DNA from: Gordonia asplenii
GTDB lineage: Bacteria > Actinomycetota > Actinomycetes > Mycobacteriales > Mycobacteriaceae
Assembly: GCF_012933505.1 (NCBI RefSeq)
Contig: NZ_JABBNB010000001.1
Span: 124,001-188,000 of the forward strand
Length of the DNA: 64,000 nt
Reading direction: 5' to 3'
The notes below the pieces were generated by a model. The model was not told the origin of the DNA and made no database searches. It saw only the letters and a list, made by a program, of their open reading frames with translations. Every line of letters begins with the position of its first letter. The first letter of the stretch is position 1. The position numbers and the translations under genes were made by a program. Below, piece after piece: positions 1 through 64,000 of the stretch.

Positions 1-445
1 TCCGAGGAGCGTCGCGTGGCGGCAGGGAGGCCAGTTGCAATGGTCATGACCACATGGTATTCGGAACGTGTTCGGAAGTCTAGCGAAGTGGGCTCCCTCG
101 ATAGCGGCGTCTGACCGGCTATTGTTGCTGGCAGCAGCGAGGAAGGGAGGCTGGGATCCAAGACGCCTCAACCAACGCGGCACGCGATCCTCATATCGGT
201 TTCGCGCTATTGCGAGCCGCGCGAGAATTCGGTGGAATCGACCTCCCCGAGCCTGAGCGCACTGATATCGCCCGGGTCGTGGACTTCGAGTGTCCTAGAC
301 ATGAATGCGGCCTCGGAGGTTTCGGGCTGAGTTGGCTGCGCGAGTGAGATGACCGACGTGACGGCGTCGCCGCGATGGCATGGATCGCACTCTCCGCGTA
401 CCCACCCCCAGGAACAAACCCACACCCTCCGTGTTGAATAGTCCC
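1..445. other. Left edge without a recognisable gene
   Basis: I see no convincing gene here. The composition is more mixed than the genes that follow. One plus-strand frame stays open from about 105 to its stop at 345-347 and reads like a protein tail (a stretch GGIDLPEPERTDIARVVDF), but it has no usable start and is preceded by two stops in the same frame, so it could be the decayed end of a gene. In related genomes rnc and fpg lie upstream of the OsmC gene; neither is visible. Confidence 0.3.
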
Positions 446-853
446 ATGACGGAATTGTGGGTGGAGCGCACCGGAACTCGCCGATATACCGGACAGAGCT
501 CGCGGGGCGCGCAGGTGTTGATCGGGTCGGAGGACGTCGAGGGCGTTTTCACACCGGGCGAATTGCTGAAGATCGCGTTGGCCGCCTGCACCGGGATGTC
601 ATCGGATCTTCCGCTGTCGCGTCGCCTCGGCGACGACTACGACGCCACCGTCCGGGTCAGTGGCGCCGCCGATCGCGACAACGAGTTGTACCCGCAGCTC
701 GACGAGATACTGCAGGTCGACATGTCCGAACTCGACCCCGAGGCCGTGCAACGGCTGCTGGTCGTCGTCGAACGGGCCGTCGATCGCGTGTGCACGGTCG
801 GCCGCACACTCAAGGCGGGAACGAAGGTCACGCTCGCGATCGAGACGGAGTAG
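446..853 (+). CDS. OsmC/Ohr-family protein
   Basis: A 135-residue protein of the OsmC family, whose members reduce organic hydroperoxides or related thiol substrates in the cytosol through paired cysteines. The frame shows the family pattern: an N-terminal strand region (WVERTGTRRYTG), then a central segment TPGELLKIALAACTGM with a Cys in the conserved helix, and a C-terminal RVCTVGRTLKAGT segment carrying the second Cys. The ATG at 446 was chosen because upstream codons do not resemble the family. It lies 3 bases before acyP, and in M. tuberculosis an OsmC-like gene also precedes acyP, so the pair is probably co-transcribed with it. Confidence 0.8.
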   Translation: MTELWVERTGTRRYTGQSSRGAQVLIGSEDVEGVFTPGELLKIALAACTGMSSDLPLSRRLGDDYDATVRVSGAADRDNELYPQLDEILQVDMSELDPEAVQRLLVVVERAVDRVCTVGRTLKAGTKVTLAIETE

Positions 854-856
854 CGC

Positions 857-1138
857 GTGACGGCGTCGCAGATCCGTATGACGGCATTCGTGCACGGCTA
901 CGTACAGGGTGTCGGTTTCCGCTGGTGGACACGATCGCGGGCGCTGGAACTCGGCCTCGTCGGCTACGCGTCGAATCAGGCCGACGGGCGGGTGCTGGTC
1001 GTCGCCGAAGGTGAGCGGGCGGCGGTCGACGCGCTCCTGGTAGCGCTGCGTTCGGGTCAGACGCCTGGCAAGGTCGACGCCGTCGTCGAACGATTCGACG
1101 ACGCGCGTGGTGATCTGACCGGTTTCGTCGAGAAGTAG
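857..1138 (+). CDS. acyP: Acylphosphatase
   Basis: A 93-residue acylphosphatase, a small cytosolic enzyme that hydrolyses the carboxyl-phosphate bond of acyl phosphates. The phosphate-binding loop VQGVGFR is present with the catalytic Arg at residue 22, and the catalytic Asn is in the YASNQ segment (Asn40). Length matches the family. The GTG start at 857 has a GGAG site 6-7 bases upstream and follows the OsmC stop by 3 bases. An ATG at 878 would also give a complete domain. Synteny with the acylphosphatase beside smc in mycobacteria supports the call. Confidence 0.9.
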   Translation: MTASQIRMTAFVHGYVQGVGFRWWTRSRALELGLVGYASNQADGRVLVVAEGERAAVDALLVALRSGQTPGKVDAVVERFDDARGDLTGFVEK

Positions 1139-1424
1139 CTGGCGGCGGGGCAGAGCGACCGATGGTGTTGGGTTGGGTGTTTTGTCTCACCAGACCCCTC
1201 GTTACACCGAAGCTCGCGAGCTCGCTTCGGCACTCGGGGAGCGAGTGGTTGCGTCGGCACTCGGGGAGCAGGCTCGCTTCAGCGCTCGGGGCGGATGGTC
1301 GCCTGGGCGCTCGGGGGCGAGTGGTTGCTTGGGCAGTCGGGGAGCGGGTTGTCACCTCGGGTACGGCTGATGGCTTGAGTGTGTGATCCAGTCGTATGCA
1401 GACCAGCGGGTATTCTGTACGGTC
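1139..1424 (+). repeat. acyP-smc intergenic region with a dispersed repeat
   Basis: A 286-base gap without a gene. Bases 1171-1243 are a near-copy of 29426-29499 downstream of dprA: I count 4 mismatches and one extra T in about 73 bases. The unit contains the self-complementary stretch CCGAAGC...GCTTCGG around 1207-1230, able to form a stem-loop, so it may act as a terminator for acyP. After it, short degenerate repeats of CACTCGGGGAGC type continue to about 1355. The final 15 bases hold the probable smc promoter. Confidence 0.7.
1411..1424 (+). promoter_or_regulatory. Putative -10 for leaderless smc transcription
   Basis: TATTCT at 1411-1416 is followed by eight bases and then the GTG at 1425. 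In Actinobacteria a TANNNT hexamer 7-8 bases before the start codon commonly gives leaderless mRNAs. There is no purine-rich ribosome site before 1425, which agrees with this. No good -35 is seen. Confidence 0.4.
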
Positions 1425-4400
1425 GTGCACCTCAAGAGCCTGACCCTGAAGGGATTCAAGTCGTTTGCGTCGTCGACGACGCTGCGCTTCGAACCCGGCA
1501 TCACCGCGGTGGTGGGTCCGAACGGCTCGGGCAAGTCGAACGTCGTCGACGCGCTCACCTGGGTGATGGGGGAGCAGGGGGCCAAAGCGCTGCGCGGCGG
1601 CAAGATGGAAGACGTCATCTTCGCCGGGACGTCGGGCCGGCCACCGCTGGGCCGCGCCGAGGTGACCCTCACGATCGACAACTCCGACGGCGCCCTGCCC
1701 ATCGAGTACTCCGAAGTGTCGGTGACGCGGCGCATGTTCCGCGACGGAGCCGGCGAATACGAGATCAACGGCAACTCGTGTCGCCTGATGGACGTGCAGG
1801 AACTCCTCAGCGACTCCGGCATCGGGCGGGAAATGCACGTCATCGTCGGGCAGGGGCGGCTGGCGGCCATCCTGGAATCGAGGCCCGAAGACCGGCGCGC
1901 GTTCATCGAAGAGGCGGCGGGTGTCCTCAAACACCGCAAGCGTAAAGAGAAGGCCGTTCGCAAGCTCGACGGTATGCAGGCCAACCTCGCGCGCCTGACC
2001 GACCTCACCACCGAACTTCGACGCCAACTCAAGCCGCTGGGCCGACAGGCCGAGGTCGCTCGCCGCGCCCAGACGGTTCAGGCCGATCTGCGTGATGCGA
2101 AACTGCGTCTGGCCGCCGACGACCTGGTGAACCGGCGCACCGAGATGGCCGAACAGACCGCCGAAGAAGACATGCTCCGCGCCCAGCAGGACGAGGTGAT
2201 GGCCCACCTCGACGCGTTCACGGCCGAACTCACCGAGCACGAGACGCACCTCGCCCAGGTCACCCCGGCGGCGGCCGCGGCGAGCCAAGGCTGGTTCCGG
2301 CTCTCGGCACTGGCCGAGCGCGTCGACGCCACCGTGCGCATCGCCACCGACCGCAGCCGCTACCTCAACGAGCCCAGCACCCGATCGTCGGGCACCGACC
2401 CCGAACGTCTCGACCAGCAGGCCGATGAGGCCGCGCTGCACGAGGCGGAACTCGGCGCCGCCGTCGAGATGGCGATGGAGGGCCTGGAAGTAGCGAAACT
2501 TGAACTGGCAGAACGGGAATCGGAGGCATCAGCGGCCGAGCGGGCACACCACGCGGCCGTCGCCGCGGTCGCCGACCGCCGAGAAGGCTTGGCACGCTTG
2601 GAAGGTCGGCTCGCAACCCTGCGCACTCGCGCGGATTCGGTTGGCGCAGAAGTCGATCGGTTGACGACGGCGATCGTCGCCGCTCGTGATCGCGCGGCCG
2701 CGGCGCAGCACGAGCTGGACGCCGTCGTCGCACGCGTCGGCGAATTCGAGAGTTCGGAGCAGGGCCTCGACGAACACCATGAGCGCTCGGTCCGTGCGCT
2801 GGAACACGCCGACGAACGCGTCTCGACGCTGCAGACCGACGAACGTGAGACCGAGCAGCGGATCGCATCTCTGTCCGCACGGATCGACGCCCTCGCCGTC
2901 GGCCTGGAACGCGGCGACGGCGGCGCCTGGCTGATCGAGAACGACGCCGATGGACTGATGGCACCACTGAGTGACCTGATCACCGTCGCGGCGGGTTACG
3001 AGACCGCGATCGCAGCTGCTCTGGGGCCGGCGGTGGATGCCGTCGCGACAGTCGACGCGCTTGCGGCGGTCCGGGCTCTCGAGGTTCTCAAAGCGGGCGA
3101 CGGCGGTCGAGCGGCACTGATCGTCGGCGGTCTGAGCGCATCCGCGCGCAGCTATCCGGCGCTGCCAGGCGGCGGGCGGTGGGCTCGTGAACTCGTGACG
3201 TGCCCCGACGCCGTCGCCGGTGCCATCGACGTACTCCTCGGTGCGGTCGCCGTCGTCGAGACCGCTGAACAGGCGCTCGCCGTCGTCGACGCGCATCCGG
3301 GTGTCGTCGCGGTGACCGGCGACGGTGACCGTGTCGGGGCGGCAACTGTCGACGGCGGGTCATCGCACCGGCAGTCCAGCCTCGAAGTTCAGTCCGCGAT
3401 CGACACCGCCACAGCAGAACTCGCGCACGCGCGCCACCACGTCGAAGAGGTGCGAGCGGCACTGTCGGGCGCACTCACCGAACAGCGAGAACGCGCCGAC
3501 GTCGCCGAAGAGGCCCTCGCGGCACTTCATGAATCCGATTCGACGCTGGGCGCCGCATACGAGCAGCTCGCGCGTCTGGGCCATGACGTGCGTGCCGCCG
3601 CCGACGAGGCCGCGCGCTTGAATCGTCAGCGGGACAAGGCGTCCGAGGGGCGGTCGGAGACGATCGCCGAGATCGAGGCGGCCGAGGAGGAAGTCCTGAT
3701 GGCCCAGGCCGTCGCCGACGACCCCGACGCCGTCGAACTGCCCGGCGCGGCCGACCGTGAGACGACGGCCGCCGCGGTCAACATCGCCCGTGGCACCGAC
3801 ATGGAATCTCGACTGACGTTGCGGACCGCCGAAGAACGGCTCGCGTCGGTACGCGGCAAGGCCGATTCACTGCGTCGCGCCGCGCGCAACGAGCGAGAAG
3901 CACGCGAGCGTGCGCGTCGAGCCGACGAAGCCCGACGCCGCGGCGCGGCCGTCGCGGCAGCGGTGGCGACGTCGGGAGCGCAGGTCGCCACCAGACTCGC
4001 TGCCGCTGTGGCCGACGCTCAGACCACCCGCGATCACCTGGAACGCGTGCGGTCACAGCGGACCGAGGCGCTCAACATCGTCAAAGAACGCGTCACTCAG
4101 CTGACCGCGCAGCTCGACTCGCTCCGCGACACCGTTCACCGCGACGAAGTCGCCAAGGCTCAGGCGGCACTGCGCATCGAACAACTCGAGGAACAGATCC
4201 TGGAGACGTTCGCGATCGCGCCCGACGATCTGATCGCCGAGTACGGCCCCGACGTCGCGATGCCGCCGTCGGCGCTAGAGATCCAGGAGTACGAAGACGC
4301 GAAGGCGCGCGGCGAACTCGTCGTCGCGCCCGCGCCGATACCCTTCGACCGCGCAACGCAGGAAGCCCGCGCGAAGAAGGCACAGAAGGACCTCAACACA

Positions 4401-5024
4401 CTCGGCAAGGTGAACCCGCTCGCGCTCGAGGAGTTCGCGGCGTTGGAGGAACGGTACAACTTCCTCTCCGCGCAGCTCGAGGACGTCAAGGCGGCCCGCG
4501 CCGACCTGCTCGCCGTCGTCGAAGACGTCGACGCCCGCATTCTGCAGGTCTTCACCGACGCCTACGCCGACGTCGAGCAGGAATTCACCCAGGTGTTCGC
4601 GACACTGTTCCCCGGCGGCGAGGGACGCCTGCTGCTGACCGATCCGAGCGACATGCTCACCACCGGCATCGAAGTGGAAGCGCGGCCGCCGGGCAAGAAG
4701 GTCAAGCGGCTCTCGCTGCTCTCCGGCGGCGAGAAGTCGCTGACCGCGGTGGCGATGCTGGTGGCCATCTTCCGCGCGCGTCCGTCACCCTTCTACGTCA
4801 TGGACGAAGTGGAGGCCGCGCTCGACGACACCAACTTGCGGCGCCTGATCACCCTGTTCGAGCAATTGCGGGAGCGGTCACAGCTGATCGTCATCACCCA
4901 CCAGAAGCCGACCATGCAGGTCGCCGACGCTCTCTACGGCGTCAGCATGCGCGGCGACGGTATCACCACCGTGATCTCGCAGCGGCTGCGCGGCGTCGAC
5001 CTCGACGTCCCCGTCACCGAGTAG
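1425..5024 (+). CDS. smc: Chromosome segregation ATPase Smc
   Basis: A 1199-residue SMC protein, the DNA-looping ATPase that compacts and helps segregate the chromosome together with ScpA/ScpB. The N-terminal head has Walker [10 protein letters not shown] at residues 31-39. Two long Ala/Glu/Arg-rich coiled-coil arms flank a hinge around residues 500-680. The C-terminal head carries the ABC signature [10 protein letters not shown] near residue 1100 and Walker [14 protein letters not shown] near residue 1123. Size is normal. The GTG at 1425 starts directly with the conserved [13 protein letters not shown]; an upstream in-frame GTG at 1383 would add 14 unrelated residues. ftsY follows after 111 bases, as in mycobacteria. 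Confidence 0.97.
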
Positions 5025-5135
5025 CGGGTCGCCGGCACCACACCTTCCAGAGGCGACACTCGCCGAGCAGCTTCGTCGGCGGGTCCAACCCGCCCTGCCG
5101 CACCGTCGCCGCGACGAATCAGCGAGGATTGACCT

Positions 5136-6596
5136 ATGAACAGCTCCATCATCATCGGCATCGTGGTCGCCGTCGTCCTGCTGATCGCACTGGTCTCGCT
5201 CGGCCTCGTGCTGTCCCGGCGTCGACGTATCTCGTTGTCGGACATCACGGCACCGACGGTCACCGACGAGAAGAAGGGCAAGCTCGACAAATCCGGTGGC
5301 TACGAGACCAACACCGGGTTCAGTTTCAGCCAGGGGCCCGCAACTACCGTCGCCGAACCGCCGAAGAAGCCGGTGCCCGAACCGAAGGTCGTGGTCAAGC
5401 CGCTGCCGGAGGTCGAGGAGCCGGCTGTCGGGGAGCCGGTAGAGGAGAAGCCGGCCGTCGAGAAGCCGGTGGAGGCGAAGCCGGTCGAAGAGATGCCGGT
5501 AGAGGAGAAGCCGGTCGCTGAGCCGACGGTCGCGGAGGAACCCGCCGCCGCAGAACCGGTCGTCGACGAGGTCGTCGCAGAACCCACCGTCGCAGAACCG
5601 GAGACCGTCGAAGAAGTCGAGGCCGAACCGGAAGCTGAACCGGAACCCACGGCGCCCACCGTCGAACTCGATGAGATCGCGCCCACCGCGGGTCGGCTCT
5701 CCCGCCTGCGCGGCCGCCTCTCCCGGTCGCAGGGAGCCATCGGCAAGGGCGTCCTCGGACTCCTCGGCGGCGGCGACCTCGACGAAGACTCCTGGGAGGA
5801 AATCGAAGACACCCTCCTGATGGCCGACCTCGGCACCACCTCCACGCTGGCCGTCGTCGAGAAGCTGCGTACCGAACTCGCCGCCAACAGCGTCCGCACC
5901 GCCGCCGACGCCCGGGCGATCTTCAAACGCGTGCTCGTCGAACAACTCCACCCCGAACTCGACCGGTCGGTGCGTGCCCTCCCGCACAACGACCACCCCG
6001 CCGTCATCCTCGTCGTCGGCGTCAACGGCACCGGTAAGACCACCACCACCGGCAAACTCGCCCGCGTCCTGGTCGCCGACGGTCGCCGCGTCCTGCTCGG
6101 CGCCGCCGACACCTTCCGCGCAGCCGCCGCCGACCAACTCCAGACCTGGGGCGAACGCGTCGGTGCCGACATCGTCCGCGGCAAAGAACAAGCCGACCCC
6201 GCCTCCGTCGCCTTCGACGCCGTCGCCACCGGCATCGACCGCGGCGTCGACGTCGTCATGGTCGACACCGCGGGCCGCCTGCACACCAAGACCGGCCTCA
6301 TGGACGAACTCGACAAGGTCAAGCGTGTCGTCGAAAAGAAGGCCAAGGTCGACGAGGTGCTGCTCGTCCTCGATGCCACCGTCGGACAGAACGGCCTCAT
6401 CCAGGCCCGTGTCTTCGCCGACGTCGTCGACATCACCGGCGTGGTCCTCACCAAACTCGACGGAACCGCCAAGGGCGGCATCGTCTTCCACGTTCAAGAG
6501 GAACTCGGCGTACCGGTCAAACTCGTCGGACTGGGGGAGGGCGCCGACGATCTGGCGCCCTTCGAGCCAGAGGCATTCGTAGACGCGCTGCTGTAA
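5136..6596 (+). CDS. ftsY: Signal recognition particle receptor FtsY
   Basis: A 486-residue SRP receptor GTPase that docks the Ffh-ribosome complex at the membrane. The protein begins with a hydrophobic segment (residues 3-24, rich in Ile/Val/Leu), typical of actinobacterial FtsY. A long acidic linker of Pro/Glu/Val repeats (about residues 65-180) follows, then the N domain and the GTPase domain with G1 GVNGTGKT at residues 295-302, DTAGR, TKLDG and the C-terminal GLGEGADDLAPF. The ATG at 5136 is the only start that keeps the membrane helix. Ffh, its partner, is encoded at 13827. Confidence 0.97.
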   Translation: MNSSIIIGIVVAVVLLIALVSLGLVLSRRRRISLSDITAPTVTDEKKGKLDKSGGYETNTGFSFSQGPATTVAEPPKKPVPEPKVVVKPLPEVEEPAVGEPVEEKPAVEKPVEAKPVEEMPVEEKPVAEPTVAEEPAAAEPVVDEVVAEPTVAEPETVEEVEAEPEAEPEPTAPTVELDEIAPTAGRLSRLRGRLSRSQGAIGKGVLGLLGGGDLDEDSWEEIEDTLLMADLGTTSTLAVVEKLRTELAANSVRTAADARAIFKRVLVEQLHPELDRSVRALPHNDHPAVILVVGVNGTGKTTTTGKLARVLVADGRRVLLGAADTFRAAAADQLQTWGERVGADIVRGKEQADPASVAFDAVATGIDRGVDVVMVDTAGRLHTKTGLMDELDKVKRVVEKKAKVDEVLLVLDATVGQNGLIQARVFADVVDITGVVLTKLDGTAKGGIVFHVQEELGVPVKLVGLGEGADDLAPFEPEAFVDALL

Positions 6597-6685
6597 TCGG
6601 CTCGCCTGTCGGGCGGCGCCGATCCCGCGCCGCCTCACACATGCCGACTCATCTCTTTGCCGACTCACCCCTTGTCATCAACTCC

Positions 6686-6723
6686 TGAATCATGGTTCAA
6701 TTCTTCGTGGGAAGTTCTGAACT
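6686..6723 (+). promoter_or_regulatory. Two palindromes upstream of the TetR gene, candidate operator
   Basis: TGAATCATGGTTCA at 6686-6699 is an inverted repeat with one mismatched pair. AGTTCTGAACT at 6713-6723 is a perfect palindrome around a central T. Their centres are about 25 bases apart and both contain a GTTC/GAAC-type half-site. They lie 34-71 bases before the TetR start, where an autoregulator would bind. Assignment to this regulator is an inference. Confidence 0.45.
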
Positions 6724-6756
6724 CGAATTCACTTCTTCGACGACAACAGGAGAACC

Positions 6757-7437
6757 ATGCCGTACCGGCCCACCGACGCCACCCGCGCCACCGCGGCGGC
6801 CAAGCGCGTCGCGGTGCTGCGGGCCGCTCGCGCGCTGGTGGCCGAACAAGGATTCACCGGCACCACGGTGGCAGCCATCGCCGCGCGCAGCGGTGTCGCC
6901 GTCGGGTCGGTGTACTCGCATTTCGACAAGCGCGAGGCGCTGCTCGCCGAAGTCTTCCGCGATGCCGCGCGTTATGAACTCGCGCAGGTGAAGTCGGCGG
7001 TCGACGGGCAGTCCGATCCCGTCCGTCGACTCGACGCGTTGATCGAAGTGTTCGCCGAGCGCGCGCTGCGCGGCAGGCAACTGGCGTGGGCGCTGCTGTT
7101 CGAGCCGGTGATCCCCGCCGTCGAAACGGAGCGAATGGCGCTGCGGCAGTCCTACCGAGATCTCGGCACCGAAATCATCGCGGCGGGCGTGGCGTCCGGT
7201 GACTTCGACCAGCAGGACGCGCCCGTCGTCTCCTCGGCCGTCATGGGCGCGATCTCCGAAGCCCTCGTGGGAGCGCTGAATCCCTCTGCGGCGATGTCGG
7301 AGCCGACCGACGACGCCGCCCTCCTCGACACCATTCGCACGTTCTGTTTCCGTGCCCTCGGTGCGGAGAAACGACGTTGGAACGAAAATCCCACGGACAC
7401 AACACTATTCGCGCCGACACCAAGGAATCGCCGATGA
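6757..7437 (+). CDS. TetR-family transcriptional regulator
   Basis: A 226-residue one-domain-plus-ligand-domain repressor. Residues 14-60 form the TetR helix-turn-helix (ALVAEQGFTGTTVAAIAARSGVAVGSVYSHFDKREAL). The C-terminal helices are the variable ligand-binding and dimer region. The ATG at 6757 has AGGAGAA a few bases upstream. The stop codon overlaps the ATG of the acyl-CoA dehydrogenase gene (ATGA at 7434-7437), so the two are translationally coupled and the regulator probably controls its own operon through the palindromes at 6686-6723. The ligand is unknown; an acyl-CoA is plausible from context. Confidence 0.88.
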   Translation: MPYRPTDATRATAAAKRVAVLRAARALVAEQGFTGTTVAAIAARSGVAVGSVYSHFDKREALLAEVFRDAARYELAQVKSAVDGQSDPVRRLDALIEVFAERALRGRQLAWALLFEPVIPAVETERMALRQSYRDLGTEIIAAGVASGDFDQQDAPVVSSAVMGAISEALVGALNPSAAMSEPTDDAALLDTIRTFCFRALGAEKRRWNENPTDTTLFAPTPRNRR

Positions 7438-9056
7438 CCCCCACCCACCTCGTGACCAACCAGGCCGCACCGCGCGCCGACGTCAACGAGTACCTCGTCA
7501 ACCCGGCCCTGCGGGAGGCGGTCGCGTCCTACGGTGGCGACTGGGCGAGTGGTGAACTCACCGCGGTCGGCGCACTCGTCGGCCAGGCCGACTTCATCCA
7601 CGACGCCGAACTCGCCAACCGCTTCACTCCCGAACTGTCCACCCACGACCGCTGGGGCAACCGCGTCGACGCCGTCGAATTCCATCCGGCCTACCATCGC
7701 ATCTTCGGCGCGGCGATCGCCCACGGCGCTCACACCAGCTGCTGGGCGCAACCGCGCGCCGGTGCGCACGTCGCACGCGCGGCGTCGTTCATGATGTTCG
7801 CGCAGGTCGAGCCCGGACACTCCTGCCCGATCAGCATGACCCACGCCGTCGTGCCGTCGCTGCGCTCCGATCGCGACCTCGCGCAGCGGTGGCTCCCTCG
7901 CGTCTACTCGCGCGACTACACACCCGACCTCTCCGACCCCGCCAAGACGTCAGCCGTCTTCGGCATGGCGATGACCGAGAAGCAGGGCGGCTCCGACGTC
8001 CGCGCCAATACGACCACCGCCGTCGACGCCGGGGACGGCACCTACCGGATCGTCGGGCATAAGTGGTTCTGCTCGGCCCCGCAGTCCGACGCCTTCCTCG
8101 TCCTCGCGCAGGCTCCCGGCGGCATCACCTGTTTCCTGGTACCGCGCACGCTGCCCGACGGCACACGCAACGTCTTCAACATCCAGCGGCTCAAAGACAA
8201 GCTGGGCAACAAATCCAACGCGTCGTCGGAGGTCGAATTCGACCAGACCGTCGGCTGGCGACTCGGCGACGAGGGCGCGGGTGTCAAGACCATCATCGAG
8301 ATGGTCAACCAGACCCGCCTCGACTGCGTCCTCGGTTCGGCGGCGGGAATGCGCCAAGCGGTTGCCGAGGCGGCCTGGCACACCCGGCACCGGTCGGCAT
8401 TCGGTGCGCTCCTGATCGATCAACCGGCCATGACCTCGGTCATCGCCGACCTGCACCTCGAAGCCGAAGCCGCGACCTGGACCGGCCTGCGGCTCGCATC
8501 GGCCTACGACTCCGACGATGCGGCGTCGGTCGCATTCCGCCGCCTCGCGGGCGCGGTCACCAAGTACTGGGTCTGCAAGCGCGGCCCCGGGCACGCCTAC
8601 GAGGCGCTCGAATGCCTCGGCGGCAACGGCTACACCGAAGGATTCCCGCTGGCCCGACGTTTCCGCGAGCAGCCGGTGATGGCCGTCTGGGAGGGGTCGG
8701 GCAATGTGATCGCGCTCGACGTCCTGCGCGCGATGGCCCGTGACCCCGAGTCGGTGCAGGCGGTCGACGACGAGATCGCCGCCGCACTCGGCGTGCACGC
8801 CGACTTCGACGCGCACGTGGCCAAGACCCGCGCACTCGTCGCACGGGCCACCGCCGACCCCGCCGCCGCACCCGCGCTGGCCCGGCGGCTCGTCGCCGCG
8901 CTCGCACTCGCGCTGCAGGCCTCGATCCTCATCCGGCAGGCCCCCACGGCGATCTCCGACGGGTTCGTCTCGGCCCGAATCGGCGCCGACGGCCCGGCGA
9001 TGTACGGCGAGCTCGACGCCGGACTGAACCTCGCCGGCATCGTCGCGCGCGCCTGA
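7434..9056 (+). CDS. AidB-like acyl-CoA dehydrogenase
   Basis: A 540-residue flavoprotein of the acyl-CoA dehydrogenase superfamily. It resembles the AidB branch in size and in the motif MTEKQGGSDVRANTT (about residue 180), followed by GHKWFCSAPQSDAFLVLAQ and the C-terminal ECLGGNGYTEGFPLARRFRE and WEGSGN segments. AidB proteins are linked to the response to alkylation damage, while close relatives oxidise branched acyl-CoAs; the sequence alone does not decide between them. The ATG at 7434 overlaps the TetR stop by four bases. The following gap leads to amt and shows no obvious terminator. Confidence 0.85.
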   Translation: MTPTHLVTNQAAPRADVNEYLVNPALREAVASYGGDWASGELTAVGALVGQADFIHDAELANRFTPELSTHDRWGNRVDAVEFHPAYHRIFGAAIAHGAHTSCWAQPRAGAHVARAASFMMFAQVEPGHSCPISMTHAVVPSLRSDRDLAQRWLPRVYSRDYTPDLSDPAKTSAVFGMAMTEKQGGSDVRANTTTAVDAGDGTYRIVGHKWFCSAPQSDAFLVLAQAPGGITCFLVPRTLPDGTRNVFNIQRLKDKLGNKSNASSEVEFDQTVGWRLGDEGAGVKTIIEMVNQTRLDCVLGSAAGMRQAVAEAAWHTRHRSAFGALLIDQPAMTSVIADLHLEAEAATWTGLRLASAYDSDDAASVAFRRLAGAVTKYWVCKRGPGHAYEALECLGGNGYTEGFPLARRFREQPVMAVWEGSGNVIALDVLRAMARDPESVQAVDDEIAAALGVHADFDAHVAKTRALVARATADPAAAPALARRLVAALALALQASILIRQAPTAISDGFVSARIGADGPAMYGELDAGLNLAGIVARA

Positions 9057-9068
9057 ACCCACTCGGGC

Positions 9069-9116
9069 GTTACATCACCGAAATACAAACCCGCGATTGG
9101 TTCACACGGCAGAAAC
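9069..9116 (+). promoter_or_regulatory. Probable GlnR-binding site upstream of amt
   Basis: Two copies of the actinobacterial GlnR pattern are seen. GTTAC-N6-GAAAT lies at 9069-9084 and TTCAC-N6-GAAAC at 9101-9116. Known GlnR boxes are GTnAC-N6-GAAAC units. The two units are 32 bases apart start to start, about three helical turns, so both would lie on one DNA face. The site is 91-138 bases before the amt start. A TTGACA at 9157-9162 could be the -35; the matching -10 near 9180 is poor. Confidence 0.65.
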
Positions 9117-9206
9117 GCTGGTGCACCATCGCCGAAACCCCACGACGACAGTCTTTTTGACAGGCGCCGACCCCATCCGGTGCGTTCGCTCAAGGAGGTT
9201 TCCACC

Positions 9207-10580
9207 GTGGTAGTGACTCAAACCGTGCTGGCGTTGCCAGACAGTGCATTCGGCGTGCCGGACTCCGGCGACACCGCTTGGATGCTCGCCAGTGCAGCGC
9301 TCGTGCTGTTGATGACGCCGGCACTGGCGTTCTTCTACGGCGGTCTGTCGCGCAGCAAGTCCGTTCTGAACATGATGATGATGTCGTTCGGCTCCATCGG
9401 CACCGTCAGTGTCGTCTACGTGCTGTGGGGCTTCTCGATGTCCTTCGGCAACGGGATCACCGGCGACGACGACATCTGGGGCATCTTCTCCAATCCGTTC
9501 GGGCTCTTCGGCTCCGATCAGCTCGCCGAGACGAGAGACGTCGTCAAGGGCGGCGCGACCGTCACCGAGGCGGTCACCGGCGGTCTGACGATTCCGTCGA
9601 CGGTGTTCCTGGCCTTCCAGCTCACCTTCGCGGTGATCACGGTCGCGCTGATCTCGGGAGCCATCGCCGAACGTGTCAAGTTCTCCACCTGGCTGGTGTT
9701 CACCGTGCTGTGGGCCACCGTCGTCTACTTCCCGCTCGCCCACATGGTGTGGGGCGGCGGCATCATGTCCGGCTCGGAGCACGGTTTCGCGTCCTGGCTG
9801 TTCGGAACCGTGAAAGACGCGACCGGTAAGGTCAGCGCGGCCGTTCCGCCGATCGACTTCGCCGGTGGAACCGTCGTCCACATCAACGCCGGTATGGCCG
9901 GACTGGTTCTGGTACTCGTCGTCGGCAAGCGTCTCGGCTTCGGCAAGACGGCGTTCCGCCCGCACAACATCCCGTTCGTCATGCTCGGCGCCGCGCTCCT
10001 GTGGTTCGGGTGGTTCGGGTTCAACGCCGGGTCGGAGCTCAAGGCCGACACCAACGCCGGCATGGTCTGGATCAACACCACCGCCGCCACCGCTGCGGCG
10101 ATGATCGGCTGGCTGGCGGTGGAATGGGTCCGCGACCGTCACCCCACCAGCGTCGGCGCGGCGTCGGGCGTGGTCGCCGGGCTGGTCGCCATCACCCCCG
10201 CCTGTGGTGCCTTGACGCCGGTCGGTTCGCTCGGTCTCGGCGTGATCGCCGGAGCGCTGGCCGCCGTCGCCGTCGGACTGAAGAACAAGTTCGGCTACGA
10301 CGATTCGCTCGACGTCGTCGGTGTGCACCTGGTCGCCGGCCTGTGGGGCACGGTCGCCATCGGACTGTTCGCCAAGGAAACCGGCCTCCTCTACGGACAC
10401 GACTACAAGCAGCTCGTCGTGCAGCTCGTGATCGCGGCCTTCGCGCTGACCTTCACCGGCATCCTCACCGCGATCATCGCGGTGGTCCTCAAGCCGCTCG
10501 GCTGGCGAGTCAGCACCGACGAAGAGGCACAGGGTATCGATGAGACCGAGCACGCCGAAACCGCCTACGAATATGCCTAG
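9207..10580 (+). CDS. amt: Ammonium transporter
   Basis: A 457-residue Amt/MEP/Rh channel for ammonium uptake. About eleven hydrophobic helices are visible, starting with TAWMLASAALVLLMTPALAFFYGGL, and conserved Amt segments follow (GGTVVHINAGMAGLVLV, and GVHLVAGLWGTVAIGLF near the end). The two pore histidines fit the VHINAG and GVHLVAG positions. The GTG at 9207 was chosen because AAGGAGG lies at 9192-9198; an upstream GTG at 9180 lacks one. The TAG stop is supplied by the CTAG edge of the hairpin element that follows. It forms a nitrogen-sensing unit with glnB and glnD. Confidence 0.95.
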   Translation: MVVTQTVLALPDSAFGVPDSGDTAWMLASAALVLLMTPALAFFYGGLSRSKSVLNMMMMSFGSIGTVSVVYVLWGFSMSFGNGITGDDDIWGIFSNPFGLFGSDQLAETRDVVKGGATVTEAVTGGLTIPSTVFLAFQLTFAVITVALISGAIAERVKFSTWLVFTVLWATVVYFPLAHMVWGGGIMSGSEHGFASWLFGTVKDATGKVSAAVPPIDFAGGTVVHINAGMAGLVLVLVVGKRLGFGKTAFRPHNIPFVMLGAALLWFGWFGFNAGSELKADTNAGMVWINTTAATAAAMIGWLAVEWVRDRHPTSVGAASGVVAGLVAITPACGALTPVGSLGLGVIAGALAAVAVGLKNKFGYDDSLDVVGVHLVAGLWGTVAIGLFAKETGLLYGHDYKQLVVQLVIAAFALTFTGILTAIIAVVLKPLGWRVSTDEEAQGIDETEHAETAYEYA

Positions 10581-10744
10581 TGCCCCGTGTCGGAAATTCA
10601 TTGGACGGTATGCCGCGGCCACCTGAACGCCTGGCAGCGTTGTCGTCGGTCGCGATACCTACCGGTATCGCTCCCTCCTCCGCCTTGCCAGCCGTCCAGC
10701 TGACTCACGGCAACCGGCCAACAATTTCCGACACGAGACACTAG
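10577..10744 (+). repeat. CTAG-bounded hairpin element, copy 1
   Basis: A 168-base element between amt and glnB. Its ends are inverted repeats of 22 bases with 20 matches, each starting with CTAG (10577-10598 and 10723-10744; inner part CGTGTCGGAAATT). A 64-base core at 10628-10691 matches copy 2 (11208-11271) at 60 of 64 positions. The core itself folds: GCGATACC pairs with GGTATCGC, and CTGGCA near the left pairs with TGCCAG on the right. The left CTAG provides the amt stop codon. The nature of the element (non-autonomous transposon or structured RNA) is unresolved. Confidence 0.8.
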
Positions 10745-10820
10745 GGCGCGTCTTCGACAGGGGATGCACCCGGGCATCGGCGCACTGACTACGCTAATTC
10801 GTATGGAGAGGACCAATTAA

Positions 10821-11325
<505 letters not shown>

Positions 11326-11372
11326 GAGCCCCGCACTCACCACCGCCAAGCCGAGAAAGGGCAACTTCGACA

Positions 11373-13817
11373 ATGAGTACCTCCCCGATCGGCTCGGCCA
11401 AAGATCTGACGATCGCCCGCCGTAATCTGTTGGAGCGCAACGCGAGTGGCAAACTCGACGCCCCTGGGCTACGGCGGGCGCTCGGCGATCTGTTCGAATT
11501 CTGGCTGGCCACCAAGGCCACCGAACTCGGCATCACCGAACGCAGCGGATTCGCCATCGTCGCCGTCGGCGGCCTCGGGCGGCGTGAAGTGGTGCCGTAC
11601 TCGGATCTCGATCTGATCCTGCTGCACGACGAGATGAACCCCGACCGCGTCTCCGACGTCGCCGACGGACTCTGGTATCCGCTGTGGGACGCCAACATCG
11701 CCCTCGACCACAGCGTCCGGACGGTACCGCAGGCACTCGCGGTGGCCCGCGACGACGTCAGCGCGGCTCTCGGCATGACCGAGGCCCGCCACATCGTGGG
11801 CGACGAGGATCTCTCGTCGTTGTTGATCGGTGGAATCCGGCAGCAGTGGCGCACCGATATCCGACGCCGACTGCCCGACGTACTGACTCATGCCCAAGCG
11901 CGGTGGCAGCGGGCCGGCGACATCGCCCACCGCACCGAACCCGACCTCAAGAACGGTCGCGGCGGCCTGCGCGACGTGCAGCTCCTCTCGGCGCTGGCCC
12001 TCGGCCAGCTCACCGACGGGATGGGGTCGCTGCGGGCCGACTCACCCGGTGCCGCACCGCAATTGGCCTACGCGCGGCTGCTCGACATCCGCACCGAACT
12101 GCATCGCATCGCCGGACGGGCGCGTGAGCAGGTGCGCGCGCAAGACGCCGACGAGATCGGAGCCGCGCTGCGCGTCGGCGACCGCTTCGACCTGTCTCGG
12201 GTCATCAGCGATGCGTCGCGCACGATCTCCTATGCCGTGGAGGTCGGCATCCGCACGGCGTCGAACTCGGTGCCCCGACGTAGCCTCGCCGCCTTGCGGC
12301 GCACCCCGGTCCGCCGCCCCCTGGATGAGGGCGTCGTCGAACATCAAGGGGAGATCGTGTTGGCGCGCAACGCAATTCCCAGCCGGGATGCCGGCCTGGT
12401 GTTGCGCGTGGCATCGGCGTCGGCGCGCACCGGCCTGCCCATCGGCGCGTCGACGCTCAACCGCCTCGCCGACTTCGCACCCGAACTGCGTGCGCCGTGG
12501 TCGACCGAGGCACGCGACGACCTGATCGGCCTGCTCTCGACCGGGCATCGCATTCTCGGTCCGATCGAAGCACTCGACCGGACCGGATTGTGGGGGCGCC
12601 TGCTACCCGAGTGGGGAGCGGTCCGCGACCTGCCGCCGCGCGACGCGATCCACACCTGGACCGTCGACCGGCACCTTGTGGAGACCGTCGCCTACGCCGC
12701 GACGATGACCACGCGGGTCGCGCGCCCGGACTTGTTGCTGCTCGGCGCGCTCATCCACGACCTCGGCAAGGGGCGCGACGCCGACCACAGCGTCGTCGGG
12801 GCCGAACTCGCGGTGGCCATCGGCCAGCGGATGGGCCTGTGGCCGCAGGACACCGAGACACTCGCGGCGATGGTCCGTCATCATCTGCTGTTGCCGCAGA
12901 TCGCGACCCGCCGCGACCTCGGTGACCCGGCCACCGCGGCCGAGGTCGCTTACAAACTCGGCCATGACCGGCAGCTCCTCGAATTGTTGGCGGTTCTGGC
13001 CGAGGCCGACTCCAAGGCCACCGGACCCGGCGTGTGGGGCGACTGGAAGGCCTCGCTGATCGCCGAACTGGTCCGCCGGACCAGCGCGCTGATCGAAGGG
13101 GACGAGCCGCCCGCGCCCGAACCGTTGTCCGACGAGCTCAAGGCGCTGGCCGAAGCGGGCGGTTTCGCCGTCACCTTGACCCACACCCCCGACGGCCCGC
13201 ACACCCATCTGGTGACCATGGTCGCGCCGGACCGCCCCGGATTGCTTGCGAAGATGGCGGGTGTGCTGGCACTGGCCGGACTACGGGTGCAGGCCGCCAC
13301 CGTCAACGGGCACGCGGGCAGCGCCGTGAACACCTTCCGGGTGGTCCCACGGTTCGGCGAGCCACCACAGGATGTGCTCCTGCGCCAGCAGTTGATCGCC
13401 GCCGTCGACGGCAAACTCGACGTCGGGACGAAACTCGCCGAGCGCGCCGCCGCCGAGGAGACGTCGCGGCCGGTCGGGCTGAGCAAAGAAGAAGGCTTGC
13501 CGGCCCTGTTCGGCGTGGCACCGCCGAGGACGACGTGGACCCACCCCCGCGCCGACGTCTCCGTCCTGGAACTGCGCGCCCCCGACGCCGTCGGACTGCT
13601 CAGCAAGGTGACCGGAATCATCGAACGGCGTGGCGGGGAAGTGGTGTGGGCCACCGCGACCACGCTGGGCGGAACCGTCGTGGACAACTTCGGGCTGCGC
13701 CTGACCGGCGACGCCGAGCGGGCCAGGCAGCGCATCGAGGCCGAGGTCGTCGCGGCTACGTCGCCGCCTCGGGTGAACACCGACACTGACGACGTCGCAG
13801 ATCAAGCGCTCACGTAG
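11373..13817 (+). CDS. glnD: PII nucleotidyltransferase GlnD
   Basis: An 814-residue bifunctional enzyme that adds and removes a nucleotide on Tyr51 of PII according to glutamine level; actinobacterial GlnD enzymes characterised so far use ATP. The order of domains is clear: nucleotidyltransferase with GGLGRREVVPYSDLDL near residues 65-80, GlnD PII-UTase domain, HD domain with ALIHDLGKGRDADHS near residue 460, and two C-terminal ACT domains (starting near HLVTMVAPDRPGLLAKMAGV and VLELRAPDAVGLLSKVTGI) for glutamine sensing. The ATG at 11373 lies 47 bases after the second CTAG element; a longer frame would run into that element. Confidence 0.95.
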   Translation: MSTSPIGSAKDLTIARRNLLERNASGKLDAPGLRRALGDLFEFWLATKATELGITERSGFAIVAVGGLGRREVVPYSDLDLILLHDEMNPDRVSDVADGLWYPLWDANIALDHSVRTVPQALAVARDDVSAALGMTEARHIVGDEDLSSLLIGGIRQQWRTDIRRRLPDVLTHAQARWQRAGDIAHRTEPDLKNGRGGLRDVQLLSALALGQLTDGMGSLRADSPGAAPQLAYARLLDIRTELHRIAGRAREQVRAQDADEIGAALRVGDRFDLSRVISDASRTISYAVEVGIRTASNSVPRRSLAALRRTPVRRPLDEGVVEHQGEIVLARNAIPSRDAGLVLRVASASARTGLPIGASTLNRLADFAPELRAPWSTEARDDLIGLLSTGHRILGPIEALDRTGLWGRLLPEWGAVRDLPPRDAIHTWTVDRHLVETVAYAATMTTRVARPDLLLLGALIHDLGKGRDADHSVVGAELAVAIGQRMGLWPQDTETLAAMVRHHLLLPQIATRRDLGDPATAAEVAYKLGHDRQLLELLAVLAEADSKATGPGVWGDWKASLIAELVRRTSALIEGDEPPAPEPLSDELKALAEAGGFAVTLTHTPDGPHTHLVTMVAPDRPGLLAKMAGVLALAGLRVQAATVNGHAGSAVNTFRVVPRFGEPPQDVLLRQQLIAAVDGKLDVGTKLAERAAAEETSRPVGLSKEEGLPALFGVAPPRTTWTHPRADVSVLELRAPDAVGLLSKVTGIIERRGGEVVWATATTLGGTVVDNFGLRLTGDAERARQRIEAEVVAATSPPRVNTDTDDVADQALT

Positions 13818-13826
13818 CCTAGAGGA

Positions 13827-15410
13827 ATGTTTGATTCGCTCTCCGATCGCTTGACCGGTGTACTTTCCGACCTGCGCGGAAAGGGGCGCCTGTCCGACGC
13901 CGACATCGACCGGACCTGCCGGGAGATCCGCCTCGCACTGCTCGAAGCGGACGTCTCGCTGCCCGTGGTGCGCACGTTCATCGCCAAGATCAAAGAACGC
14001 GCCAAGGGCGCCGAGGTCTCCGGTGCCCTCAACCCGGCGCAGCAGGTCGTCAAGATCGTCAACGAAGAACTCATCGGCATCCTCGGCGGTGAGACCCGGC
14101 GGATCAGCCTCGCCAAGACACCGCCGACGGTCATCATGCTCGCCGGTCTGCAGGGCGCCGGTAAGACCACGCTGGCCGGCAAGCTGGGCAACTGGCTGAT
14201 CAAGCAGGGCCACACCCCGATGCTCGTCGCCTGCGACCTTCAGCGCCCCGGTGCGGTGTCGCAGCTGCAGATCGTGGGTGAGCGCGCGGGCGTGCCGGTG
14301 TTCGCACCGCACGCCGGAACCGGCGTCGGCGGCGAGGGTGCCCTCGGAGTCAGCGCGGGCGATCCGGTCGCCGTCGCGCGGGCGGGCGTCGAGCAGGCCC
14401 GCACCGAGCAGCGCGACGTCGTGATCATCGACACCGCGGGCCGCCTCGGCCTCGACGACGAGTTGATGCAGCAGGCCTCCGACATCCGCGCCGCCACCGA
14501 CCCCGACGAAGTCCTGTTCGTCGTCGACGCCATGATCGGCCAGGACGCGGTGACCACCGCCCAGGCCTTCGCCGACGGCGTCGGATTCACCGGCGTGGTC
14601 CTCACCAAGCTCGACGGCGACGCGCGCGGCGGCGCGGCACTGTCGGTGCGTGAGGTCACCGGCCAACCGATCATGTTCGCGTCGTCGGGGGAGAAGCTCG
14701 ACGACTTCGACGTCTTCCACCCGGACCGGATGGCCAGCCGCATCCTCGGCATGGGCGACGTGCTGTCGCTCATCGAGCAGGCCGAATCCCATTGGGACGC
14801 ACAGCAAGCCGAGGAAGCCGCGGCCAAGATCGTCGGCGGCGAACTGACCCTCGAGGACTTCCTCGAACAGATGTTGATGATCCGCAAGATGGGGCCGATC
14901 GGCAACATCCTGGGCATGCTGCCCGGCGCCGGGCAGATGAAGGACGCGATCGCCGCGGTCGACGACAAGCAGCTCGACCGCGTCCAGGCGATCATCCGCG
15001 GCATGACGCCCGCCGAGCGCGCCAACCCGAAGATCATCAACGCGTCGCGCCGCCTGCGTATCGCCAACGGTTCGGGCGTCACCGTCACCGACGTCAACCA
15101 GCTCGTCGACCGCTTCTTCGAAGCCCGCAAGATGATGGCGCAGATGTCCGGCCGGATGGGCATGGGCGGGATCAACCGCCGCTCCAAGAACAAGAACAAG
15201 GGCAAGGGCGGCAAGAAGGGCCGCGGCAAGGGACGTGGACCCACACCGCCGAAGGCGCGGGGAGGCTTCCCCGGAATGCCGGGGATGCCCGCGGGGTTCC
15301 CCGATCTGTCGGGCATGCCGGCCGGCCTCGACGAACTGCCGCCGGGCCTGCAGGGCATCGACTTCGACGCTATCGACGTCTCGAAATTCCAGCAGCCCAA
15401 GAACAAGTAG
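13827..15410 (+). CDS. ffh: Signal recognition particle protein Ffh
   Basis: A 527-residue SRP54 GTPase that binds signal peptides and 4.5S RNA and delivers ribosomes to FtsY. The N domain is followed by G1 GLQGAGKT at residues 107-114, DTAGR, TKLDGDARGG and the FASSGEKLDDFDVFHPDR closing segment. The methionine-rich M domain covers about residues 330-460 (EQMLMIRKMGPIGNILGML, RKMMAQMSGRMGMGGI). A basic Lys/Gly stretch and a Gly/Met/Pro tail end the protein, as in other Actinobacteria. It starts 9 bases after glnD, as in M. tuberculosis. Confidence 0.97.
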   Translation: MFDSLSDRLTGVLSDLRGKGRLSDADIDRTCREIRLALLEADVSLPVVRTFIAKIKERAKGAEVSGALNPAQQVVKIVNEELIGILGGETRRISLAKTPPTVIMLAGLQGAGKTTLAGKLGNWLIKQGHTPMLVACDLQRPGAVSQLQIVGERAGVPVFAPHAGTGVGGEGALGVSAGDPVAVARAGVEQARTEQRDVVIIDTAGRLGLDDELMQQASDIRAATDPDEVLFVVDAMIGQDAVTTAQAFADGVGFTGVVLTKLDGDARGGAALSVREVTGQPIMFASSGEKLDDFDVFHPDRMASRILGMGDVLSLIEQAESHWDAQQAEEAAAKIVGGELTLEDFLEQMLMIRKMGPIGNILGMLPGAGQMKDAIAAVDDKQLDRVQAIIRGMTPAERANPKIINASRRLRIANGSGVTVTDVNQLVDRFFEARKMMAQMSGRMGMGGINRRSKNKNKGKGGKKGRGKGRGPTPPKARGGFPGMPGMPAGFPDLSGMPAGLDELPPGLQGIDFDAIDVSKFQQPKNK

Positions 15411-15420
15411 CGTCGCGACG

Positions 15421-16503
15421 ATGAGTGACACCGCGGTCCGGCACTACGGCGGACGAGATCCTTTCACCGGTGAGCGCCTCGACCTGTGGGTGCACGACGG
15501 CATCATCGCCCGCGAACCGGTGCCCGGCGCGGTCACCGTCGTCGACGACGCCTGGCTGATCCCGGGGCTGGTCGATGCCCACAACCACGTCGGCATCGCC
15601 CCCGGACTCGGTGTGACCGTCGAGCAGGCGCGGGTCTCGGCCTACGCCGACGCGCGGGCGGGCACGTTGCTCATCCGCGAGGTGGGGTCACCGCTGGACA
15701 CCCATCCGCTCGATGCAGATCCGTTGTGCCCCAGGTTCATCCGGTCCGGCAAACACATCGCGCGAACCAAGCGGTACCTGCGTGACTACGGCATCGACCT
15801 CGACGACCCCGACGAATTGGCCGCCGAGGTCACCCGGCAGGCCGCCGACGGCGACGGGTGGGTCAAGATCGTCGGCGACTGGATCGACCGCGACCTCGGC
15901 GATCTGGCCCCGCTGTGGACGTCGACCCAGCTGCGGGCCGCGGTGGCCGCCGCGCATGACGCGGGTGTCAAGATCACCGCGCACGTGTTCGGGACGGACG
16001 CGCTCGACGATCTGATCGACGCGGGCGTCGACTGCATCGAACACGGAACCGGGCTGCGGCCCGATCACCTCGACAAACTCGTTGAGCGCTCAATCGCCCT
16101 GGTGCCCACCATGATTCAGGTCGACAACTTCCCGGCGATCGCCGCCGGCGCCGACCGCTTCCCGACCTACCGGGCGAATATGCTCGCGCTGCACGACAAT
16201 GCGAGCGAGGTGTTCGCGGCTGCCCGGGAGGCCGGGGTGGCGATGTTCGCCGGCACCGACGCGGGCGGCTTCGTCGAACACGGCCGCATCGTCGACGAGA
16301 TCGAAGCCATGGCCGCACTCGGCTTCGGGCCGCGCGAGGCGCTGTGGCAGGCGTCGGTCGCGCCGCGGCAGTGGCTCGGTGCCGGGCTGCTCGACGACGG
16401 CGACCGTGCCGACTTCCTGGTGCTCGACGCCGATCCGACCGTCGACCCGAGTACCCTGCGCCGTCCGAAAGCGGTGGTGAGCTCCGGCGTCGAATTGACG
16501 TAG
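15421..16503 (+). CDS. Amidohydrolase-family enzyme
   Basis: A 360-residue metal-dependent amidohydrolase, probably cytosolic. Metal-ligand motifs of the superfamily are visible: DAHNHVG after a short beta domain (residues 52-58), GWVKIVGDW in the middle, ITAHVFG and CIEHGTG, and GTDAGG with the catalytic Asp near residue 280. The substrate cannot be read from the sequence; relatives include imidazolonepropionase-like and prolidase-like enzymes. An orthologous amidohydrolase gene follows ffh in M. tuberculosis (Rv2915c), so it belongs to the conserved backbone. Its ATG is 10 bases after the ffh stop, suggesting co-transcription. Confidence 0.85.
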   Translation: MSDTAVRHYGGRDPFTGERLDLWVHDGIIAREPVPGAVTVVDDAWLIPGLVDAHNHVGIAPGLGVTVEQARVSAYADARAGTLLIREVGSPLDTHPLDADPLCPRFIRSGKHIARTKRYLRDYGIDLDDPDELAAEVTRQAADGDGWVKIVGDWIDRDLGDLAPLWTSTQLRAAVAAAHDAGVKITAHVFGTDALDDLIDAGVDCIEHGTGLRPDHLDKLVERSIALVPTMIQVDNFPAIAAGADRFPTYRANMLALHDNASEVFAAAREAGVAMFAGTDAGGFVEHGRIVDEIEAMAALGFGPREALWQASVAPRQWLGAGLLDDGDRADFLVLDADPTVDPSTLRRPKAVVSSGVELT

Positions 16504-16520
16504 CGGGCAAATCCGATGTG

Positions 16521-16563
16521 AAGGCCCGGTTTCGACCCTCGATGAGCGTCGGAACCGGGCCTT
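16521..16563 (+). terminator. Terminator-like hairpin after the amidohydrolase gene
   Basis: A stem of 16 positions with 15 pairs: AAGGCCCGGTTTCGAC at 16521-16536 against GTCGGAACCGGGCCTT at 16548-16563, with an 11-base loop. No T run follows, which is usual in high-GC Actinobacteria. It lies 17 bases after the stop codon. Confidence 0.75.
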
Positions 16564-16800
16564 CGCGTCGGAAATACAGATCCGGTGACAAATGTGACCA
16601 GGCGGGCTGGACGTTGATATTACTAGTTGGTAAGATAGCTCCAGCGTTGCGCGACCTGGTGTGAAGTTCTGGGGGTCGCCACGAGGTCGCCGGGGTCGCA
16701 GGCCCCGGCGATCGCCGTTGAAGTCGGTGTCAACGTCGGTGTGGTTACCCCGCGCGGGGTGGGGTAACCACACACACTTTCCGTCTCGCCCGCTCGGGGC
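16564..16800 (+). other. Gap before rpsP with two further hairpins
   Basis: No gene is seen. CGCCGGGG at 16688-16695 pairs with CCCCGGCG at 16703-16710. GTGTGGTTACCCC at 16739-16751 pairs perfectly with GGGGTAACCACAC at 16761-16773 around a 9-base loop. Between the terminator and these hairpins is a short AT-richer patch with TAAGAT at about 16630 that might be a -10 for a short transcript ended by the hairpins; this is speculative. The hairpins may insulate the rpsP promoter. Confidence 0.5.
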
Positions 16801-16833
16801 GATTTCTCTTTCCGCCGGCAGATCTGGCAGAAT
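16801..16833 (+). promoter_or_regulatory. rpsP promoter, same architecture as rplS
   Basis: GATTTC at 16801-16806, a 13-base spacer, then AGATCTGGCAGAAT at 16820-16833. The same arrangement with the same spacer occurs before rplS (20603-20638: GGTGATTTC and AGATCTGGCACAAT). The TGGCASAAT part reads as an extended -10. It gives an rpsP leader of about 115 bases. Confidence 0.6.
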
Positions 16834-16955
16834 TACCCGCTGGTTCGTCGGTCGCGGTTACGCACCGCCCGACGGTCACACCACAAGCACCGCAAAACCG
16901 GGCCCGCCATCCGGCGGCGTCGCTGAATTGCGCCGTGACCATCGAAGGAATACAC

Positions 16956-17414
16956 ATGGCTGTCAAGATCAAGCTCACCCGCCTGGGCAAGATTCGCAAC
17001 CCGCAGTACCGCATCGTCGTCGCCGACTCGCGCACCCGCCGCGACGGCCGCGTGATCGAGACCATCGGCAAGTACCACCCGAAGGAAGAGCCGAGCCTCA
17101 TCGAGGTCGACTCCGAGCGCGCACAGTACTGGCTGGGCGTCGGCGCACAGCCGACCGATCCGGTAGCCGCCATCCTCAAGGTGACCGGTGACTGGCAGAA
17201 GTTCAAGGGCCTGCCGGGCGCTGAAGGCACCCTGAAGGTCGCCGCGCCGAAGGCCAGCAAGCTCGACCTGTTCAACGCCGCACTCGCGGCCGCCGACAAC
17301 GAGCCGGTCGCCGCCGCGACCACCCCGAAGAAGAAGGCCGCCAAGAAGGACGAGGCTGCCGACGAGGCCAAGGCCGACGACGCTGCCGCCGAGGGTGACA
17401 AGGCCGACGCGTGA
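16956..17414 (+). CDS. rpsP: Small ribosomal subunit protein bS16
   Basis: A 152-residue S16, a 30S assembly protein. The first 80 or so residues are the conserved domain ([39 protein letters not shown]). The remaining C-terminal part is a Lys/Ala/Asp-rich extension that many actinobacterial S16 proteins have. GAAGGAA at 16944-16950 sits correctly before the ATG at 16956. The stop TGA overlaps the GTG of khpA (GTGA at 17411-17414). Confidence 0.96.
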
Positions 17415-17653
17415 GCGCAGTCGTCGCTGATGCCGTCGAACACCTCGTTCGCGGCATCGTGTCCAACCCCGACGACGTCCGGGTCGAGATGATCACCGGC
17501 CGTCGGGGCCGGATGGTCGAGGTGCACGTGCACCCCGACGATCTCGGCAAGGTCATCGGTCGCAACGGCCGCACCGCGACCGCCCTGCGCACCCTCGTCG
17601 GTGGCATCGGCGGCCGGGGCGTCCGCGTCGACATCGTCGACACCGACCGCTGA
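17411..17653 (+). CDS. khpA: KH-domain RNA-binding protein KhpA
   Basis: An 80-residue single KH-domain protein (YlqC/KhpA group). The RNA-contacting loop [15 protein letters not shown] with its GxxG core is at about residues 46-60. Homologues bind RNA together with KhpB/Jag, and the gene is regularly placed between rpsP and rimM, as here. The GTG start overlaps the rpsP stop by four bases. Function beyond RNA binding is not shown by the sequence. Confidence 0.9.
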
Positions 17654-17676
17654 CCGGCAGTACTTCAGGCGCGCAC

Positions 17677-18198
17677 GTGGATCTCGTCGTCGGCCGAGTG
17701 GTCAAATCACACGGTATTCGTGGAGAGCTCGTCGTCGATGTGCGCACCGACGACCCCGATGTGCGCTTCGCGCCGGGGGTCACCCTGCGTGGGCGCGCCC
17801 CGCGCGGTGGTGGCGAGAACATCTATACGGTGGCAGCCGCCCGGAGTCATTCCGGGCGGCTGTTGCTGTCGCTTACGCAGGTCACCGACCGCACCACCGC
17901 CGACGCGATGCGCGGGGTGCTCTTCCTGATCGACGCCGCCGACGTCTCCTCCGGCGACGACCCGGACGAGTTCTACGACCACGAACTCGAGGGCGTGCAA
18001 GTGGTCACCGTCGACGGCGATCCGGTCGGCGTCGTCGAAGAAATTCTGCATCTCGGGGCGTCGGATCTGTTGTCGGTGCGTTCCGCCGACGGTCGGGAAC
18101 TGTTGATTCCGTTCGTCGCGGAAATCGTGCCGGAGTGCTCCACCGAGCAGATCGTCATCGATCCGCCGGACGGCTTGCTCACTCCCGAGCAGTGGTGA
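17677..18198 (+). CDS. rimM: Ribosome maturation factor RimM
   Basis: A 173-residue RimM, needed for maturation of the 30S head and binding S19. The N-terminal domain starts with [23 protein letters not shown] and the C-terminal PRC barrel is recognisable in [35 protein letters not shown] and in [11 protein letters not shown]. The GTG at 17677 begins directly at the conserved N terminus. The stop overlaps the trmD start by one base (TGATG), so translation is coupled within rpsP-khpA-rimM-trmD. Confidence 0.95.
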
Positions 18199-18896
18199 TG
18201 TCGGACCCCGCGCCGTCGACGATGCGCATCGACGTCGTGTCGATCTTCCCCGACTACCTCGAACCGCTGCGAGTTGCCTTGTTGGGCAAGGCGATCGACA
18301 AGGGACTGCTCAGCGTCGCAGTGCACGATCTGCGTGACTGGGCCACCGACGTACACCGCAGCGTCGACGACTCGCCCTACGGCGGCGGGCCCGGAATGGT
18401 CATGAAACCGCAGGTGTGGGGCCCGTGCCTCGACGACGTCTGCCCCGATGACGCGCTCCTCGTCGTCCCCACGCCGGCGGGCGTGCCGTTCACCCAGGCC
18501 ACCGCGCAGCGCTGGAGTACCGAGCGCCACCTCGTCTTCGCGTGCGGCCGCTACGAGGGCATCGACCAGCGCGTCTTCGACGACGCCGCACGGCGGGTCC
18601 GCGTGGAAGAGGTGTCGATTGGCGACTTCGTGCTGATCGGCGGGGAGGTTGCGGTACTCGCAATGGTGGAGGCGACCGTGCGCCTGGTGCCCGGCGTCCT
18701 CGGCAACCCGGCGTCGCACCAGGAGGATTCATTCTCCGACGGACTGCTCGAAGGGCCGTCGTACACCCGCCCGGAGACTTGGCGGGAATTGTCGGTGCCG
18801 CCCGTGCTGCTTAGCGGCGACCACGCGAAAGTGGCCGCGTGGCGGCGGGAACAGTCTCTGCTGCGGACTGCTCAGCGACGTCCAGACCTGTTGTAA
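18198..18896 (+). CDS. trmD: tRNA (guanine-N1-)-methyltransferase TrmD
   Basis: A 232-residue SPOUT methyltransferase making m1G37 in tRNA, which prevents +1 frameshifting. The trefoil-knot AdoMet site is complete: [40 protein letters not shown] and the [20 protein letters not shown] segment. Two starts are possible, ATG 18198 (used here, coupled to rimM) and ATG 18222, which begins with the conserved [12 protein letters not shown]. Normally trmD is followed closely by rplS; here two extra genes intervene. Confidence 0.95.
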
Positions 18897-18977
18897 CGCA
18901 ACGTCTTCCGTCGATCGGTGACCCTTTTGTCCGACCCGTGGCATAAGGTGCGGGGAGGGTGGAGCCGGGGAGGCGTG

Positions 18978-19304
18978 ATGAACGGGGAACAACTGCGGAC
19001 CGAATTGGCGGGTCGGCGCGCGGAATTCGACAGACTCGCCGAGGCGACGTCGCGGCTGACCGCCGATGCGGCCAGTCGCGATCAGTTGGTGTCGGTGCAG
19101 ATCAATGCCCGCGGGTTGCTGAGGAGTCTGCGAATCGAACCGGCGGCACTGCGACGGTATCGGGCCGACCAACTGGCTGCCGAAATCCTCGCGCTGGTAC
19201 AGGCCGCCGACGAGAAGATCGCCGCGGTCCGGAACCGAATGATCGCCGCCACCGTCCAAGAAGGCAACGATTATTCGCAGCAGCCGGGAGGACAGTCACA
19301 ATGA
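18978..19304 (+). CDS. YbaB/EbfC-like protein
   Basis: A 108-residue protein resembling the YbaB/EbfC nucleoid-associated family: an N-terminal helix (ELAGRRAEFDRLAEATSRL), a central strand pair (VSVQINARGLLRSLRIEP) and a C-terminal helix (ADQLAAEILALVQAADEKIAAVRNRM). In mycolic-acid Actinobacteria such small YbaB-like genes often accompany type VII secretion or related substrate genes. GGGGAGG at 18967-18973 supports the ATG at 18978. The stop overlaps the next ATG (ATGA, 19301-19304), so the two proteins probably work together. A TAAGGT at 18944-18949 could be its -10. Confidence 0.65.
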   Translation: MNGEQLRTELAGRRAEFDRLAEATSRLTADAASRDQLVSVQINARGLLRSLRIEPAALRRYRADQLAAEILALVQAADEKIAAVRNRMIAATVQEGNDYSQQPGGQSQ

Positions 19305-20626
19305 CCGCCGAATCGACGATGATCCACGACGCCGAGTCGTGGCGCGGCACCGCAGCGCGACTGACGGTGTTGCGCGACGACGTCGCGGCGTTGGCACGCC
19401 AGGTCGCCGGCCTCGACTACGGTCCCGCGCTCGGCGGCGACGCGGGAGGCAGGAGCGCGCACGGCGACGTCGCCGCCATGCACGCGCACGTCGTCGATTC
19501 GCTGCGACGGTGTGCGGCACAGTTGGGTGCGTATGCCCACGACGTCACGCAGGGCAGTCGGCGGATCATCGACGCCGACGGCGGGTCGGGCGTTACGTCG
19601 GACGTGGGCGTTACGGTACCGATGTCCAACGAGTCCTGGAGAACTCTTGCGGTGCAGCAGGATTCGTATAGTCACGCCACGGTGCCGCCGATTGTCGATG
19701 AACTCGCGCCCGGCCGGTGGCCCACCGCCGACAGCGCCGGTCTCCTGCGCGCGGCCGCTGCGTTGCGAGGCGACGCACGGCAGTTGACCAACGTCGACCT
19801 GCTCGGTCCCGGACTCTCGCGCGGGCGCGCGGTCGACGCCATGTCCGACACCGTCGGATCGATCGTTCAAAGTCCCGACGGTGTCGTCGCATACGCGGCA
19901 CGGTCGATGGTCGGTCTCGCCGATGCGCTGCAGTCCTACGCCGACGCGGCGTCGACGACCCGTGACCACATGTCCACGATCGCCGCGCGCGTCGACCTCG
20001 ATCGAGCCCGCGGACGGCTGCTCGCTCAGCTCGGCGGCGAGTCGGCGCTCGTCGAACCGGCCGCGGCCGGACGGCTCGCGCTGTCGGAGTCGGCCGAGCA
20101 CTACCGCAGTCGCGTCGAGGACATCGGTCGGCGGCATGAGCCGAGCGCATCGCCGGGTGGCGGTAGCCCGTCGGGCCTCGGCGCGGTGGTCGCCGGCGTG
20201 GGCGGGGCGATGGCCGGTGCCGGTGGCTCGGCGATCCGTCGTCGGGCGGCACGATCGCGGCCCGACGTCGACGTCGAGTACCTTCGACGCCGTGCCGAGC
20301 ATCTCGCGCAGCGGTTGCCCGCGACGCTCGGTGTCGCGATGTCGGTCGGGATCGCGCTCACCGAAGCCGACGAACAGATCGTGGTCGTCACGACCAGCGA
20401 CGACCACGACTACCTCCGTCCCGGTGTGACGCTGGAGTCCGACGAGACATTCGCCGGGTGCGGCCGCGCGCCGGAGCTGACGCTGTTGCACCTGTGTGCG
20501 CAACTTCGCGTCGACCTGGCCGCCGTCGCGTCGACCACCCCCGCGCCCGAACAGATCGCCGAGACCCTGGCGGCGCGGAGGGTGCGCGTCGTGGCACCAC
20601 GGGGTGATTTCGTCCTGACCGGGTAG
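19301..20626 (+). CDS. Conserved hypothetical protein, possible type VII-associated protein
   Basis: A 441-residue protein I do not recognise. The N-terminal 120 residues are Ala-rich and helical with a WRGTAARL segment, compatible with a WXG100-like helical hairpin. Residues of about 120-270 are also helical. A Gly/Ala-rich stretch (GLGAVVAGVGGAMAGAGG) forms a linker or weak membrane segment, followed by basic residues (RRRAARSRPD). A compact C-terminal domain follows, with VVVTTSDDHDYLRPGVTL and a Cys (FAGCGRAPELTLLHLCAQL). No signal peptide is seen. It is coupled to the YbaB-like gene and occupies the trmD-rplS junction. The end of the gene contains the rplS promoter. Confidence 0.6.
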   Translation: MTAESTMIHDAESWRGTAARLTVLRDDVAALARQVAGLDYGPALGGDAGGRSAHGDVAAMHAHVVDSLRRCAAQLGAYAHDVTQGSRRIIDADGGSGVTSDVGVTVPMSNESWRTLAVQQDSYSHATVPPIVDELAPGRWPTADSAGLLRAAAALRGDARQLTNVDLLGPGLSRGRAVDAMSDTVGSIVQSPDGVVAYAARSMVGLADALQSYADAASTTRDHMSTIAARVDLDRARGRLLAQLGGESALVEPAAAGRLALSESAEHYRSRVEDIGRRHEPSASPGGGSPSGLGAVVAGVGGAMAGAGGSAIRRRAARSRPDVDVEYLRRRAEHLAQRLPATLGVAMSVGIALTEADEQIVVVTTSDDHDYLRPGVTLESDETFAGCGRAPELTLLHLCAQLRVDLAAVASTTPAPEQIAETLAARRVRVVAPRGDFVLTG

Positions 20627-20638
20627 ATCTGGCACAAT
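20603..20638 (+). promoter_or_regulatory. rplS promoter inside the 3' end of the preceding gene
   Basis: GGTGATTTC at 20603-20611, 13 bases, then AGATCTGGCACAAT at 20625-20638, matching the rpsP promoter in sequence and spacing. It overlaps the last codons and stop of the upstream gene. The resulting leader to rplS is about 145 bases with no gene in it. Confidence 0.6.
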
Positions 20639-20791
20639 AGACGGGTTGCTCGTCGCCGGTTGCCCATGTGGTCGCACGCGGCGGGTTGCGCCATGACATA
20701 GAGCATGAACCGGCTCGGCCCACTGCGCAGGCAGATCGCGGACGCCAGGTTCCTCTACTCACGCTAACGCAAGAACAGGACCGACACTTCA

Positions 20792-21133
20792 ATGCAGACT
20801 CTGGATTTTCTCGACAAGCAGTCGCTGCGCGACGACATCCCCCACTTCTCCGCGGGTGACACCCTCGACGTTCACGTCAAGGTCATCGAAGGCTCGAAAG
20901 AGCGCGTGCAGGTGTTCAAGGGCATCGTGATCCGCCGTCAGGGCGGCGGCGTCCGCGAGACGTTCACCGTCCGCAAGGTCTCGTTCGGCGTCGGCGTGGA
21001 GCGCACCTTCCCGGTGCACAGCCCCAACATCGCCAAGATCGACGTGCTGACCCGCGGTGACGTGCGTCGCGCCAAGCTGTACTACGTCCGCGACCTGCGC
21101 GGCAAGGCAGCCAAGATCAAAGAGAAGCGCTGA
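20792..21133 (+). CDS. rplS: Large ribosomal subunit protein bL19
   Basis: A 113-residue L19, located at the 30S-50S interface. The family pattern is complete: [50 protein letters not shown], and [21 protein letters not shown]. The ATG at 20792 gives the usual N terminus [13 protein letters not shown]. lepB follows after 18 bases. It has its own promoter, which keeps its expression in step with rpsP although two unrelated genes separate it from trmD. Confidence 0.97.
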
Positions 21134-21151
21134 CCCGACTACTCTGGCGTC

Positions 21152-22048
21152 GTGGCTAATTCACCCGGCAGACACGCTTCAGACGACCAACACCCCGAGG
21201 CGAGCGAACCGCTCGCCCGGGGTGTTGTCGATGAAGGGGACCAGTCAGACAGTGCCCGCAAGCCGTGGCACACCAAGGACGATTCCGGCGACGGCAAGCG
21301 CGGCAAGGGCGGCAAGAACAAGAGCAGTTCGTTCCTGCGCGAGACGGCCATCATCGTCGGGTCGGTGCTCGCGGTCATGTTCGTCCTGACGACCTTCATC
21401 GGACGTCAGTACGTCATTCCGTCGGAGTCGATGGAGTCGACGCTGCACGGATGCGAGGGCTGCACCAACGACCGCATCGTGACCGACAAGCTGACCTACC
21501 GGTTCGGCGATCCGCAACCCGGCGACGTCGTGGTGTTCAAGGTGCCCGACTCGTGGGACGAGGCGTACGCGTCGACTCGGTCATCGAACGTGGTGATCCA
21601 CAAGATTCAAGATGCGTTGTCGTGGTTCGGTTTTGCGCCGCCGGACGAGAACGACTACGTCAAGCGCGTGATCGCGGTCGGCGGGCAGACCGTCGAGTGC
21701 CGCAACGCTGCCGGAGTCGGCGTGACCGTCAACGGCAAGGCGCTGCACGAGCCCTACGTCGACATGGCGCTGCAACGCAAGGTCGGCGGCGACCAGTTGA
21801 ACAGCTGCCTGGGACCGGACTTCGGCCCCGTCAAGATTCCCGACGGACAGGTGTGGGTGATGGGCGACAACCGGATGCAGTCGTCGGACTCGCGCTACCA
21901 CATGGACTACCTGCCCGGCAGCACCGAGGCCCGCGGCTACAGCACCGGCGGCTGGGTCCCGGTGGGCAATATCCGCGGTAAGGTCCGCACCATCATCTTC
22001 CCGTTCTCCCGGATGGGCGGTGTCGGCGCGATCAATCCGCAGCAATGA
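21152..22048 (+). CDS. lepB: Signal peptidase I
   Basis: A 298-residue membrane-bound type I signal peptidase. A charged cytoplasmic N terminus of about 60 residues precedes one membrane helix ([19 protein letters not shown], residues 65-83). The catalytic Ser is Ser93 in PSESM and the general base Lys is Lys171 in [11 protein letters not shown]. Box E is present as [13 protein letters not shown]. The GTG at 21152 follows rplS closely. The gene overlaps possible upstream rnhB starts, consistent with one transcript rplS-lepB-rnhB, as in mycobacteria. Confidence 0.95.
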
Positions 22049-22055
22049 GCGGTCG

Positions 22056-22757
22056 ATGACCTCGAAAACCGGCGTCGTGCGCGCCGATCGATGGCCGCCG
22101 CGGTCGCCGGTGCGACGGGCGGCGAGCTTGCGCACTTTTGAATTCGCGTTGCACCGCAACGGGTTAGGGCCGGTCGCCGGCGTCGACGAAGCGGGGCGGG
22201 GCGCGTGTGCGGGACCCCTCGTCGTGGCGGCGTGCGTGCTCAAGCCGACGCAGCTGGTGTCACTCGCCGAGCTCGACGACTCGAAGAAACTGACCGAGAA
22301 GATGCGTGAAGCGCTCTACCGGTCGGTGACGAAGTATGCGTTGTCATATGCCGCGGTGGTCATTCCGGCCGCCGAGATCGACCGGATCGGCATCCACGTC
22401 GCCAACATCGAGGGCATGCGGCGGGCGATCAGCGGTCTGGACGTCACTCCCGGGTACGTCCTGTCCGACGGATTCGCGGTGCCGGGGCTCACCGTGCCGT
22501 CCTTGCCGGTGATCGGCGGCGACGGTGCCGCGGCGTGCATCGCGGGCGCCAGCATCATCGCGAAGGTGACCCGCGATCGCATCATGACAGCCCTCGACGA
22601 CGACTATCCCGGGTACTCCTTCGCAGTTCACAAGGGGTACAGCACCAGCGTGCACATGGACAGCCTGGACCGGCTCGGCCCCTGCGCCCAGCATCGGATG
22701 TCCTACCGGAACGTCGCCGCACGGGCGCTCAACGCGGGAAGTAGGCTAGACGGATGA
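22056..22757 (+). CDS. rnhB: Ribonuclease HII
   Basis: A 233-residue RNase HII that removes ribonucleotides from DNA. Active-site acidic residues are in [10 protein letters not shown] (residue 40 region), DDSKKLTEK and the later [21 protein letters not shown] segment. The ATG at 22056 is 8 bases after the lepB stop; an in-frame GTG at 22020 inside lepB would add 12 residues. The stop overlaps the ATG of the DUF2469 gene by four bases. Confidence 0.93.
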
Positions 22758-23062
22758 GCGCTGAGGACCTCGAAAAGTACGAAACCGAGATGGAACTCTC
22801 GCTATACCGTGAGTACAAGGACATCGTCGGGCAGTTCACCTACGTGGTGGAGACGGAACGTCGCTTCTACCTGGCGAATTCGGTCGAGTTGGTGCCCCGC
22901 AACGCCGACGGCGAAGTGTATTTCGAACTGCGGATGAGCGATGCCTGGGTGTGGGACATGTACCGGCCGGCCCGGTTCGTCAAGCAGGTGCGCGTGGTCA
23001 CCTTCAAGGACGTGAACATCGAGGAGCTGGAGAAGCCGGAACTGCGGCTGCCGGACAACTGA
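22754..23062 (+). CDS. DUF2469 family protein
   Basis: A 102-residue acidic protein of the actinobacterial DUF2469 family (orthologous position to Rv2901c next to rnhB). It starts [20 protein letters not shown] and contains the aromatic-rich [20 protein letters not shown] region. Function is not established. It is translationally coupled to rnhB. There are no membrane segments. Confidence 0.88.
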
Positions 23063-23073
23063 GTGTTGCGACA

Positions 23074-24645
23074 GTGCCTGTGCGCGAGCCGTTTCCGAGT
23101 CTGCTGTTCGCGGCCGACCCGGGCGGACTCGTGGGCTGGCAACCGTATTTCGACGATCTGAACCTGCAGCCGGTGCTGTCCGCGGTGACCACCGACACCG
23201 TCCTGTGGCCGCTGTACTGCAGCGTGGTCGATCGGATGTCGATACGACTGCGGCACAGTGTGTTTCGTGACTTCGACGCCAATGCGGCGCTGGTCCGGGC
23301 GGTGGATGCGTTCGTCGCCGACATGGCCGAGGTGCGGCGCTTGTCGGCGCTCTCGCACCGCGTCCACAACCCGTACGAGGCGATGGGCTGGCATCTCGAC
23401 GCCGGCGAGCACTACGTCGGCGCGGTGCGCCGACTCCTCGCGGGACTCATTGCGGCACAACCACAGTCGCCGCCGATGACCCAGTTGGCGGCCCGGCTGA
23501 GCGTGTTCGTCACCGAACCCGCGCACGCCGACATGGCCGACGCCGCCGCACGGATCCGGGCCGCCCTGGCGGGGCTGCGCTACAACATCGCGGTGTCGCG
23601 GGACAACGTGAGCGTCACCGGATTTCACAGCGAACCCGATTTCACCATCCGAACCAGGGCGATGCTGGACCGCTTTCTCGGCGATGGGATCGACGAGTTC
23701 TCCGCGCGGTTGCGCGCACCCGACGCCGGCGCGGAGGCCGTGCGGCACGCGGACCTCAGCGCCGTCGAATCGCAGATCCTCACCGGAGTGGGACGGCTGT
23801 TTCCGCAGGAGTTCGCCGATCTCGCCGCCTTCTGCGCCGACACCGCAGACATCGTGGATCCGCGTATCGCGGCAATGGAGGCCGAGCTGAGGTTCTTCAC
23901 CTCCTACCGGGCGTTCATCGCGATGCTCACCGCGCACGACGAGCGCATCGAGTTCTGTTATCCGCAGATCGACGACGTTCCGCGGGCGTCGACCTGGATC
24001 GACGACGCCTACGACGTCGCCCTGCTGCTCAGCAACGTGCGTTCGGCGGATCCGGAACCGTTGGTGCGCAACGATTTCGGGTTGGAACCCGACGAGTGGG
24101 CGGCCATCGTATCCGGGCCCAATCAAGCCGGGAAGACAACCTTCGCGCGGATGATCGGCCAGGTGCATCACCTCGCCGCGATCGGTGTTCCGGTCCCGGC
24201 GCGACGGGCCCGCCTGCGCCCGATCGTCACGATCTTCACACACTTCGAACGTGCTCAGTCGGCGGTCAGCGATCGGGGCAGGCTCGCCGAGGAGTTGACG
24301 CGACTGGCCGACATCGTGCACCACAGCGACGCCGGGGCACTGGTGATCTTGAACGACAGCCTCGCCTCGACGTCGCGCGCGGATGCGGCGGCGCTGAGCA
24401 GCGCCGTGCTGGACAAGCTCAGCGGAAGCTGTGCGGCCTGCGTCTATGTGACGGCGGTCGGGGCGCCGGCGTCGTCGCGGGCGCCCGGAACGGTGAGTCT
24501 GGTCAGCGCGGTCGATCCCGACGACCCCGCGCGGCGAACGTTTCGGATCGAGCGCAGCTCGGCGCCCGGCACCGCGTATGCGACGGCGATCGCCGCGAAG
24601 TACCGGTTGACGTACGACGGCGTGCGCAACAGGCTTGCACCATGA
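23074..24645 (+). CDS. MutS-like ATPase, subunit with degenerate active site
   Basis: A 523-residue protein with MutS core and ATPase domains but no N-terminal mismatch-reading domain. Helical lever-like sequence occupies residues 60-330, followed by Walker A SGPNQAGKTTFAR near residue 350. The Walker B region reads ALVILNDSLAST, with Ser where MutS ATPases have the catalytic Glu. The later switch motif reads VYVTAVGAP, lacking the usual TH. It therefore probably binds ATP but hydrolyses it poorly. The GTG at 23074 is 11 bases after DUF2469. The stop overlaps the second MutS-like gene (ATGA at 24642-24645). A role in DNA repair is not proven. Confidence 0.75.
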   Translation: MPVREPFPSLLFAADPGGLVGWQPYFDDLNLQPVLSAVTTDTVLWPLYCSVVDRMSIRLRHSVFRDFDANAALVRAVDAFVADMAEVRRLSALSHRVHNPYEAMGWHLDAGEHYVGAVRRLLAGLIAAQPQSPPMTQLAARLSVFVTEPAHADMADAAARIRAALAGLRYNIAVSRDNVSVTGFHSEPDFTIRTRAMLDRFLGDGIDEFSARLRAPDAGAEAVRHADLSAVESQILTGVGRLFPQEFADLAAFCADTADIVDPRIAAMEAELRFFTSYRAFIAMLTAHDERIEFCYPQIDDVPRASTWIDDAYDVALLLSNVRSADPEPLVRNDFGLEPDEWAAIVSGPNQAGKTTFARMIGQVHHLAAIGVPVPARRARLRPIVTIFTHFERAQSAVSDRGRLAEELTRLADIVHHSDAGALVILNDSLASTSRADAAALSSAVLDKLSGSCAACVYVTAVGAPASSRAPGTVSLVSAVDPDDPARRTFRIERSSAPGTAYATAIAAKYRLTYDGVRNRLAP

Positions 24646-26123
24646 GGGTCCGGCTGATGTTCGTCGATCGGGACTCCGACGTCACCGCCCGCGCCCCCGA
24701 CGGCGCACACGAAGTGATCGCCGACCTCGGTTTGGCGCCGGTGATCGGTGCGATGGGCGGCGACGACCCGTATCTGTGCAAGGTCGCGACGGTTGCGCTG
24801 TTCGACGTGACCACCCCGGCGTCGATCATCTACCGGCAGCAGGCGGTGGCAGACGCGGCGTCGAATGTGCAGACCGTCCGCGCGGCGTATCGGTTGGCCG
24901 TCACAGCGGGCGATGAACTGAGCAAACACGTGCGGATCGCGATCGGCCGAACCTCGCCGGAGCGGTTCATGTACCGCTCGCGCGCCGCGGTGGAAATTCT
25001 CACCCGGCGGCTGGGCGAATTGGTCGCACTGGCGCGGGCACAGCGTCGGGGATTCACCTCACCGGCGTTCGTGGGGTTGTGGTCGTATCTGCTCGACACC
25101 TTCGACGACCGGTACCTGGCGCAGGTGCGCAGCCACCTCGGCGAACTGGAATTCCGGCGGGGGATCCTGATGAGTGCAGGGCTGGGGCGGGGGAACGCGC
25201 CGACCGACTACCTGGTGCGGGAACCACGGCGCGCCCTGGGGCGAGGCGTGATCGGGGGCGGATACGGATTTCGCGTCGATCGCCACGACGCGACCGCCAG
25301 CGAATTGCTCGGCGACGTGCGCGGCCGAGGACTGCACGAGGTGGCTGGAGTGCTCGCCGAGGCGGCGGACAACCTGGAACGGTTCTTCGCGATTCTGCAG
25401 TGGGAACTCGGCTTCTACCTCGGCGCGGTGCGGCTGTATTCGACCCTGGACGAACTCGGCGGACCGGTGTGCTTCCCGATACCGGGTGAGGCGGAGTCGA
25501 CCCGGTGGCGATGCCGTGGCCTGTACGACGCCGGGCCGGTGCTGCGCAGGGTCGGGCCGATGGTCGGCAACGACGTCGACGCGTCGGGCACGAGTCTGAT
25601 GATGGTCACCGGTGCCAATCAGGGCGGAAAGTCGATGTTCCTGCGCAGCGTCGGCGTCGCGCAGCTGATGATGCAGGCCGGACTGCCTGTTGCCGCAACG
25701 GAATTCATCGCGCCTGTCCGGTCGGGTGTGCATACGCATTTTCCTCGTGCGGAGGATCCGACGATGACGAAGGGACACCTCGACGAGGAACTGGAACGGA
25801 TGAGCAGGATCGTCGACCGGCTGAGGCCGGGAGCGCTGATCCTGCTCGACGAATCGTTCGCGTCGACCAACGAACACGAGGCGACCGGCCTCGCGGCGGA
25901 GATCGTCGCCGCACTGATCGCATCGGGCCATCACGTCTGCTATGTGACGCATATGTACGAATTGGCGCGCCGATTCTACGACGCGCGCGTCGGGCATTTC
26001 CTACGGGCGCAACGACGCGACGACGAGTCGCGAACGTTCCGGCTGGTCGAATCGGGACCGATCGAAACGAGCTACGGGGCCGACCTGTACCGGGCGGCGT
26101 TCGGCGAGGAGTTGGGGGAATAG
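24642..26123 (+). CDS. MutS-like ATPase, catalytic subunit
   Basis: A 493-residue partner of the preceding gene with the same core-plus-ATPase layout. Walker A is TGANQGGKSMFLR near residue 325, Walker B LILLDESFASTNEHE keeps Asp-Glu, and the switch CYVTHMYELARRF keeps the TH found in MutS. It also lacks the mismatch-binding and clamp segments of full-length MutS. Coupled translation with a degenerate paralogue suggests an asymmetric heterodimer. Neighbouring genes continue into DNA-processing functions (YraN, ComM, DprA), so a role on branched or incoming DNA is a reasonable guess. Confidence 0.75.
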   Translation: MRVRLMFVDRDSDVTARAPDGAHEVIADLGLAPVIGAMGGDDPYLCKVATVALFDVTTPASIIYRQQAVADAASNVQTVRAAYRLAVTAGDELSKHVRIAIGRTSPERFMYRSRAAVEILTRRLGELVALARAQRRGFTSPAFVGLWSYLLDTFDDRYLAQVRSHLGELEFRRGILMSAGLGRGNAPTDYLVREPRRALGRGVIGGGYGFRVDRHDATASELLGDVRGRGLHEVAGVLAEAADNLERFFAILQWELGFYLGAVRLYSTLDELGGPVCFPIPGEAESTRWRCRGLYDAGPVLRRVGPMVGNDVDASGTSLMMVTGANQGGKSMFLRSVGVAQLMMQAGLPVAATEFIAPVRSGVHTHFPRAEDPTMTKGHLDEELERMSRIVDRLRPGALILLDESFASTNEHEATGLAAEIVAALIASGHHVCYVTHMYELARRFYDARVGHFLRAQRRDDESRTFRLVESGPIETSYGADLYRAAFGEELGE

Positions 26124-26125
26124 GA

Positions 26126-26154
26126 CAGTTGTCTTACATTTTGTGAGACAGCTG
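26126..26154 (+). terminator. Hairpin after the MutS-like pair
   Basis: CAGTTGTCTTAC at 26126-26137 and GTGAGACAGCTG at 26143-26154 form a 12-position stem with two mismatches around ATTTT, directly after the stop at 26123. It could end the mutS-like transcript; an operator is the alternative. Confidence 0.5.
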
Positions 26155-26217
26155 CGCGACATGGAGTCACGGCGTGCGTGGTGACGCTCGGTCTCTGACA
26201 AGCCAACAGGTCGCCAC

Positions 26218-26249
26218 CGTAAGTCGGTTATCCACAGGTCCGACTTGCG
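26218..26249 (+). promoter_or_regulatory. DnaA box in the loop of an inverted repeat, upstream of yraN-comM-dprA
   Basis: TTATCCACA at 26228-26236 is a perfect DnaA box. It lies in the 12-base loop between AAGTCGG (26221-26227) and CCGACTT (26240-26246). The arms extend to 10 positions with one mismatch (26218-26249). It is 52 bases before the chosen yraN start. I see no second box nearby, so replication-linked regulation is more likely than an origin. Confidence 0.5.
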
Positions 26250-26300
26250 CGCTCCGATTCTCCAGCGGTCGTGTCGCCTCGTCATGTCATCGTCGACGCC

Positions 26301-26699
26301 ATGGGGAGCAACAGCGCGCCGGCGTCGAATCGGCGGGGACCGATCGGGCAACTCGGCGAGCAGATGGCCGCGGCACACTGTGAGAAACTCGGCTGGGTTG
26401 TGCTGGAACGCAATTGGCGCAATCGGTACGGCGAACTGGACATCATCGCGGCCGACGGCGCCAAACTCGTCGTCGTCGAGGTGAAGACCCGCTCGACCGA
26501 CAAGTTCAGTGACGCGGCGCAAGCGGTGACACCGGCCAAACTGGCCCGGATGCGCAGGTTGACCCGAATGTGGTTGGCCGCGCAGGAACGGCATTGGTCG
26601 GGAATCCGATTCGACGTGATCGCGGTGCATTTGAACCTGTCGGCGCCGCCCGGCGGTCAGCTGGTCGACCTCCGTCATCATCGCGGTGTGTACGCGTAG
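26301..26699 (+). CDS. yraN: YraN family (UPF0102) putative endonuclease
   Basis: A 132-residue protein with the restriction-endonuclease-like fold of the YraN family. GQLGEQMAAAHCEKLGWVVLERNWRNRYGELDIIA is followed by LVVVEVKTRS, giving the E...D...EVK active-site set. ATG 26301 was preferred because it leaves about the same short leader as mycobacterial homologues; a GTG at 26271 would add ten residues. The gene starts the yraN-comM-dprA cluster, which is conserved in Actinobacteria. Confidence 0.85.
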   Translation: MGSNSAPASNRRGPIGQLGEQMAAAHCEKLGWVVLERNWRNRYGELDIIAADGAKLVVVEVKTRSTDKFSDAAQAVTPAKLARMRRLTRMWLAAQERHWSGIRFDVIAVHLNLSAPPGGQLVDLRHHRGVYA

Positions 26700-26708
26700 G
26701 AGCGGGCG

Positions 26709-28220
26709 ATGTCGTTGGGGAAGGTGTATGCGATTGGCCTGAACGCGTTTTCGGCGTCGGTGGTCGAGGTACAGGCCAACGTCGGGCAGGGCCTGCCGGG
26801 GGTGACGGTCGGCGGCAACGTCGACGCCGGAATCCGCGAGTCGCGCGAACGGATCAGGGCCGCGGTGTCGAACACCGGGCACCGGGTGCCGGATCAGAAG
26901 ATCACCATCATGCTGTTTCCGGCAGACCTGCCGAAGTCGGGGTCGCGGTTCGATCTGGCGATGGCACTGGCGATCATCGTCGCGGGCGGCGAGGTGGGCC
27001 AGGCGAAGCTGGCGACCACGATCTTCATCGGCGAGCTGGCGCTCGACGGGCGCATACGTCCGGTGCGCGGCGTTCTGCCGTCGGTGATCGAGGCACGTCG
27101 CGCGGGATTCGCGCGGGTCGTCGTACCGCGGGCGAATGTGGCTGAGGCGGCGCTGATTTCGGACATCGACGTCGGAGGTGCGGAGTCGTTGTTCGAGGTG
27201 CTGAGCTGGTTGGCGGGCGAGTGCGCACTGGATGTCGTCGCCGACGCCGAGCCGCCCGAGCCGCCACCGATTCCGGATCTGGCCGACGTCGTCGGGCAGT
27301 CGGAGGCGCGGTACGCGCTGGAGATAGCGGCGGCCGGCTTCCATCATTTGCTGATGACCGGACCGCCCGGGATCGGGAAGACGATGCTCGCGCGTCGGCT
27401 GCCCGGGATTCTGCCGTCGCTGGGAACCGAAGAGTCGTTGGAGGTCACCGCGATTCACTCGATCGCGGGCACACTGCCCACCAAGCATCCGCTCATCACC
27501 GAGCCGCCGTTCATCGCGCCGCACCACTCGACGTCGATCGCGGCGCTGCTCGGCGGAGGCACCGGAATGGCGGGGCCGGGCGCGGTGTCGCGGGCCCACC
27601 GGGGAATCTTGTTCCTGGACGAATGTGCCGAGATGGGGGCGAAAGTCCTTGACTCCCTGCGGCAGCCGATCGAAGAGGGGGAGGTGCGGATCGCGCGGCG
27701 TGACGGTGAGGCGCACTACCCGTCGCGTTTCCAGCTCGTACTGGCCGCTAACCCGTGCGCGTGTGCGCCGCCTCACGACGTGGACTGCATCTGCTCGGCG
27801 ATCAGTCGACGCCGCTACCTGGGAAAACTGTCGGGGCCGCTGATGGATCGGGTCGATATCCGGGTGCGGATGGAGCCGCCGGGCAATATGGCGTTGGTGT
27901 CGGCCACGGGGGAGCCGAGCGACGTGGTGCGGGCGCGCGTCGTCGAGGCACGCGCCGCCGCGGCGCAGCGATGGTCGGAGTTCGGGTGGTTGACCAACGG
28001 AGAAGTGCCGGGATCGGCTCTGCGACAACACTTTCGATTGCCGCCGGCGGTGTTGCGGCCGATCGAGTTGTTTCTGCGGGACGGTCGGGTCACGGCCCGC
28101 GGGGCCGATCGTGCTCTGCGACTGGCGTGGACGCTGAACGATCTGCGCGGTGGTGCCGAGCCCACCGAAGACGATGTGGCACAAGCACTTCTGTTCCGTG
28201 ATCGGGGAGGATATCGATGA
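26709..28220 (+). CDS. comM: ComM/YifB family Mg-chelatase-like ATPase
   Basis: A 503-residue AAA+ protein. In naturally transformable bacteria ComM is a helicase that extends branch migration during integration of incoming DNA. An N-terminal Lon-like domain precedes Walker A TGPPGIGKTMLARRLPG near residue 217 and Walker B GILFLDECAEM. A Cys-containing insert (NPCACAPPHDVDCICS) is typical of the family. The end is the Mg-chelatase C-terminal domain. It begins 9 bases after yraN and its stop overlaps dprA by four bases. Confidence 0.93.
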   Translation: MSLGKVYAIGLNAFSASVVEVQANVGQGLPGVTVGGNVDAGIRESRERIRAAVSNTGHRVPDQKITIMLFPADLPKSGSRFDLAMALAIIVAGGEVGQAKLATTIFIGELALDGRIRPVRGVLPSVIEARRAGFARVVVPRANVAEAALISDIDVGGAESLFEVLSWLAGECALDVVADAEPPEPPPIPDLADVVGQSEARYALEIAAAGFHHLLMTGPPGIGKTMLARRLPGILPSLGTEESLEVTAIHSIAGTLPTKHPLITEPPFIAPHHSTSIAALLGGGTGMAGPGAVSRAHRGILFLDECAEMGAKVLDSLRQPIEEGEVRIARRDGEAHYPSRFQLVLAANPCACAPPHDVDCICSAISRRRYLGKLSGPLMDRVDIRVRMEPPGNMALVSATGEPSDVVRARVVEARAAAAQRWSEFGWLTNGEVPGSALRQHFRLPPAVLRPIELFLRDGRVTARGADRALRLAWTLNDLRGGAEPTEDDVAQALLFRDRGGYR

Positions 28221-29344
28221 GCACCTACACTGCCGAACAGCGCGCGTGGGCGTATCTGGCGCGCGTCGCCGAACCACCGTGTGGCTCAGTGCGTTTGCTC
28301 GTCGAAGAGATCGGCGTCGTCGACGCCGCGCGGGCTGTTTGTGCACAGATGCTCCCGCCCGGCTACGACGAGGTGACCGAGCTGACGCGCGCGCGGGCCG
28401 GATCTGATTTCACGACGAGCGATTTGGACGCCGCCGCGCGGATCGGCGCGCGATTGGTGACGCCCGACGACGCCGAGTGGCCGGGTTGGGCGCTGATGGC
28501 GCTGGCGCAGGCCGATACCGCGGAGCGCGGCGGACCTCCGCTGGTGTTGTGGGCGCGCGGCCCGGCGACACTCGATGCGATCTCGGATTCCGCTGTGGCA
28601 CTTGTCGGTTCGCGAGCGGCCACTAGCTACGGCGAGTACGTGGCGTCGTCGCTCTCGGCTGGCATCGTCGGCGCGGATCGTGCGGTGATCTCCGGGGGAG
28701 CCTATGGGATCGACGGCGTCGCTCATCGGTCGGCGCTGGCGTCGGGCGGGACGACAGCCGCGGTGCTGGCGTGCGGCATCGACCGCGACTACCCGGCGGG
28801 GCACGCCCAGCTGCTTGCGCAGATCGCGACGTCGGGGGTGATCATCAGTGAATACCCGCCTGGCACAACGGCTGCCAAACACCGGTTCCTGACCCGCAAT
28901 CGTCTGGTCGCGGCGTTGTCGTCGGGGGTGGTCGTGGTCGAGGCGGGACGTCGTAGCGGGGCGGCCAACACCGCGGCGTGGGCGCGCAAGCTGGGGCGAC
29001 CGCTGGGCGCGGTGCCCGGACCGGTGACCTCGGCGATGTCGGTGGGGTGCCATCGGATGATCGGCGATGGGCTGGCGACGCTGGTGACCACCGCCTCGGA
29101 GGTGCTGTCGCTGGTCACGCCCGACGGTGCGGGTGGGCCCAACGACAGTCCAACGAGGTCGACGGATGCGCTGACACCCCTGCAGAAGCGGGTGCACGAC
29201 GCGATCCCCGGGCGCGGCACGGCGACCGTCGAAGAGATCGCATTCTCATCGGCCGTCGACCTGTCCGCGGTCCGCTCTGCCCTTGCGGCGATGGATGTGG
29301 CGGGCCTGGTAACTCCGCACGACGGTGGTTGGAAGTTGTTGTGA
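28217..29344 (+). CDS. dprA: DNA-processing protein DprA
   Basis: A 375-residue DprA/Smf protein that loads RecA on single-stranded DNA during uptake. The Rossmann core is clear: VALVGSRAATSYGEYVASSL, ISGGAYGIDGVAHRSAL, SEYPPGT, FLTRNRLVAALS and GRRSGAANTAAWA. The C-terminal winged helix begins near LTPLQKRVHDAIPGRG. The ATG at 28217 overlaps the comM stop. It is the last backbone gene before the catabolic island; the viuB-like gene, its next neighbour in mycobacteria, is 16 kb downstream. Confidence 0.95.
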   Translation: MSTYTAEQRAWAYLARVAEPPCGSVRLLVEEIGVVDAARAVCAQMLPPGYDEVTELTRARAGSDFTTSDLDAAARIGARLVTPDDAEWPGWALMALAQADTAERGGPPLVLWARGPATLDAISDSAVALVGSRAATSYGEYVASSLSAGIVGADRAVISGGAYGIDGVAHRSALASGGTTAAVLACGIDRDYPAGHAQLLAQIATSGVIISEYPPGTTAAKHRFLTRNRLVAALSSGVVVVEAGRRSGAANTAAWARKLGRPLGAVPGPVTSAMSVGCHRMIGDGLATLVTTASEVLSLVTPDGAGGPNDSPTRSTDALTPLQKRVHDAIPGRGTATVEEIAFSSAVDLSAVRSALAAMDVAGLVTPHDGGWKLL

Positions 29345-29533
29345 GAGAAGGGCTCGCGCGTCCCGCTCGCCGAGTGCCGGGCATCGGTGTAACGAGGGGG
29401 CGCCCATCCCGCTCCCCGAGGGTCGGGTTGGGTTCTTCGTCTCACCGGACCCCTCGTTACACCGAAGCTCGCGAGCTCGCTTTCGGCACTCGGGGAGCGG
29501 GGAAGTTACCTCTCGGTACACCGTGATGGGTGC
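29345..29533. repeat. dprA downstream region with the dispersed repeat
   Basis: A 189-base gap at the border of the catabolic island between convergent genes. Bases 29426-29499 repeat the unit found after acyP (1171-1243). An inverted partial copy precedes it: CGGTGTAACGAGGGG near 29386-29400 mirrors CCCCTCGTTACACCG near 29449-29463, so the region can form a long imperfect hairpin. It may serve as a two-way terminator. Confidence 0.7.
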
Positions 29534-31144
29534 TCAACCGGCGGCAGCGACACCCGCGAGTTGCGCGCGCAGATCGTCGACGACGGCGCCGATCTGCTCG
29601 GCGCTCTCTGCGACGCCGAACAGGTAGTGATCGGGGCGGACCAGGGCCGAAAGATGATTGACCTCGGTCATGTGCGGCAGATACGTGCCGTCGAGATCGA
29701 CGACATCGTCGTCGGTCTCGACGTCGGCCTCAGTCGCCACGAATCGGACGATCTTGGTTCCCAGACTGTCGAGGAACTGCAGCTGCTCGGCGCTCAGGTG
29801 CGCCCGTGCGTCGACGATCGAGGCCAGCACGAAGCCGGTGCCGACGACGTCGTCGAGCAGCCCGGTTCGACCGCGGAACGTCACCGAACCCTGGCCGCTG
29901 AGGCGACCGGCGCCGGTGCCCGCGGACCCGTCGGGGAGACGGTGCACCAGACCGTCGGTGAGTGTCGCCGGTGGAATCGGCGGCAGGATCTTCTCGGGGT
30001 CGCCGCCCTGTCCGGTCATGAATGCGTCCCGTTCGGCCACGGCAGCGGGATCGGTGACGCAGATGACCTTGCCCAGTTCGATCGAGAGTCCGACCGCATG
30101 CTGTACATGCCCGGCCCGTTCGGGGCCGTACGTGTCGAGGACGGACGCATCAGCCAGACCGCGCAGCACGAGGTCGAGTTTGAAGGCGACGTTCGCCGCA
30201 TCCCGAATGCCCGAGCACATCCCCTGGCCGGCGAACGGCGGCATCTGATGCGCGGCGTCGCCTGCCAACAGCAGTCTGCCGGACCGCCATACGTCCGCCC
30301 ACCGCGCTTGGAAGGTATACACGGCGTGCCGCTCGAGCTGCGAGTTCTCCGGTGTCAGCTGCCACGGCTCGAGCAGCTTCCACGCCATCTCCTCGGTGTT
30401 GAGCTCCTCGATGGTTTCGCCGGGCATCCGCATGAATTCCCACCGGCGTCGCCCGGGACCGCCGGACACGACACTGGTCGGCCGCTGCGGGTCGCAGATC
30501 TGCAGGTTCACCGGGTTCCAGTCGCGGTCCTCCTGCGGGATCACGTCGACGATCAGCCAGTCGAAGAAGAAGCCGAGGTCGGTCATCTGGGTGGGCATGT
30601 GTGAGCGCACGAAGCTGTTCGCGCCGTCGCAGCCGATGACATACGACGCGGTGAAGTTGGACTGTTTGATGACCGGACCGCGCGCGGTCACGACGACGGA
30701 ATCGTCGTGCTGGGTCAGTTGAACGGCTTCATAACCACGGAGGATCCTGATGTTGTCATTCGCCTGTGCCGCCGCGACGAGTTCTGATTCCAGCGCGGGC
30801 TGGTTGAACATCGATGCGCGGGGCCAGCCCGACTCGCCCACACCGCCCCAGTCGAAGCACAGCAGGGTCTCACCGGTGGCGTTCTGCCATTCGTAGGTGG
30901 TCGCCGGTTCGGACAGGGTGCCGATCTGCTCTGCGAGGCCGGCACGGGCGAGCAGGCGAGCGACCTCGTCGTCGAAGTGAACGGCCCGCGGTTGGGGGTA
31001 GGCCTCGGGCCAGCGCTCGAGGACGGTCACCGACCATCCGTATCGGGCGAGGAACAGTGCGGTGGTCACACCGACCGGGCCGGCCCCGATGATGAGGACG
31101 TCGGAGGTGTTGCGGGTGGTGGCGTGAGTATCGGTGGAAGTCAT
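29534..31144 (-). CDS. FAD-dependent aromatic hydroxylase (MhpA-like)
   Basis: A 536-residue class A flavin monooxygenase of the PheA/MhpA group, which hydroxylates phenolic rings ortho to an existing OH using NAD(P)H and oxygen. The FAD-binding GAGPVG motif lies near residue 20 (VLIIGAGPVGVTTALFLA), the DG motif is YVIGCDGANSFVR, and the GD motif is LLLAGDAAHQMPPFAGQG. The C-terminal thioredoxin-like domain is present. As the last gene of a four-gene minus-strand operon with a ring-cleavage dioxygenase it would supply the catechol-type substrate. The natural aromatic compound is unknown. Confidence 0.85.
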   Translation of the reverse strand: MTSTDTHATTRNTSDVLIIGAGPVGVTTALFLARYGWSVTVLERWPEAYPQPRAVHFDDEVARLLARAGLAEQIGTLSEPATTYEWQNATGETLLCFDWGGVGESGWPRASMFNQPALESELVAAAQANDNIRILRGYEAVQLTQHDDSVVVTARGPVIKQSNFTASYVIGCDGANSFVRSHMPTQMTDLGFFFDWLIVDVIPQEDRDWNPVNLQICDPQRPTSVVSGGPGRRRWEFMRMPGETIEELNTEEMAWKLLEPWQLTPENSQLERHAVYTFQARWADVWRSGRLLLAGDAAHQMPPFAGQGMCSGIRDAANVAFKLDLVLRGLADASVLDTYGPERAGHVQHAVGLSIELGKVICVTDPAAVAERDAFMTGQGGDPEKILPPIPPATLTDGLVHRLPDGSAGTGAGRLSGQGSVTFRGRTGLLDDVVGTGFVLASIVDARAHLSAEQLQFLDSLGTKIVRFVATEADVETDDDVVDLDGTYLPHMTEVNHLSALVRPDHYLFGVAESAEQIGAVVDDLRAQLAGVAAAG

Positions 31145-31154
31145 AGTTTCTTGC

Positions 31155-32030
31155 CTAATTCGCGTTGGAGGGATGGTCGTAGAAGCCTTCGCCGGTCTTG
31201 GCGCCGAGTTTTCCGGCGTCGACGTACTGCCGCAGCAAGGTCCGGGGGCCGATGGGCAGGTGCGGGAACTCCTGCGCGTAGTGCTCTTCGATGTCGAGGA
31301 CGACGTCGAGTCCGACTGCGTCCATCAGGGCGAACGGACCGACGCCCGCACCCATGTTGAGACGGAACATCGCGTCGACGTCGGCCGGATCGGCCACCCC
31401 TTCGGCGACCACCGCGAGCGATTCCCGCTTGATCGCCGCCCAGATCCGATTGAAGATGAATCCGGTACATTCCCGGCGCGCTTCGAAGGGGTGAATTCCG
31501 AACTCCGGCAACACCGTTCGCAGAGTGTCCAAGACCGCGGGGTCGGTTACGCCGTCGGACATGATGTCGGCGGCATTGGCCGTGGGCGGCATGTAGAAAT
31601 GCAGATTGCACAGTCGGGTCGGGTCGCTGACCGAGTCGGCCATCAACCGGGACGGATACGACGACGAGTTCGTCGTGAAGATGGTGTCCGGCCCGGCCGC
31701 GGCGTCGATCTGCGCCCACATCGAGTGCTTGACGTCGAGCCGCTCGGGCACGGACTCGATGGCCAGCCAGGCGTTGTCGAGGGTCGATTCGACGTCGGAG
31801 CAGGCGGTGACGGTGCCGATGGTGCCGTAGCCGCGCTCCTCGACGACTCCGGGCAAGGTGTCGTGCACGTAGCGCACGGCGTCGTTCGCGGTCTCGGCGC
31901 TGCGGCTGTAGATGTTGACCGTCCCGCCGCGCGAGGCGAGCATCATCGCGATCCGTCGCCCGAGCGTTCCCGCCCCGAACACGGCGACCGGGCGATCGGC
32001 GATGTCGGCGAATGTGTACGAAAAGGGCAT
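31155..32030 (-). CDS. 3-hydroxyacyl-CoA dehydrogenase-like NAD-dependent dehydrogenase
   Basis: A 291-residue dehydrogenase with an N-terminal Rossmann domain (VAVFGAGTLGRRIAMMLASRGG, residues 15-36) and the C-terminal helical domain of the HCDH family. The catalytic-type segment is FTTNSSSYP...LCNLHFYMPP, where the usual GxHFF/NP motif is altered. Such relatives include lambda-crystallin and carnitine-type dehydrogenases, so the substrate may be a hydroxy acid not bound to CoA. It lies 10 bases upstream of the hydroxylase in the same operon. Confidence 0.75.
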   Translation of the reverse strand: MPFSYTFADIADRPVAVFGAGTLGRRIAMMLASRGGTVNIYSRSAETANDAVRYVHDTLPGVVEERGYGTIGTVTACSDVESTLDNAWLAIESVPERLDVKHSMWAQIDAAAGPDTIFTTNSSSYPSRLMADSVSDPTRLCNLHFYMPPTANAADIMSDGVTDPAVLDTLRTVLPEFGIHPFEARRECTGFIFNRIWAAIKRESLAVVAEGVADPADVDAMFRLNMGAGVGPFALMDAVGLDVVLDIEEHYAQEFPHLPIGPRTLLRQYVDAGKLGAKTGEGFYDHPSNAN

Positions 32031-32163
32031 GGGGAATCTCCGGGTCGAGGGTGGTTGAGGACGTCGGGTTCGTGGTGTGGAAACCGGGGCCGCGCCGTTG
32101 TACGACGCGGTCCCAGCCGTTACTGCGCTCCACCGGTGTGCGGTGCGCAGTGGTCGACGGCGA

Positions 32164-33084
32164 CTACTCGGAACTGTGCGATCCGGTCATCATCGCGGCC
32201 AGGTCTTCGGGCATCAGGAACGACGGCGGCGGGGGAGGACCCCAGTTGAACAGGCTCTTCGCACCCTCCCAGACACCCGGCTTCCACAGGGCGTCGTCGA
32301 CGATGCAGTCGATGTCGGAGTAATACTCGGAGAAGTTGCCCGCGGGGTCTTTGAGGTACCAGAAGAAGTTCGAGCCGATGTGGTGACGCCCGAGGCCCCA
32401 GATGTGGCGTTCGGGATTGTCCTCCAGCATGGCCATCGCACCGCGGCCGATCTCGTCGATGTCGTCGACCTGCCATGAGGTGTGGTGCAGGAAGTTCACC
32501 GGCGCCTGCTGGACCAGCACGTTGTGATGGTCGGTCGAGCAGCGCATGAACGCGGCCAGCGAGGGAACGGTGTCACTGATCTTGAAGCCGATCCCGTCGG
32601 AGAAGAACTTCTGCGTCGCGGCCTGATCGGTGGATCCGATCACCACGTGACCGAGTTTGTGCGGCTTCACCCGGCCCTCACGTTCGATCCCGGGCGCTCG
32701 CCCGGCGCGGTCGATGCGGCCGGGCCCGTTGTACGGGGTCGCCGGTACCGGCTCCTGCGCGATGCGATCGGCGATGGAGACGACGGCTTTGAAGCCGGCG
32801 ATCGGTTCGACGGCGGTCAGCGTGTCGCCGGTAAGCTCCGACGTCAGGTCGAGGGCGGCGAGTTGCCGTTGGATGCGGTCGAGGTCGTCGGAGTCGTCGA
32901 CGCCGACGCCGATTTCGAGCAGCTTGCGCTGGTTGGAGTGGGCGAGGCGGAACTGTTCGCCGCCGTCGGAGGTGGCGAAGCGGTTACCGCCGAGTGGGGT
33001 GAGTCCGAAGTCGGTGTAGTAGGCCGCGGTGGCCTCGACGTCGGGGACGCCGACGGTGATGGCGGTGAGTCGGTGCAGAGGCAT
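32164..33084 (-). CDS. Two-domain extradiol ring-cleavage dioxygenase (VOC family)
   Basis: A 306-residue type I extradiol dioxygenase made of two VOC modules. The C-terminal module has the 2-His-1-Glu iron ligands: His in HKLGHVVIG, His in FLHHTSWQVDD and Glu in FSEYYSDID. The N-terminal module (residues 3-110) lacks them, as is normal. It should cleave a catechol-like ring at the meta position. The start at 33084 has AGGAAGG upstream; a longer frame adds 18 unrelated residues. It lies 14 bases after the FAH gene in transcription order. Confidence 0.82.
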   Translation of the reverse strand: MPLHRLTAITVGVPDVEATAAYYTDFGLTPLGGNRFATSDGGEQFRLAHSNQRKLLEIGVGVDDSDDLDRIQRQLAALDLTSELTGDTLTAVEPIAGFKAVVSIADRIAQEPVPATPYNGPGRIDRAGRAPGIEREGRVKPHKLGHVVIGSTDQAATQKFFSDGIGFKISDTVPSLAAFMRCSTDHHNVLVQQAPVNFLHHTSWQVDDIDEIGRGAMAMLEDNPERHIWGLGRHHIGSNFFWYLKDPAGNFSEYYSDIDCIVDDALWKPGVWEGAKSLFNWGPPPPPSFLMPEDLAAMMTGSHSSE

Positions 33085-33098
33085 CGGTGGAATCCTTC

Positions 33099-33962
33099 CT
33101 ATGCGGTTGCGGTGGTGTAGGGCTGGCCGGGAACGCATCGTTGGCGCAGTTCGCCGATGCCTTCGATGCTGGTGACGATCTCCTCACCGGCCCGAAGGAA
33201 TCGGGGTGGCGTCATTCCGCCGCCGACGCCGCTTGGAGTGCCGGTGAAGATCAGGTCACCGGGCAGCAGCGGCAGGACGGCGGAGAGGCGTTCGATGAGG
33301 ACGGGGATGGAGAAGATCAGTCCGCTGGTACGGCTGTGCTGGACAACGTCGCCGTCGATGGTCGCGGTGATCTCCAGATCTGCCGGGTCGTCGAATTCGT
33401 CGAGGGTGACCAGCGCCGGCCCGACTGGGGAGAAGCCGGGGAACGACTTGCCGAGGCTGAACTGCGGTGCGGGAGCGACGAGTTGGCGGGTGCGCTCGGA
33501 GAAGTCCTGCCCGACGGTGAGGCCGGCGACGTAGTCCCAGGCGTCGTCGACGGCGACATTGCGGGCGGTCCGTCCGATGACCACCACGAGCTCGGACTCC
33601 CAGTCGACGGTGTCGGTGGGCAGCTCCAGATCGCCGACCGGTCCCGCCAGCGACGTGCGGAACTTGGTGAAGACCGGCGGTTCGACGGGGAAGTCGAGAC
33701 CGGACTCGATCGCGTGCTCGCGGTAATTGAGGCCGATCGCGAAGATCTGCGCCGGCTCGGGGACCACAGTCTGCAGGTCGGTGTCGTCGTAGGCCGTGCC
33801 GGCGGGAAGGTCTGCCGCCGCGGCCCACGCGGTGAAGTCTTCCCACTGCCCGTAGACCGCGGTCGGGTCTGATCCGAACCGGCCCTCACTGGCCTTCTCG
33901 ACGTCGACGGCGCCGGTCTGCGTCAGCAGCGTCAAGCGCCCGGCGAGATTTGCGATTCGCAT
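33099..33962 (-). CDS. Fumarylacetoacetate hydrolase-family protein
   Basis: A 287-residue FAH-fold enzyme, the first gene of the aromatic operon. The metal site is visible as WESELVVVIGR (two Glu) and YVAGLTVGQDFSER (Asp), with IFAIGLNYREHA at the start of the domain and GDLIFTGTPSGVG near the end. In meta-cleavage routes such proteins act as hydratase, decarboxylase or C-C hydrolase on the ring-opened product. Which one applies here cannot be told from sequence. Confidence 0.85.
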   Translation of the reverse strand: MRIANLAGRLTLLTQTGAVDVEKASEGRFGSDPTAVYGQWEDFTAWAAAADLPAGTAYDDTDLQTVVPEPAQIFAIGLNYREHAIESGLDFPVEPPVFTKFRTSLAGPVGDLELPTDTVDWESELVVVIGRTARNVAVDDAWDYVAGLTVGQDFSERTRQLVAPAPQFSLGKSFPGFSPVGPALVTLDEFDDPADLEITATIDGDVVQHSRTSGLIFSIPVLIERLSAVLPLLPGDLIFTGTPSGVGGGMTPPRFLRAGEEIVTSIEGIGELRQRCVPGQPYTTATA

Positions 33963-34009
33963 GTCTGTTTCTCCTTTGTTCGTTCCTGGCGGTCTGCACT
34001 GCGTCTGTG

Positions 34010-34077
34010 GTGACTGTCACAGTATGCACACAAAAACATCGGTAAAGCAAGTAAAAAAAGATATTTTGTCCGATAAT
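34010..34077. promoter_or_regulatory. Divergent promoter region between the FAH operon and the GntR gene
   Basis: The region is AT-rich for this genome. GTGACTGTCAC (34010-34020) and ACTGTCACAGT (34013-34023) are overlapping palindromes and good operator candidates for the GntR protein. GATAAT at 34072-34077 is a likely -10 for the regulator and stands 7 bases before an in-frame ATG at 34085, allowing a leaderless transcript. Confidence 0.5.
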
Positions 34078-34111
34078 CGCTGAGATGGTCGAATTGGGAT
34101 ACGCTGAAACC

Positions 34112-34813
34112 ATGACAACGAGCACTGACAAGGCGACGCTCGCCGCGACGATTCACAACCGGCTCCGCGACGAACTGCTTCGCGGTGAGTTCTCGCCTGG
34201 GTCGAAGGTGCATCTCAGCGAGACCGCCGCGCGCTACGGCGTCAGTCCAAGCGTGTTGCGCGAGGCACTCAACAGGCTGGCTGAGCGCGGACTCGTCGTC
34301 GCCCTGCCTCAGCGTGGATTCTGCGTCGCTGAACTCTCGGTCGACGGCCTGCTGGATCTGTCCCGCGCCCGTACGTTGATCGAGGCGATGGCGCTGCGAG
34401 AATCAATTGCCGACGGTGACCTGGGCTGGGAGTCGGCCGTGCTCGCGGCGCACCACACGCTCCAGCGGACTCCGTTGACCGAGGCGGACGGTCGGGTCAA
34501 TTCCGATTGGTCCGAAGCCCACCGGCAGTTCCACCATGTGCTCCTCGCCGGAGGAACCAGCAAAAAGCTGACGTCGATCGCCGATGACCTGCGGGACTGT
34601 TCAGACCTGTACATCCACTGGTCGAGGCTGCTTGCGCACGACGAGCAGCGCGACACCGCGGGCGAGCATCAGCAGATCGCCGAACTGACCTTGGCGCGTG
34701 ACGCCGACGGTGCCGCGGCCGCGCTCGTCGCGCACATCGAACGCACCACTGAGGTGTTGATCGAGTACGCCCGATCGACTCCTGCCGAGTCGGATCGTGT
34801 CGCCACGGTCTGA
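34112..34813 (+). CDS. GntR-family (FadR subfamily) regulator
   Basis: A 233-residue regulator. The winged helix is in residues 10-75 (LRDELLRGEFSPGSKVHLSETAARYGVSPSVLREALNRLAERGLV) and an all-helical FCD ligand domain follows, with the metal-binding-type histidines in EAHRQFHHVLL and AGEHQQIAEL. It is divergent from the aromatic operon and probably represses it in the absence of a pathway acid. ATG 34112 gives a standard N terminus; ATG 34085, 7 bases after GATAAT, is an alternative that adds nine residues. Confidence 0.85.
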   Translation: MTTSTDKATLAATIHNRLRDELLRGEFSPGSKVHLSETAARYGVSPSVLREALNRLAERGLVVALPQRGFCVAELSVDGLLDLSRARTLIEAMALRESIADGDLGWESAVLAAHHTLQRTPLTEADGRVNSDWSEAHRQFHHVLLAGGTSKKLTSIADDLRDCSDLYIHWSRLLAHDEQRDTAGEHQQIAELTLARDADGAAAALVAHIERTTEVLIEYARSTPAESDRVATV

Positions 34814-34937
34814 GTCGGCACGACGACTGGTGTCGGCTGACGCCAGAACAATCGCAGGCCATCGACACCACGAACGCGCTGCCGCTCTTCCCGCGGTTGC
34901 GGTGAGCGCGGATCGCGCGTAAACCCGAATACCCGAG

Positions 34938-34967
34938 ATCATCCCCTGCCACTCGGCTGGGGATGAT
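34938..34967 (+). terminator. Terminator after the GntR gene
   Basis: ATCATCCCC at 34938-34946 pairs perfectly with GGGGATGAT at 34959-34967 around a 12-base loop, followed by TTTCG. The rest of the 34814-35132 gap holds no gene and includes the promoter of the urate operon. Confidence 0.7.
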
Positions 34968-35041
34968 TTCGCATGTCGGCCAGTGTGCTGTCGCGATGGG
35001 CGGATCGCTCGATCGCAGGCGAACTGATTTTGCCGAATGCC

Positions 35042-35112
35042 TTGACAGAACCGCGTGATGGAAGTCACCATTTTCTATGGCAGTGGAAAACAGTTTCCGC
35101 TTTATGGAAACT
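35042..35112 (+). promoter_or_regulatory. Urate operon promoter and candidate IclR operator
   Basis: TTGACA at 35042-35047 with CACCAT at 35066-35071 (18-base spacer) is a plausible promoter. Just downstream is GTGGAAAACAGTTTCCGC (35083-35100), a palindrome of the form GNGGAAA-N4-TTTCCNC, overlapping a second inverted pair AGTTTCC/GGAAACT (35092-35112). TGGAAA/TTTCCA sites are typical for IclR-family repressors such as AllR. The 9-mer GTTTCCGCT recurs in front of the iclR gene at 39249-39257. Confidence 0.5.
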
Positions 35113-35132
35113 CGAAGCAAGGATTCAGCACA

Positions 35133-35627
35133 GTGACCCTGGAGTCGTTCAATCGCATGGACCGTGACCAGGCCGTCGACGTGGCTCGCCCCTGGGTGGA
35201 CATCGACCGCTGGATAGACGCCGTGGTCGACGCCCGCCCGTACCGCTCGCTGGCCGAGGCCGTCGAGGTGGCACGCACCGCGCCGCAGTGGACCGAGGCG
35301 GAGATCGACGGAGCCCTCGCGCATCATCCCCGCATCGGGGAACGCGCCGCGGGTGTCGGCGCCGAGGCGTCGCTCTCGCGCGCCGAGCAGGCCGGCGTCG
35401 ACCCGACCGATCGTGCCGTCGCAGATGCGTTGCTCGCCGGCAATCGTGCCTACGAAGAGAAGTTCGGCCGCGTGTTCCTGATCCGCGCCGCCGGGCGCAG
35501 CGCCCCGGAAATTCTCGCCGCGCTGACGACCAGGCTCGACAACACCGCCGACCAGGAGATCGCCGTCGTCGCACAACAATTACGCGAGATCGCAGTACTG
35601 AGACTCGAAGGAGCCCTGCAGTCATGA
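35133..35627 (+). CDS. uraD: OHCU decarboxylase
   Basis: A 164-residue 2-oxo-4-hydroxy-4-carboxy-5-ureidoimidazoline decarboxylase, the last step from urate to S-allantoin. The family signature HHPRIGE is at about residue 65, followed by LSRAEQAGVD and a helix FGRVFLIRAAGRSAPEIL; the all-helical length fits. GTG 35133 was chosen because an AAGGA site lies 9-14 bases upstream; a longer frame reads through the operator. The stop overlaps the HIU hydrolase ATG by four bases. Confidence 0.9.
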   Translation: MTLESFNRMDRDQAVDVARPWVDIDRWIDAVVDARPYRSLAEAVEVARTAPQWTEAEIDGALAHHPRIGERAAGVGAEASLSRAEQAGVDPTDRAVADALLAGNRAYEEKFGRVFLIRAAGRSAPEILAALTTRLDNTADQEIAVVAQQLREIAVLRLEGALQS

Positions 35628-35950
35628 GTCAGATCACGACCCACATCCTCGACGCCGCGACCGGCCAGCCGGCGTCCGACGTCGCCGTCGAACTGACCGA
35701 CGCCGACGGCACGGTCGTCGCAACGGGCGTCACTGGAGACAACGGCCGCATCACCGACCTCGGCCCGGACAGTCTCGCCGTCGGCGCCTATCGCCTGGTG
35801 TTCGCGACCGCGGAGTACTTCGCCCGAACCGAGCGGCCCACCTTCTATCCGCGCGTCACCATCGACTTCTCGGTCACCGACTCGCAGCAGCACTACCACG
35901 TACCACTTCTCATCAGCCCATTCGCCTACTCAACCTACAGAGGGAACTGA
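35624..35950 (+). CDS. uraH: 5-hydroxyisourate hydrolase
   Basis: A 108-residue transthyretin-like HIU hydrolase, acting directly after uricase. The conserved N-terminal ITTHILD, central Arg/His positions and the C-terminal HYHVPLLISPFAYSTYRGN are present; the family tail is usually YRGS, here YRGN. Translationally coupled to the OHCU decarboxylase gene and 2 bases from uricase. Confidence 0.93.
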   Translation: MSQITTHILDAATGQPASDVAVELTDADGTVVATGVTGDNGRITDLGPDSLAVGAYRLVFATAEYFARTERPTFYPRVTIDFSVTDSQQHYHVPLLISPFAYSTYRGN

Positions 35951-35952
35951 TT

Positions 35953-36870
35953 ATGTCCGCCAGCAGCAATATCGTGAGCAGCAATATCGTCCTGGGAGCG
36001 AACCAGTACGGAAAGGCTGAGGTCCGCCTGGTCAAGATCACCCGCGACACCGATCGTCACGAGATCGAGGACCTCAACGTGACCTCGCAACTCCGCGGCG
36101 ACCTCGAAGCCATTCACACCGTCGGCGACAACGCGCACTGCGTACCCACCGACACCCAGAAGAACACCGTCTACGCGTTCGCCCGCGACGGCGTCGGCGC
36201 GCCCGAAGACTTCCTGCTGCGGCTCGGCAAGCATTTCGTCGACGACTTCGACTGGATCACCGGCGGCCGCTGGGCGGCGCAGAAGTACACGTGGGACCGC
36301 ATCGTCGTCGACGGCAACGAGCACGACCATTCGTTCGTCCGCGGCGGCACCGAGACCCGCACCGCGGTGCTGACCATCGACGAGGGCGTCCCGACGATGA
36401 TCTCCGGCCTCGAAGACCTCGCGGTGCTCAAGTCGACGGCGTCGGAGTTCCACGGCTTCCCGGTCGACAAGTACACCACCCTGGCCGAGACCCGCGATCG
36501 CATCTTGGCGACGTCGGTGACCGCGCGCTGGTGCTACAACACCACCGACCTCGCCTTCGACGACGTATTCGCCGACGTCCGCCGCATCCTGCTCGAAGTG
36601 TTCGCGACCAAATACTCGCTCGGCTTGCAGCACAGCCTGTACGCCATGGGCGAAGCGGTGCTGCAGGCGCATCCGGAGATCGACGAGATCCGCTTCTCGA
36701 TGCCCAACCTGCACCACTTCCTGGTCGACCTCACCCCGTTCGACCTCGACAACCCCGGCGAGGTCTTCTACGCCGCCGACCGCCCCTACGGACTCATCGA
36801 GGCTGCGGTGCGCCGCGACGACGCACCCGACTCGGCAGCTGCCTGGGCCGGCGTCGCGGGCTTCTGCTAG
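35953..36870 (+). CDS. pucL: Urate oxidase (uricase)
   Basis: A 305-residue cofactor-free uricase turning urate into 5-hydroxyisourate. Catalytic Lys is in NQYGKAEVR (Lys21) and the Thr in PTDTQKNTVYAFA (Thr66); the second T-fold half contains the expected NLHHFLVDL segment. The N terminus holds a 15-base tandem duplication (35962-35976 and 35977-35991) encoding SSNIV twice, and an in-frame GTG at 35974 would remove the first copy. GAGGGA before the ATG at 35953 supports the longer form. Confidence 0.96.
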   Translation: MSASSNIVSSNIVLGANQYGKAEVRLVKITRDTDRHEIEDLNVTSQLRGDLEAIHTVGDNAHCVPTDTQKNTVYAFARDGVGAPEDFLLRLGKHFVDDFDWITGGRWAAQKYTWDRIVVDGNEHDHSFVRGGTETRTAVLTIDEGVPTMISGLEDLAVLKSTASEFHGFPVDKYTTLAETRDRILATSVTARWCYNTTDLAFDDVFADVRRILLEVFATKYSLGLQHSLYAMGEAVLQAHPEIDEIRFSMPNLHHFLVDLTPFDLDNPGEVFYAADRPYGLIEAAVRRDDAPDSAAAWAGVAGFC

Positions 36871-36905
36871 CCGCTGATTGCCATGTGCGCCAAGGAGATT
36901 CACCG

Positions 36906-38417
36906 ATGACTCGACACAAGTCCGACGCCTCACCGCGCCCCGAAGACGAGCGCCTGCCGCTCGGCACGACGTTCACCTTCGGTCTGCAGCACGTGCTCAC
37001 CATGTACGGCGGCATCATCGCCGTCCCGCTGATCATGGGTACCGCCGCACACCTCAATTCCACCGACATCGCCCTGCTGATCACCTCGTGCCTGTTCGTG
37101 GGCGGCTTCGCCACTCTGCTGCAGACGATCGGCATACCGTTCTTCGGATCGCAGTTGCCGCTCGTGCAGGGCGTGTCGTTCGCCGCGGTGTCGACGATGC
37201 TCACCATCGTCAACACCGGCGGCGGGCTACCCGGCGTCTTCGGCGCGATCATCGTCGCGGCCGTCTTCGGCGTCGTCGTCGCCCCGTTCTTCGCGATGAT
37301 CCTGCACCTGTTCCCACCCGTCGTGACCGGCACGATCATCACAACCATCGGCCTGACGCTGGTCCCCGTCGCGGGCGGCTGGGTGATGGGCGGCCAGGGG
37401 TCGCCGGGCTTCGGCAGCGTCAGCAACATCGGACTCGCCGCCTTCACCCTGTTGGTCGTGATGCTGCTGAGCAAGATCGGCAGCGGAATCATCTCGCGGC
37501 TGTCGATTCTCATCGGCATGATCGTGGGCACGATCTTCGCCGCGATCATCGGCAAGGCCGACTTCTCCAAGGTGTTCGACGGCCCGATCTTCGCCTTCCC
37601 GACGCCGTTCGCCTTCGGCATGCCGACCTTCAACGTCGCGGCGATCCTGTCGATGATCATCGTGGTCCTGGTCATCATGACCGAGACCACCGCCGACATC
37701 ATCGCCGTCGGCGAGGTGGTCGGAGCCAAGGTCGACGCCAAGCGTGTCGCCGCGGGTCTACGTGCTGACATGGCCGCCAGCGCCATCTCGCCGATCTTCA
37801 ACTCCTTCACCCAGAGCGCGTTCGCGCAGAACGTCGGGCTGGTCGCGGTGACCAAGGTGAAGGGCCGGTTCGTGGTCGCGGCCGGCGGACTGATCCTGGT
37901 GCTCCTCGGCGTGCTGCCGGTTCTCGGCCGGGTAGTCGCCGCGGTTCCGATGCCGGTCCTCGGTGGTGTGGGCATCGTGCTCTTCGGCACCGTGACGGCC
38001 AGTGGCATCCGGACGCTGTCGAAAGTCGACTATGTCGACAACATGAATCTGATCATCGTCGCGACGTCGCTCACCTTCGGTGTGCTGCCGGTGGCGGTCC
38101 CCAAGATCTACGATCAGTTCCCGGACTGGTTCGAGGTGATCTTCGGATCGGGCATCAGCTCGGCCGCGATCATGGCGGTGCTGCTGAACCTGCTGTTCAA
38201 CCGGCTCAAGTTGGGCACGCCGAAGACACCTTCGGTGTTCGCGGCCAGTCCGACCCGCTACGTCCGCCGCGATGTGCTCGCCGCGCTGGAGACCGGCGAC
38301 CGCGTCGAAGACGGCAAACTGGTCGACTGCGACGGCGTCGAGATCCCCGTCATCGACGACGACACAGCGTCCGCGCCGCCCGACACGTCCGCACGAGACG
38401 ACGAGACCGGCACCTGA
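36906..38417 (+). CDS. NCS2-type urate/xanthine permease
   Basis: A 503-residue nucleobase:cation symporter-2 with about 14 hydrophobic segments. Family motifs are visible: FTFGLQHVLTMYGG at the start, the substrate region TETTADIIAVGEVVG, and NSFTQSAFAQNVGLVAVTKVKGR. Its place behind uricase argues for urate or xanthine import. A hydrophilic acidic tail of about 60 residues follows the last helix. It ends the urate operon at a convergent palindrome with iclR. Confidence 0.92.
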   Translation: MTRHKSDASPRPEDERLPLGTTFTFGLQHVLTMYGGIIAVPLIMGTAAHLNSTDIALLITSCLFVGGFATLLQTIGIPFFGSQLPLVQGVSFAAVSTMLTIVNTGGGLPGVFGAIIVAAVFGVVVAPFFAMILHLFPPVVTGTIITTIGLTLVPVAGGWVMGGQGSPGFGSVSNIGLAAFTLLVVMLLSKIGSGIISRLSILIGMIVGTIFAAIIGKADFSKVFDGPIFAFPTPFAFGMPTFNVAAILSMIIVVLVIMTETTADIIAVGEVVGAKVDAKRVAAGLRADMAASAISPIFNSFTQSAFAQNVGLVAVTKVKGRFVVAAGGLILVLLGVLPVLGRVVAAVPMPVLGGVGIVLFGTVTASGIRTLSKVDYVDNMNLIIVATSLTFGVLPVAVPKIYDQFPDWFEVIFGSGISSAAIMAVLLNLLFNRLKLGTPKTPSVFAASPTRYVRRDVLAALETGDRVEDGKLVDCDGVEIPVIDDDTASAPPDTSARDDETGT

Positions 38418-38430
38418 GCGCCTGAGGCGC
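38416..38430. terminator. Convergent palindrome between permease and iclR
   Basis: AGCGCCTGAGGCGCT is a perfect palindrome around one base, lying exactly between the two facing stop codons. It can form a 7-pair stem in either transcript. The tiny loop makes it a modest terminator candidate. Confidence 0.45.
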
Positions 38431-39194
38431 TAGGACGACTCGCGGTTCAGTTCGACCGATACCGCTGCCGCGGCCTGACGCAGCAGCGGTACCGCGCGAG
38501 CCGCGAATGCGTCGTCGACGCGGGCGACGGGACCGGAGACGGAGATCGCCGTGGAGGTGGGGGCGTCGGGTACGGCCACCGCGAAGCAGCGCACCCCGAC
38601 TTCCTGTTCCTGCTCATCGATCGAGTAGCCGCGCTCGCGGATCACCTCGAGCTCGGCGAGCAGGTCGGGGACCGTGGTGATGCTGTGTTCGGTGCGCACC
38701 GGCATGCCGGCCCGCCCGACGATCTCGCGAACCTCGTCGTCGGGGAGTTGAGCGAGCAATGCCTTGCCCGCGCCGGTGACGTGGGCGTGCACATGATGCC
38801 CGACCTCGGTGAACATCCGCATCGAGTGCTTCGAGGGAACTTGATAGACGTAGAGCACCATGTCCTCGTCGAGGACCGAGAGGTTCGACGTCTCGCCGAG
38901 GGTGTCGGTCAGCATCGCGAGCTGCGGCTTGGCCAGAATGCCGAGCTGCTTGCTCGCACATTCGCCGAACCGGATCAGTCGCGGCGCGAGGGCATAGCGC
39001 CGATTGGCGAGCTGGCGCACATACCCGGTGGCGACCAGGGTGCGCAGGAGTCGGTGGATCGTCGGCAACGGCAGGTCGCTCGCCTCCGCGAGTTCGGTGA
39101 GCGAGATCTGACCGCCGGCATCGGTGATCAGCTCCAGCAGTTCGAAGACCCGCTCGACGGACTGCACGACATTCGGTGCGCCGGCTGGTGCCAT
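38430..39194 (-). CDS. IclR-family transcriptional regulator
   Basis: A 254-residue regulator with an N-terminal winged helix (residues 9-65: SVERVFELLELITDAGGQISLTELAEASDLPLPTIHRLL) and the C-terminal ligand domain (HVHAHVTGAGKALLAQLP, EVGVRCFAVAVPD). AllR and similar IclR proteins repress purine/allantoin genes and respond to glyoxylate or allantoin. Here it sits between the two halves of the urate/glyoxylate module. It most likely controls both and itself, since GTTTCCGCT occurs before both its own gene and the urate operon. Confidence 0.88.
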   Translation of the reverse strand: MAPAGAPNVVQSVERVFELLELITDAGGQISLTELAEASDLPLPTIHRLLRTLVATGYVRQLANRRYALAPRLIRFGECASKQLGILAKPQLAMLTDTLGETSNLSVLDEDMVLYVYQVPSKHSMRMFTEVGHHVHAHVTGAGKALLAQLPDDEVREIVGRAGMPVRTEHSITTVPDLLAELEVIRERGYSIDEQEQEVGVRCFAVAVPDAPTSTAISVSGPVARVDDAFAARAVPLLRQAAAAVSVELNRESS

Positions 39195-39248
39195 TGTTCA
39201 GACTCCCGACTGCGGCCTTGGACGCCGCGATGCTGTTCGACGCACAGG

Positions 39249-39282
39249 GTTTCCGCTACTCAAAGTTCCGCTGTTCAGAACA
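39249..39282. promoter_or_regulatory. Candidate operator upstream of iclR
   Basis: GTTTCCGCT (39249-39257) equals the 9-mer in the urate promoter (35093-35101). TGTTCAGAACA (39272-39282) is a perfect palindrome just upstream of it relative to iclR. Both lie 55-88 bases before the iclR start and are suited for autoregulation. The protein that binds each is not proven. Confidence 0.4.
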
Positions 39283-39284
39283 AT

Positions 39285-39398
39285 TTCTCCATGATACGAG
39301 AAAGGCTCGACGCTCCCGTGCGGGGTGCCCGACCTCGTCGTGCCGTGTCGCAGATCTGCGAACGCCCTGGTCGTCTCCTCGACGACCAGGGCGTTTTT
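39285..39398 (+). ncRNA. Possible short plus-strand transcript ending at an orphan terminator
   Basis: A very strong terminator at 39361-39398 has no plus-strand gene in front of it: the nearest upstream plus gene (permease) ends at 38417, beyond the minus-strand iclR. A transcript starting in the iclR promoter region (about 39200-39300) would be roughly 100-200 bases. I see no convincing short gene inside. The 5' end given is a guess. Confidence 0.3.
39361..39398 (+). terminator. Strong intrinsic terminator before the hyi promoter
   Basis: AACGCCCTGGTCGTC (39361-39375) pairs perfectly with GACGACCAGGGCGTT (39381-39395) around TCCTC, giving 15 pairs, and is followed by TTTCG, making five T in a row. 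Orientation is plus. It insulates the hyi promoter or ends a short RNA. Confidence 0.85.
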
Positions 39399-39410
39399 CG
39401 TTCCCGGGGG

Positions 39411-39488
39411 TTGACGGGATGGGTCGGGCATGCCTACGATTTTCACATAGCAAAAACTAATTCTCACATCGTGGAAAAAGTCCCAGTG
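39411..39488 (+). promoter_or_regulatory. hyi operon promoter with downstream operator-like sequence
   Basis: TTGACG (39411-39416), an 18-base spacer and TACGAT (39435-39440) make a good promoter starting near 39447. Downstream, GTGGAAAAAGTCCCAGTG at 39471-39488 matches the left half of the urate-operon palindrome (GTGGAAAA). The same position relative to the start would allow repression by the IclR protein. Confidence 0.5.
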
Positions 39489-39514
39489 TGGAGAAACCCA
39501 AGAAGGAGCGCCTG

Positions 39515-40309
39515 ATGTCGTACACCGTGAACTGCTCGATTCTGCTCACCGACCTCCCGCTGCTCGACCGCCCCGCGGCTGCACGCGCGGCAGGCTTCGA
39601 CGCCGTGGAATTCTGGTGGCCGTTCGCCGAATCGGTGCCTGCCGACGCCGACGTCGATCGCTTCGTCGGCGCCATCACCGACGCCGGGGTGGCTCTGACC
39701 GGCCTGAACTTCAACGCCGGCGACATGCCCGGCGGCGACCGCGGGCTGGTGTCGTGGCCCGCCCGCAGCGGCGAGTTCCGCGACAACATCGACGTCGTCG
39801 TCGGCATCGGGGAGCGGTTGGGCTGCCGGGCCTTCAACGCCCTGTACGGGAATCGGATCGACGGCGTCGACGCCGCAGCGCAGGACGATGTCGCGGCGCA
39901 GAACCTGGCGCTGGCCGCCGCTGCGGTCGGTCGCATCGACGGAACCGTGCTCCTCGAACCGGTCAGCGGAGCACCGGCGTACCCGCTGCTCACAGCCGCG
40001 GATGCGATTGCCGTCATCGACCGCGTGGCCGCTGAGTCGGGGACGTCCAACATCAAACTGCTCGCCGACTTCTACCACCTGGCCGTCAACGGCGACGACG
40101 TCGCCGCGGTCATCGAGGCGCACGCCGCCGACTTCGGCCACATCCAGATCGCCGACGCTCCTGGCCGCGGCGAGCCGGGCACCGGCGATCTGCCCCTCGA
40201 CCGTTGGATCGCGCGCAGTCGCGAACTCGGCTTCACCGGCCCGGTCGGTCTGGAGTACAAGGCCACCGCGGCCGATCCCTTCGCGTGGCTGACCGCAGCC
40301 ACCGCCTGA
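39515..40309 (+). CDS. hyi: Hydroxypyruvate isomerase
   Basis: A 264-residue TIM-barrel isomerase interconverting hydroxypyruvate and tartronate semialdehyde. Typical features are the N-terminal ILLTDLPLLDRPAAARAAGFDAVEFWWPF, the metal-ligand Glu in TVLLEPVSG, DFYHLAVNGDD, and the final GPVGLEYKA. AAGGAG at 39503-39508 fixes the ATG at 39515. It opens the glyoxylate-salvage operon together with glxR, gcl and glycerate kinase. Confidence 0.9.
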   Translation: MSYTVNCSILLTDLPLLDRPAAARAAGFDAVEFWWPFAESVPADADVDRFVGAITDAGVALTGLNFNAGDMPGGDRGLVSWPARSGEFRDNIDVVVGIGERLGCRAFNALYGNRIDGVDAAAQDDVAAQNLALAAAAVGRIDGTVLLEPVSGAPAYPLLTAADAIAVIDRVAAESGTSNIKLLADFYHLAVNGDDVAAVIEAHAADFGHIQIADAPGRGEPGTGDLPLDRWIARSRELGFTGPVGLEYKATAADPFAWLTAATA

Positions 40310-40342
40310 ACCTCACTCCCACCCATTCGTAAGGACACGCAC

Positions 40343-41218
40343 ATGACGAACATCGCAGTCATCGGACTCGGCATCATGGGTCTGCCCATGGCAGTCAACC
40401 TGGTCGAGGCAGGCCACGACGTCACCGGATTCAACCGCTCGCCGCAACGCGTCGAAGCGCTCGTCGCCGCGGGTGGCAAGGGCGCGGCCAGCGTCGCCGA
40501 CGCCGTGAGCGACGCCGACGTCGTGCTCACGATGGTGCCCGACTCACCCGACGTCGAAGAGGTCGTGACCGGCCCGGACGGCGTCTTCGCCAACGCGAAG
40601 CCGGGTGCGCTGTGGATCGATGCCAGCAGCATCCGCCCCGACGTCGCCGCGCGACTGGCCGTGGCGGCACGCGAGGCCGGCATCCGGCCCCTCGACGCCC
40701 CGGTCTCCGGCGGCGAACCCGGCGCGATCGACGGCGTGCTGTCGATCATGGTCGGCGGCGACGCCGACGACTTCGCCGCGGCGGCAGAGGTGCTCGGCGT
40801 CGTCGGGAAGACGATCGTGCACGTCGGGCCGTCGGGGTCGGGGCAGACGGTCAAGGCGGCCAACCAGCTGATCGTCGCGGGCAACATCGAACTTCTCGCC
40901 GAGGCGATCGTCTTCCTGGAGGCCTACGGAGTGGACACCTCGGCGGCGCTGACCGTCCTGGGTGGTGGCCTCGCCGGCTCCAAGGTCCTCGATCAGAAGG
41001 GCCAGAAGATGCTCGACCGCAACTTCGAGCCGGGCTTTCGGCTGCAACTGCACAACAAGGACCTCGGCATCGTCACCGCGGCCGCCCGCGAGGCCGGTGT
41101 CACCATCCCGCTCGGCGCCGTCGTCGCCCAATTGGTCGGCTCGCTGGTGGCCACCGGCGACGGCGGCCTCGACCACTCCGGACTGTTCACCCTCGTCGAG
41201 CGCCTGTCCGGCCGCTGA
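40343..41218 (+). CDS. glxR: Tartronate semialdehyde reductase (2-hydroxy-3-oxopropionate reductase)
   Basis: A 291-residue beta-hydroxyacid dehydrogenase reducing tartronate semialdehyde to D-glycerate. It has the Rossmann motif [15 protein letters not shown] at the N terminus, substrate loop [11 protein letters not shown] and the catalytic Lys in [11 protein letters not shown]. It is placed between hyi and gcl, as in the enterobacterial allantoin regulon. TAAGGA precedes the ATG. Confidence 0.93.
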
Positions 41219-41256
41219 CGAGTAATCATCCGACCACACCCCTGCAGGAGAATCCC

Positions 41257-43034
<1,778 letters not shown>

Positions 43035-43035
<1 letters not shown>

Positions 43036-44192
43036 TGGGTATGCGGATCGTCCTAGCCCCGGACAAGTTCCGGGGATCACTCACCGCGCCGCAGGTCGCC
43101 GACCATCTGGCCACCGGCCTACGGGCGGTCGTCGACGGGGTGGTCGTCGACGTCGCGCCGGTCGCCGACGGCGGTGAAGGAACCGTCGACGCCGCACTGG
43201 GCGCCTGCTTCACCAGCCGCACCGTGCCGGTCACCGGGCCCGACGGCGCTACCGTCGACGCCGCGTTCGCCGTCGACGGCACCCGCGCCGTGATCGAGAT
43301 GGCCGCGGCGTCGGGATTGGACCTGGTCGCCCCGAGTGAGCGCGACGCCCTCGGGGCGACCAGCCGCGGCACCGGCGAACTGATCGGTGCCGCGCTCGAC
43401 CTCGGCTGCACCGACATCGTTCTCGGTGTCGGCGGCAGCGCCTGCACCGACGGCGGCACCGGGATGCTCGCGGCGCTCGGCGCCCGACTGTTCGACGCCG
43501 ACGGTGCCGTCCTGCCCGACGGCGGCGGAACCTTGACGCGATTGCATCGCATCGACGTGTCGGCACTCGATCCTCGACTCGCCACGACGACGTTCACGCT
43601 GGCCGGCGACGTCGACAACGTATTGCTCGGCGCGAGAGGAGCCGCAGCGGTCTTCGGTCCGCAGAAGGGAGCGAGTCCGGCCGACGTCGACGTGCTCGAC
43701 GCCGGGCTGACCCGATTGACCCAGGTTCTCGCCGAGCAGCTCGGCCACCGCGCCGTCGACGTCGCCGCGGCACCGGGTGCAGGTGCCGCGGGTGGAGTCG
43801 GCTACGCCGCGATGGTCGTGCTCGACGCGCGGCGCCGCCCCGGCATCGACGTCGTGCTCGACGTCGTCGGGCTGGCCGATCGGATCGCCGGCGCCGACCT
43901 CGTCATCACCGGCGAAGGCAGCCTCGACGAGCAGAGCCTCGGCGGCAAGACGCCGATCGGTGTCGCGCGGCTCGCCGCCCGCGCGTCGGTTCCGGTCGTC
44001 GCGGTGTGCGGCCGCACGACGCTGACGCCGCAGCAACTCGCCGACGCCGGATTCGCGCGGACCTACGCGCTGACCGACCTCGTCGACGACACTGAGACAG
44101 CGATCCGCGACGCCGCCCGGTTGACGACGCGCACCGGGCAGCTGATCGGTCGCGGCGTGAACGAACTGATCGCGTCAAGGAGCCGCGTGTGA
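43035..44192 (+). CDS. glxK: Glycerate kinase
   Basis: A 385-residue glycerate kinase of the GarK/GlxK family, phosphorylating D-glycerate. It shows [15 protein letters not shown] at the start, [39 protein letters not shown], and [20 protein letters not shown]. Two ATGs (43035 and 43041) are possible. The stop overlaps the GTG of allB, so the whole hyi-to-allB set is probably one operon. It returns ureide carbon to glycolysis. Confidence 0.92.
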
Positions 44193-45538
44193 ACGACCAC
44201 TACGACCACTACGACCTCGTCGTGCGCGCCGAACGGGCGATCACCCCGACCGGTGACCAAGGCTGTGAGCTGGGCATTCGTGACGGCGTCATCGTCGCGC
44301 TCGAACCATGGGGCACCGGACTCGTCGGCAGCGAGGTGCTCACCCTCGCCGCCGACGAGATACTCCTGCCCGGCCTCGTCGACTCGCATGTGCACGTCAA
44401 CGAACCCGGCCGCACCGAGTGGGAGGGCTTCGCCTCGGCGACCCGCGCCGCGGCGGCCGGCGGCGTCACGACGATCATCGACATGCCGCTCAACTCGATT
44501 CCGCCCACGGTCACCGTCGAGGCCCTCGACATCAAACGCGCGGTGGCCCGCGACCAGGTCTTCATCGACGTCGGGTTCTGGGGCGGCGCGGTACCGGGCA
44601 ATACCGCCCAGCTTCGGCCGATGCATGACGAGGGCGTCTTCGGCTTCAAATGTTTCCTGCTGCACTCCGGCGTCGACGAGTTCCCGCAGCTCGACGTCGA
44701 CGAGATGGAAACCGACATGAACGAACTCGCCGCGTTCGACTCGATCCTGATCGTGCACGCCGAGGATGCGTGCGCGATCGACGCCGCACCCGCGGCGAGC
44801 GGCGATCACTACGAGGACTTCCTCGCGTCCCGGCCGCGCGAGGCGGAGAACATCGCGATCGCGCAGGTCATCGACCGTGCTCGACGCACCGGCGTGCGGG
44901 CTCACATTCTGCACCTGTCGTCGTCGGACGCGTTGCCGATGATCGTCGCGGCGCGGGCCGACGGAGTACGACTGACCGTGGAGACCTGCCCGCACTACCT
45001 CACTCTGCTCGCCGAGGACATCCCCGACGGGGCGACCGCATTCAAGTGCTGTCCGCCGATCCGCGAGGACGCCAACCGGGAAGAACTGTGGCGGGCGCTG
45101 CTCGACGGCGTCATCGACTGCGTGGTCTCCGACCATTCGCCGAGCACCCTGGATCTCAAGGATCTCGGCAACGGCGATTTCGGTGTGGCGTGGGGCGGAG
45201 TGTCGTCGTTGCAGCTGGGACTGTCGTTGATGTGGACCGAGGCGCGGGAGCGAGGTGTCTCGCTGAATCGGGTCGTCGAGTGGATGTCGAGTGGGCCGGC
45301 ATCGTTGGTCGGGCTGCCGCACAAGGGTGCGCTCGCGGTCGGCAACGACGCCGACCTCGCGATCTTCGCTCCCGACGAGCAGTTCGTGGTCGACGCGACC
45401 GCACTGCATCACAAGAATCCGATCACGCCGTATGCGGGTAAGGAGCTGTCGGGCGTGGTGCGGCGGACGTATCTGCGCGGACGGCAAGTCGACGGCGCCG
45501 AGCCGTTCGGTGAGCTGCTCCGACGTCGTGACGAGTAA
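44189..45538 (+). CDS. allB: Allantoinase
   Basis: A 449-residue amidohydrolase opening allantoin to allantoate. The binuclear zinc motifs are present: [19 protein letters not shown], the probable carboxylated Lys in [21 protein letters not shown] and CVVSDHSPS. The EPGRTEWEG segment separates allantoinase from dihydropyrimidinase. It starts with GTG inside the glycerate kinase stop. It connects the urate half with the glyoxylate half, but allantoicase or allantoate amidohydrolase and ureidoglycolate lyase are not encoded in this window. Confidence 0.93.
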
Positions 45539-45604
45539 CGTCGCAAGGCAGGTACGGCAAACTCACCGATGCTGACCACATACGCGGACTCCGACCATAG
45601 CGAC

Positions 45605-45635
45605 TTAGGCTTACCTAAGTTAGTTGGTGTATCGT
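45605..45635 (+). promoter_or_regulatory. IdeR/DtxR iron box and promoter
   Basis: TTAGGCTTACCTAAGTTAG at 45605-45623 matches 13 of 19 positions of the iron-box consensus and contains CTTAGG/CCTAAG inverted arms. TATCGT at 45630-45635 is a plausible -10, so the box covers the -35 region, the position expected for iron-dependent repression of the gene at 45684. Confidence 0.7.
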
Positions 45636-45683
45636 GGTCGTCGCTTGTGATTTTTGCAGTGTTGCCCTGAAAGGAGGCCAGCG

Positions 45684-46544
45684 ATGGCCCGACGTAAGAA
45701 CACGATGACGGTGCTGCGCACCGAGAAGCTCGGCGCACACATGGTGCGGGTATACCTCGGCGGCGACGGCTTCGACGATTTCGTGCCCGCCCAGCTCGAC
45801 GACGCCGGCGCCTGGGACACCGACATGTACATCAAATTCATCTTCGCGCCCGACGGTGTCGTGATCCCCGACGACTTCTCGCCGCGGGCCGGTCGTGACA
45901 TGTTCGCGCCGCACGAGCAGCCGGTGCTGCGGACCTACACCGTGCGCCGCTACGACGCCGCCAACCGGGAGATCGCCGTCGACTTCGTCGTACACGGCGA
46001 CGAGGGGATCGCCGGACCGTGGGCCGCGTCGGTGCAGCCGGGGGCGTCGATCGACTTCTTCGGTCCGGGCAGCGGCTACCGGCCGCGGGCCGATGCGCCG
46101 TGGCACCTGTTCGCCTCCGACGAAGCCGGCCTTCCCGCGGTCGCCGCGGCACTGGAAGCGTTGCCGGACGACGCGATCGCGAAGGTCTTCATCGAGGTCG
46201 CCGGGCCCGACGACGAGCTCGACCTGACCGCGCCCGCGGGCACCGAGATCACGTGGGTGCATCGCGGCGGCGGGTCGAACGAGGTCGCCGACGACGCGGC
46301 GGGCGATAACGCGCCTCTCATCGCGGCGGTCCGCGACGCCCAGTGGCTCGACGGCGAACCGCAGGTCTTCATCCATGGCGAGGCCCAGGCGGTCATGCAC
46401 AACCTGCGGTCGTATATCCGCAAGGAGCGCGGCGTCGGAGCGAAGAATGCGTCGATCTCCGGCTACTGGCGTCGCGGACGCACCGAGGAAGGCTTCCGCG
46501 AGTGGAAGGCCGAACTCAAGGCCGCCGAATCGGCGCCGGCCTGA
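45684..46544 (+). CDS. viuB: Siderophore-interacting protein (ferric-siderophore reductase)
   Basis: A 286-residue SIP-family flavoprotein that releases iron from imported siderophores. The FAD-binding region contains the QPVLRTYTVRRYD segment (RxYT) and the family-specific C-terminal NASISGYWRRGRTEEGFREWK. AAAGGAGG at 45670-45677 fixes the ATG at 45684. Its placement before xerC equals that of viuB in M. tuberculosis. It marks the return to the conserved backbone after the catabolic island and is preceded by an iron box. Confidence 0.92.
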   Translation: MARRKNTMTVLRTEKLGAHMVRVYLGGDGFDDFVPAQLDDAGAWDTDMYIKFIFAPDGVVIPDDFSPRAGRDMFAPHEQPVLRTYTVRRYDAANREIAVDFVVHGDEGIAGPWAASVQPGASIDFFGPGSGYRPRADAPWHLFASDEAGLPAVAAALEALPDDAIAKVFIEVAGPDDELDLTAPAGTEITWVHRGGGSNEVADDAAGDNAPLIAAVRDAQWLDGEPQVFIHGEAQAVMHNLRSYIRKERGVGAKNASISGYWRRGRTEEGFREWKAELKAAESAPA

Positions 46545-46613
46545 GCGTTCCGATCCGGTCACGACCGGAGTGTCGACGTTGCATCCGTGCCCGCCGACCG
46601 GTGTGCTGGTCGG

Positions 46614-47537
46614 GTGCCTGATTCGACGCCGGGGCGGCCCGGCCTGCTCGACGACTACACCGAGTTCCTGCGGTGGGAGAAGGCGCACAGCGAGCACACC
46701 GTCCGGGCCTACGTCGGCGACGCGCGAGCGCTCGTCTCTTTCGCGGGTGCGCGAGGCGTGGCCGTCGACGCCATCGATCTGGCCGTGCTGCGGGCCTGGC
46801 TCGCCGAAAGCACCCGACGCGGCGCCGCGCGGACGTCGATCACCCGACAGGTGTCGGCCGCACGGACATTCTGCGCATGGGCGACCCGCGAAGGCGTCTT
46901 CGCGATTGACCCCGCACAACGTCTCGTCGCACCCAAGGGGCGTCGAACGCTGCCGCCGGTATTGGCGAAAGACCAAGCTCGGGCGGTCATGTCGGCCACG
47001 CGGCCCGCGGGCGATGATGCACCGTCCGACGATCCCGTCGCTCTGCGTGACCGGGTCATCGTAGAAGTGTTGTACGCCAGTGGAATTCGCGTCGGTGAAC
47101 TGTGCGGCCTGGACCTGCGCGACGTCGACGCCCACCGGATGGTGCTGCGCGTCATCGGCAAGGGGGACAAGGAGCGGATCGTTCCATTCGGCGAGCCCGC
47201 ACGAAAAGCTTTGGGGGAGTGGATGACTCGCGGCCGCCCCGCACTGGCGAACGACAAGTCGGGGCAGGCGCTGCTCCTCGGCGCCCGCGGCGGACGTCTC
47301 GACCAGCGGATGGCCCGCACCGTCGTGACCGCCGCCGTCGACCGTGCGGGCGGGTCGCATATGGGTCCACACGGCCTACGGCACAGTGCCGCAACGCATC
47401 TCCTCGAAGGAGGTGCCGATCTGCGCGTCGTGCAAGAACTGCTCGGACACTCCTCGCTCGCGACGACGCAGCTCTACACCCACGTCAGCGTCGAACGACT
47501 GCGAGCCGTTCACGAGCAGGCACATCCGCGAGCATGA
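46614..47537 (+). CDS. xerC: Tyrosine recombinase XerC
   Basis: A 307-residue tyrosine recombinase acting with XerD at dif to resolve chromosome dimers. The N-terminal SAM-like domain ([20 protein letters not shown]) precedes the catalytic domain, with Arg in [10 protein letters not shown], Lys in [26 protein letters not shown] and the nucleophilic Tyr in that last motif. GTG 46614 was chosen; GTG 46587 would add nine residues. Its stop region overlaps an ATG at 47534. Confidence 0.93.
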
Positions 47538-47572
47538 CAGCCGTAACCGGCGGGCCGGTTACGCTGGACGCC

Positions 47573-48226
47573 ATGCGCCGACTCCTGCTCCCGTTCGTGC
47601 TGCTCGCCACCGCGCTGGCGATCCCGGCTCCGGCCAGCGCGGCACCGGTGCCGCCGGTCTCGGCGACCGCCGCGGCAGAGGGACTGCTCGACGTCCGGTC
47701 CGTCGTGCCCGACGCCGTCGTCGACCTTCGTTATGCGACGCCGGACAACTTCGTCAAGCAGCAGCTCTATCCGACCGGCGCGCGCTGCCTGGTCCATCAG
47801 TCGATGGCGCCCGGGCTGCGGACCGCCGCCGACACGCTCCGCGCGCAGGGCGATCGGCTCGTCTTCTGGGACTGCTACCGACCGCATTCGGTGCAGGTGC
47901 ACATGTATCAGGTTGTGCCCGATGCCAATTGGGTCGCCAAGCCGACCGCCTACGCGCGCAGCCATGAAGCGGGACGCTCGGTGGACGTGACTCTCGCCGC
48001 CGCTGACGGCCGACGCCTCGAAATGGGCACCGGCTTCGACGACTTCACCGCCCGAGCCCATGCCTACGCCACCGATGGGGTCGACGCCGCGGCCGTCGCC
48101 AACCGCGCTCGACTCCGCACGGCGATGCAGGCCGGCGGACTCTCGCCGTACAGCGGCGAATGGTGGCATTTCGACGGACCGGGCGCTGGCGTCGACCGAC
48201 CGATCCTGCGCGCAGCCGTCAACTGA
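47573..48226 (+). CDS. Secreted VanX-type D-Ala-D-Ala dipeptidase
   Basis: A 217-residue exported zinc peptidase of the M15D family. A clear signal peptide occupies residues 1-23 (RRLLLPFVLLATALAIPAPASA). The zinc and catalytic motifs are SHEAGRSVDV (SxHxxGxAxD with Ser for Ala) and GEWWHFD (Glu and His). Secreted members generally trim cell-wall peptides rather than give vancomycin resistance. An in-frame ATG at 47534 overlaps the xerC stop, but the signal peptide favours 47573. Its 3' end overlaps the facing M23 gene by 8 bases. Confidence 0.85.
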   Translation: MRRLLLPFVLLATALAIPAPASAAPVPPVSATAAAEGLLDVRSVVPDAVVDLRYATPDNFVKQQLYPTGARCLVHQSMAPGLRTAADTLRAQGDRLVFWDCYRPHSVQVHMYQVVPDANWVAKPTAYARSHEAGRSVDVTLAAADGRRLEMGTGFDDFTARAHAYATDGVDAAAVANRARLRTAMQAGGLSPYSGEWWHFDGPGAGVDRPILRAAVN

Positions 48227-48725
48227 CCGGCTGCACCGGTTTCAGTCGCACCCGCACGGCCCCGACCAGCGACAGGGGATTGACGTACTGCGCCGACGAC
48301 CCGGCGCCGCGTCGGGCACCCCAGTGCAGGCACGCCGATGGACAGCCGTCGTGGCCGGCGGCGAGCCTGCCGATCACCTCACCACGCGCGACCGTCTGGC
48401 CGGCACGCACCGACGCCTCGACCGGCTCATAGGTGGTGAGCAGTCCGTCGGCGTGCCGGATCGACACCACCGGTTTGCCACCGACGTCACCCGCGAAATT
48501 CACCGTGCCGCTGCCGGCGGCGAGGACGGGAGAGCCGACGGCCGCCGCGAGGTCGACGCCGCGATGCCCGGACTGCCAGCGTTGCGCGGGCGGATCGTAG
48601 GGAGTCACCACCTGCGGGCGTGGCTGCAACGGCCAGCGGTAGGGACGTCGAGCGGCGTCGACGTCGGGCGGCGCGGTGAGCAGCGCCAGACACAGCGTCA
48701 GCAGAAATATCCGAAGAAGGTTCAT
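48219..48725 (-). CDS. Secreted M23/LytM-type peptidase
   Basis: A 168-residue small exported peptidase. The signal peptide is MNLLRIFLLTLCLALLTA. The LytM domain shows GHRGVDLAAAVGSPVLAAG (HxxxD zinc ligands) and CLHWGAR (HxH-like end: L-H-W-G). It corresponds in position to Rv2891. The start at 48725 is set by the signal peptide; longer frames read into the repeat island. It faces the VanX-type gene, overlapping it by 8 bases at the 3' ends. Confidence 0.88.
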   Translation of the reverse strand: MNLLRIFLLTLCLALLTAPPDVDAARRPYRWPLQPRPQVVTPYDPPAQRWQSGHRGVDLAAAVGSPVLAAGSGTVNFAGDVGGKPVVSIRHADGLLTTYEPVEASVRAGQTVARGEVIGRLAAGHDGCPSACLHWGARRGAGSSAQYVNPLSLVGAVRVRLKPVQPVS

Positions 48726-49170
48726 GGTCTTTAGACGCAGCGGAGCGCCGATTGGATCCATCCGATTCTCTCTGGTTGAGCTGGGATTCCCCCGCTGGTT
48801 GAGCCGGGATTCCCTCCGATGGTTGAGCCGGGCCGAAGCGTTAGCGAAGGCCCGTGTCGAAACCCCCTTCCCCCGCTGGTTGAGCCGGGCCGGAGCGTTA
48901 GCGAAGGCCCGTGTCGAAACCACGCAAGTCGGCGGTGCCAGCGCAACCGATCACCTTTAGATAGTCGAGAAGTTCGTCTTGCGGTGGTTTCGACTCGCTG
49001 CGCTCGCTCAACCAGCGGGTGGGTGTCTTGCTCGCTCACCGCAACCAGCCGACGTGTCTCGCCCGCTCAACCAGCGGAGGTGTCGCGCTCGCTCACCGCA
49101 ACCAGCGGAGACCGAACGCGGTCGCGATGGTCAACGGTTCGTTGTCACGGGTGGGGCTGGTGAGGCGGTA
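48726..49170. repeat. Intergenic repeat island (GGTTGAGC/GTCGAAACC family)
   Basis: No gene. Two 44-base direct repeats at 48821-48864 and 48878-48921 differ at one base; each runs from GGTTGAGCCGGGCCG to GGCCCGTGTCGAAACC. Partial units lie at about 48794-48809. In opposite orientation, 48986-49014 reads GGTTTCGACTCGCTGCGC...CTCAACCA, followed by shorter CTCGCTCACCGCAACCAGC copies to about 49107. Such intergenic repeats are common in Gordonia-like genomes. The inverted arrangement could form large hairpins ending the rSAM operon. Confidence 0.75.
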
Positions 49171-50415
49171 TCAGGGCGTCGGCCAGTCCGCGGGCCAGCG
49201 AATCGCGTCGGCGGTCAATCGAGCGGTGTCCCGCGGTGGCCACTGCGCGTCGGCCGGCTCGGTCACCATGGTGAATCGTCCGTAGTCGAACGGGAGCCCA
49301 TCGGCGGCCCCGACCGGGATCAGGCGTTCCCGCAACCCCTCTCGTTGCAGCGTGAGTGCGCGGTGGTGGCAGAGCGGATTGTTGCCGCGCCGACCGAACA
49401 GCGTGTGCGCCGACCACGAACACCCTCCCCGGCACGTGTCCGCATACTCGCAGGTCGCGCAGAAGCCCCACAGTCCGTCGCGTGCATCCGCGCCGGGTCT
49501 GCGCAGGTTGAAAGTCAGTTCGGGTGCGGTCGCCTTGATGTCGGCGATGCGGCGGTCGCGGACGTTGCCGCCGGTGTATGGCGCACTGGGCAGGGACGGA
49601 CATCCTTTGATCGCGCCGTCGGCCTCGATGCCGAGCGTGGTCACACCGGCTTGGCAGCCCTGCCATGACCCGTCGGAGTCCCGGAACCGCAGCAGACTCT
49701 CGTCGGGCCCGTGATAGCCGAGGCTGTTGGCGAGGTAGACCTGCACGCCGTCGGCGACCGACCGCCGCGCGATCCGACTGATTACCGGAAACACCACCAG
49801 CAACTCAGGTGGTTGCAGCAGCAAGTCGGGATGGTCTGCGGCGCTGCCCATCGGAACGGTCAGCTGAAGCTGCCACGCGATTATGCCGAGTCTCGATGAC
49901 AGCACATCGTAGAGTTCGGGCAGGTCGACGGCGGTGCGACGGTTGACCTGGGTATTGCACGCCACCGCGAGGCCGGCGGCACGCAAATGGTCGGCGGTTC
50001 GTAGGCACGACTCCCAGGAGCCGGTGCGGCCGCGCAACGCGTCGTGCGTGGCTGCCATGCCGTCGATCGAGATCGATGCCTGCGTGATCCCGGCCTCCCA
50101 CATGCCGTGCGCCATCGCGGCGCTGAGCTTGTATCCGCCGGTGGTCACGGTGCAGCGCATGCCTCTTGCCGTGATGGCGGCGGCGATCTGCAACCAATCC
50201 CGACGCAGGAATGCCTCGCCTCCGATCAGCGTGACCTCTTCGATGCCCACTTCGGCGAGCTGGTCGACGACGTCGAGGGCTTGCGCGGTGGACATCTCGT
50301 CGGGCCGGGCACTGCCCGCCCGCGACCCGCAGTGCGAGCAGGCCAGGTTGCAGGCCAGGGTCAGCTCCCAGACCGCATAGGTGCGGCGCAGCCGGGGACG
50401 GGAATCGGTGCTCAT
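49171..50415 (-). CDS. Radical SAM/SPASM enzyme
   Basis: A 414-residue radical SAM protein. The cluster motif is CNLACSHC at about residues 18-25, inside WELTLACNLACSHCGSRAG. The partial TIM barrel contains TLIGGEAFLRRDW and SISIDG. The C-terminal SPASM part has additional cysteines in GCQAGV, GCPSLP, FCATCEYADTCRGGCSW and NPLCHH, enough for auxiliary clusters. Such enzymes often modify ribosomal peptides. The ATG at 50415 overlaps the stop of the pseudokinase gene (50412) by four bases, so the two are translationally coupled. Substrate unknown. Confidence 0.85.
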   Translation of the reverse strand: MSTDSRPRLRRTYAVWELTLACNLACSHCGSRAGSARPDEMSTAQALDVVDQLAEVGIEEVTLIGGEAFLRRDWLQIAAAITARGMRCTVTTGGYKLSAAMAHGMWEAGITQASISIDGMAATHDALRGRTGSWESCLRTADHLRAAGLAVACNTQVNRRTAVDLPELYDVLSSRLGIIAWQLQLTVPMGSAADHPDLLLQPPELLVVFPVISRIARRSVADGVQVYLANSLGYHGPDESLLRFRDSDGSWQGCQAGVTTLGIEADGAIKGCPSLPSAPYTGGNVRDRRIADIKATAPELTFNLRRPGADARDGLWGFCATCEYADTCRGGCSWSAHTLFGRRGNNPLCHHRALTLQREGLRERLIPVGAADGLPFDYGRFTMVTEPADAQWPPRDTARLTADAIRWPADWPTP

Positions 50416-51806
50416 CGGCGGTCCCGCCGCGAGAACCAGCGTCGACGCGGCGCCGAGTCGCGGTTGAACACCGGTGGGCCACCGTAGACGGGACGCGGCG
50501 ATGGGGGCTCGTCGCCGCGCCACACGGGCGGACCTCCGTAGACGGTGAGGGACGGCGGGGGATCATCGTCGAGCCACACGGGCGGACCTCCGTACACCAG
50601 GGCGGGTGGCGGGGGAGCACTGTCGCTCGGTCGTACCGGTATCGACGGGCCGTCGCTGACCGACCGCGCGCGCTCGTCTGCGTCACGCCGATACGCCTGC
50701 GCAATCCAGTACGCCTGCCCATCGAAGGGCAGGCGCTCGGGAGCCCGCTGCCACGACACCGTCGGCACTCGCGGCACACTGCGGTCGGTGTCGTCAGGAC
50801 GCTCGGCGTCGCTCGCCGCCGCACCGAATTCGGTGTCGATCAACGACTTCGCGACCGCAACGGCTTGCTCAGCAGTCTCGTAGCGGCCGACCTCGGTGTC
50901 GCCGAACGTGACGACGAAATATCCAGATCCCCGATTCGGTGATCGTCCGGTCCGCCGCTGACCGGTGCCCGCCTGGTCGCGACCGGCGTCAGCAGCGACG
51001 AGTAGTGCGTCGGCGAACTCGCCGCACGACTGGTAGCGGTCGTTCGGGTCCTTGGCCAAGACCCGCGCGAACACACCGTCCATCGCCGGCGGCAGATGCA
51101 TGGCTCGCCGCCACGCCGACGGTGGCGGCCGATGTAGGTGCCCGTCCGCCACTTCCGCGAACGACAGCCCAGGGTAGGGAGGTTGGCCGGTGAGCAGATG
51201 AAAGGCCGTGCAGCCCAGCGAGTAGATGTCGGCTCGGTTGTCCACGACACCCCCGTTGCATATCTCAGGACTGGCGAAGGCTGCGGCATGCCACGGCATC
51301 GTGGTCTCATCGAGCCATGTGCTGCCCTCGGGGCCGAAGCCCGCGAGTTTGACGGTTCGCAACCCGCCGTCCTCGTCGAACACCGCGCGGACAAACATGG
51401 GATGGACCCTGAGGTGGACGATCCCGCGGGTTCGCCACGCGTGGTCCAGGCCGGCACCCACCGCTGCCACGATCTCGATCGCCCGACCGAGTGGAATCGA
51501 TCGGGGCGAGAGCACCAACCGATCGGCGCCAGCGTCGATATGTTCGGTGCACCGCCACAATTGGCCGCTGTTCTCGCCCCAGGCATGCACCGCGGCGATG
51601 TTCGGATGTGCGGTGGCCGCGAGAGCCTCCGCGTTGCGAACCGCGGTCGCGACAAACGATCGGCTGGCGCAGAGCTGTGGGCTGAACACGATCAGCTCTT
51701 CGGTGAGCGCCGATCCTGGGCGCTGGACGAGATAGCTCGCCGCACCCGAGTGTGGACGAATAGGTTCGAGAATGCGGTAGCCGGCGAAGACGTCTCCGTT
51801 GATCAT
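50412..51806 (-). CDS. Pseudokinase with C-terminal YGGPPV(W/F) triple repeat
   Basis: A 464-residue cytosolic protein with a kinase fold (residues 8-270) that has lost the catalytic residues. The Gly loop reads RPHSGAASYLV, no VAIK Lys is seen, HRDxKxxN is replaced by HLRVHPMF, and DFG by GFG in KLAGFG. SPEICNGGVVDNRADIYSLGC is retained. A small domain (GYFVVTFGDTEVGRYETAEQA) follows, then a Pro-rich tail with three 18-residue units beginning VYGGPPVW, VYGGPPVW and VYGGPPVF. It lies between an active kinase gene and a radical SAM gene. Confidence 0.8.
   Translation of the reverse strand: MINGDVFAGYRILEPIRPHSGAASYLVQRPGSALTEELIVFSPQLCASRSFVATAVRNAEALAATAHPNIAAVHAWGENSGQLWRCTEHIDAGADRLVLSPRSIPLGRAIEIVAAVGAGLDHAWRTRGIVHLRVHPMFVRAVFDEDGGLRTVKLAGFGPEGSTWLDETTMPWHAAAFASPEICNGGVVDNRADIYSLGCTAFHLLTGQPPYPGLSFAEVADGHLHRPPPSAWRRAMHLPPAMDGVFARVLAKDPNDRYQSCGEFADALLVAADAGRDQAGTGQRRTGRSPNRGSGYFVVTFGDTEVGRYETAEQAVAVAKSLIDTEFGAAASDAERPDDTDRSVPRVPTVSWQRAPERLPFDGQAYWIAQAYRRDADERARSVSDGPSIPVRPSDSAPPPPALVYGGPPVWLDDDPPPSLTVYGGPPVWRGDEPPSPRPVYGGPPVFNRDSAPRRRWFSRRDRR
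50466..50594 (-). repeat. 54-base tandem repeats encoding the pseudokinase tail
   Basis: Three in-frame copies spaced 54 bases apart. CCACACGGGCGGACCTCCGT occurs at 50520-50539 and 50574-50593 on the plus strand, and a diverged copy starts near 50466. On the minus strand they encode VYGGPPV followed by W/F, two variable residues and Asp. Confidence 0.8.
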
Positions 51807-51866
51807 CTGTGTCCCTCGGACCTGCTGGTCGCAGTCATGTGGTGGATAGTTGTGTGGGGCCGCGCG

Positions 51867-53909
51867 TCATTTGAGCGCGATTGCCGAGACGGTGTTGTCG
51901 TCGCCATTGGTGACGTATGCGGTGGTGCCGTTGGGGGTGATCGCAACATCCTGTGGCAGATTGCCGACGGGAATTGTGGCGGTCAGCTTGCCGCTGGCGA
52001 TGTCGATCACTGACACCGTGTTGCTGTCGTAGTCGGTTACAAAAGCGGTGGCGCCGTTGGGAGTGATCGCCACATCCTGCGGCAGACTGCCGACGAGGAT
52101 CGTAGCGGTGACCCTGCCGCTGGCGGTGTCGATCACTGACACGGTGCCCGCAAATGTGGCGGTGTTATCAGTCACATATGCAGTGGTGCCGTTGGGGGTG
52201 ACCGCCACCCCCTCCGGGGAATTGCCGACGGGGATGTTTGCGGCGACTCTGTCGCTGGCGGTATCGATCACTGAGACGGTGTTGTCGCCGACATTGACCA
52301 CGTATGCGGTGGTGCCGTTGGGGGTGATCGCCACACCACTCGGAGCTTTGCCCGCAGGGATAGTTGCGGTGACCCTGCCGCTGGCGGTGTCGATCACCGA
52401 CACTGAGCTAGCATACGAGCCACCGCCGTTGGTCACATATGCGGTGGCGCCGTTGGGGGTAATCGCCACGCGCTGTGCGTTATTACCGACGGGGATGGTT
52501 GCGGTGACTTTGCCAGTGGCGGTGTCGATCACCGACACCGTGTTGCTGTAGTCATTGGTCACATAGACATTCATGCCGTTGGGGGTGACGGCCACATCGT
52601 ATGGATACACGCCGACGGGGATGGTTGCGGTGACTCTGCCGGTGGCGGTGTCGATCACCGACACTGTGTTGTCGGCGCGATTGGTCACGTATGCGGTAAC
52701 TCCGTCGGGGGCGACTGCCACACCAGATGGCGACCGCCCGACGCGGATGGTGGCCGTCACGTGTGGAGTAGTCGCAGCGCTGACGGGAGTTGACCGCGCA
52801 CCGCCGTGCGAGTCGGCCAATTTCGTGATAGCGATCCCGTAGACGGTCGCGACCAGCGCCGCGACCGCGGCGATGATCGCGATGCGCTTGCCCAATCGGC
52901 GGCGGGAGGCGATCGGGTCTGCGGCGACGGCCGGTCGAATCTGAGTCGTGCCCGCGACTTCGGCGCTGTCGCCGCCAGCAGGTCCCGGGAGGGACTCGGC
53001 TCCGGCTGGCGTCGATTGCGGCCGGACCGCGGTCGGTGTATGTACGGGATCCACAGTGATCACGGCCTGCAACTCGTCCACGAACTCGCCGCAGGTCTGG
53101 TACCGATCCTCCGGGTGCTTGGCGAGGACTCGCGTGAACACCGCGTCCAGGCCCGCGGGGAGGTGCCGTGCCCGCGCAGTGACCGCCGGAATCGGCCAAC
53201 GGAGATGCGCGGCCATCAGCGCCGACATCGTCGTCGCGTCTTCGTACGGGGTGCTGCCGGTGAGGAGCTGGAACGCCGTGCAGCCGAGCGAATAGACGTC
53301 GGCCCGATTGTCGGTGAGACCACCGTCGAGTGCTTCGGGGCAGATGTAGGCCATGGTTCCCACGGCCATGCCGGTCGACGTCAACGACGTCGCCTCGCCC
53401 GCGGCCTTGGCGATGCCGAAGTCGGCCAATTTGACGGTCTTGAACGTGCCGTCGCCCCGACGAGCGATCAAGATGTTGGCGGGCTTCACGTCACGGTGGG
53501 TGATGCCGTGGTCCTGCCAGGCATAGTCCAGCGCGGCCGCGGCACCTGCGATCAGTTGGAATGCGGTGTCCAGGGGTAGCGCTCGGTGCTCACGAAGCAG
53601 CTGCGCGGCATCGACGCCGTCGACGAACTCCATCGCCAACCACAGGCGGCCCTCGAATACGCCGCGGTCGTAGAGCACGACGATATTCGGATGGCTCAAC
53701 GGCGCGAGCAGGTCCGCCTCCCGCTGAAACCGCAGCGCGAAGTCCTTGTTGCCGCTCATCGGCAGGTTAAGCAGCTTGAGCGCATCGCGACGCGGCAGAC
53801 GTGGGTGCTCGACCAGGTACACCTCGCCCATACCGCCGGAACCCAACTGCCGGATCACCCGATAGCCCGCGATGCTCTGCTCAGCCTCCGCGACGCCCTG
53901 CTCAGCCAT
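51867..53909 (-). CDS. Membrane Ser/Thr protein kinase with YVTN beta-propeller
   Basis: A 680-residue PknD-like receptor kinase. The cytosolic kinase domain is intact: GSGGMGEVY at residues 23-31, Lys45, HRDVKPAN at 138-145, DFG at 163-165, and a Thr/Ser-rich activation loop. After a linker comes one membrane helix (RIAIIAAVAALVATVYGIAI), then an extracellular propeller of seven repeats of the type VTATIPVG...VAITPNGTTAYVTN...NTVSVIDTASG. The start at 53909 has AAAGGGA upstream. It heads the minus-strand operon with the pseudokinase and radical SAM genes; 60 bases separate it from the former. Confidence 0.9.
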   Translation of the reverse strand: MAEQGVAEAEQSIAGYRVIRQLGSGGMGEVYLVEHPRLPRRDALKLLNLPMSGNKDFALRFQREADLLAPLSHPNIVVLYDRGVFEGRLWLAMEFVDGVDAAQLLREHRALPLDTAFQLIAGAAAALDYAWQDHGITHRDVKPANILIARRGDGTFKTVKLADFGIAKAAGEATSLTSTGMAVGTMAYICPEALDGGLTDNRADVYSLGCTAFQLLTGSTPYEDATTMSALMAAHLRWPIPAVTARARHLPAGLDAVFTRVLAKHPEDRYQTCGEFVDELQAVITVDPVHTPTAVRPQSTPAGAESLPGPAGGDSAEVAGTTQIRPAVAADPIASRRRLGKRIAIIAAVAALVATVYGIAITKLADSHGGARSTPVSAATTPHVTATIRVGRSPSGVAVAPDGVTAYVTNRADNTVSVIDTATGRVTATIPVGVYPYDVAVTPNGMNVYVTNDYSNTVSVIDTATGKVTATIPVGNNAQRVAITPNGATAYVTNGGGSYASSVSVIDTASGRVTATIPAGKAPSGVAITPNGTTAYVVNVGDNTVSVIDTASDRVAANIPVGNSPEGVAVTPNGTTAYVTDNTATFAGTVSVIDTASGRVTATILVGSLPQDVAITPNGATAFVTDYDSNTVSVIDIASGKLTATIPVGNLPQDVAITPNGTTAYVTNGDDNTVSAIALK

Positions 53910-54076
53910 CGTAAGTCCCTTTGCGGTAGGCCAGCGAGATCGGGTCCGCTGTGCGGCCGGGACGTCGAACGAAATTCGGCGCCTCCCAACGTCCTGATTG
54001 TTCCCCGCATCCACGACGACGGGCAAGAATTCGTTGGGACGACAGACCCGACCTATGCCGCCGATCTGCGCCGGAG

Positions 54077-54373
54077 CTAGAAATCCTCCGAGGAGACCAC
54101 CCGGCGTCGCGCCGAGTTGATTTCGATCTCGGGACGGCGGGCCACCAGGTGCTCGATCGAGTCGAGGACGTCGGCGACATGTCGCTGATCCGGCCCGACG
54201 ACGCCGGCCCCGATACCGGCGCGTCGGTGCAGGTCGTGGTTGCCGACCTCGGCGGCGCTCACCGAGTATTTGCGTTTGATCTCCGCGATGACGGGCCGGA
54301 TCACCGACCGCTTCTCCTTGAGCGAGTGCACGTCCCCTAACAAGACGTCGAATTCGATCCAGCCGATCCACAT
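54077..54373 (-). CDS. DUF503 (YlxP) family protein
   Basis: A 98-residue small protein of the DUF503 family, usually found near translation genes. It starts MWIGWIEFDVLLGDVHSLKEKRSVIRPVI and includes YSVSAAEVGNHDLHRRAGIG. ATG 54385 is another possible start. Its function is not established. It is divergent from rpsB and lies 167 bases upstream of the kinase gene, in a gap that holds no other gene. Confidence 0.75.
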   Translation of the reverse strand: MWIGWIEFDVLLGDVHSLKEKRSVIRPVIAEIKRKYSVSAAEVGNHDLHRRAGIGAGVVGPDQRHVADVLDSIEHLVARRPEIEINSARRRVVSSEDF

Positions 54374-54417
54374 TCGGTCGAGCATACGCGGACCGACCCG
54401 GCGTCGAACACGCGATT

Positions 54418-54446
54418 TTGTCCGGGGCAACGCGGCGGCGTAGGCT
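54418..54446 (+). promoter_or_regulatory. rpsB promoter
   Basis: TTGTCC at 54418-54423, a 17-base spacer and TAGGCT at 54441-54446 make a well-spaced promoter. Transcription would start near 54453, leaving a leader of about 165 bases to the rpsB ATG. Bases 54447-54618 hold no gene. Confidence 0.6.
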
Positions 54447-54618
54447 GAACGGCGCACTTCGCCTGCGGGCGGGGTGACTTCGCGCGCCTGCGGACTGGTT
54501 CGGCACGAACCGGCTCGCGTGGGCAGTCCCGAGAGTATCGGGTCCACCGGGTGCAGGCGCCAGGATCGACGACAACCCGTCGTCGGTGACGAACTGCGAT
54601 ACAAAAGGATGTTTCGAC

Positions 54619-55443
54619 ATGGCTGTCGTAACAATGAAGCAGCTGCTCGACAGTGGCGCACACTTCGGTCACCAGACTCGCCGGTGGAACCCGAAGATGA
54701 AGCGATTCATCTTCACCGACCGCAACGGCATCTACATCATCGACTTGCAGCAGACGCTGACCTACATCGACAAGGCCTACGAGTTCGTCAAGGAGACCGT
54801 CGCCCACGGTGGCACCGTTCTCTTCGTCGGCACCAAGAAGCAGGCCCAGGAGTCGATCGCGGCTGAGGCGACGCGCGTCGGGATGCCGTATGTGAACCAG
54901 CGCTGGCTCGGCGGCATGCTCACCAACTTCTCGACCGTTCACAAGCGCCTGCAGCGCATGAAGGAACTCGAGACCATGGAGCAGACCGGTGGCTTCGAAG
55001 GTCGCACCAAGAAGGAAATCTTGATGCTGACCCGCGAGAAGAACAAGCTCGAGCGGACACTCGGTGGTATCCGCGATATGGCCAAGGTGCCATCTGCGAT
55101 TTGGGTTGTCGACACCAACAAGGAGCATATTGCTGTTGGTGAGGCTCGCAAGCTGAACATCCCGGTCATCGCGATCCTGGACACCAACTGCGATCCCGAC
55201 TTGGTCGACTACCCGATCCCGGGCAACGACGACGCCATCCGCAGCGCCGCACTGCTGACCCGCGTGGTGGCTTCGGCCGTCGCCGAGGGCGTGCAGGCTC
55301 GCGCGGGCCGCGCAGCAGGCGACGCCAAGCCCGAAGCCGGTGCCGGCGAGCCCCTCGCCGAGTGGGAGACCGAACTGCTGACCCAGGCAACCGAGGGTGC
55401 TCCTGCGGAGGCTCCTGCAGCCGACGCCCCGGCCGCTGAGTAA
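54619..55443 (+). CDS. rpsB: Small ribosomal subunit protein uS2
   Basis: A 274-residue S2. The family sequence is complete: [26 protein letters not shown] at the start, [22 protein letters not shown], and [20 protein letters not shown], then a Glu/Ala-rich tail common in Actinobacteria. AAAGGA at 54604-54609 precedes the ATG. tsf follows after 41 bases, the near-universal arrangement. Confidence 0.97.
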
Positions 55444-55484
55444 CTCACATACTTCATCTACTCATCAAAGGAGGCTCGCCACCG

Positions 55485-56309
55485 ATGGCGAACTACACCG
55501 CAGCTGATGTGAAGCGGCTTCGCGAACTGACCGGTTCGGGCATGCTCGACTGCAAGAACGCGCTGGCCAACAACGACGGCGACTTCGACAAGGCCGTCGA
55601 GGAACTGCGCATCAAGGGCGCCAAGGACGTCGGCAAGCGTGCCGAGCGGTCCACCGCCGAGGGCCTCGTGGCCGCTCGCGACGGCGCGATGATCGAGCTG
55701 AACAGCGAGACCGACTTCGTCGCCAAGAACGCCGAGTTCCAGGAACTCGCCGATGCGGTACTGGGTGCGGCCGTCGAGGCCAAGACCAGTGACGTCGACA
55801 CTCTGCGCGCGGCTGCCCTGGGTGAGGGCACCGTCGCCGACGCGATCGCCGCGCTGTCGGCGAAGATCGGTGAGAAGCTCGAACTGCGTCGCGTCGTCTA
55901 CTTCGACGGACCGGTCGCCACCTACCTGCACAAGCGTGCGTCGGATCTGCCCCCGGGCGTCGGCGTGCTCGTGCAGTACACCGGTGAGGGTGCCGAAGCT
56001 GCCGAGGCCGCGCGTGGCGCCGCTCAGCAGGTTGCCGCGCTCAAGGCCAAGTACGCTTCGCGCGACGAGGTGCCGGCCGACGTCGTCGAGAACGAGCGTC
56101 GCATCGCCGAGCAGACCGCCCGCGAAGAGGGCAAGCCGGAACAGGCTCTGCCGAAGATCGTCGAAGGTCGCGTGACCGGCTTCTACAAGGATGTCGTGCT
56201 GATCGACCAGGCCTACGTCAAGGACAGCAAGAAGACTGTCAAGGCGATCCTGGACGAGGCAGGCGCCACCGTGAAGGCGTTCGCCCGCTTCGAGGTCGGT
56301 CAGTCCTAA
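55485..56309 (+). CDS. tsf: Elongation factor Ts
   Basis: A 274-residue EF-Ts, the guanine nucleotide exchange factor of EF-Tu. The N-terminal UBA-like domain has [17 protein letters not shown], then [13 protein letters not shown] and the dimerisation domains. AAAGGAGG at 55468-55475 is an ideal ribosome site for the ATG at 55485. A strong terminator follows. Confidence 0.97.
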
Positions 56310-56333
56310 GACTGCCCCACTTGTAAACAGCAC

Positions 56334-56386
56334 CGGACCCCGCGGCGGCCGTCGATTTCCGACGGCCCGCCACGGGGTCCGTTTGT
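56334..56386 (+). terminator. Terminator after rpsB-tsf
   Basis: CGGACCCCG (56334-56342) pairs with CGGGGTCCG (56373-56381), and inside GGCCGTCG pairs with CGACGGCC around ATTTC, giving a long GC-rich hairpin followed by TTTGT. It separates rpsB-tsf from pyrH. Confidence 0.88.
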
Positions 56387-56438
56387 CGTGCCCATAAGAT
56401 GAGTCGGAGCCCGCCGACGTCCCGCAGGGAGGAAATTG

Positions 56439-57215
56439 ATGACCCAGTCGCCCGCAGACACCGAGTATGCAGCCGCCGAGAATGCAGAAACCGAGAACGT
56501 CGATGGTCGGCCCGGCTATCGGCGAGTATTGCTCAAGCTCGGCGGTGAGATGTTCGGCGGCGGCAGCGTCGGTCTGGACCCCGACGTCGTGGCGACGGTC
56601 GCCGACCAGATCGCCGAGGTCGTGCGGACCGGCGCACAGGTGGCGGTGGTCATCGGCGGCGGCAACTTCTTCCGCGGCGCCGAACTGCAGCAGCGCGGCC
56701 TGGACCGGTCCCGCTCGGACTACATGGGCATGCTCGGCACCGTGATGAATTGCCTTGCGCTGCAAGACTTCTTGGAGAAGCGTGGGATCAGCACCCGCGT
56801 TCAGACGGCGATCACGATGGGGCAGGTTGCCGAGCCCTACCTGCCGCTGCGCGCCCAGCGGCACCTGGAGAAGGGGCGGGTGGTGATCTTCGGCGCGGGC
56901 ATGGGTATGCCGTACTTCTCCACCGACACCACCGCCGCTCAGCGAGCCCTGGAGATCAAGGCCGAGGTGGTGCTGATGGCCAAGGCGGTCGACGGCATCT
57001 ACTCCGACGACCCGCGCACCAACCCCGACGCCGAATTGTTCGACGAGATCACCTACCGCGAGGTGCTCGACAAACAACTCAAAGTCGCCGACGCCACATC
57101 GTTCAGTCTCTGTATGGACAACAAAATGCCGATTCTGGTGTTCAATCTGCTCACCAAGGGCAATATTGCGCGTGCGATCGCCGGTGAACGCATCGGAACT
57201 CTGGTGGCCGATTAA
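56439..57215 (+). CDS. pyrH: Uridylate kinase
   Basis: A 258-residue UMP kinase of the amino-acid kinase fold. It has [11 protein letters not shown] near residue 30, the [10 protein letters not shown] loop, [15 protein letters not shown] and the [21 protein letters not shown] region. GGGAGGAA at 56428-56435 points to the ATG at 56439 (a TTG at 56436 is immediately before). The N terminus carries an acidic extension of about 25 residues. The gene is followed by frr. Confidence 0.95.
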
Positions 57216-57272
57216 GCCTGCGGTAACACCGCACCGCAAGGAATCACCCCGACAACTCTCAAGGACAATTCC

Positions 57273-57830
57273 ATGATTGACGATGCCCTGCTCGACGCCG
57301 AAGAGAAGATGGAGAAGGCCGTCGGTGTCGCCCGTGACGACATGGGTTCCATCCGTACCGGCCGCGCCAACCCGGCGATGTTCAACCGCATCAACATCGA
57401 GTACTACGGCACGATGACTCCGATCACGCAGGTCGCCAGCATCACCGCCGCCGAAGCCCGCCTGATCGTGATCAAGCCGTATGAGGCGTCGACGCTGGGC
57501 AGCATCGAGACCTCCATCCGCAACTCCGATCTCGGGGTGAACCCCACCAACGACGGGTCGATCATCCGGGTGGCGATCCCACAGTTGACCGAGGAGCGTC
57601 GTCGGGAGCTGGTCAAGCAGGCCAAGGGCAAGGGCGAGGACGCCAAGGTGGCGATCCGCAATGTGCGCCGCAAGGCCGTCGACGAGCTCAAACGCATCCA
57701 GAAGGACGGCGAGGCCGGCGAAGACGAGGTCACTCGCGCCGAAAAGGAACTCGACAAGACCACGGCAGGCTATGTTGCACAGGTCGACGAACTCGTGAAG
57801 CACAAAGAAGGGGAACTGCTCGAAGTCTGA
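57273..57830 (+). CDS. frr: Ribosome recycling factor
   Basis: A 185-residue RRF that splits post-termination ribosomes with EF-G. Typical segments: [57 protein letters not shown] and the C-terminal [22 protein letters not shown]. Length is exact. cdsA starts 4 bases after the stop. Confidence 0.97.
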
Positions 57831-57834
57831 GCCG

Positions 57835-58704
57835 ATGACTATGCCTACCGAAACCCCAGCCCCGAGCGGCTCCGGCGCCGCCAGCGGCTCCAAAGCCGGG
57901 CGCAACCTTCCCGCAGCGATCGGCGTCGGCGTCGCGCTCGGCGCCGCAATCATCGCGACACTGCTCTTCGCGCCGAAGGTTTGGTACGGCATCGTCGCCG
58001 TCGCATTCGCCATCGCCACCTGGGAGGTCACCAAGCGGCTGCGCGACGGCGGCTACGACGTCCCGTTCATCCCGATGCTCGTCGGCGGGCAGGCGATCAT
58101 CTGGAGCTCGTGGCCGTGGGGACAGACCGGCGTACTGGTCGCGTTCGTGACCACGGTGCTGGTGTGCATGGTCTGGAAATTGCTGGGCCAGGGCATCTCC
58201 AATGCCCCGCAGAATTACCTGCGCGACTTGGCGGTCGCGGTCTTCGTCCTCGCCTGGCTGCCGGTGCTGGCGTCGTTCGGTGCGTCAATGGTGTTGCAGG
58301 ACAACGGCGCCGCCCGGGTCTGCACACTGATGGTGGTGGTCGTCTGCTCCGACGTCGGCGGGTACGCGGCGGGCGTGATGTTCGGCAAACATCCGATGGC
58401 GCCGGCGATCAGTCCTAAGAAGTCGTGGGAGGGACTGTGCGGGTCGCTGCTGGTCGGCACCATCGGCGCGGTGAGCTGCGTGTACTTCCTGGTCGACGAC
58501 CGCTGGTGGATCGGTCTGATCCTCGGCCCGGTGCTCGTCGTCTGCGCGACACTCGGCGACCTCGTCGAATCTCAGGTCAAACGCGACCTCGGCATCAAGG
58601 ACATGGGCACCCTGCTGCCCGGCCACGGTGGCATCATGGATCGGCTCGACTCGTTGCTTCCGTCCGCGTTCATTGTGTGGGCAGTGCTCTCGGCGCTGGC
58701 GTGA
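57835..58704 (+). CDS. cdsA: Phosphatidate cytidylyltransferase
   Basis: A 289-residue multi-pass enzyme making CDP-diacylglycerol for phospholipid synthesis. Seven to eight hydrophobic segments are seen, and the family signature is complete near the end: GDLVESQVKRDLGIKDMG, then PGHGGIMDRLDS. ATG 57835 and 57841 are both possible starts. The stop overlaps the GTG of the next gene (GTGA at 58701-58704). Confidence 0.95.
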   Translation: MTMPTETPAPSGSGAASGSKAGRNLPAAIGVGVALGAAIIATLLFAPKVWYGIVAVAFAIATWEVTKRLRDGGYDVPFIPMLVGGQAIIWSSWPWGQTGVLVAFVTTVLVCMVWKLLGQGISNAPQNYLRDLAVAVFVLAWLPVLASFGASMVLQDNGAARVCTLMVVVVCSDVGGYAAGVMFGKHPMAPAISPKKSWEGLCGSLLVGTIGAVSCVYFLVDDRWWIGLILGPVLVVCATLGDLVESQVKRDLGIKDMGTLLPGHGGIMDRLDSLLPSAFIVWAVLSALA

Positions 58705-59090
58705 GATCACTGCCGGGCTGGCCGTTCGGCGTCGTGGGAGTCGCGGCGACGGTCGCCGCGTGGCTCAGCAATGTCTGGCTGATCCGCAGGCAGGACGCCT
58801 GGAACGACGACGTCCGCGCGCGGCACTGTCGTTACCTTCCGCCGCTGCCGTCGGCGCATCTCTACGGTGGCGCCGCGATGGTGTTGGGGGTGCTCGCCGC
58901 GGTCTGCCTGATCGTGTGGGTGTGCCTCGACGCCCGCAGCGGACCCCGCGCGTGGGTGATGCTGGTCGTGCTCATCGGTGTCGCGGCTGCGATGCTCGCG
59001 GTGGGCATCGGCTTCCTCTTCGCCGTCGGCGCTCCCACCGATCCGGGGCAGGGCACCGACGGCAGCGGACTGCCGTGCGGCAGTGGATGA
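58701..59090 (+). CDS. Small membrane protein of unknown function
   Basis: A 129-residue protein with three hydrophobic segments (about residues 8-28, 53-75 and 82-108) and a short loop with RRQDAWNDDVRARHC. No family recognised. Four-base overlap with cdsA indicates coupled expression. The C-terminal tail is Gly-rich and carries a Cys. Confidence 0.6.
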   Translation: MRSLPGWPFGVVGVAATVAAWLSNVWLIRRQDAWNDDVRARHCRYLPPLPSAHLYGGAAMVLGVLAAVCLIVWVCLDARSGPRAWVMLVVLIGVAAAMLAVGIGFLFAVGAPTDPGQGTDGSGLPCGSG

Positions 59091-59096
59091 TCCGGG

Positions 59097-60071
59097 TCAT
59101 CCCGGACCCGGCTCCCGCTCGACCGTGTCGGAGAGCTCACGCCACTCCCGCGGGGTCATTCCGTACGCGCGCCGGAATCGGCGGCTGAAATGCGGCGCGC
59201 TGACGAATCCCCAGCTGCGCGCGATCATCGCGATCGAGCGGTGCCTGCAGTTCGGGTCGGCGAGTTCGTGATGCGCGCCGGCCAGCCGCTGCGTGGTGAT
59301 CCAGTGCGCCAGTCCGCCGTCGTGCAACTCGGCGGTCACTTTGTAGAGCTGACGTACCGAGACGCTGTGCGCGCGGGCGATCGACTGGGGTGTCAGCGTG
59401 GGGTCGCGCAGATGTTGACGCACATAGCCGTGTACGCGAACGCCGAGCGTGCCGGCCAGGGCGTCGCGCGCCTGCGGCCGGTCTGATGCGGTCAGGACGA
59501 AGGCACGCACCAATTCGATTGTCGCCGTGCCCAATTGGTCGGCGACGAGCGGCCCGACGGCGCGGCTGGCCGGGCTGACCTCGTTGATGTGCTGCGCGAG
59601 GACGCCGCGCAGCGGGTTCTCCGCGGCGGTGACGCATGCTCGCCGCAGCAAGCCGTAGCCGAGGTCGACCGAGTCGAGCGGCACATGCAGAGCCTGGGCG
59701 ACGCCGGCGTCGGTGAACACGTAGTCGTAGGGGGAGTTCAAGTCGGTCGCCAACAGGTCGCCGGGGGCGATGACCCGTTGCCGGCCGTGCTGCTCGTGGC
59801 GGGCGTAACCGGCTTGCTGCACGGCCAGTGCAAACATCGGAGAGCTCTCGCGAGAGATCTGTGTTGCGGTGCGGCGCAGGCGGATTCCGGCCATCTGTCC
59901 GCGGAACAGTTCGGCGGGCCCGGTGTGCCACACATCCATCCGGACGCGGGGATCGGTGCCCGTGCCTTCGCGGGTGACGAATGCGGGCGCCGACGCCTCC
60001 GCGAACGCCGCGACGATCGCGTCCATGCGGTCGGCGGTACCGATCAGATCGGTGTCGAAGGCGAGCGCCAT
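59097..60071 (-). CDS. AraC-family transcriptional regulator
   Basis: A 324-residue regulator with an N-terminal AraC-binding-type domain (residues 40-170) and the double helix-turn-helix at the C terminus (LTPQSIARAHSVSVRQLYKV and SIAMIARSWGFVSAPHFSRRFRRAYGMTPREWR). The layout resembles NphR-type activators of catabolic genes. It is divergent from the two alpha/beta hydrolase genes and ends 6 bases from the convergent small membrane protein gene. Confidence 0.88.
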   Translation of the reverse strand: MALAFDTDLIGTADRMDAIVAAFAEASAPAFVTREGTGTDPRVRMDVWHTGPAELFRGQMAGIRLRRTATQISRESSPMFALAVQQAGYARHEQHGRQRVIAPGDLLATDLNSPYDYVFTDAGVAQALHVPLDSVDLGYGLLRRACVTAAENPLRGVLAQHINEVSPASRAVGPLVADQLGTATIELVRAFVLTASDRPQARDALAGTLGVRVHGYVRQHLRDPTLTPQSIARAHSVSVRQLYKVTAELHDGGLAHWITTQRLAGAHHELADPNCRHRSIAMIARSWGFVSAPHFSRRFRRAYGMTPREWRELSDTVEREPGPG

Positions 60072-60107
60072 GCGCCGACGCTACCCTGTCGGGTCCGCTC
60101 AGGGCTA

Positions 60108-60193
60108 GTGCACGGTGACTGCGGAAATGGCGTTGAGCTGGGCTTTCGTCATATCGTCGACGATCCGTGCACGGGTGGGACGCAACTGTGCAC
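60108..60193. promoter_or_regulatory. Three GTGCAC sites between the AraC gene and the hydrolases
   Basis: GTGCAC occurs at 60108-60113, 60167-60172 and 60188-60193. The last two are exactly 21 bases apart (CCGTGCACGG and CTGTGCACGA), the two-turn spacing typical of AraC-family direct repeats. The 60072-60259 gap has no gene. Confidence 0.45.
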
Positions 60194-60259
60194 GATCAGG
60201 CAACCCGCGCGCGGCGACGCCGGGTTAGGTTGGCAGCGCCGACGCCGCCAGGAGTGACG

Positions 60260-61078
60260 ATGTACCGATCGCAACAGCCGCAACCCGTGGTCTTCATCCA
60301 CGGGCTGTGGATGCACGCGTCGGTGTGGGAGCCGTGGATGACGCTGTTCGGTGAGCGCGGCTATGCCACCGTCGCGCCGGGTTGGCCCGGTGAACGTCCG
60401 ACCGCGGATCACACCCGTTCGGCCGCAACCGAATTGAGCGGCATCGGGCTGGCGGAGATCACCGACCACTACGAGTCGATCATCGCCGATCTGCCGTCGG
60501 CGCCCATCGTGATCGGGCACTGTTTCGGCGGACTCGTCGCCCAGCAACTGCTGGCGCGTGGCTTCGCCCGGTCGGCGGTAGCGTTGGCGCCCGCCCAGTT
60601 TCGCGGTGTGCTCACCGTGAGCGGCGATCAATTGCGCACTGCGGCAACGGTTCTCGCCCATCCATCGTGGTGGCGGGCAGCGTGGCTGCCCTCGTCGTCG
60701 CGGTTCCGCGGCACCGTCGCCAACGTGCTCGACGCCCCCGCCGCCACCAAGCTCTACACCGGCTATGCGATCCCGACGTCGGTGCGTCCACTGCTGCAAG
60801 TGGGGCTGGCGAACGCATCGCTGTCGACGGCGGCGTCGGTCGACACACACGCCGCCCGCGGGCCCCTGCTCGTCGTCGCCGGATCAGACGATCGCACCGC
60901 ACCCGCACGCGTCGTGCGAGCGGCGGTTCGACGCCACCGGAGGCATCGACCCGACGCGGTAACCGAATTCATCGAGATCGACGGCGATCACGCGGTGACG
61001 TTCGGTCCGCGCTGGTTCGATGTCGCGAACCTGGTACTCGGCTTTCTCGACGATCACGATCTCACCCTCGTCGCCTGA
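60260..61078 (+). CDS. Alpha/beta hydrolase with Cys at the nucleophile position
   Basis: A 272-residue alpha/beta-hydrolase. The oxyanion segment is PVVFIHGLWMHASVWEPW. The nucleophile elbow reads GHCFGG, with Cys instead of the usual Ser (compare GHSFGG in the next gene). The acid is probably in AGSDDRTAP and the His in DGDHAVTF. Cys elbows are known from dienelactone hydrolase-type enzymes. GGAG lies 6-9 bases before the ATG at 60260. It is followed by its paralogue; the reaction is unknown. Confidence 0.8.
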   Translation: MYRSQQPQPVVFIHGLWMHASVWEPWMTLFGERGYATVAPGWPGERPTADHTRSAATELSGIGLAEITDHYESIIADLPSAPIVIGHCFGGLVAQQLLARGFARSAVALAPAQFRGVLTVSGDQLRTAATVLAHPSWWRAAWLPSSSRFRGTVANVLDAPAATKLYTGYAIPTSVRPLLQVGLANASLSTAASVDTHAARGPLLVVAGSDDRTAPARVVRAAVRRHRRHRPDAVTEFIEIDGDHAVTFGPRWFDVANLVLGFLDDHDLTLVA

Positions 61079-61109
61079 CCGGCGCACCGACTCCCCGGAG
61101 GACAACATC

Positions 61110-61967
61110 ATGGCCAACACCCCCACCGCGGCTGAACTCGCCGCCGTCGAGAACGCCAATGCGAGCGGCCGGAGACCGGTGGTGTTCGTGCACGGATTGT
61201 GGCTGTTGGGATCGAGTTGGCAGCGGTGGGCCGACTTCTTCGAGGCCGCCGGCTACGCGCCGCTGACCCCCGGGTGGCCGGACGATCCCGAGTCGGTCGC
61301 CGCGGCCCGCTCCACTCCGGATGCCTTCGCGGGCAAAGGCGTGGGCGATGTCGCCGACTACCTCCAGGCGATCATCGAACGCCTCGGCGTGCAACCGATC
61401 CTCATCGGTCACTCGTTCGGTGGCCTGCTGGTGCAGATCCTCGCCGGTCGAGGGCTCGCCGCCGCGACGGTCGCCATCGATCCGGCGCCGTCGCGGGGCG
61501 TGCTGCCGCTGCCCATCTCGTCACTGCGCGCATCGTTGCCGGTCCTGGGCAATCCGGCCAACCGCAAGCGAGCGGTGACGTTGACGCTCGACCAGTTCAC
61601 CTACGGATTCGCCAACGCCGTCAGTCCCGAGGAGGCGAGGACGCTGTACGAGACCTTCCACGTGGCGGCCGCCGGGCGACCGCTGTTTCAGGCTGCGGTG
61701 GGCAACTTCAATCCGCGCAGTGAAACCGCCGCGGACAACATGCGCGCCGATCGTGGCCCACTTCTGGTGATATCCGGCGAACGCGACAACATCGTTCCCT
61801 GGGCGATCGCGAACGCGACGTTCAAACGGCAACGCCGCAACACCGACGCGATCACCGAAATCGTCGAGATCGCCGGTCGGGGTCACAGTCTGACCATCGA
61901 CTCCGGTTGGGCCGAAGTGGCGCAGACCAGCGTCGACTTCATCGACCGCGTGTTACCCACGCACTGA
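61110..61967 (+). CDS. Alpha/beta hydrolase, paralogue of the preceding gene
   Basis: A 285-residue hydrolase similar over its length to the preceding protein: PVVFVHGLWLLGSSWQRW, GHSFGGLLVQILAGRG, GERDNIVPW and GRGHSLTID give a normal Ser-Asp-His triad. CCGGAGGA precedes the ATG. The two genes form a tandem duplication divergent from the AraC regulator. Lipase/esterase activity is likely but the substrate is open. Confidence 0.82.
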   Translation: MANTPTAAELAAVENANASGRRPVVFVHGLWLLGSSWQRWADFFEAAGYAPLTPGWPDDPESVAAARSTPDAFAGKGVGDVADYLQAIIERLGVQPILIGHSFGGLLVQILAGRGLAAATVAIDPAPSRGVLPLPISSLRASLPVLGNPANRKRAVTLTLDQFTYGFANAVSPEEARTLYETFHVAAAGRPLFQAAVGNFNPRSETAADNMRADRGPLLVISGERDNIVPWAIANATFKRQRRNTDAITEIVEIAGRGHSLTIDSGWAEVAQTSVDFIDRVLPTH

Positions 61968-62067
61968 ACAACCGTCCACCCCGAGGAGAGGTGCCATGAA
62001 CATCCGGTCCCGCTCATGACGCCGCCGGCGTCGGTCGGGTGGTCGCGCCCGGTAGCGGCTGGGACGG

Positions 62068-63321
62068 TCAACGGTTGTGCGGCAACTCGATCCATCGTTG
62101 CGCGACAATGCCGTCGCCGAGCCCCAGACCGCCGACTACGCCGTCGGGGTCGATCACCGCGACGCGCTTGCCGTCGTCGACGAAGCCGCGCAGCAACAGC
62201 ATGATGAGTCGGCGAGCCACGTCGGTCACGCTGTGTACCCGCCGGATGTCAAGTGCCACAACGGGTGCCGGATGCGACGTGTTGTCGACCAGCTCGCGCA
62301 CGATGATCTCGGCGTTCGTGAACTGAAGGGCCCCTTGCAATTCCACCACTTCCACGTCGTCGACGATCTCGATCGACCGGATCGCGGTGCGGTGCGCCGG
62401 TGGGAGTTCCATCAGGTGCATACCGAGGTCGTCGGAGAGGCGCTCGAACATGGCGACGCCGCGCACGCTATTGCCATGTCGGTCGAGTCGCGGGGAAAAT
62501 GCTGCGATGCCGATCTGGCCGGGCAGCACACCGATGATTCCGCCCGCGACTCCACTCTTGGCAGGAATGCCGACCACCGAAAGCCAGTCTCCCGCAGCGT
62601 CGTACATGCCGCAGGTGGTCATCACCGACAACATCTGGCGGACCGCGTGCCGATCGAGGATCGCTTCGCCGGTGAGTGGTTGCACGCCGCCGTTGGCGAG
62701 CGTCGCGGCCATCATGGCGAGGTCGGCCACGGTGACTTCGACCGAGCACTGGCGAAAGTAGCCGTCGATGATGTCGACCGGATCGCAGTCGATGATGTTC
62801 ACCGACCGCAGCAGGTGACCCATCGCGATGTTGCGGTGACCGGTCGCGGCTTCGGAGGTGTAGACGCGCTCGTCGACGGACAGGTCGCGTCCCGCGCATG
62901 CGCTGTAGAGGCGGCGCAGCCGCTCGAATCGCTGCGCGGAGTCGGCACCATGGACCAGCGAATGCGTCGCTATCGCACCGGCGTTGATCATCGGATTGCG
63001 CGGCCGCCCCGACGCGTCGAGGGAGATTTCGTTGAATGCCTCGCCGGACGGTTCGACGCCGACCTTGTCGAGCACGGCGGGCAGGCCGTTGTCGGTGATG
63101 GCGAGGCCGTAGGTGAACGGTTTGGACATCGACTGGATCGAGAACGCGACGTCGGCGTCGCCGGCGAGATAGCGGTGTCCGTCGGGCAGTGCGATGGCCA
63201 GCGCGGTGTGTTCGGGATCGGCGGTGGCGAGTTCGGGAATGTAATCGGCGACGGCGCCGCCGACGTCGGCTTGGACTTGCGAGACGACACGGGCCAGATA
63301 GGCGGGAATCGGCGACTGCAC
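62068..63321 (-). CDS. glsA: Glutaminase with STAS domain
   Basis: A 417-residue serine-dependent glutaminase converting glutamine to glutamate and ammonia. The beta-lactamase-like catalytic core has S64-x-x-K67 in SIQSMSKPF, NPMINAGAIA and the YTSEAATGHRNIAMG region. Residues of about 310-410 form a STAS domain (VEVVELQGALQFTNAEIIVREL and VVALDIRRVHSVTDVA). Longer actinobacterial relatives carry a cyclic-nucleotide-binding domain as well; it is absent here. Confidence 0.93.
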   Translation of the reverse strand: MQSPIPAYLARVVSQVQADVGGAVADYIPELATADPEHTALAIALPDGHRYLAGDADVAFSIQSMSKPFTYGLAITDNGLPAVLDKVGVEPSGEAFNEISLDASGRPRNPMINAGAIATHSLVHGADSAQRFERLRRLYSACAGRDLSVDERVYTSEAATGHRNIAMGHLLRSVNIIDCDPVDIIDGYFRQCSVEVTVADLAMMAATLANGGVQPLTGEAILDRHAVRQMLSVMTTCGMYDAAGDWLSVVGIPAKSGVAGGIIGVLPGQIGIAAFSPRLDRHGNSVRGVAMFERLSDDLGMHLMELPPAHRTAIRSIEIVDDVEVVELQGALQFTNAEIIVRELVDNTSHPAPVVALDIRRVHSVTDVARRLIMLLLRGFVDDGKRVAVIDPDGVVGGLGLGDGIVAQRWIELPHNR

Positions 63322-63395
63322 GGACTCACACTATCGAAACCCCACTCAGTCGGCAGACGACGTCCGCTTGGTCGTCGTGGCCGTGTCGAGGGTGA

Positions 63396-64000
63396 CTATC
63401 GCCCCACATCGACCGCGGTTTCCTGCGAACCCCGCCACTGTCGCGGCGGCATGCCGATCTCGCGCCTGAACAGTCGCGAGAAATAGGCGGCGTCGTCGAC
63501 GCCGACTCGTGCTGCGACCGTCGCGATCGGGAGATCCGTCTGTGCCAGTAGCCGACGGGCCTCGAGCATCCGGCGCGAGACGATCCACTGCACGACGGTC
63601 TTTCCCGTGCGGCGTCGAATCAGCGTGGTCAGGTAGGCGGGACTGAACCCCACCTCGGCCGCGACGTCGGCGAGCGTCAGCGGCTGCGCATACCGATCCT
63701 CGATGGCGGTGAACACGGCAGCGACGGTGTCGTCGGGGCGATGAGCAATTCGGTCGGTGATACGCGCGACGTCGGTCAGCAGCAGCGTCAGATGCGCGAC
63801 GACGGCTCGTCGGGTGTGTTCGTCGTCGACCGACAGCTCGGCCGCCAGATCGGCGAGTGCCTGCGCCCACCGGTCCCGGCGTTCATCGGGCAGCGCGATC
63901 TGTTCGACGCCGTTGGGGAACTCGTGCAGAAACGGTGCGCTGAGCTCGTCCTCCACCACGGACGGATCGAAAATTATTGCTACACAACTCTTTTCGATAC
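63396..64000 (-). CDS. AraC-family regulator, 5' end cut by the window
   Basis: The C-terminal part is a complete AraC DNA-binding domain (LTLADVAAEVGFSPAYLTTLIRRRTGKTVVQWI and IATVAARVGVDDAAYFSRLFRREIGMPPRQWR). The frame stays open without a stop from a GTG at 63957-63959 to the right edge, reading CVAIIFDP in the added stretch, so the N-terminal ligand domain continues outside the window. It may control the adjacent glutaminase gene, which starts 75 bases beyond its stop. Confidence 0.8.
   Translation of the reverse strand, partial: IEKSCVAIIFDPSVVEDELSAPFLHEFPNGVEQIALPDERRDRWAQALADLAAELSVDDEHTRRAVVAHLTLLLTDVARITDRIAHRPDDTVAAVFTAIEDRYAQPLTLADVAAEVGFSPAYLTTLIRRRTGKTVVQWIVSRRMLEARRLLAQTDLPIATVAARVGVDDAAYFSRLFRREIGMPPRQWRGSQETAVDVGR

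What the first reader, a model, noticed from the sequence alone, without database searches (positions are those of the whole stretch)
49171..53909. Kinase / pseudokinase / radical SAM operon: candidate undescribed peptide-modification and signalling system
Three minus-strand genes in a row encode a membrane Ser/Thr kinase with a seven-bladed extracellular YVTN propeller, a cytosolic pseudokinase with a repetitive tail, and a radical SAM/SPASM enzyme. The last two overlap by four bases. Radical SAM/SPASM proteins usually modify peptides, and neighbours are often their substrates. The arrangement suggests that a sensed outside signal, relayed by phosphorylation or pseudokinase binding, is tied to radical modification of the pseudokinase tail. 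The set is inserted between the M23 gene and rpsB, where M. tuberculosis has none of it. Gene content is seen; the joint function is inference.
Basis: partly seen in the sequence, partly recalled or inferred. Interest (0 to 1): 0.85.

Follow-up and report, generated by a model that had tools for sequence, protein, structure and literature searches.

The report
Pseudokinase fused to splicing-enzyme substrate
A dead kinase in this actinobacterium carries, fused to its end, a protein that in a relative stands alone beside a radical enzyme of the backbone-splicing kind, so it is probably rewritten at three tyrosines into chemically reactive sites; the chemistry is known, the kinase fusion looks new.

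Summary
In detail: on the minus strand, a membrane Ser/Thr kinase with a seven-bladed YVTN propeller, a pseudokinase with three VYGGPPV repeats, and a radical SAM/SPASM enzyme overlapping it by four bases. A DUF503 gene in front was missed. In 9 of 9 fetched same-genus relatives M23 and rpsB are neighbours without any of these genes.

The interpretation changes. The enzyme's best curated match is TIGR04103 (585 bits, cut-off 725); the characterised splicease PlpX is, by recall, of this family. Spliceases cut tyramine out of Xaa-Tyr-Gly (about -135 Da), leaving a backbone ketoamide. In 10 of 10 Frankiaceae-type loci a P[VIA]YG[GA]PP site lies just upstream of the enzyme, and in a Mycobacterium parmense-like genome a stand-alone 183-aa protein matches pseudokinase residues 297-460 (E 2e-22). 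So the 'repetitive tail' is a whole precursor fused to a dead kinase. No such kinase domain was found in 21 of 21 other loci; the fusion was seen only here.

Best reading: splicease-like enzyme plus pseudokinase-carried substrate. Kinase control is open; no PlpY-type partner was found; the chemistry is inferred. New variant of a known kind; interest 0.6.

The parts
49171..50415 (-). Radical SAM/SPASM enzyme, 414 aa, splicease-like (nearest curated family TIGR04103)
   Evidence: PF04055 79 bits; TIGR04103 585 bits over nearly the full length, below its 725 cut-off; C22, C26, C29 and SPASM C254, C272, C319, C322, C328, C332, C349 invariant in the 13-row alignment
50412..50415 (-). ATGA overlap of pseudokinase stop and radical SAM start
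   Evidence: sequence read directly
50412..51806 (-). Pseudokinase-precursor fusion, 464 aa
50994..51788 (-). Pseudokinase domain (residues 7-271), catalytic residues lost
   Evidence: 40% identity to the neighbouring kinase over 268 aa; residue census
50817..50930 (-). Presumed leader domain of the fused precursor (residues 293-330, holding YFVVTFGDTEVGRYETAEQAVAVAKSLIDTEFG)
   Evidence: homologous to the N-terminus of the stand-alone protein in L104; leader role inferred
50577..50597 (-). XYG site 1, VYGGPPV (residues 404-410)
50523..50543 (-). XYG site 2, VYGGPPV (residues 422-428)
50469..50489 (-). XYG site 3, VYGGPPV (residues 440-446); its DNA differs from sites 1-2 at synonymous positions
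50415..50453 (-). Cationic C-terminus APRRRWFSRRDRR, resembling KRRWFGK (L104) and GWLRRLFRR (Frankia-type precursors)
51867..53909 (-). Membrane Ser/Thr kinase with seven-bladed YVTN propeller, 680 aa
54077..54373 (-). DUF503 protein, 98 aa, first gene of the inserted set
   Evidence: PF04456 103.8 bits; only match in the own genome; not found at this place in 9 of 9 relatives

Best explanation
The radical SAM/SPASM enzyme is a splicease-like maturase and the last 170 or so residues of the pseudokinase are its precursor substrate. It most likely binds the GRYET-type leader domain, acts at three Val-Tyr-Gly sites in the proline-rich tail, removes a tyramine unit (C8H9NO) and rejoins the backbone, leaving an alpha-keto-beta-homovaline at each site. 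Because no protease or exporter is among the four inserted genes, the product is probably a protein, not a released peptide: a dead kinase domain with a tail armed with up to three electrophilic ketoamides. The dead kinase domain then serves as the docking or localising part, plausibly toward the neighbouring propeller kinase. Shown: gene order, homology of the substrate part to a stand-alone protein beside a related enzyme, loss of the catalytic residues, intact cluster ligands. Inferred: the reaction, the leader role, the fate of the product, any link to the kinase.
For: Best curated match TIGR04103, nearly full length; a cyanobacterial relative that passes this model (853 bits) has an upstream Nif11 precursor ending IALYGLPPELF. 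PlpX, an IPR026482 SPASM enzyme, excises tyramine from Xaa-Tyr-Gly (PMC11002830, passages); PlpXY acts naturally on MYG and LYG, and PlpA2-derived tags such as PIRPGYGLPI (accepted, within longer tags, in two FtsZ constructs; a 10-residue PlpA2 core with GYG was also accepted on an Affibody; PMC10533398, passages) resemble PRPVYGGPPV here. In 10 of 10 Frankiaceae-type loci a P[VIA]YG[GA]PP site lies within about 350 nt upstream (enzyme in 10 of 35 genomes of that family). In the M. parmense-like genome a free 183-aa protein, overlapping the enzyme gene, matches pseudokinase residues 297-460, E 2e-22. In the own genome the tail has no second copy: four other hits at E 0.05 or worse, none with YGG[PA]P. 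Site 3 differs from sites 1-2 at synonymous positions while the motif is kept. Window and M. parmense enzymes fall in one 13-row clade, support 100/99.
Against: No mass or activity data. The enzyme scores below the TIGR04103 cut-off (585 of 725), as do the four actinobacterial relatives scored (597 to 643), so other chemistry on the same motif is possible. In the same table of PMC10533398 most FtsZ tag placements, the LYG tags included, were not accepted by PlpXY. PlpX works with the RRE partner PlpY; the 71-aa gene behind the Nostoc enzyme, which I take to be PlpY-like from its place, has no convincing match in the window or the 18 other loci searched (best E 0.06). PlpX itself could not be aligned here. 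The fusion was seen in one genome only (1 of 2927 candidates, itself). The neighbour of the closest enzyme, Tsukamurella soli (81%), could not be reached (0 of 16 genomes of a presumed Tsukamurella genus).
Confidence: 0.72

Rival explanations
1. Same substrate, other chemistry: the enzyme oxidises or cross-links the Val-Tyr or Tyr residues (for example a 2 Da cross-link or a mycofactocin-like reaction) instead of excising tyramine.
For: Below the TIGR04103 cut-off and no PlpY-type partner found; radical SAM enzymes do several reactions on Tyr-containing peptides, mycofactocin among them (PMC8326336, passages).
Against: The nearest model by a wide margin is TIGR04103 (585 bits; mycofactocin maturase 107.8 of 265); the Pro-X-Tyr-Gly-x-Pro shape is that of PlpXY substrates.
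Confidence: 0.18
2. Ordinary peptide pathway: the tail is modified, cut off by an unlinked protease and released; the dead kinase is only a long leader.
For: Stand-alone precursors exist in relatives; leader proteases can be encoded elsewhere (PMC11117315 raises this for its own cluster, passage).
Against: No protease or exporter among the four inserted genes (the M23 gene next door is older: it is there in 9 of 9 relatives). In the Frankiaceae-type flanks, compared from three reference loci, apart from frames over the enzyme gene only one gene recurred, a methyltransferase shared with three other loci at varying place (PF04672).
Confidence: 0.2
3. One reading: the propeller kinase senses an outside signal and through the pseudokinase controls the radical modification.
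For: Gene order with a 60-nt gap and an overlap; kinase, pseudokinase and enzyme are absent together in 9 of 9 relatives.
Against: No such kinase domain near the enzyme in 21 of 21 other loci; a kinase of the same propeller layout exists in another genus (P0205), its neighbours not looked at; no phosphorylation or binding evidence.
Confidence: 0.2
4. The set is a decaying accident: a dead kinase fused by chance to a precursor, with no present function.
For: Enzyme in 1 of 59 genomes of the genus; fusion seen once.
Against: Open frames, intact enzyme cysteines, three sites kept with synonymous differences, four-base overlap; the dead domain is full-length and keeps E181, D193 and R257.
Confidence: 0.07

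Closest known systems
Spliceotide system PlpXY of Pleurocapsa sp. PCC 7319 (tyramine-excising splicease)
   Same: SPASM radical SAM enzyme and Xaa-Tyr-Gly sites, in the PlpA2 tag with proline on both sides; precursor and enzyme in one cluster (PMC11002830 and PMC10533398, passages)
   Different: No Nif11 or nitrile-hydratase-like leader; no PlpY-type partner found; substrate fused to a pseudokinase; enzyme below the TIGR04103 cut-off
Frankia/Pseudofrankia-type precursor plus TIGR04103-like enzyme (no name known to me)
   Same: 59-65% identical enzyme, P[VIA]YG[GA]PP sites, cationic C-terminus
   Different: Small free precursor without kinase domain; different N-terminal part (LPRGP..EQ..)
Mycobacterium parmense-like locus (L104)
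   Same: 69% identical enzyme, overlapping precursor homologous to the post-kinase part
   Different: Precursor stands alone; no kinase or DUF503 match in 18 kb; one VYGGPP and one VCGGPP site
GDL-motif/DUF1843 peptides with TIGR03913 maturase
   Same: Related enzyme (404.5 bits); some of the peptides have RPYG or KPYG near the start
   Different: Small DUF1843 precursors; enzyme with a C-terminal cysteine-rich extension; well below cut-off here
Mycobacterial PknB/PknD-type kinases with YVTN propeller
   Same: The neighbouring kinase has the layout of P0205 of Tsukamurella tyrosinosolvens
   Different: Here it precedes a pseudokinase-precursor fusion

Membership tests
Splicease, PlpX type (nif11-class peptide maturase 3) | Radical SAM CxxxCxxC and SPASM cysteines | tested here: met
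   Ten cysteines invariant in the 13-row alignment
Splicease, PlpX type (nif11-class peptide maturase 3) | Reaches the TIGR04103 equivalog cut-off | tested here: not met
   585 of 725 bits; nearest model all the same. Not filed as a TIGR04103 member; called splicease-like. That IPR026482 of PlpX equals TIGR04103 is recalled.
Splicease, PlpX type (nif11-class peptide maturase 3) | Adjacent precursor with Xaa-Tyr-Gly sites | tested here: met
   Three VYG sites in the overlapping gene; such sites also in 10 of 10 Frankiaceae-type loci and L104
Splicease, PlpX type (nif11-class peptide maturase 3) | RRE partner PlpY | tested here: not met
   No convincing match of the Nostoc 71-aa neighbour in the window or the other loci; that this neighbour is PlpY-like is inferred from its place; an unlinked or dissimilar partner is not excluded
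Splicease, PlpX type (nif11-class peptide maturase 3) | Tyramine excision, about -135 Da | not testable with these tools
   needs co-expression and mass spectrometry
Proteusin/Nif11 precursor | NHLP or Nif11 leader | tested here: not met
   No such Pfam match in the post-kinase part (E up to 5) or in the stand-alone protein (E up to 1)
GDL-motif system (TIGR03913) | Cut-off 591.75 and DUF1843 precursor | tested here: not met
   404.5 bits; no DUF1843 match
Mycofactocin maturase (TIGR03962) | Cut-off 265 bits | tested here: not met
   107.8 bits
Active Ser/Thr kinase (for 50412-51806) | VAIK Lys, HRD Asp, DFG Asp | tested here: not met
   I39, R133, G156; 31 of 31 aligned relatives keep Lys, Asp, Asp
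Active Ser/Thr kinase (for 51867-53909) | VAIK Lys, HRD Asp, DFG Asp | tested here: met
   ALKLL, HRDVKPAN, ADFG in the translation and pairwise alignment

The most novel reading that the evidence does not exclude
A signalling-type protein made partly of beta-amino acids: a pseudokinase whose tail is permanently converted by a splicease into three backbone ketoamides, working inside the cell as a reversible covalent trap (for example of a protease) that is positioned or gated by a propeller-bearing sensor kinase.
Probability: 0.28. Interest if true: 0.87.

Novelty: new variant of a known kind. Interest (0 to 1): 0.6.

Why it matters
Spliceases are known from peptide pathways and as labelling tools; what the modified products do in their own cells is, as far as I know, largely open. 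A natural substrate fused to a kinase-fold protein behind a sensor kinase, with a free-standing homologue in a relative, is a concrete case in which a cell may arm one of its own signalling-type proteins with an electrophile. It also offers enzyme-substrate pairs without a recognised PlpY gene that can be tested in E. coli.

Tried and rejected
Rejected: that the pseudokinase is the regular partner (no such kinase domain in 21 of 21 other loci; tblastn with both window kinases, and a profile of 31 kinases, whose only hits were the two window genes; Pfam shows an APH-type phosphotransferase with DFYGLPP near its start directly upstream of the distant Tropicibacter enzyme, which I leave unexplained); that its tail recurs in other kinases (of the 119 other listed hits out of 982, 6 carry a single TYGVP in another part, none VYGGPP; the region search found only itself, 1 of 2927 candidates); that it is a recent copy of the adjacent kinase (40% identity, against 35-43% for the five best database kinases); DUF6193 for the leader domain (E 0.012 and 0.033, below cut-off); a viral source (one viral-contig scan, no relative); plasmid copies of the precursor part (no match).

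Dropped or limited: the M. tuberculosis comparison was replaced by nine same-genus relatives; four same-order genomes and one without an rpsB match were not fetched. L013 (32% identity) was left out of the census as not orthologous. One of the ten Frankiaceae-type enzyme genes (L034) matches in two pieces in different frames and another (L032) has only 163 nt of upstream flank. In one search the query for the M15 dipeptidase was in a wrong frame and is not used. Searches used the enzyme with one extra codon in front (49174-50418), and the stand-alone protein with one extra codon (184 aa instead of 183).

Led nowhere: structure prediction of the pseudokinase was accepted after busy answers (63, 67, 69), still unfinished, reported as interrupted, and not accepted again, so no model is cited. 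Print record of kinase-linked spliceases: searches listed no title or abstract start on it, and the passages that I saw do not mention it; no paper was read whole. The two main papers (Morinaka 2018, Scott 2022) are not held and were seen only as reference entries, so whether Scott 2022 lists kinase-fused precursors is unknown to me.
Full report
What is there. The minus strand reads DUF503 (54077-54373), a 680-aa Ser/Thr kinase (51867-53909), a 464-aa pseudokinase (50412-51806) and a 414-aa radical SAM/SPASM enzyme (49171-50415); the gaps are 167 and 60 nt and the last pair overlaps by ATGA. The kinase has its Lys, HRD and DFG motifs, a hydrophobic segment and seven propeller blades. The pseudokinase has lost the glycine loop, the VAIK Lys, the alpha-C Glu, the HRD Asp with the Lys and Asn that follow, and the DFG Asp, each kept by 30 or 31 of 31 aligned relatives. 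Its last part holds VYGGPPV three times; site 3 differs from sites 1 and 2 at synonymous positions.

Where it came from. The enzyme was found in 1 of 59 genomes of the genus, 1 of 301 of the family, 11 of 394 of the class, the ten others all from one family that holds Frankia and Pseudofrankia, 0 of 16 of a genus taken to be Tsukamurella and 2 of 396 of a genus taken to be Mycobacterium; the family, class and last genus were sampled, not searched whole. In 9 of 9 same-genus genomes fetched, M23 and rpsB are neighbours and none of the four genes is there. The genome itself is unnamed; I did not determine its species.

What the enzyme is. Its best NCBIfam model is TIGR04103, nif11-class peptide maturase 3, 585 bits over nearly the whole length against a cut-off of 725; next is the GDL-motif maturase TIGR03913, 404.5 of 591.75. 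Relatives score 597 (T. soli), 608 (M. parmense), 628 and 643 (Frankia-type and Pseudofrankia), 683 (L009), 853 (Nostoc plasmid) on TIGR04103. The radical SAM and SPASM cysteines are present. A tree of 36 relatives puts it with T. soli (100/100) in a 13-row clade with M. parmense (100/99); the neighbouring branch is the Frankia-type clade (joint branch 92/90), then a mainly cyanobacterial one. Papers state that PlpX, an IPR026482 SPASM enzyme, with the RRE protein PlpY excises tyramine from Xaa-Tyr-Gly and leaves a ketoamide (PMC11002830, passages; PMC10533398, passages). The loss is C8H9NO, 135.068 Da by formula (printed as 135.0757 in PMC10533398). That IPR026482 corresponds to TIGR04103 is my recollection.

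What the tail is. In 10 of 10 Frankiaceae-type loci a P[VIA]YG[GA]PP site lies within about 350 nt upstream of the enzyme. In eight of them the protein could be cut at a shared LPRGP motif and is 95-192 aa from just before it, with a cationic C-terminus; a ninth (L033) has the same motif and a similar end; the tenth contig has only 163 nt of flank. In the M. parmense-like genome G927 (enzyme 69% identical, and at zero distance from the named M. parmense protein in the tree) the overlapping upstream gene encodes a 183-aa protein that aligns with pseudokinase residues 297-460: the block F..TF...EVGRYET.E.AVA.A.S.IDTE at the start, VCGGPPQW and VYGGPPPW in the middle, KRRWFGK at the end (34% over 192 columns, E 2e-22 for this single comparison). 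Hence the 'tail' is a complete precursor with its own presumed leader, fused behind a dead kinase. More distant relatives show XYG near the enzyme as well: Nif11 ..IALYGLPPELF in Nostoc, a 451-aa protein with five PMYG sites in a MAG, VIYG and IIYG in Mesorhizobium, RYGMP in G1025, RPYG or KPYG in one of the DUF1843 peptides of each of the two Azospirillum loci read; in Aureibacter one of three DUF1843-annotated peptides has PYG and two have YA; in Tropicibacter the nearest candidate is DFYGLPP near the start of an APH-type phosphotransferase, which is not a clear precursor.

The fusion is rare. No kinase domain of this family lies near the enzyme in 21 of 21 other loci of 5.5-18 kb; apart from the precursor match in L104, the only match to a window kinase gene was a weak propeller hit in L033. 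Residues 285-464 found only the query itself among 2927 candidates; candidates are limited to about 255-812 aa, which hides free precursors and suits kinase fusions. The tail has no second copy in the own genome (four other hits at E 0.05 or worse, none with YGG[PA]P).

How it most likely works. Enzyme and substrate are made together through the overlap. The enzyme reads the leader domain and converts each Val-Tyr-Gly to an alpha-keto-beta-homovaline-Gly link, up to -405.2 Da in all. Spliceotide products are described as protease inhibitors (PMC11117315, passage; PMC11002830, passage), so a reversible covalent trap for a protease or another nucleophile is the simplest role. The dead kinase domain would place this tail, perhaps at the neighbouring sensor kinase. 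This paragraph is inference except for the cited facts.

Limits. No chemistry was measured. The cut-off and the PlpY feature were tested and not met, so I call the enzyme splicease-like, not a member of TIGR04103. The library held neither primary splicease paper, so novelty of the fusion rests on the sequence searches above and on paper searches.

Noticed in passing
window 54077-54373: DUF503 gene is the only match in the genome and sits in the inserted set, in front of the kinase; its role is unclear.
   Followed up: partly
window 48772-49109: Cluster of short direct and inverted repeats (CTGGTTGAGC.. / ..GCTCAACCAG) between the radical SAM gene and the M23 gene, at one edge of the insertion.
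   Followed up: partly
window 47642-48226: D-Ala-D-Ala dipeptidase (PF01427, 200 bits) beside the M23 peptidase gene.
   Followed up: no
window 45654-46544: Siderophore-interacting FAD-binding protein (PF08021, PF04954).
   Followed up: no
L104 7714-8265: The M. parmense-like precursor keeps one VYGGPP site and has one VCGGPP site in which the Tyr is Cys.
   Followed up: partly
L105 7829-8446: A more distant enzyme (46%) in a genome taken to be Mycobacterium has an upstream 205-aa protein with MRYGMPL followed by a GDL-like stretch, without a Pfam match.
   Followed up: partly
L009 4401-5756: 451-aa protein with five PMYG sites next to a 53% identical enzyme: another protein-sized apparent substrate.
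   Followed up: partly
L036 3745-4716: APH-type phosphotransferase gene directly upstream of the Tropicibacter enzyme, overlapping it by four bases, with DFYGLPP near its start: possibly another kinase-fold partner.
   Followed up: partly
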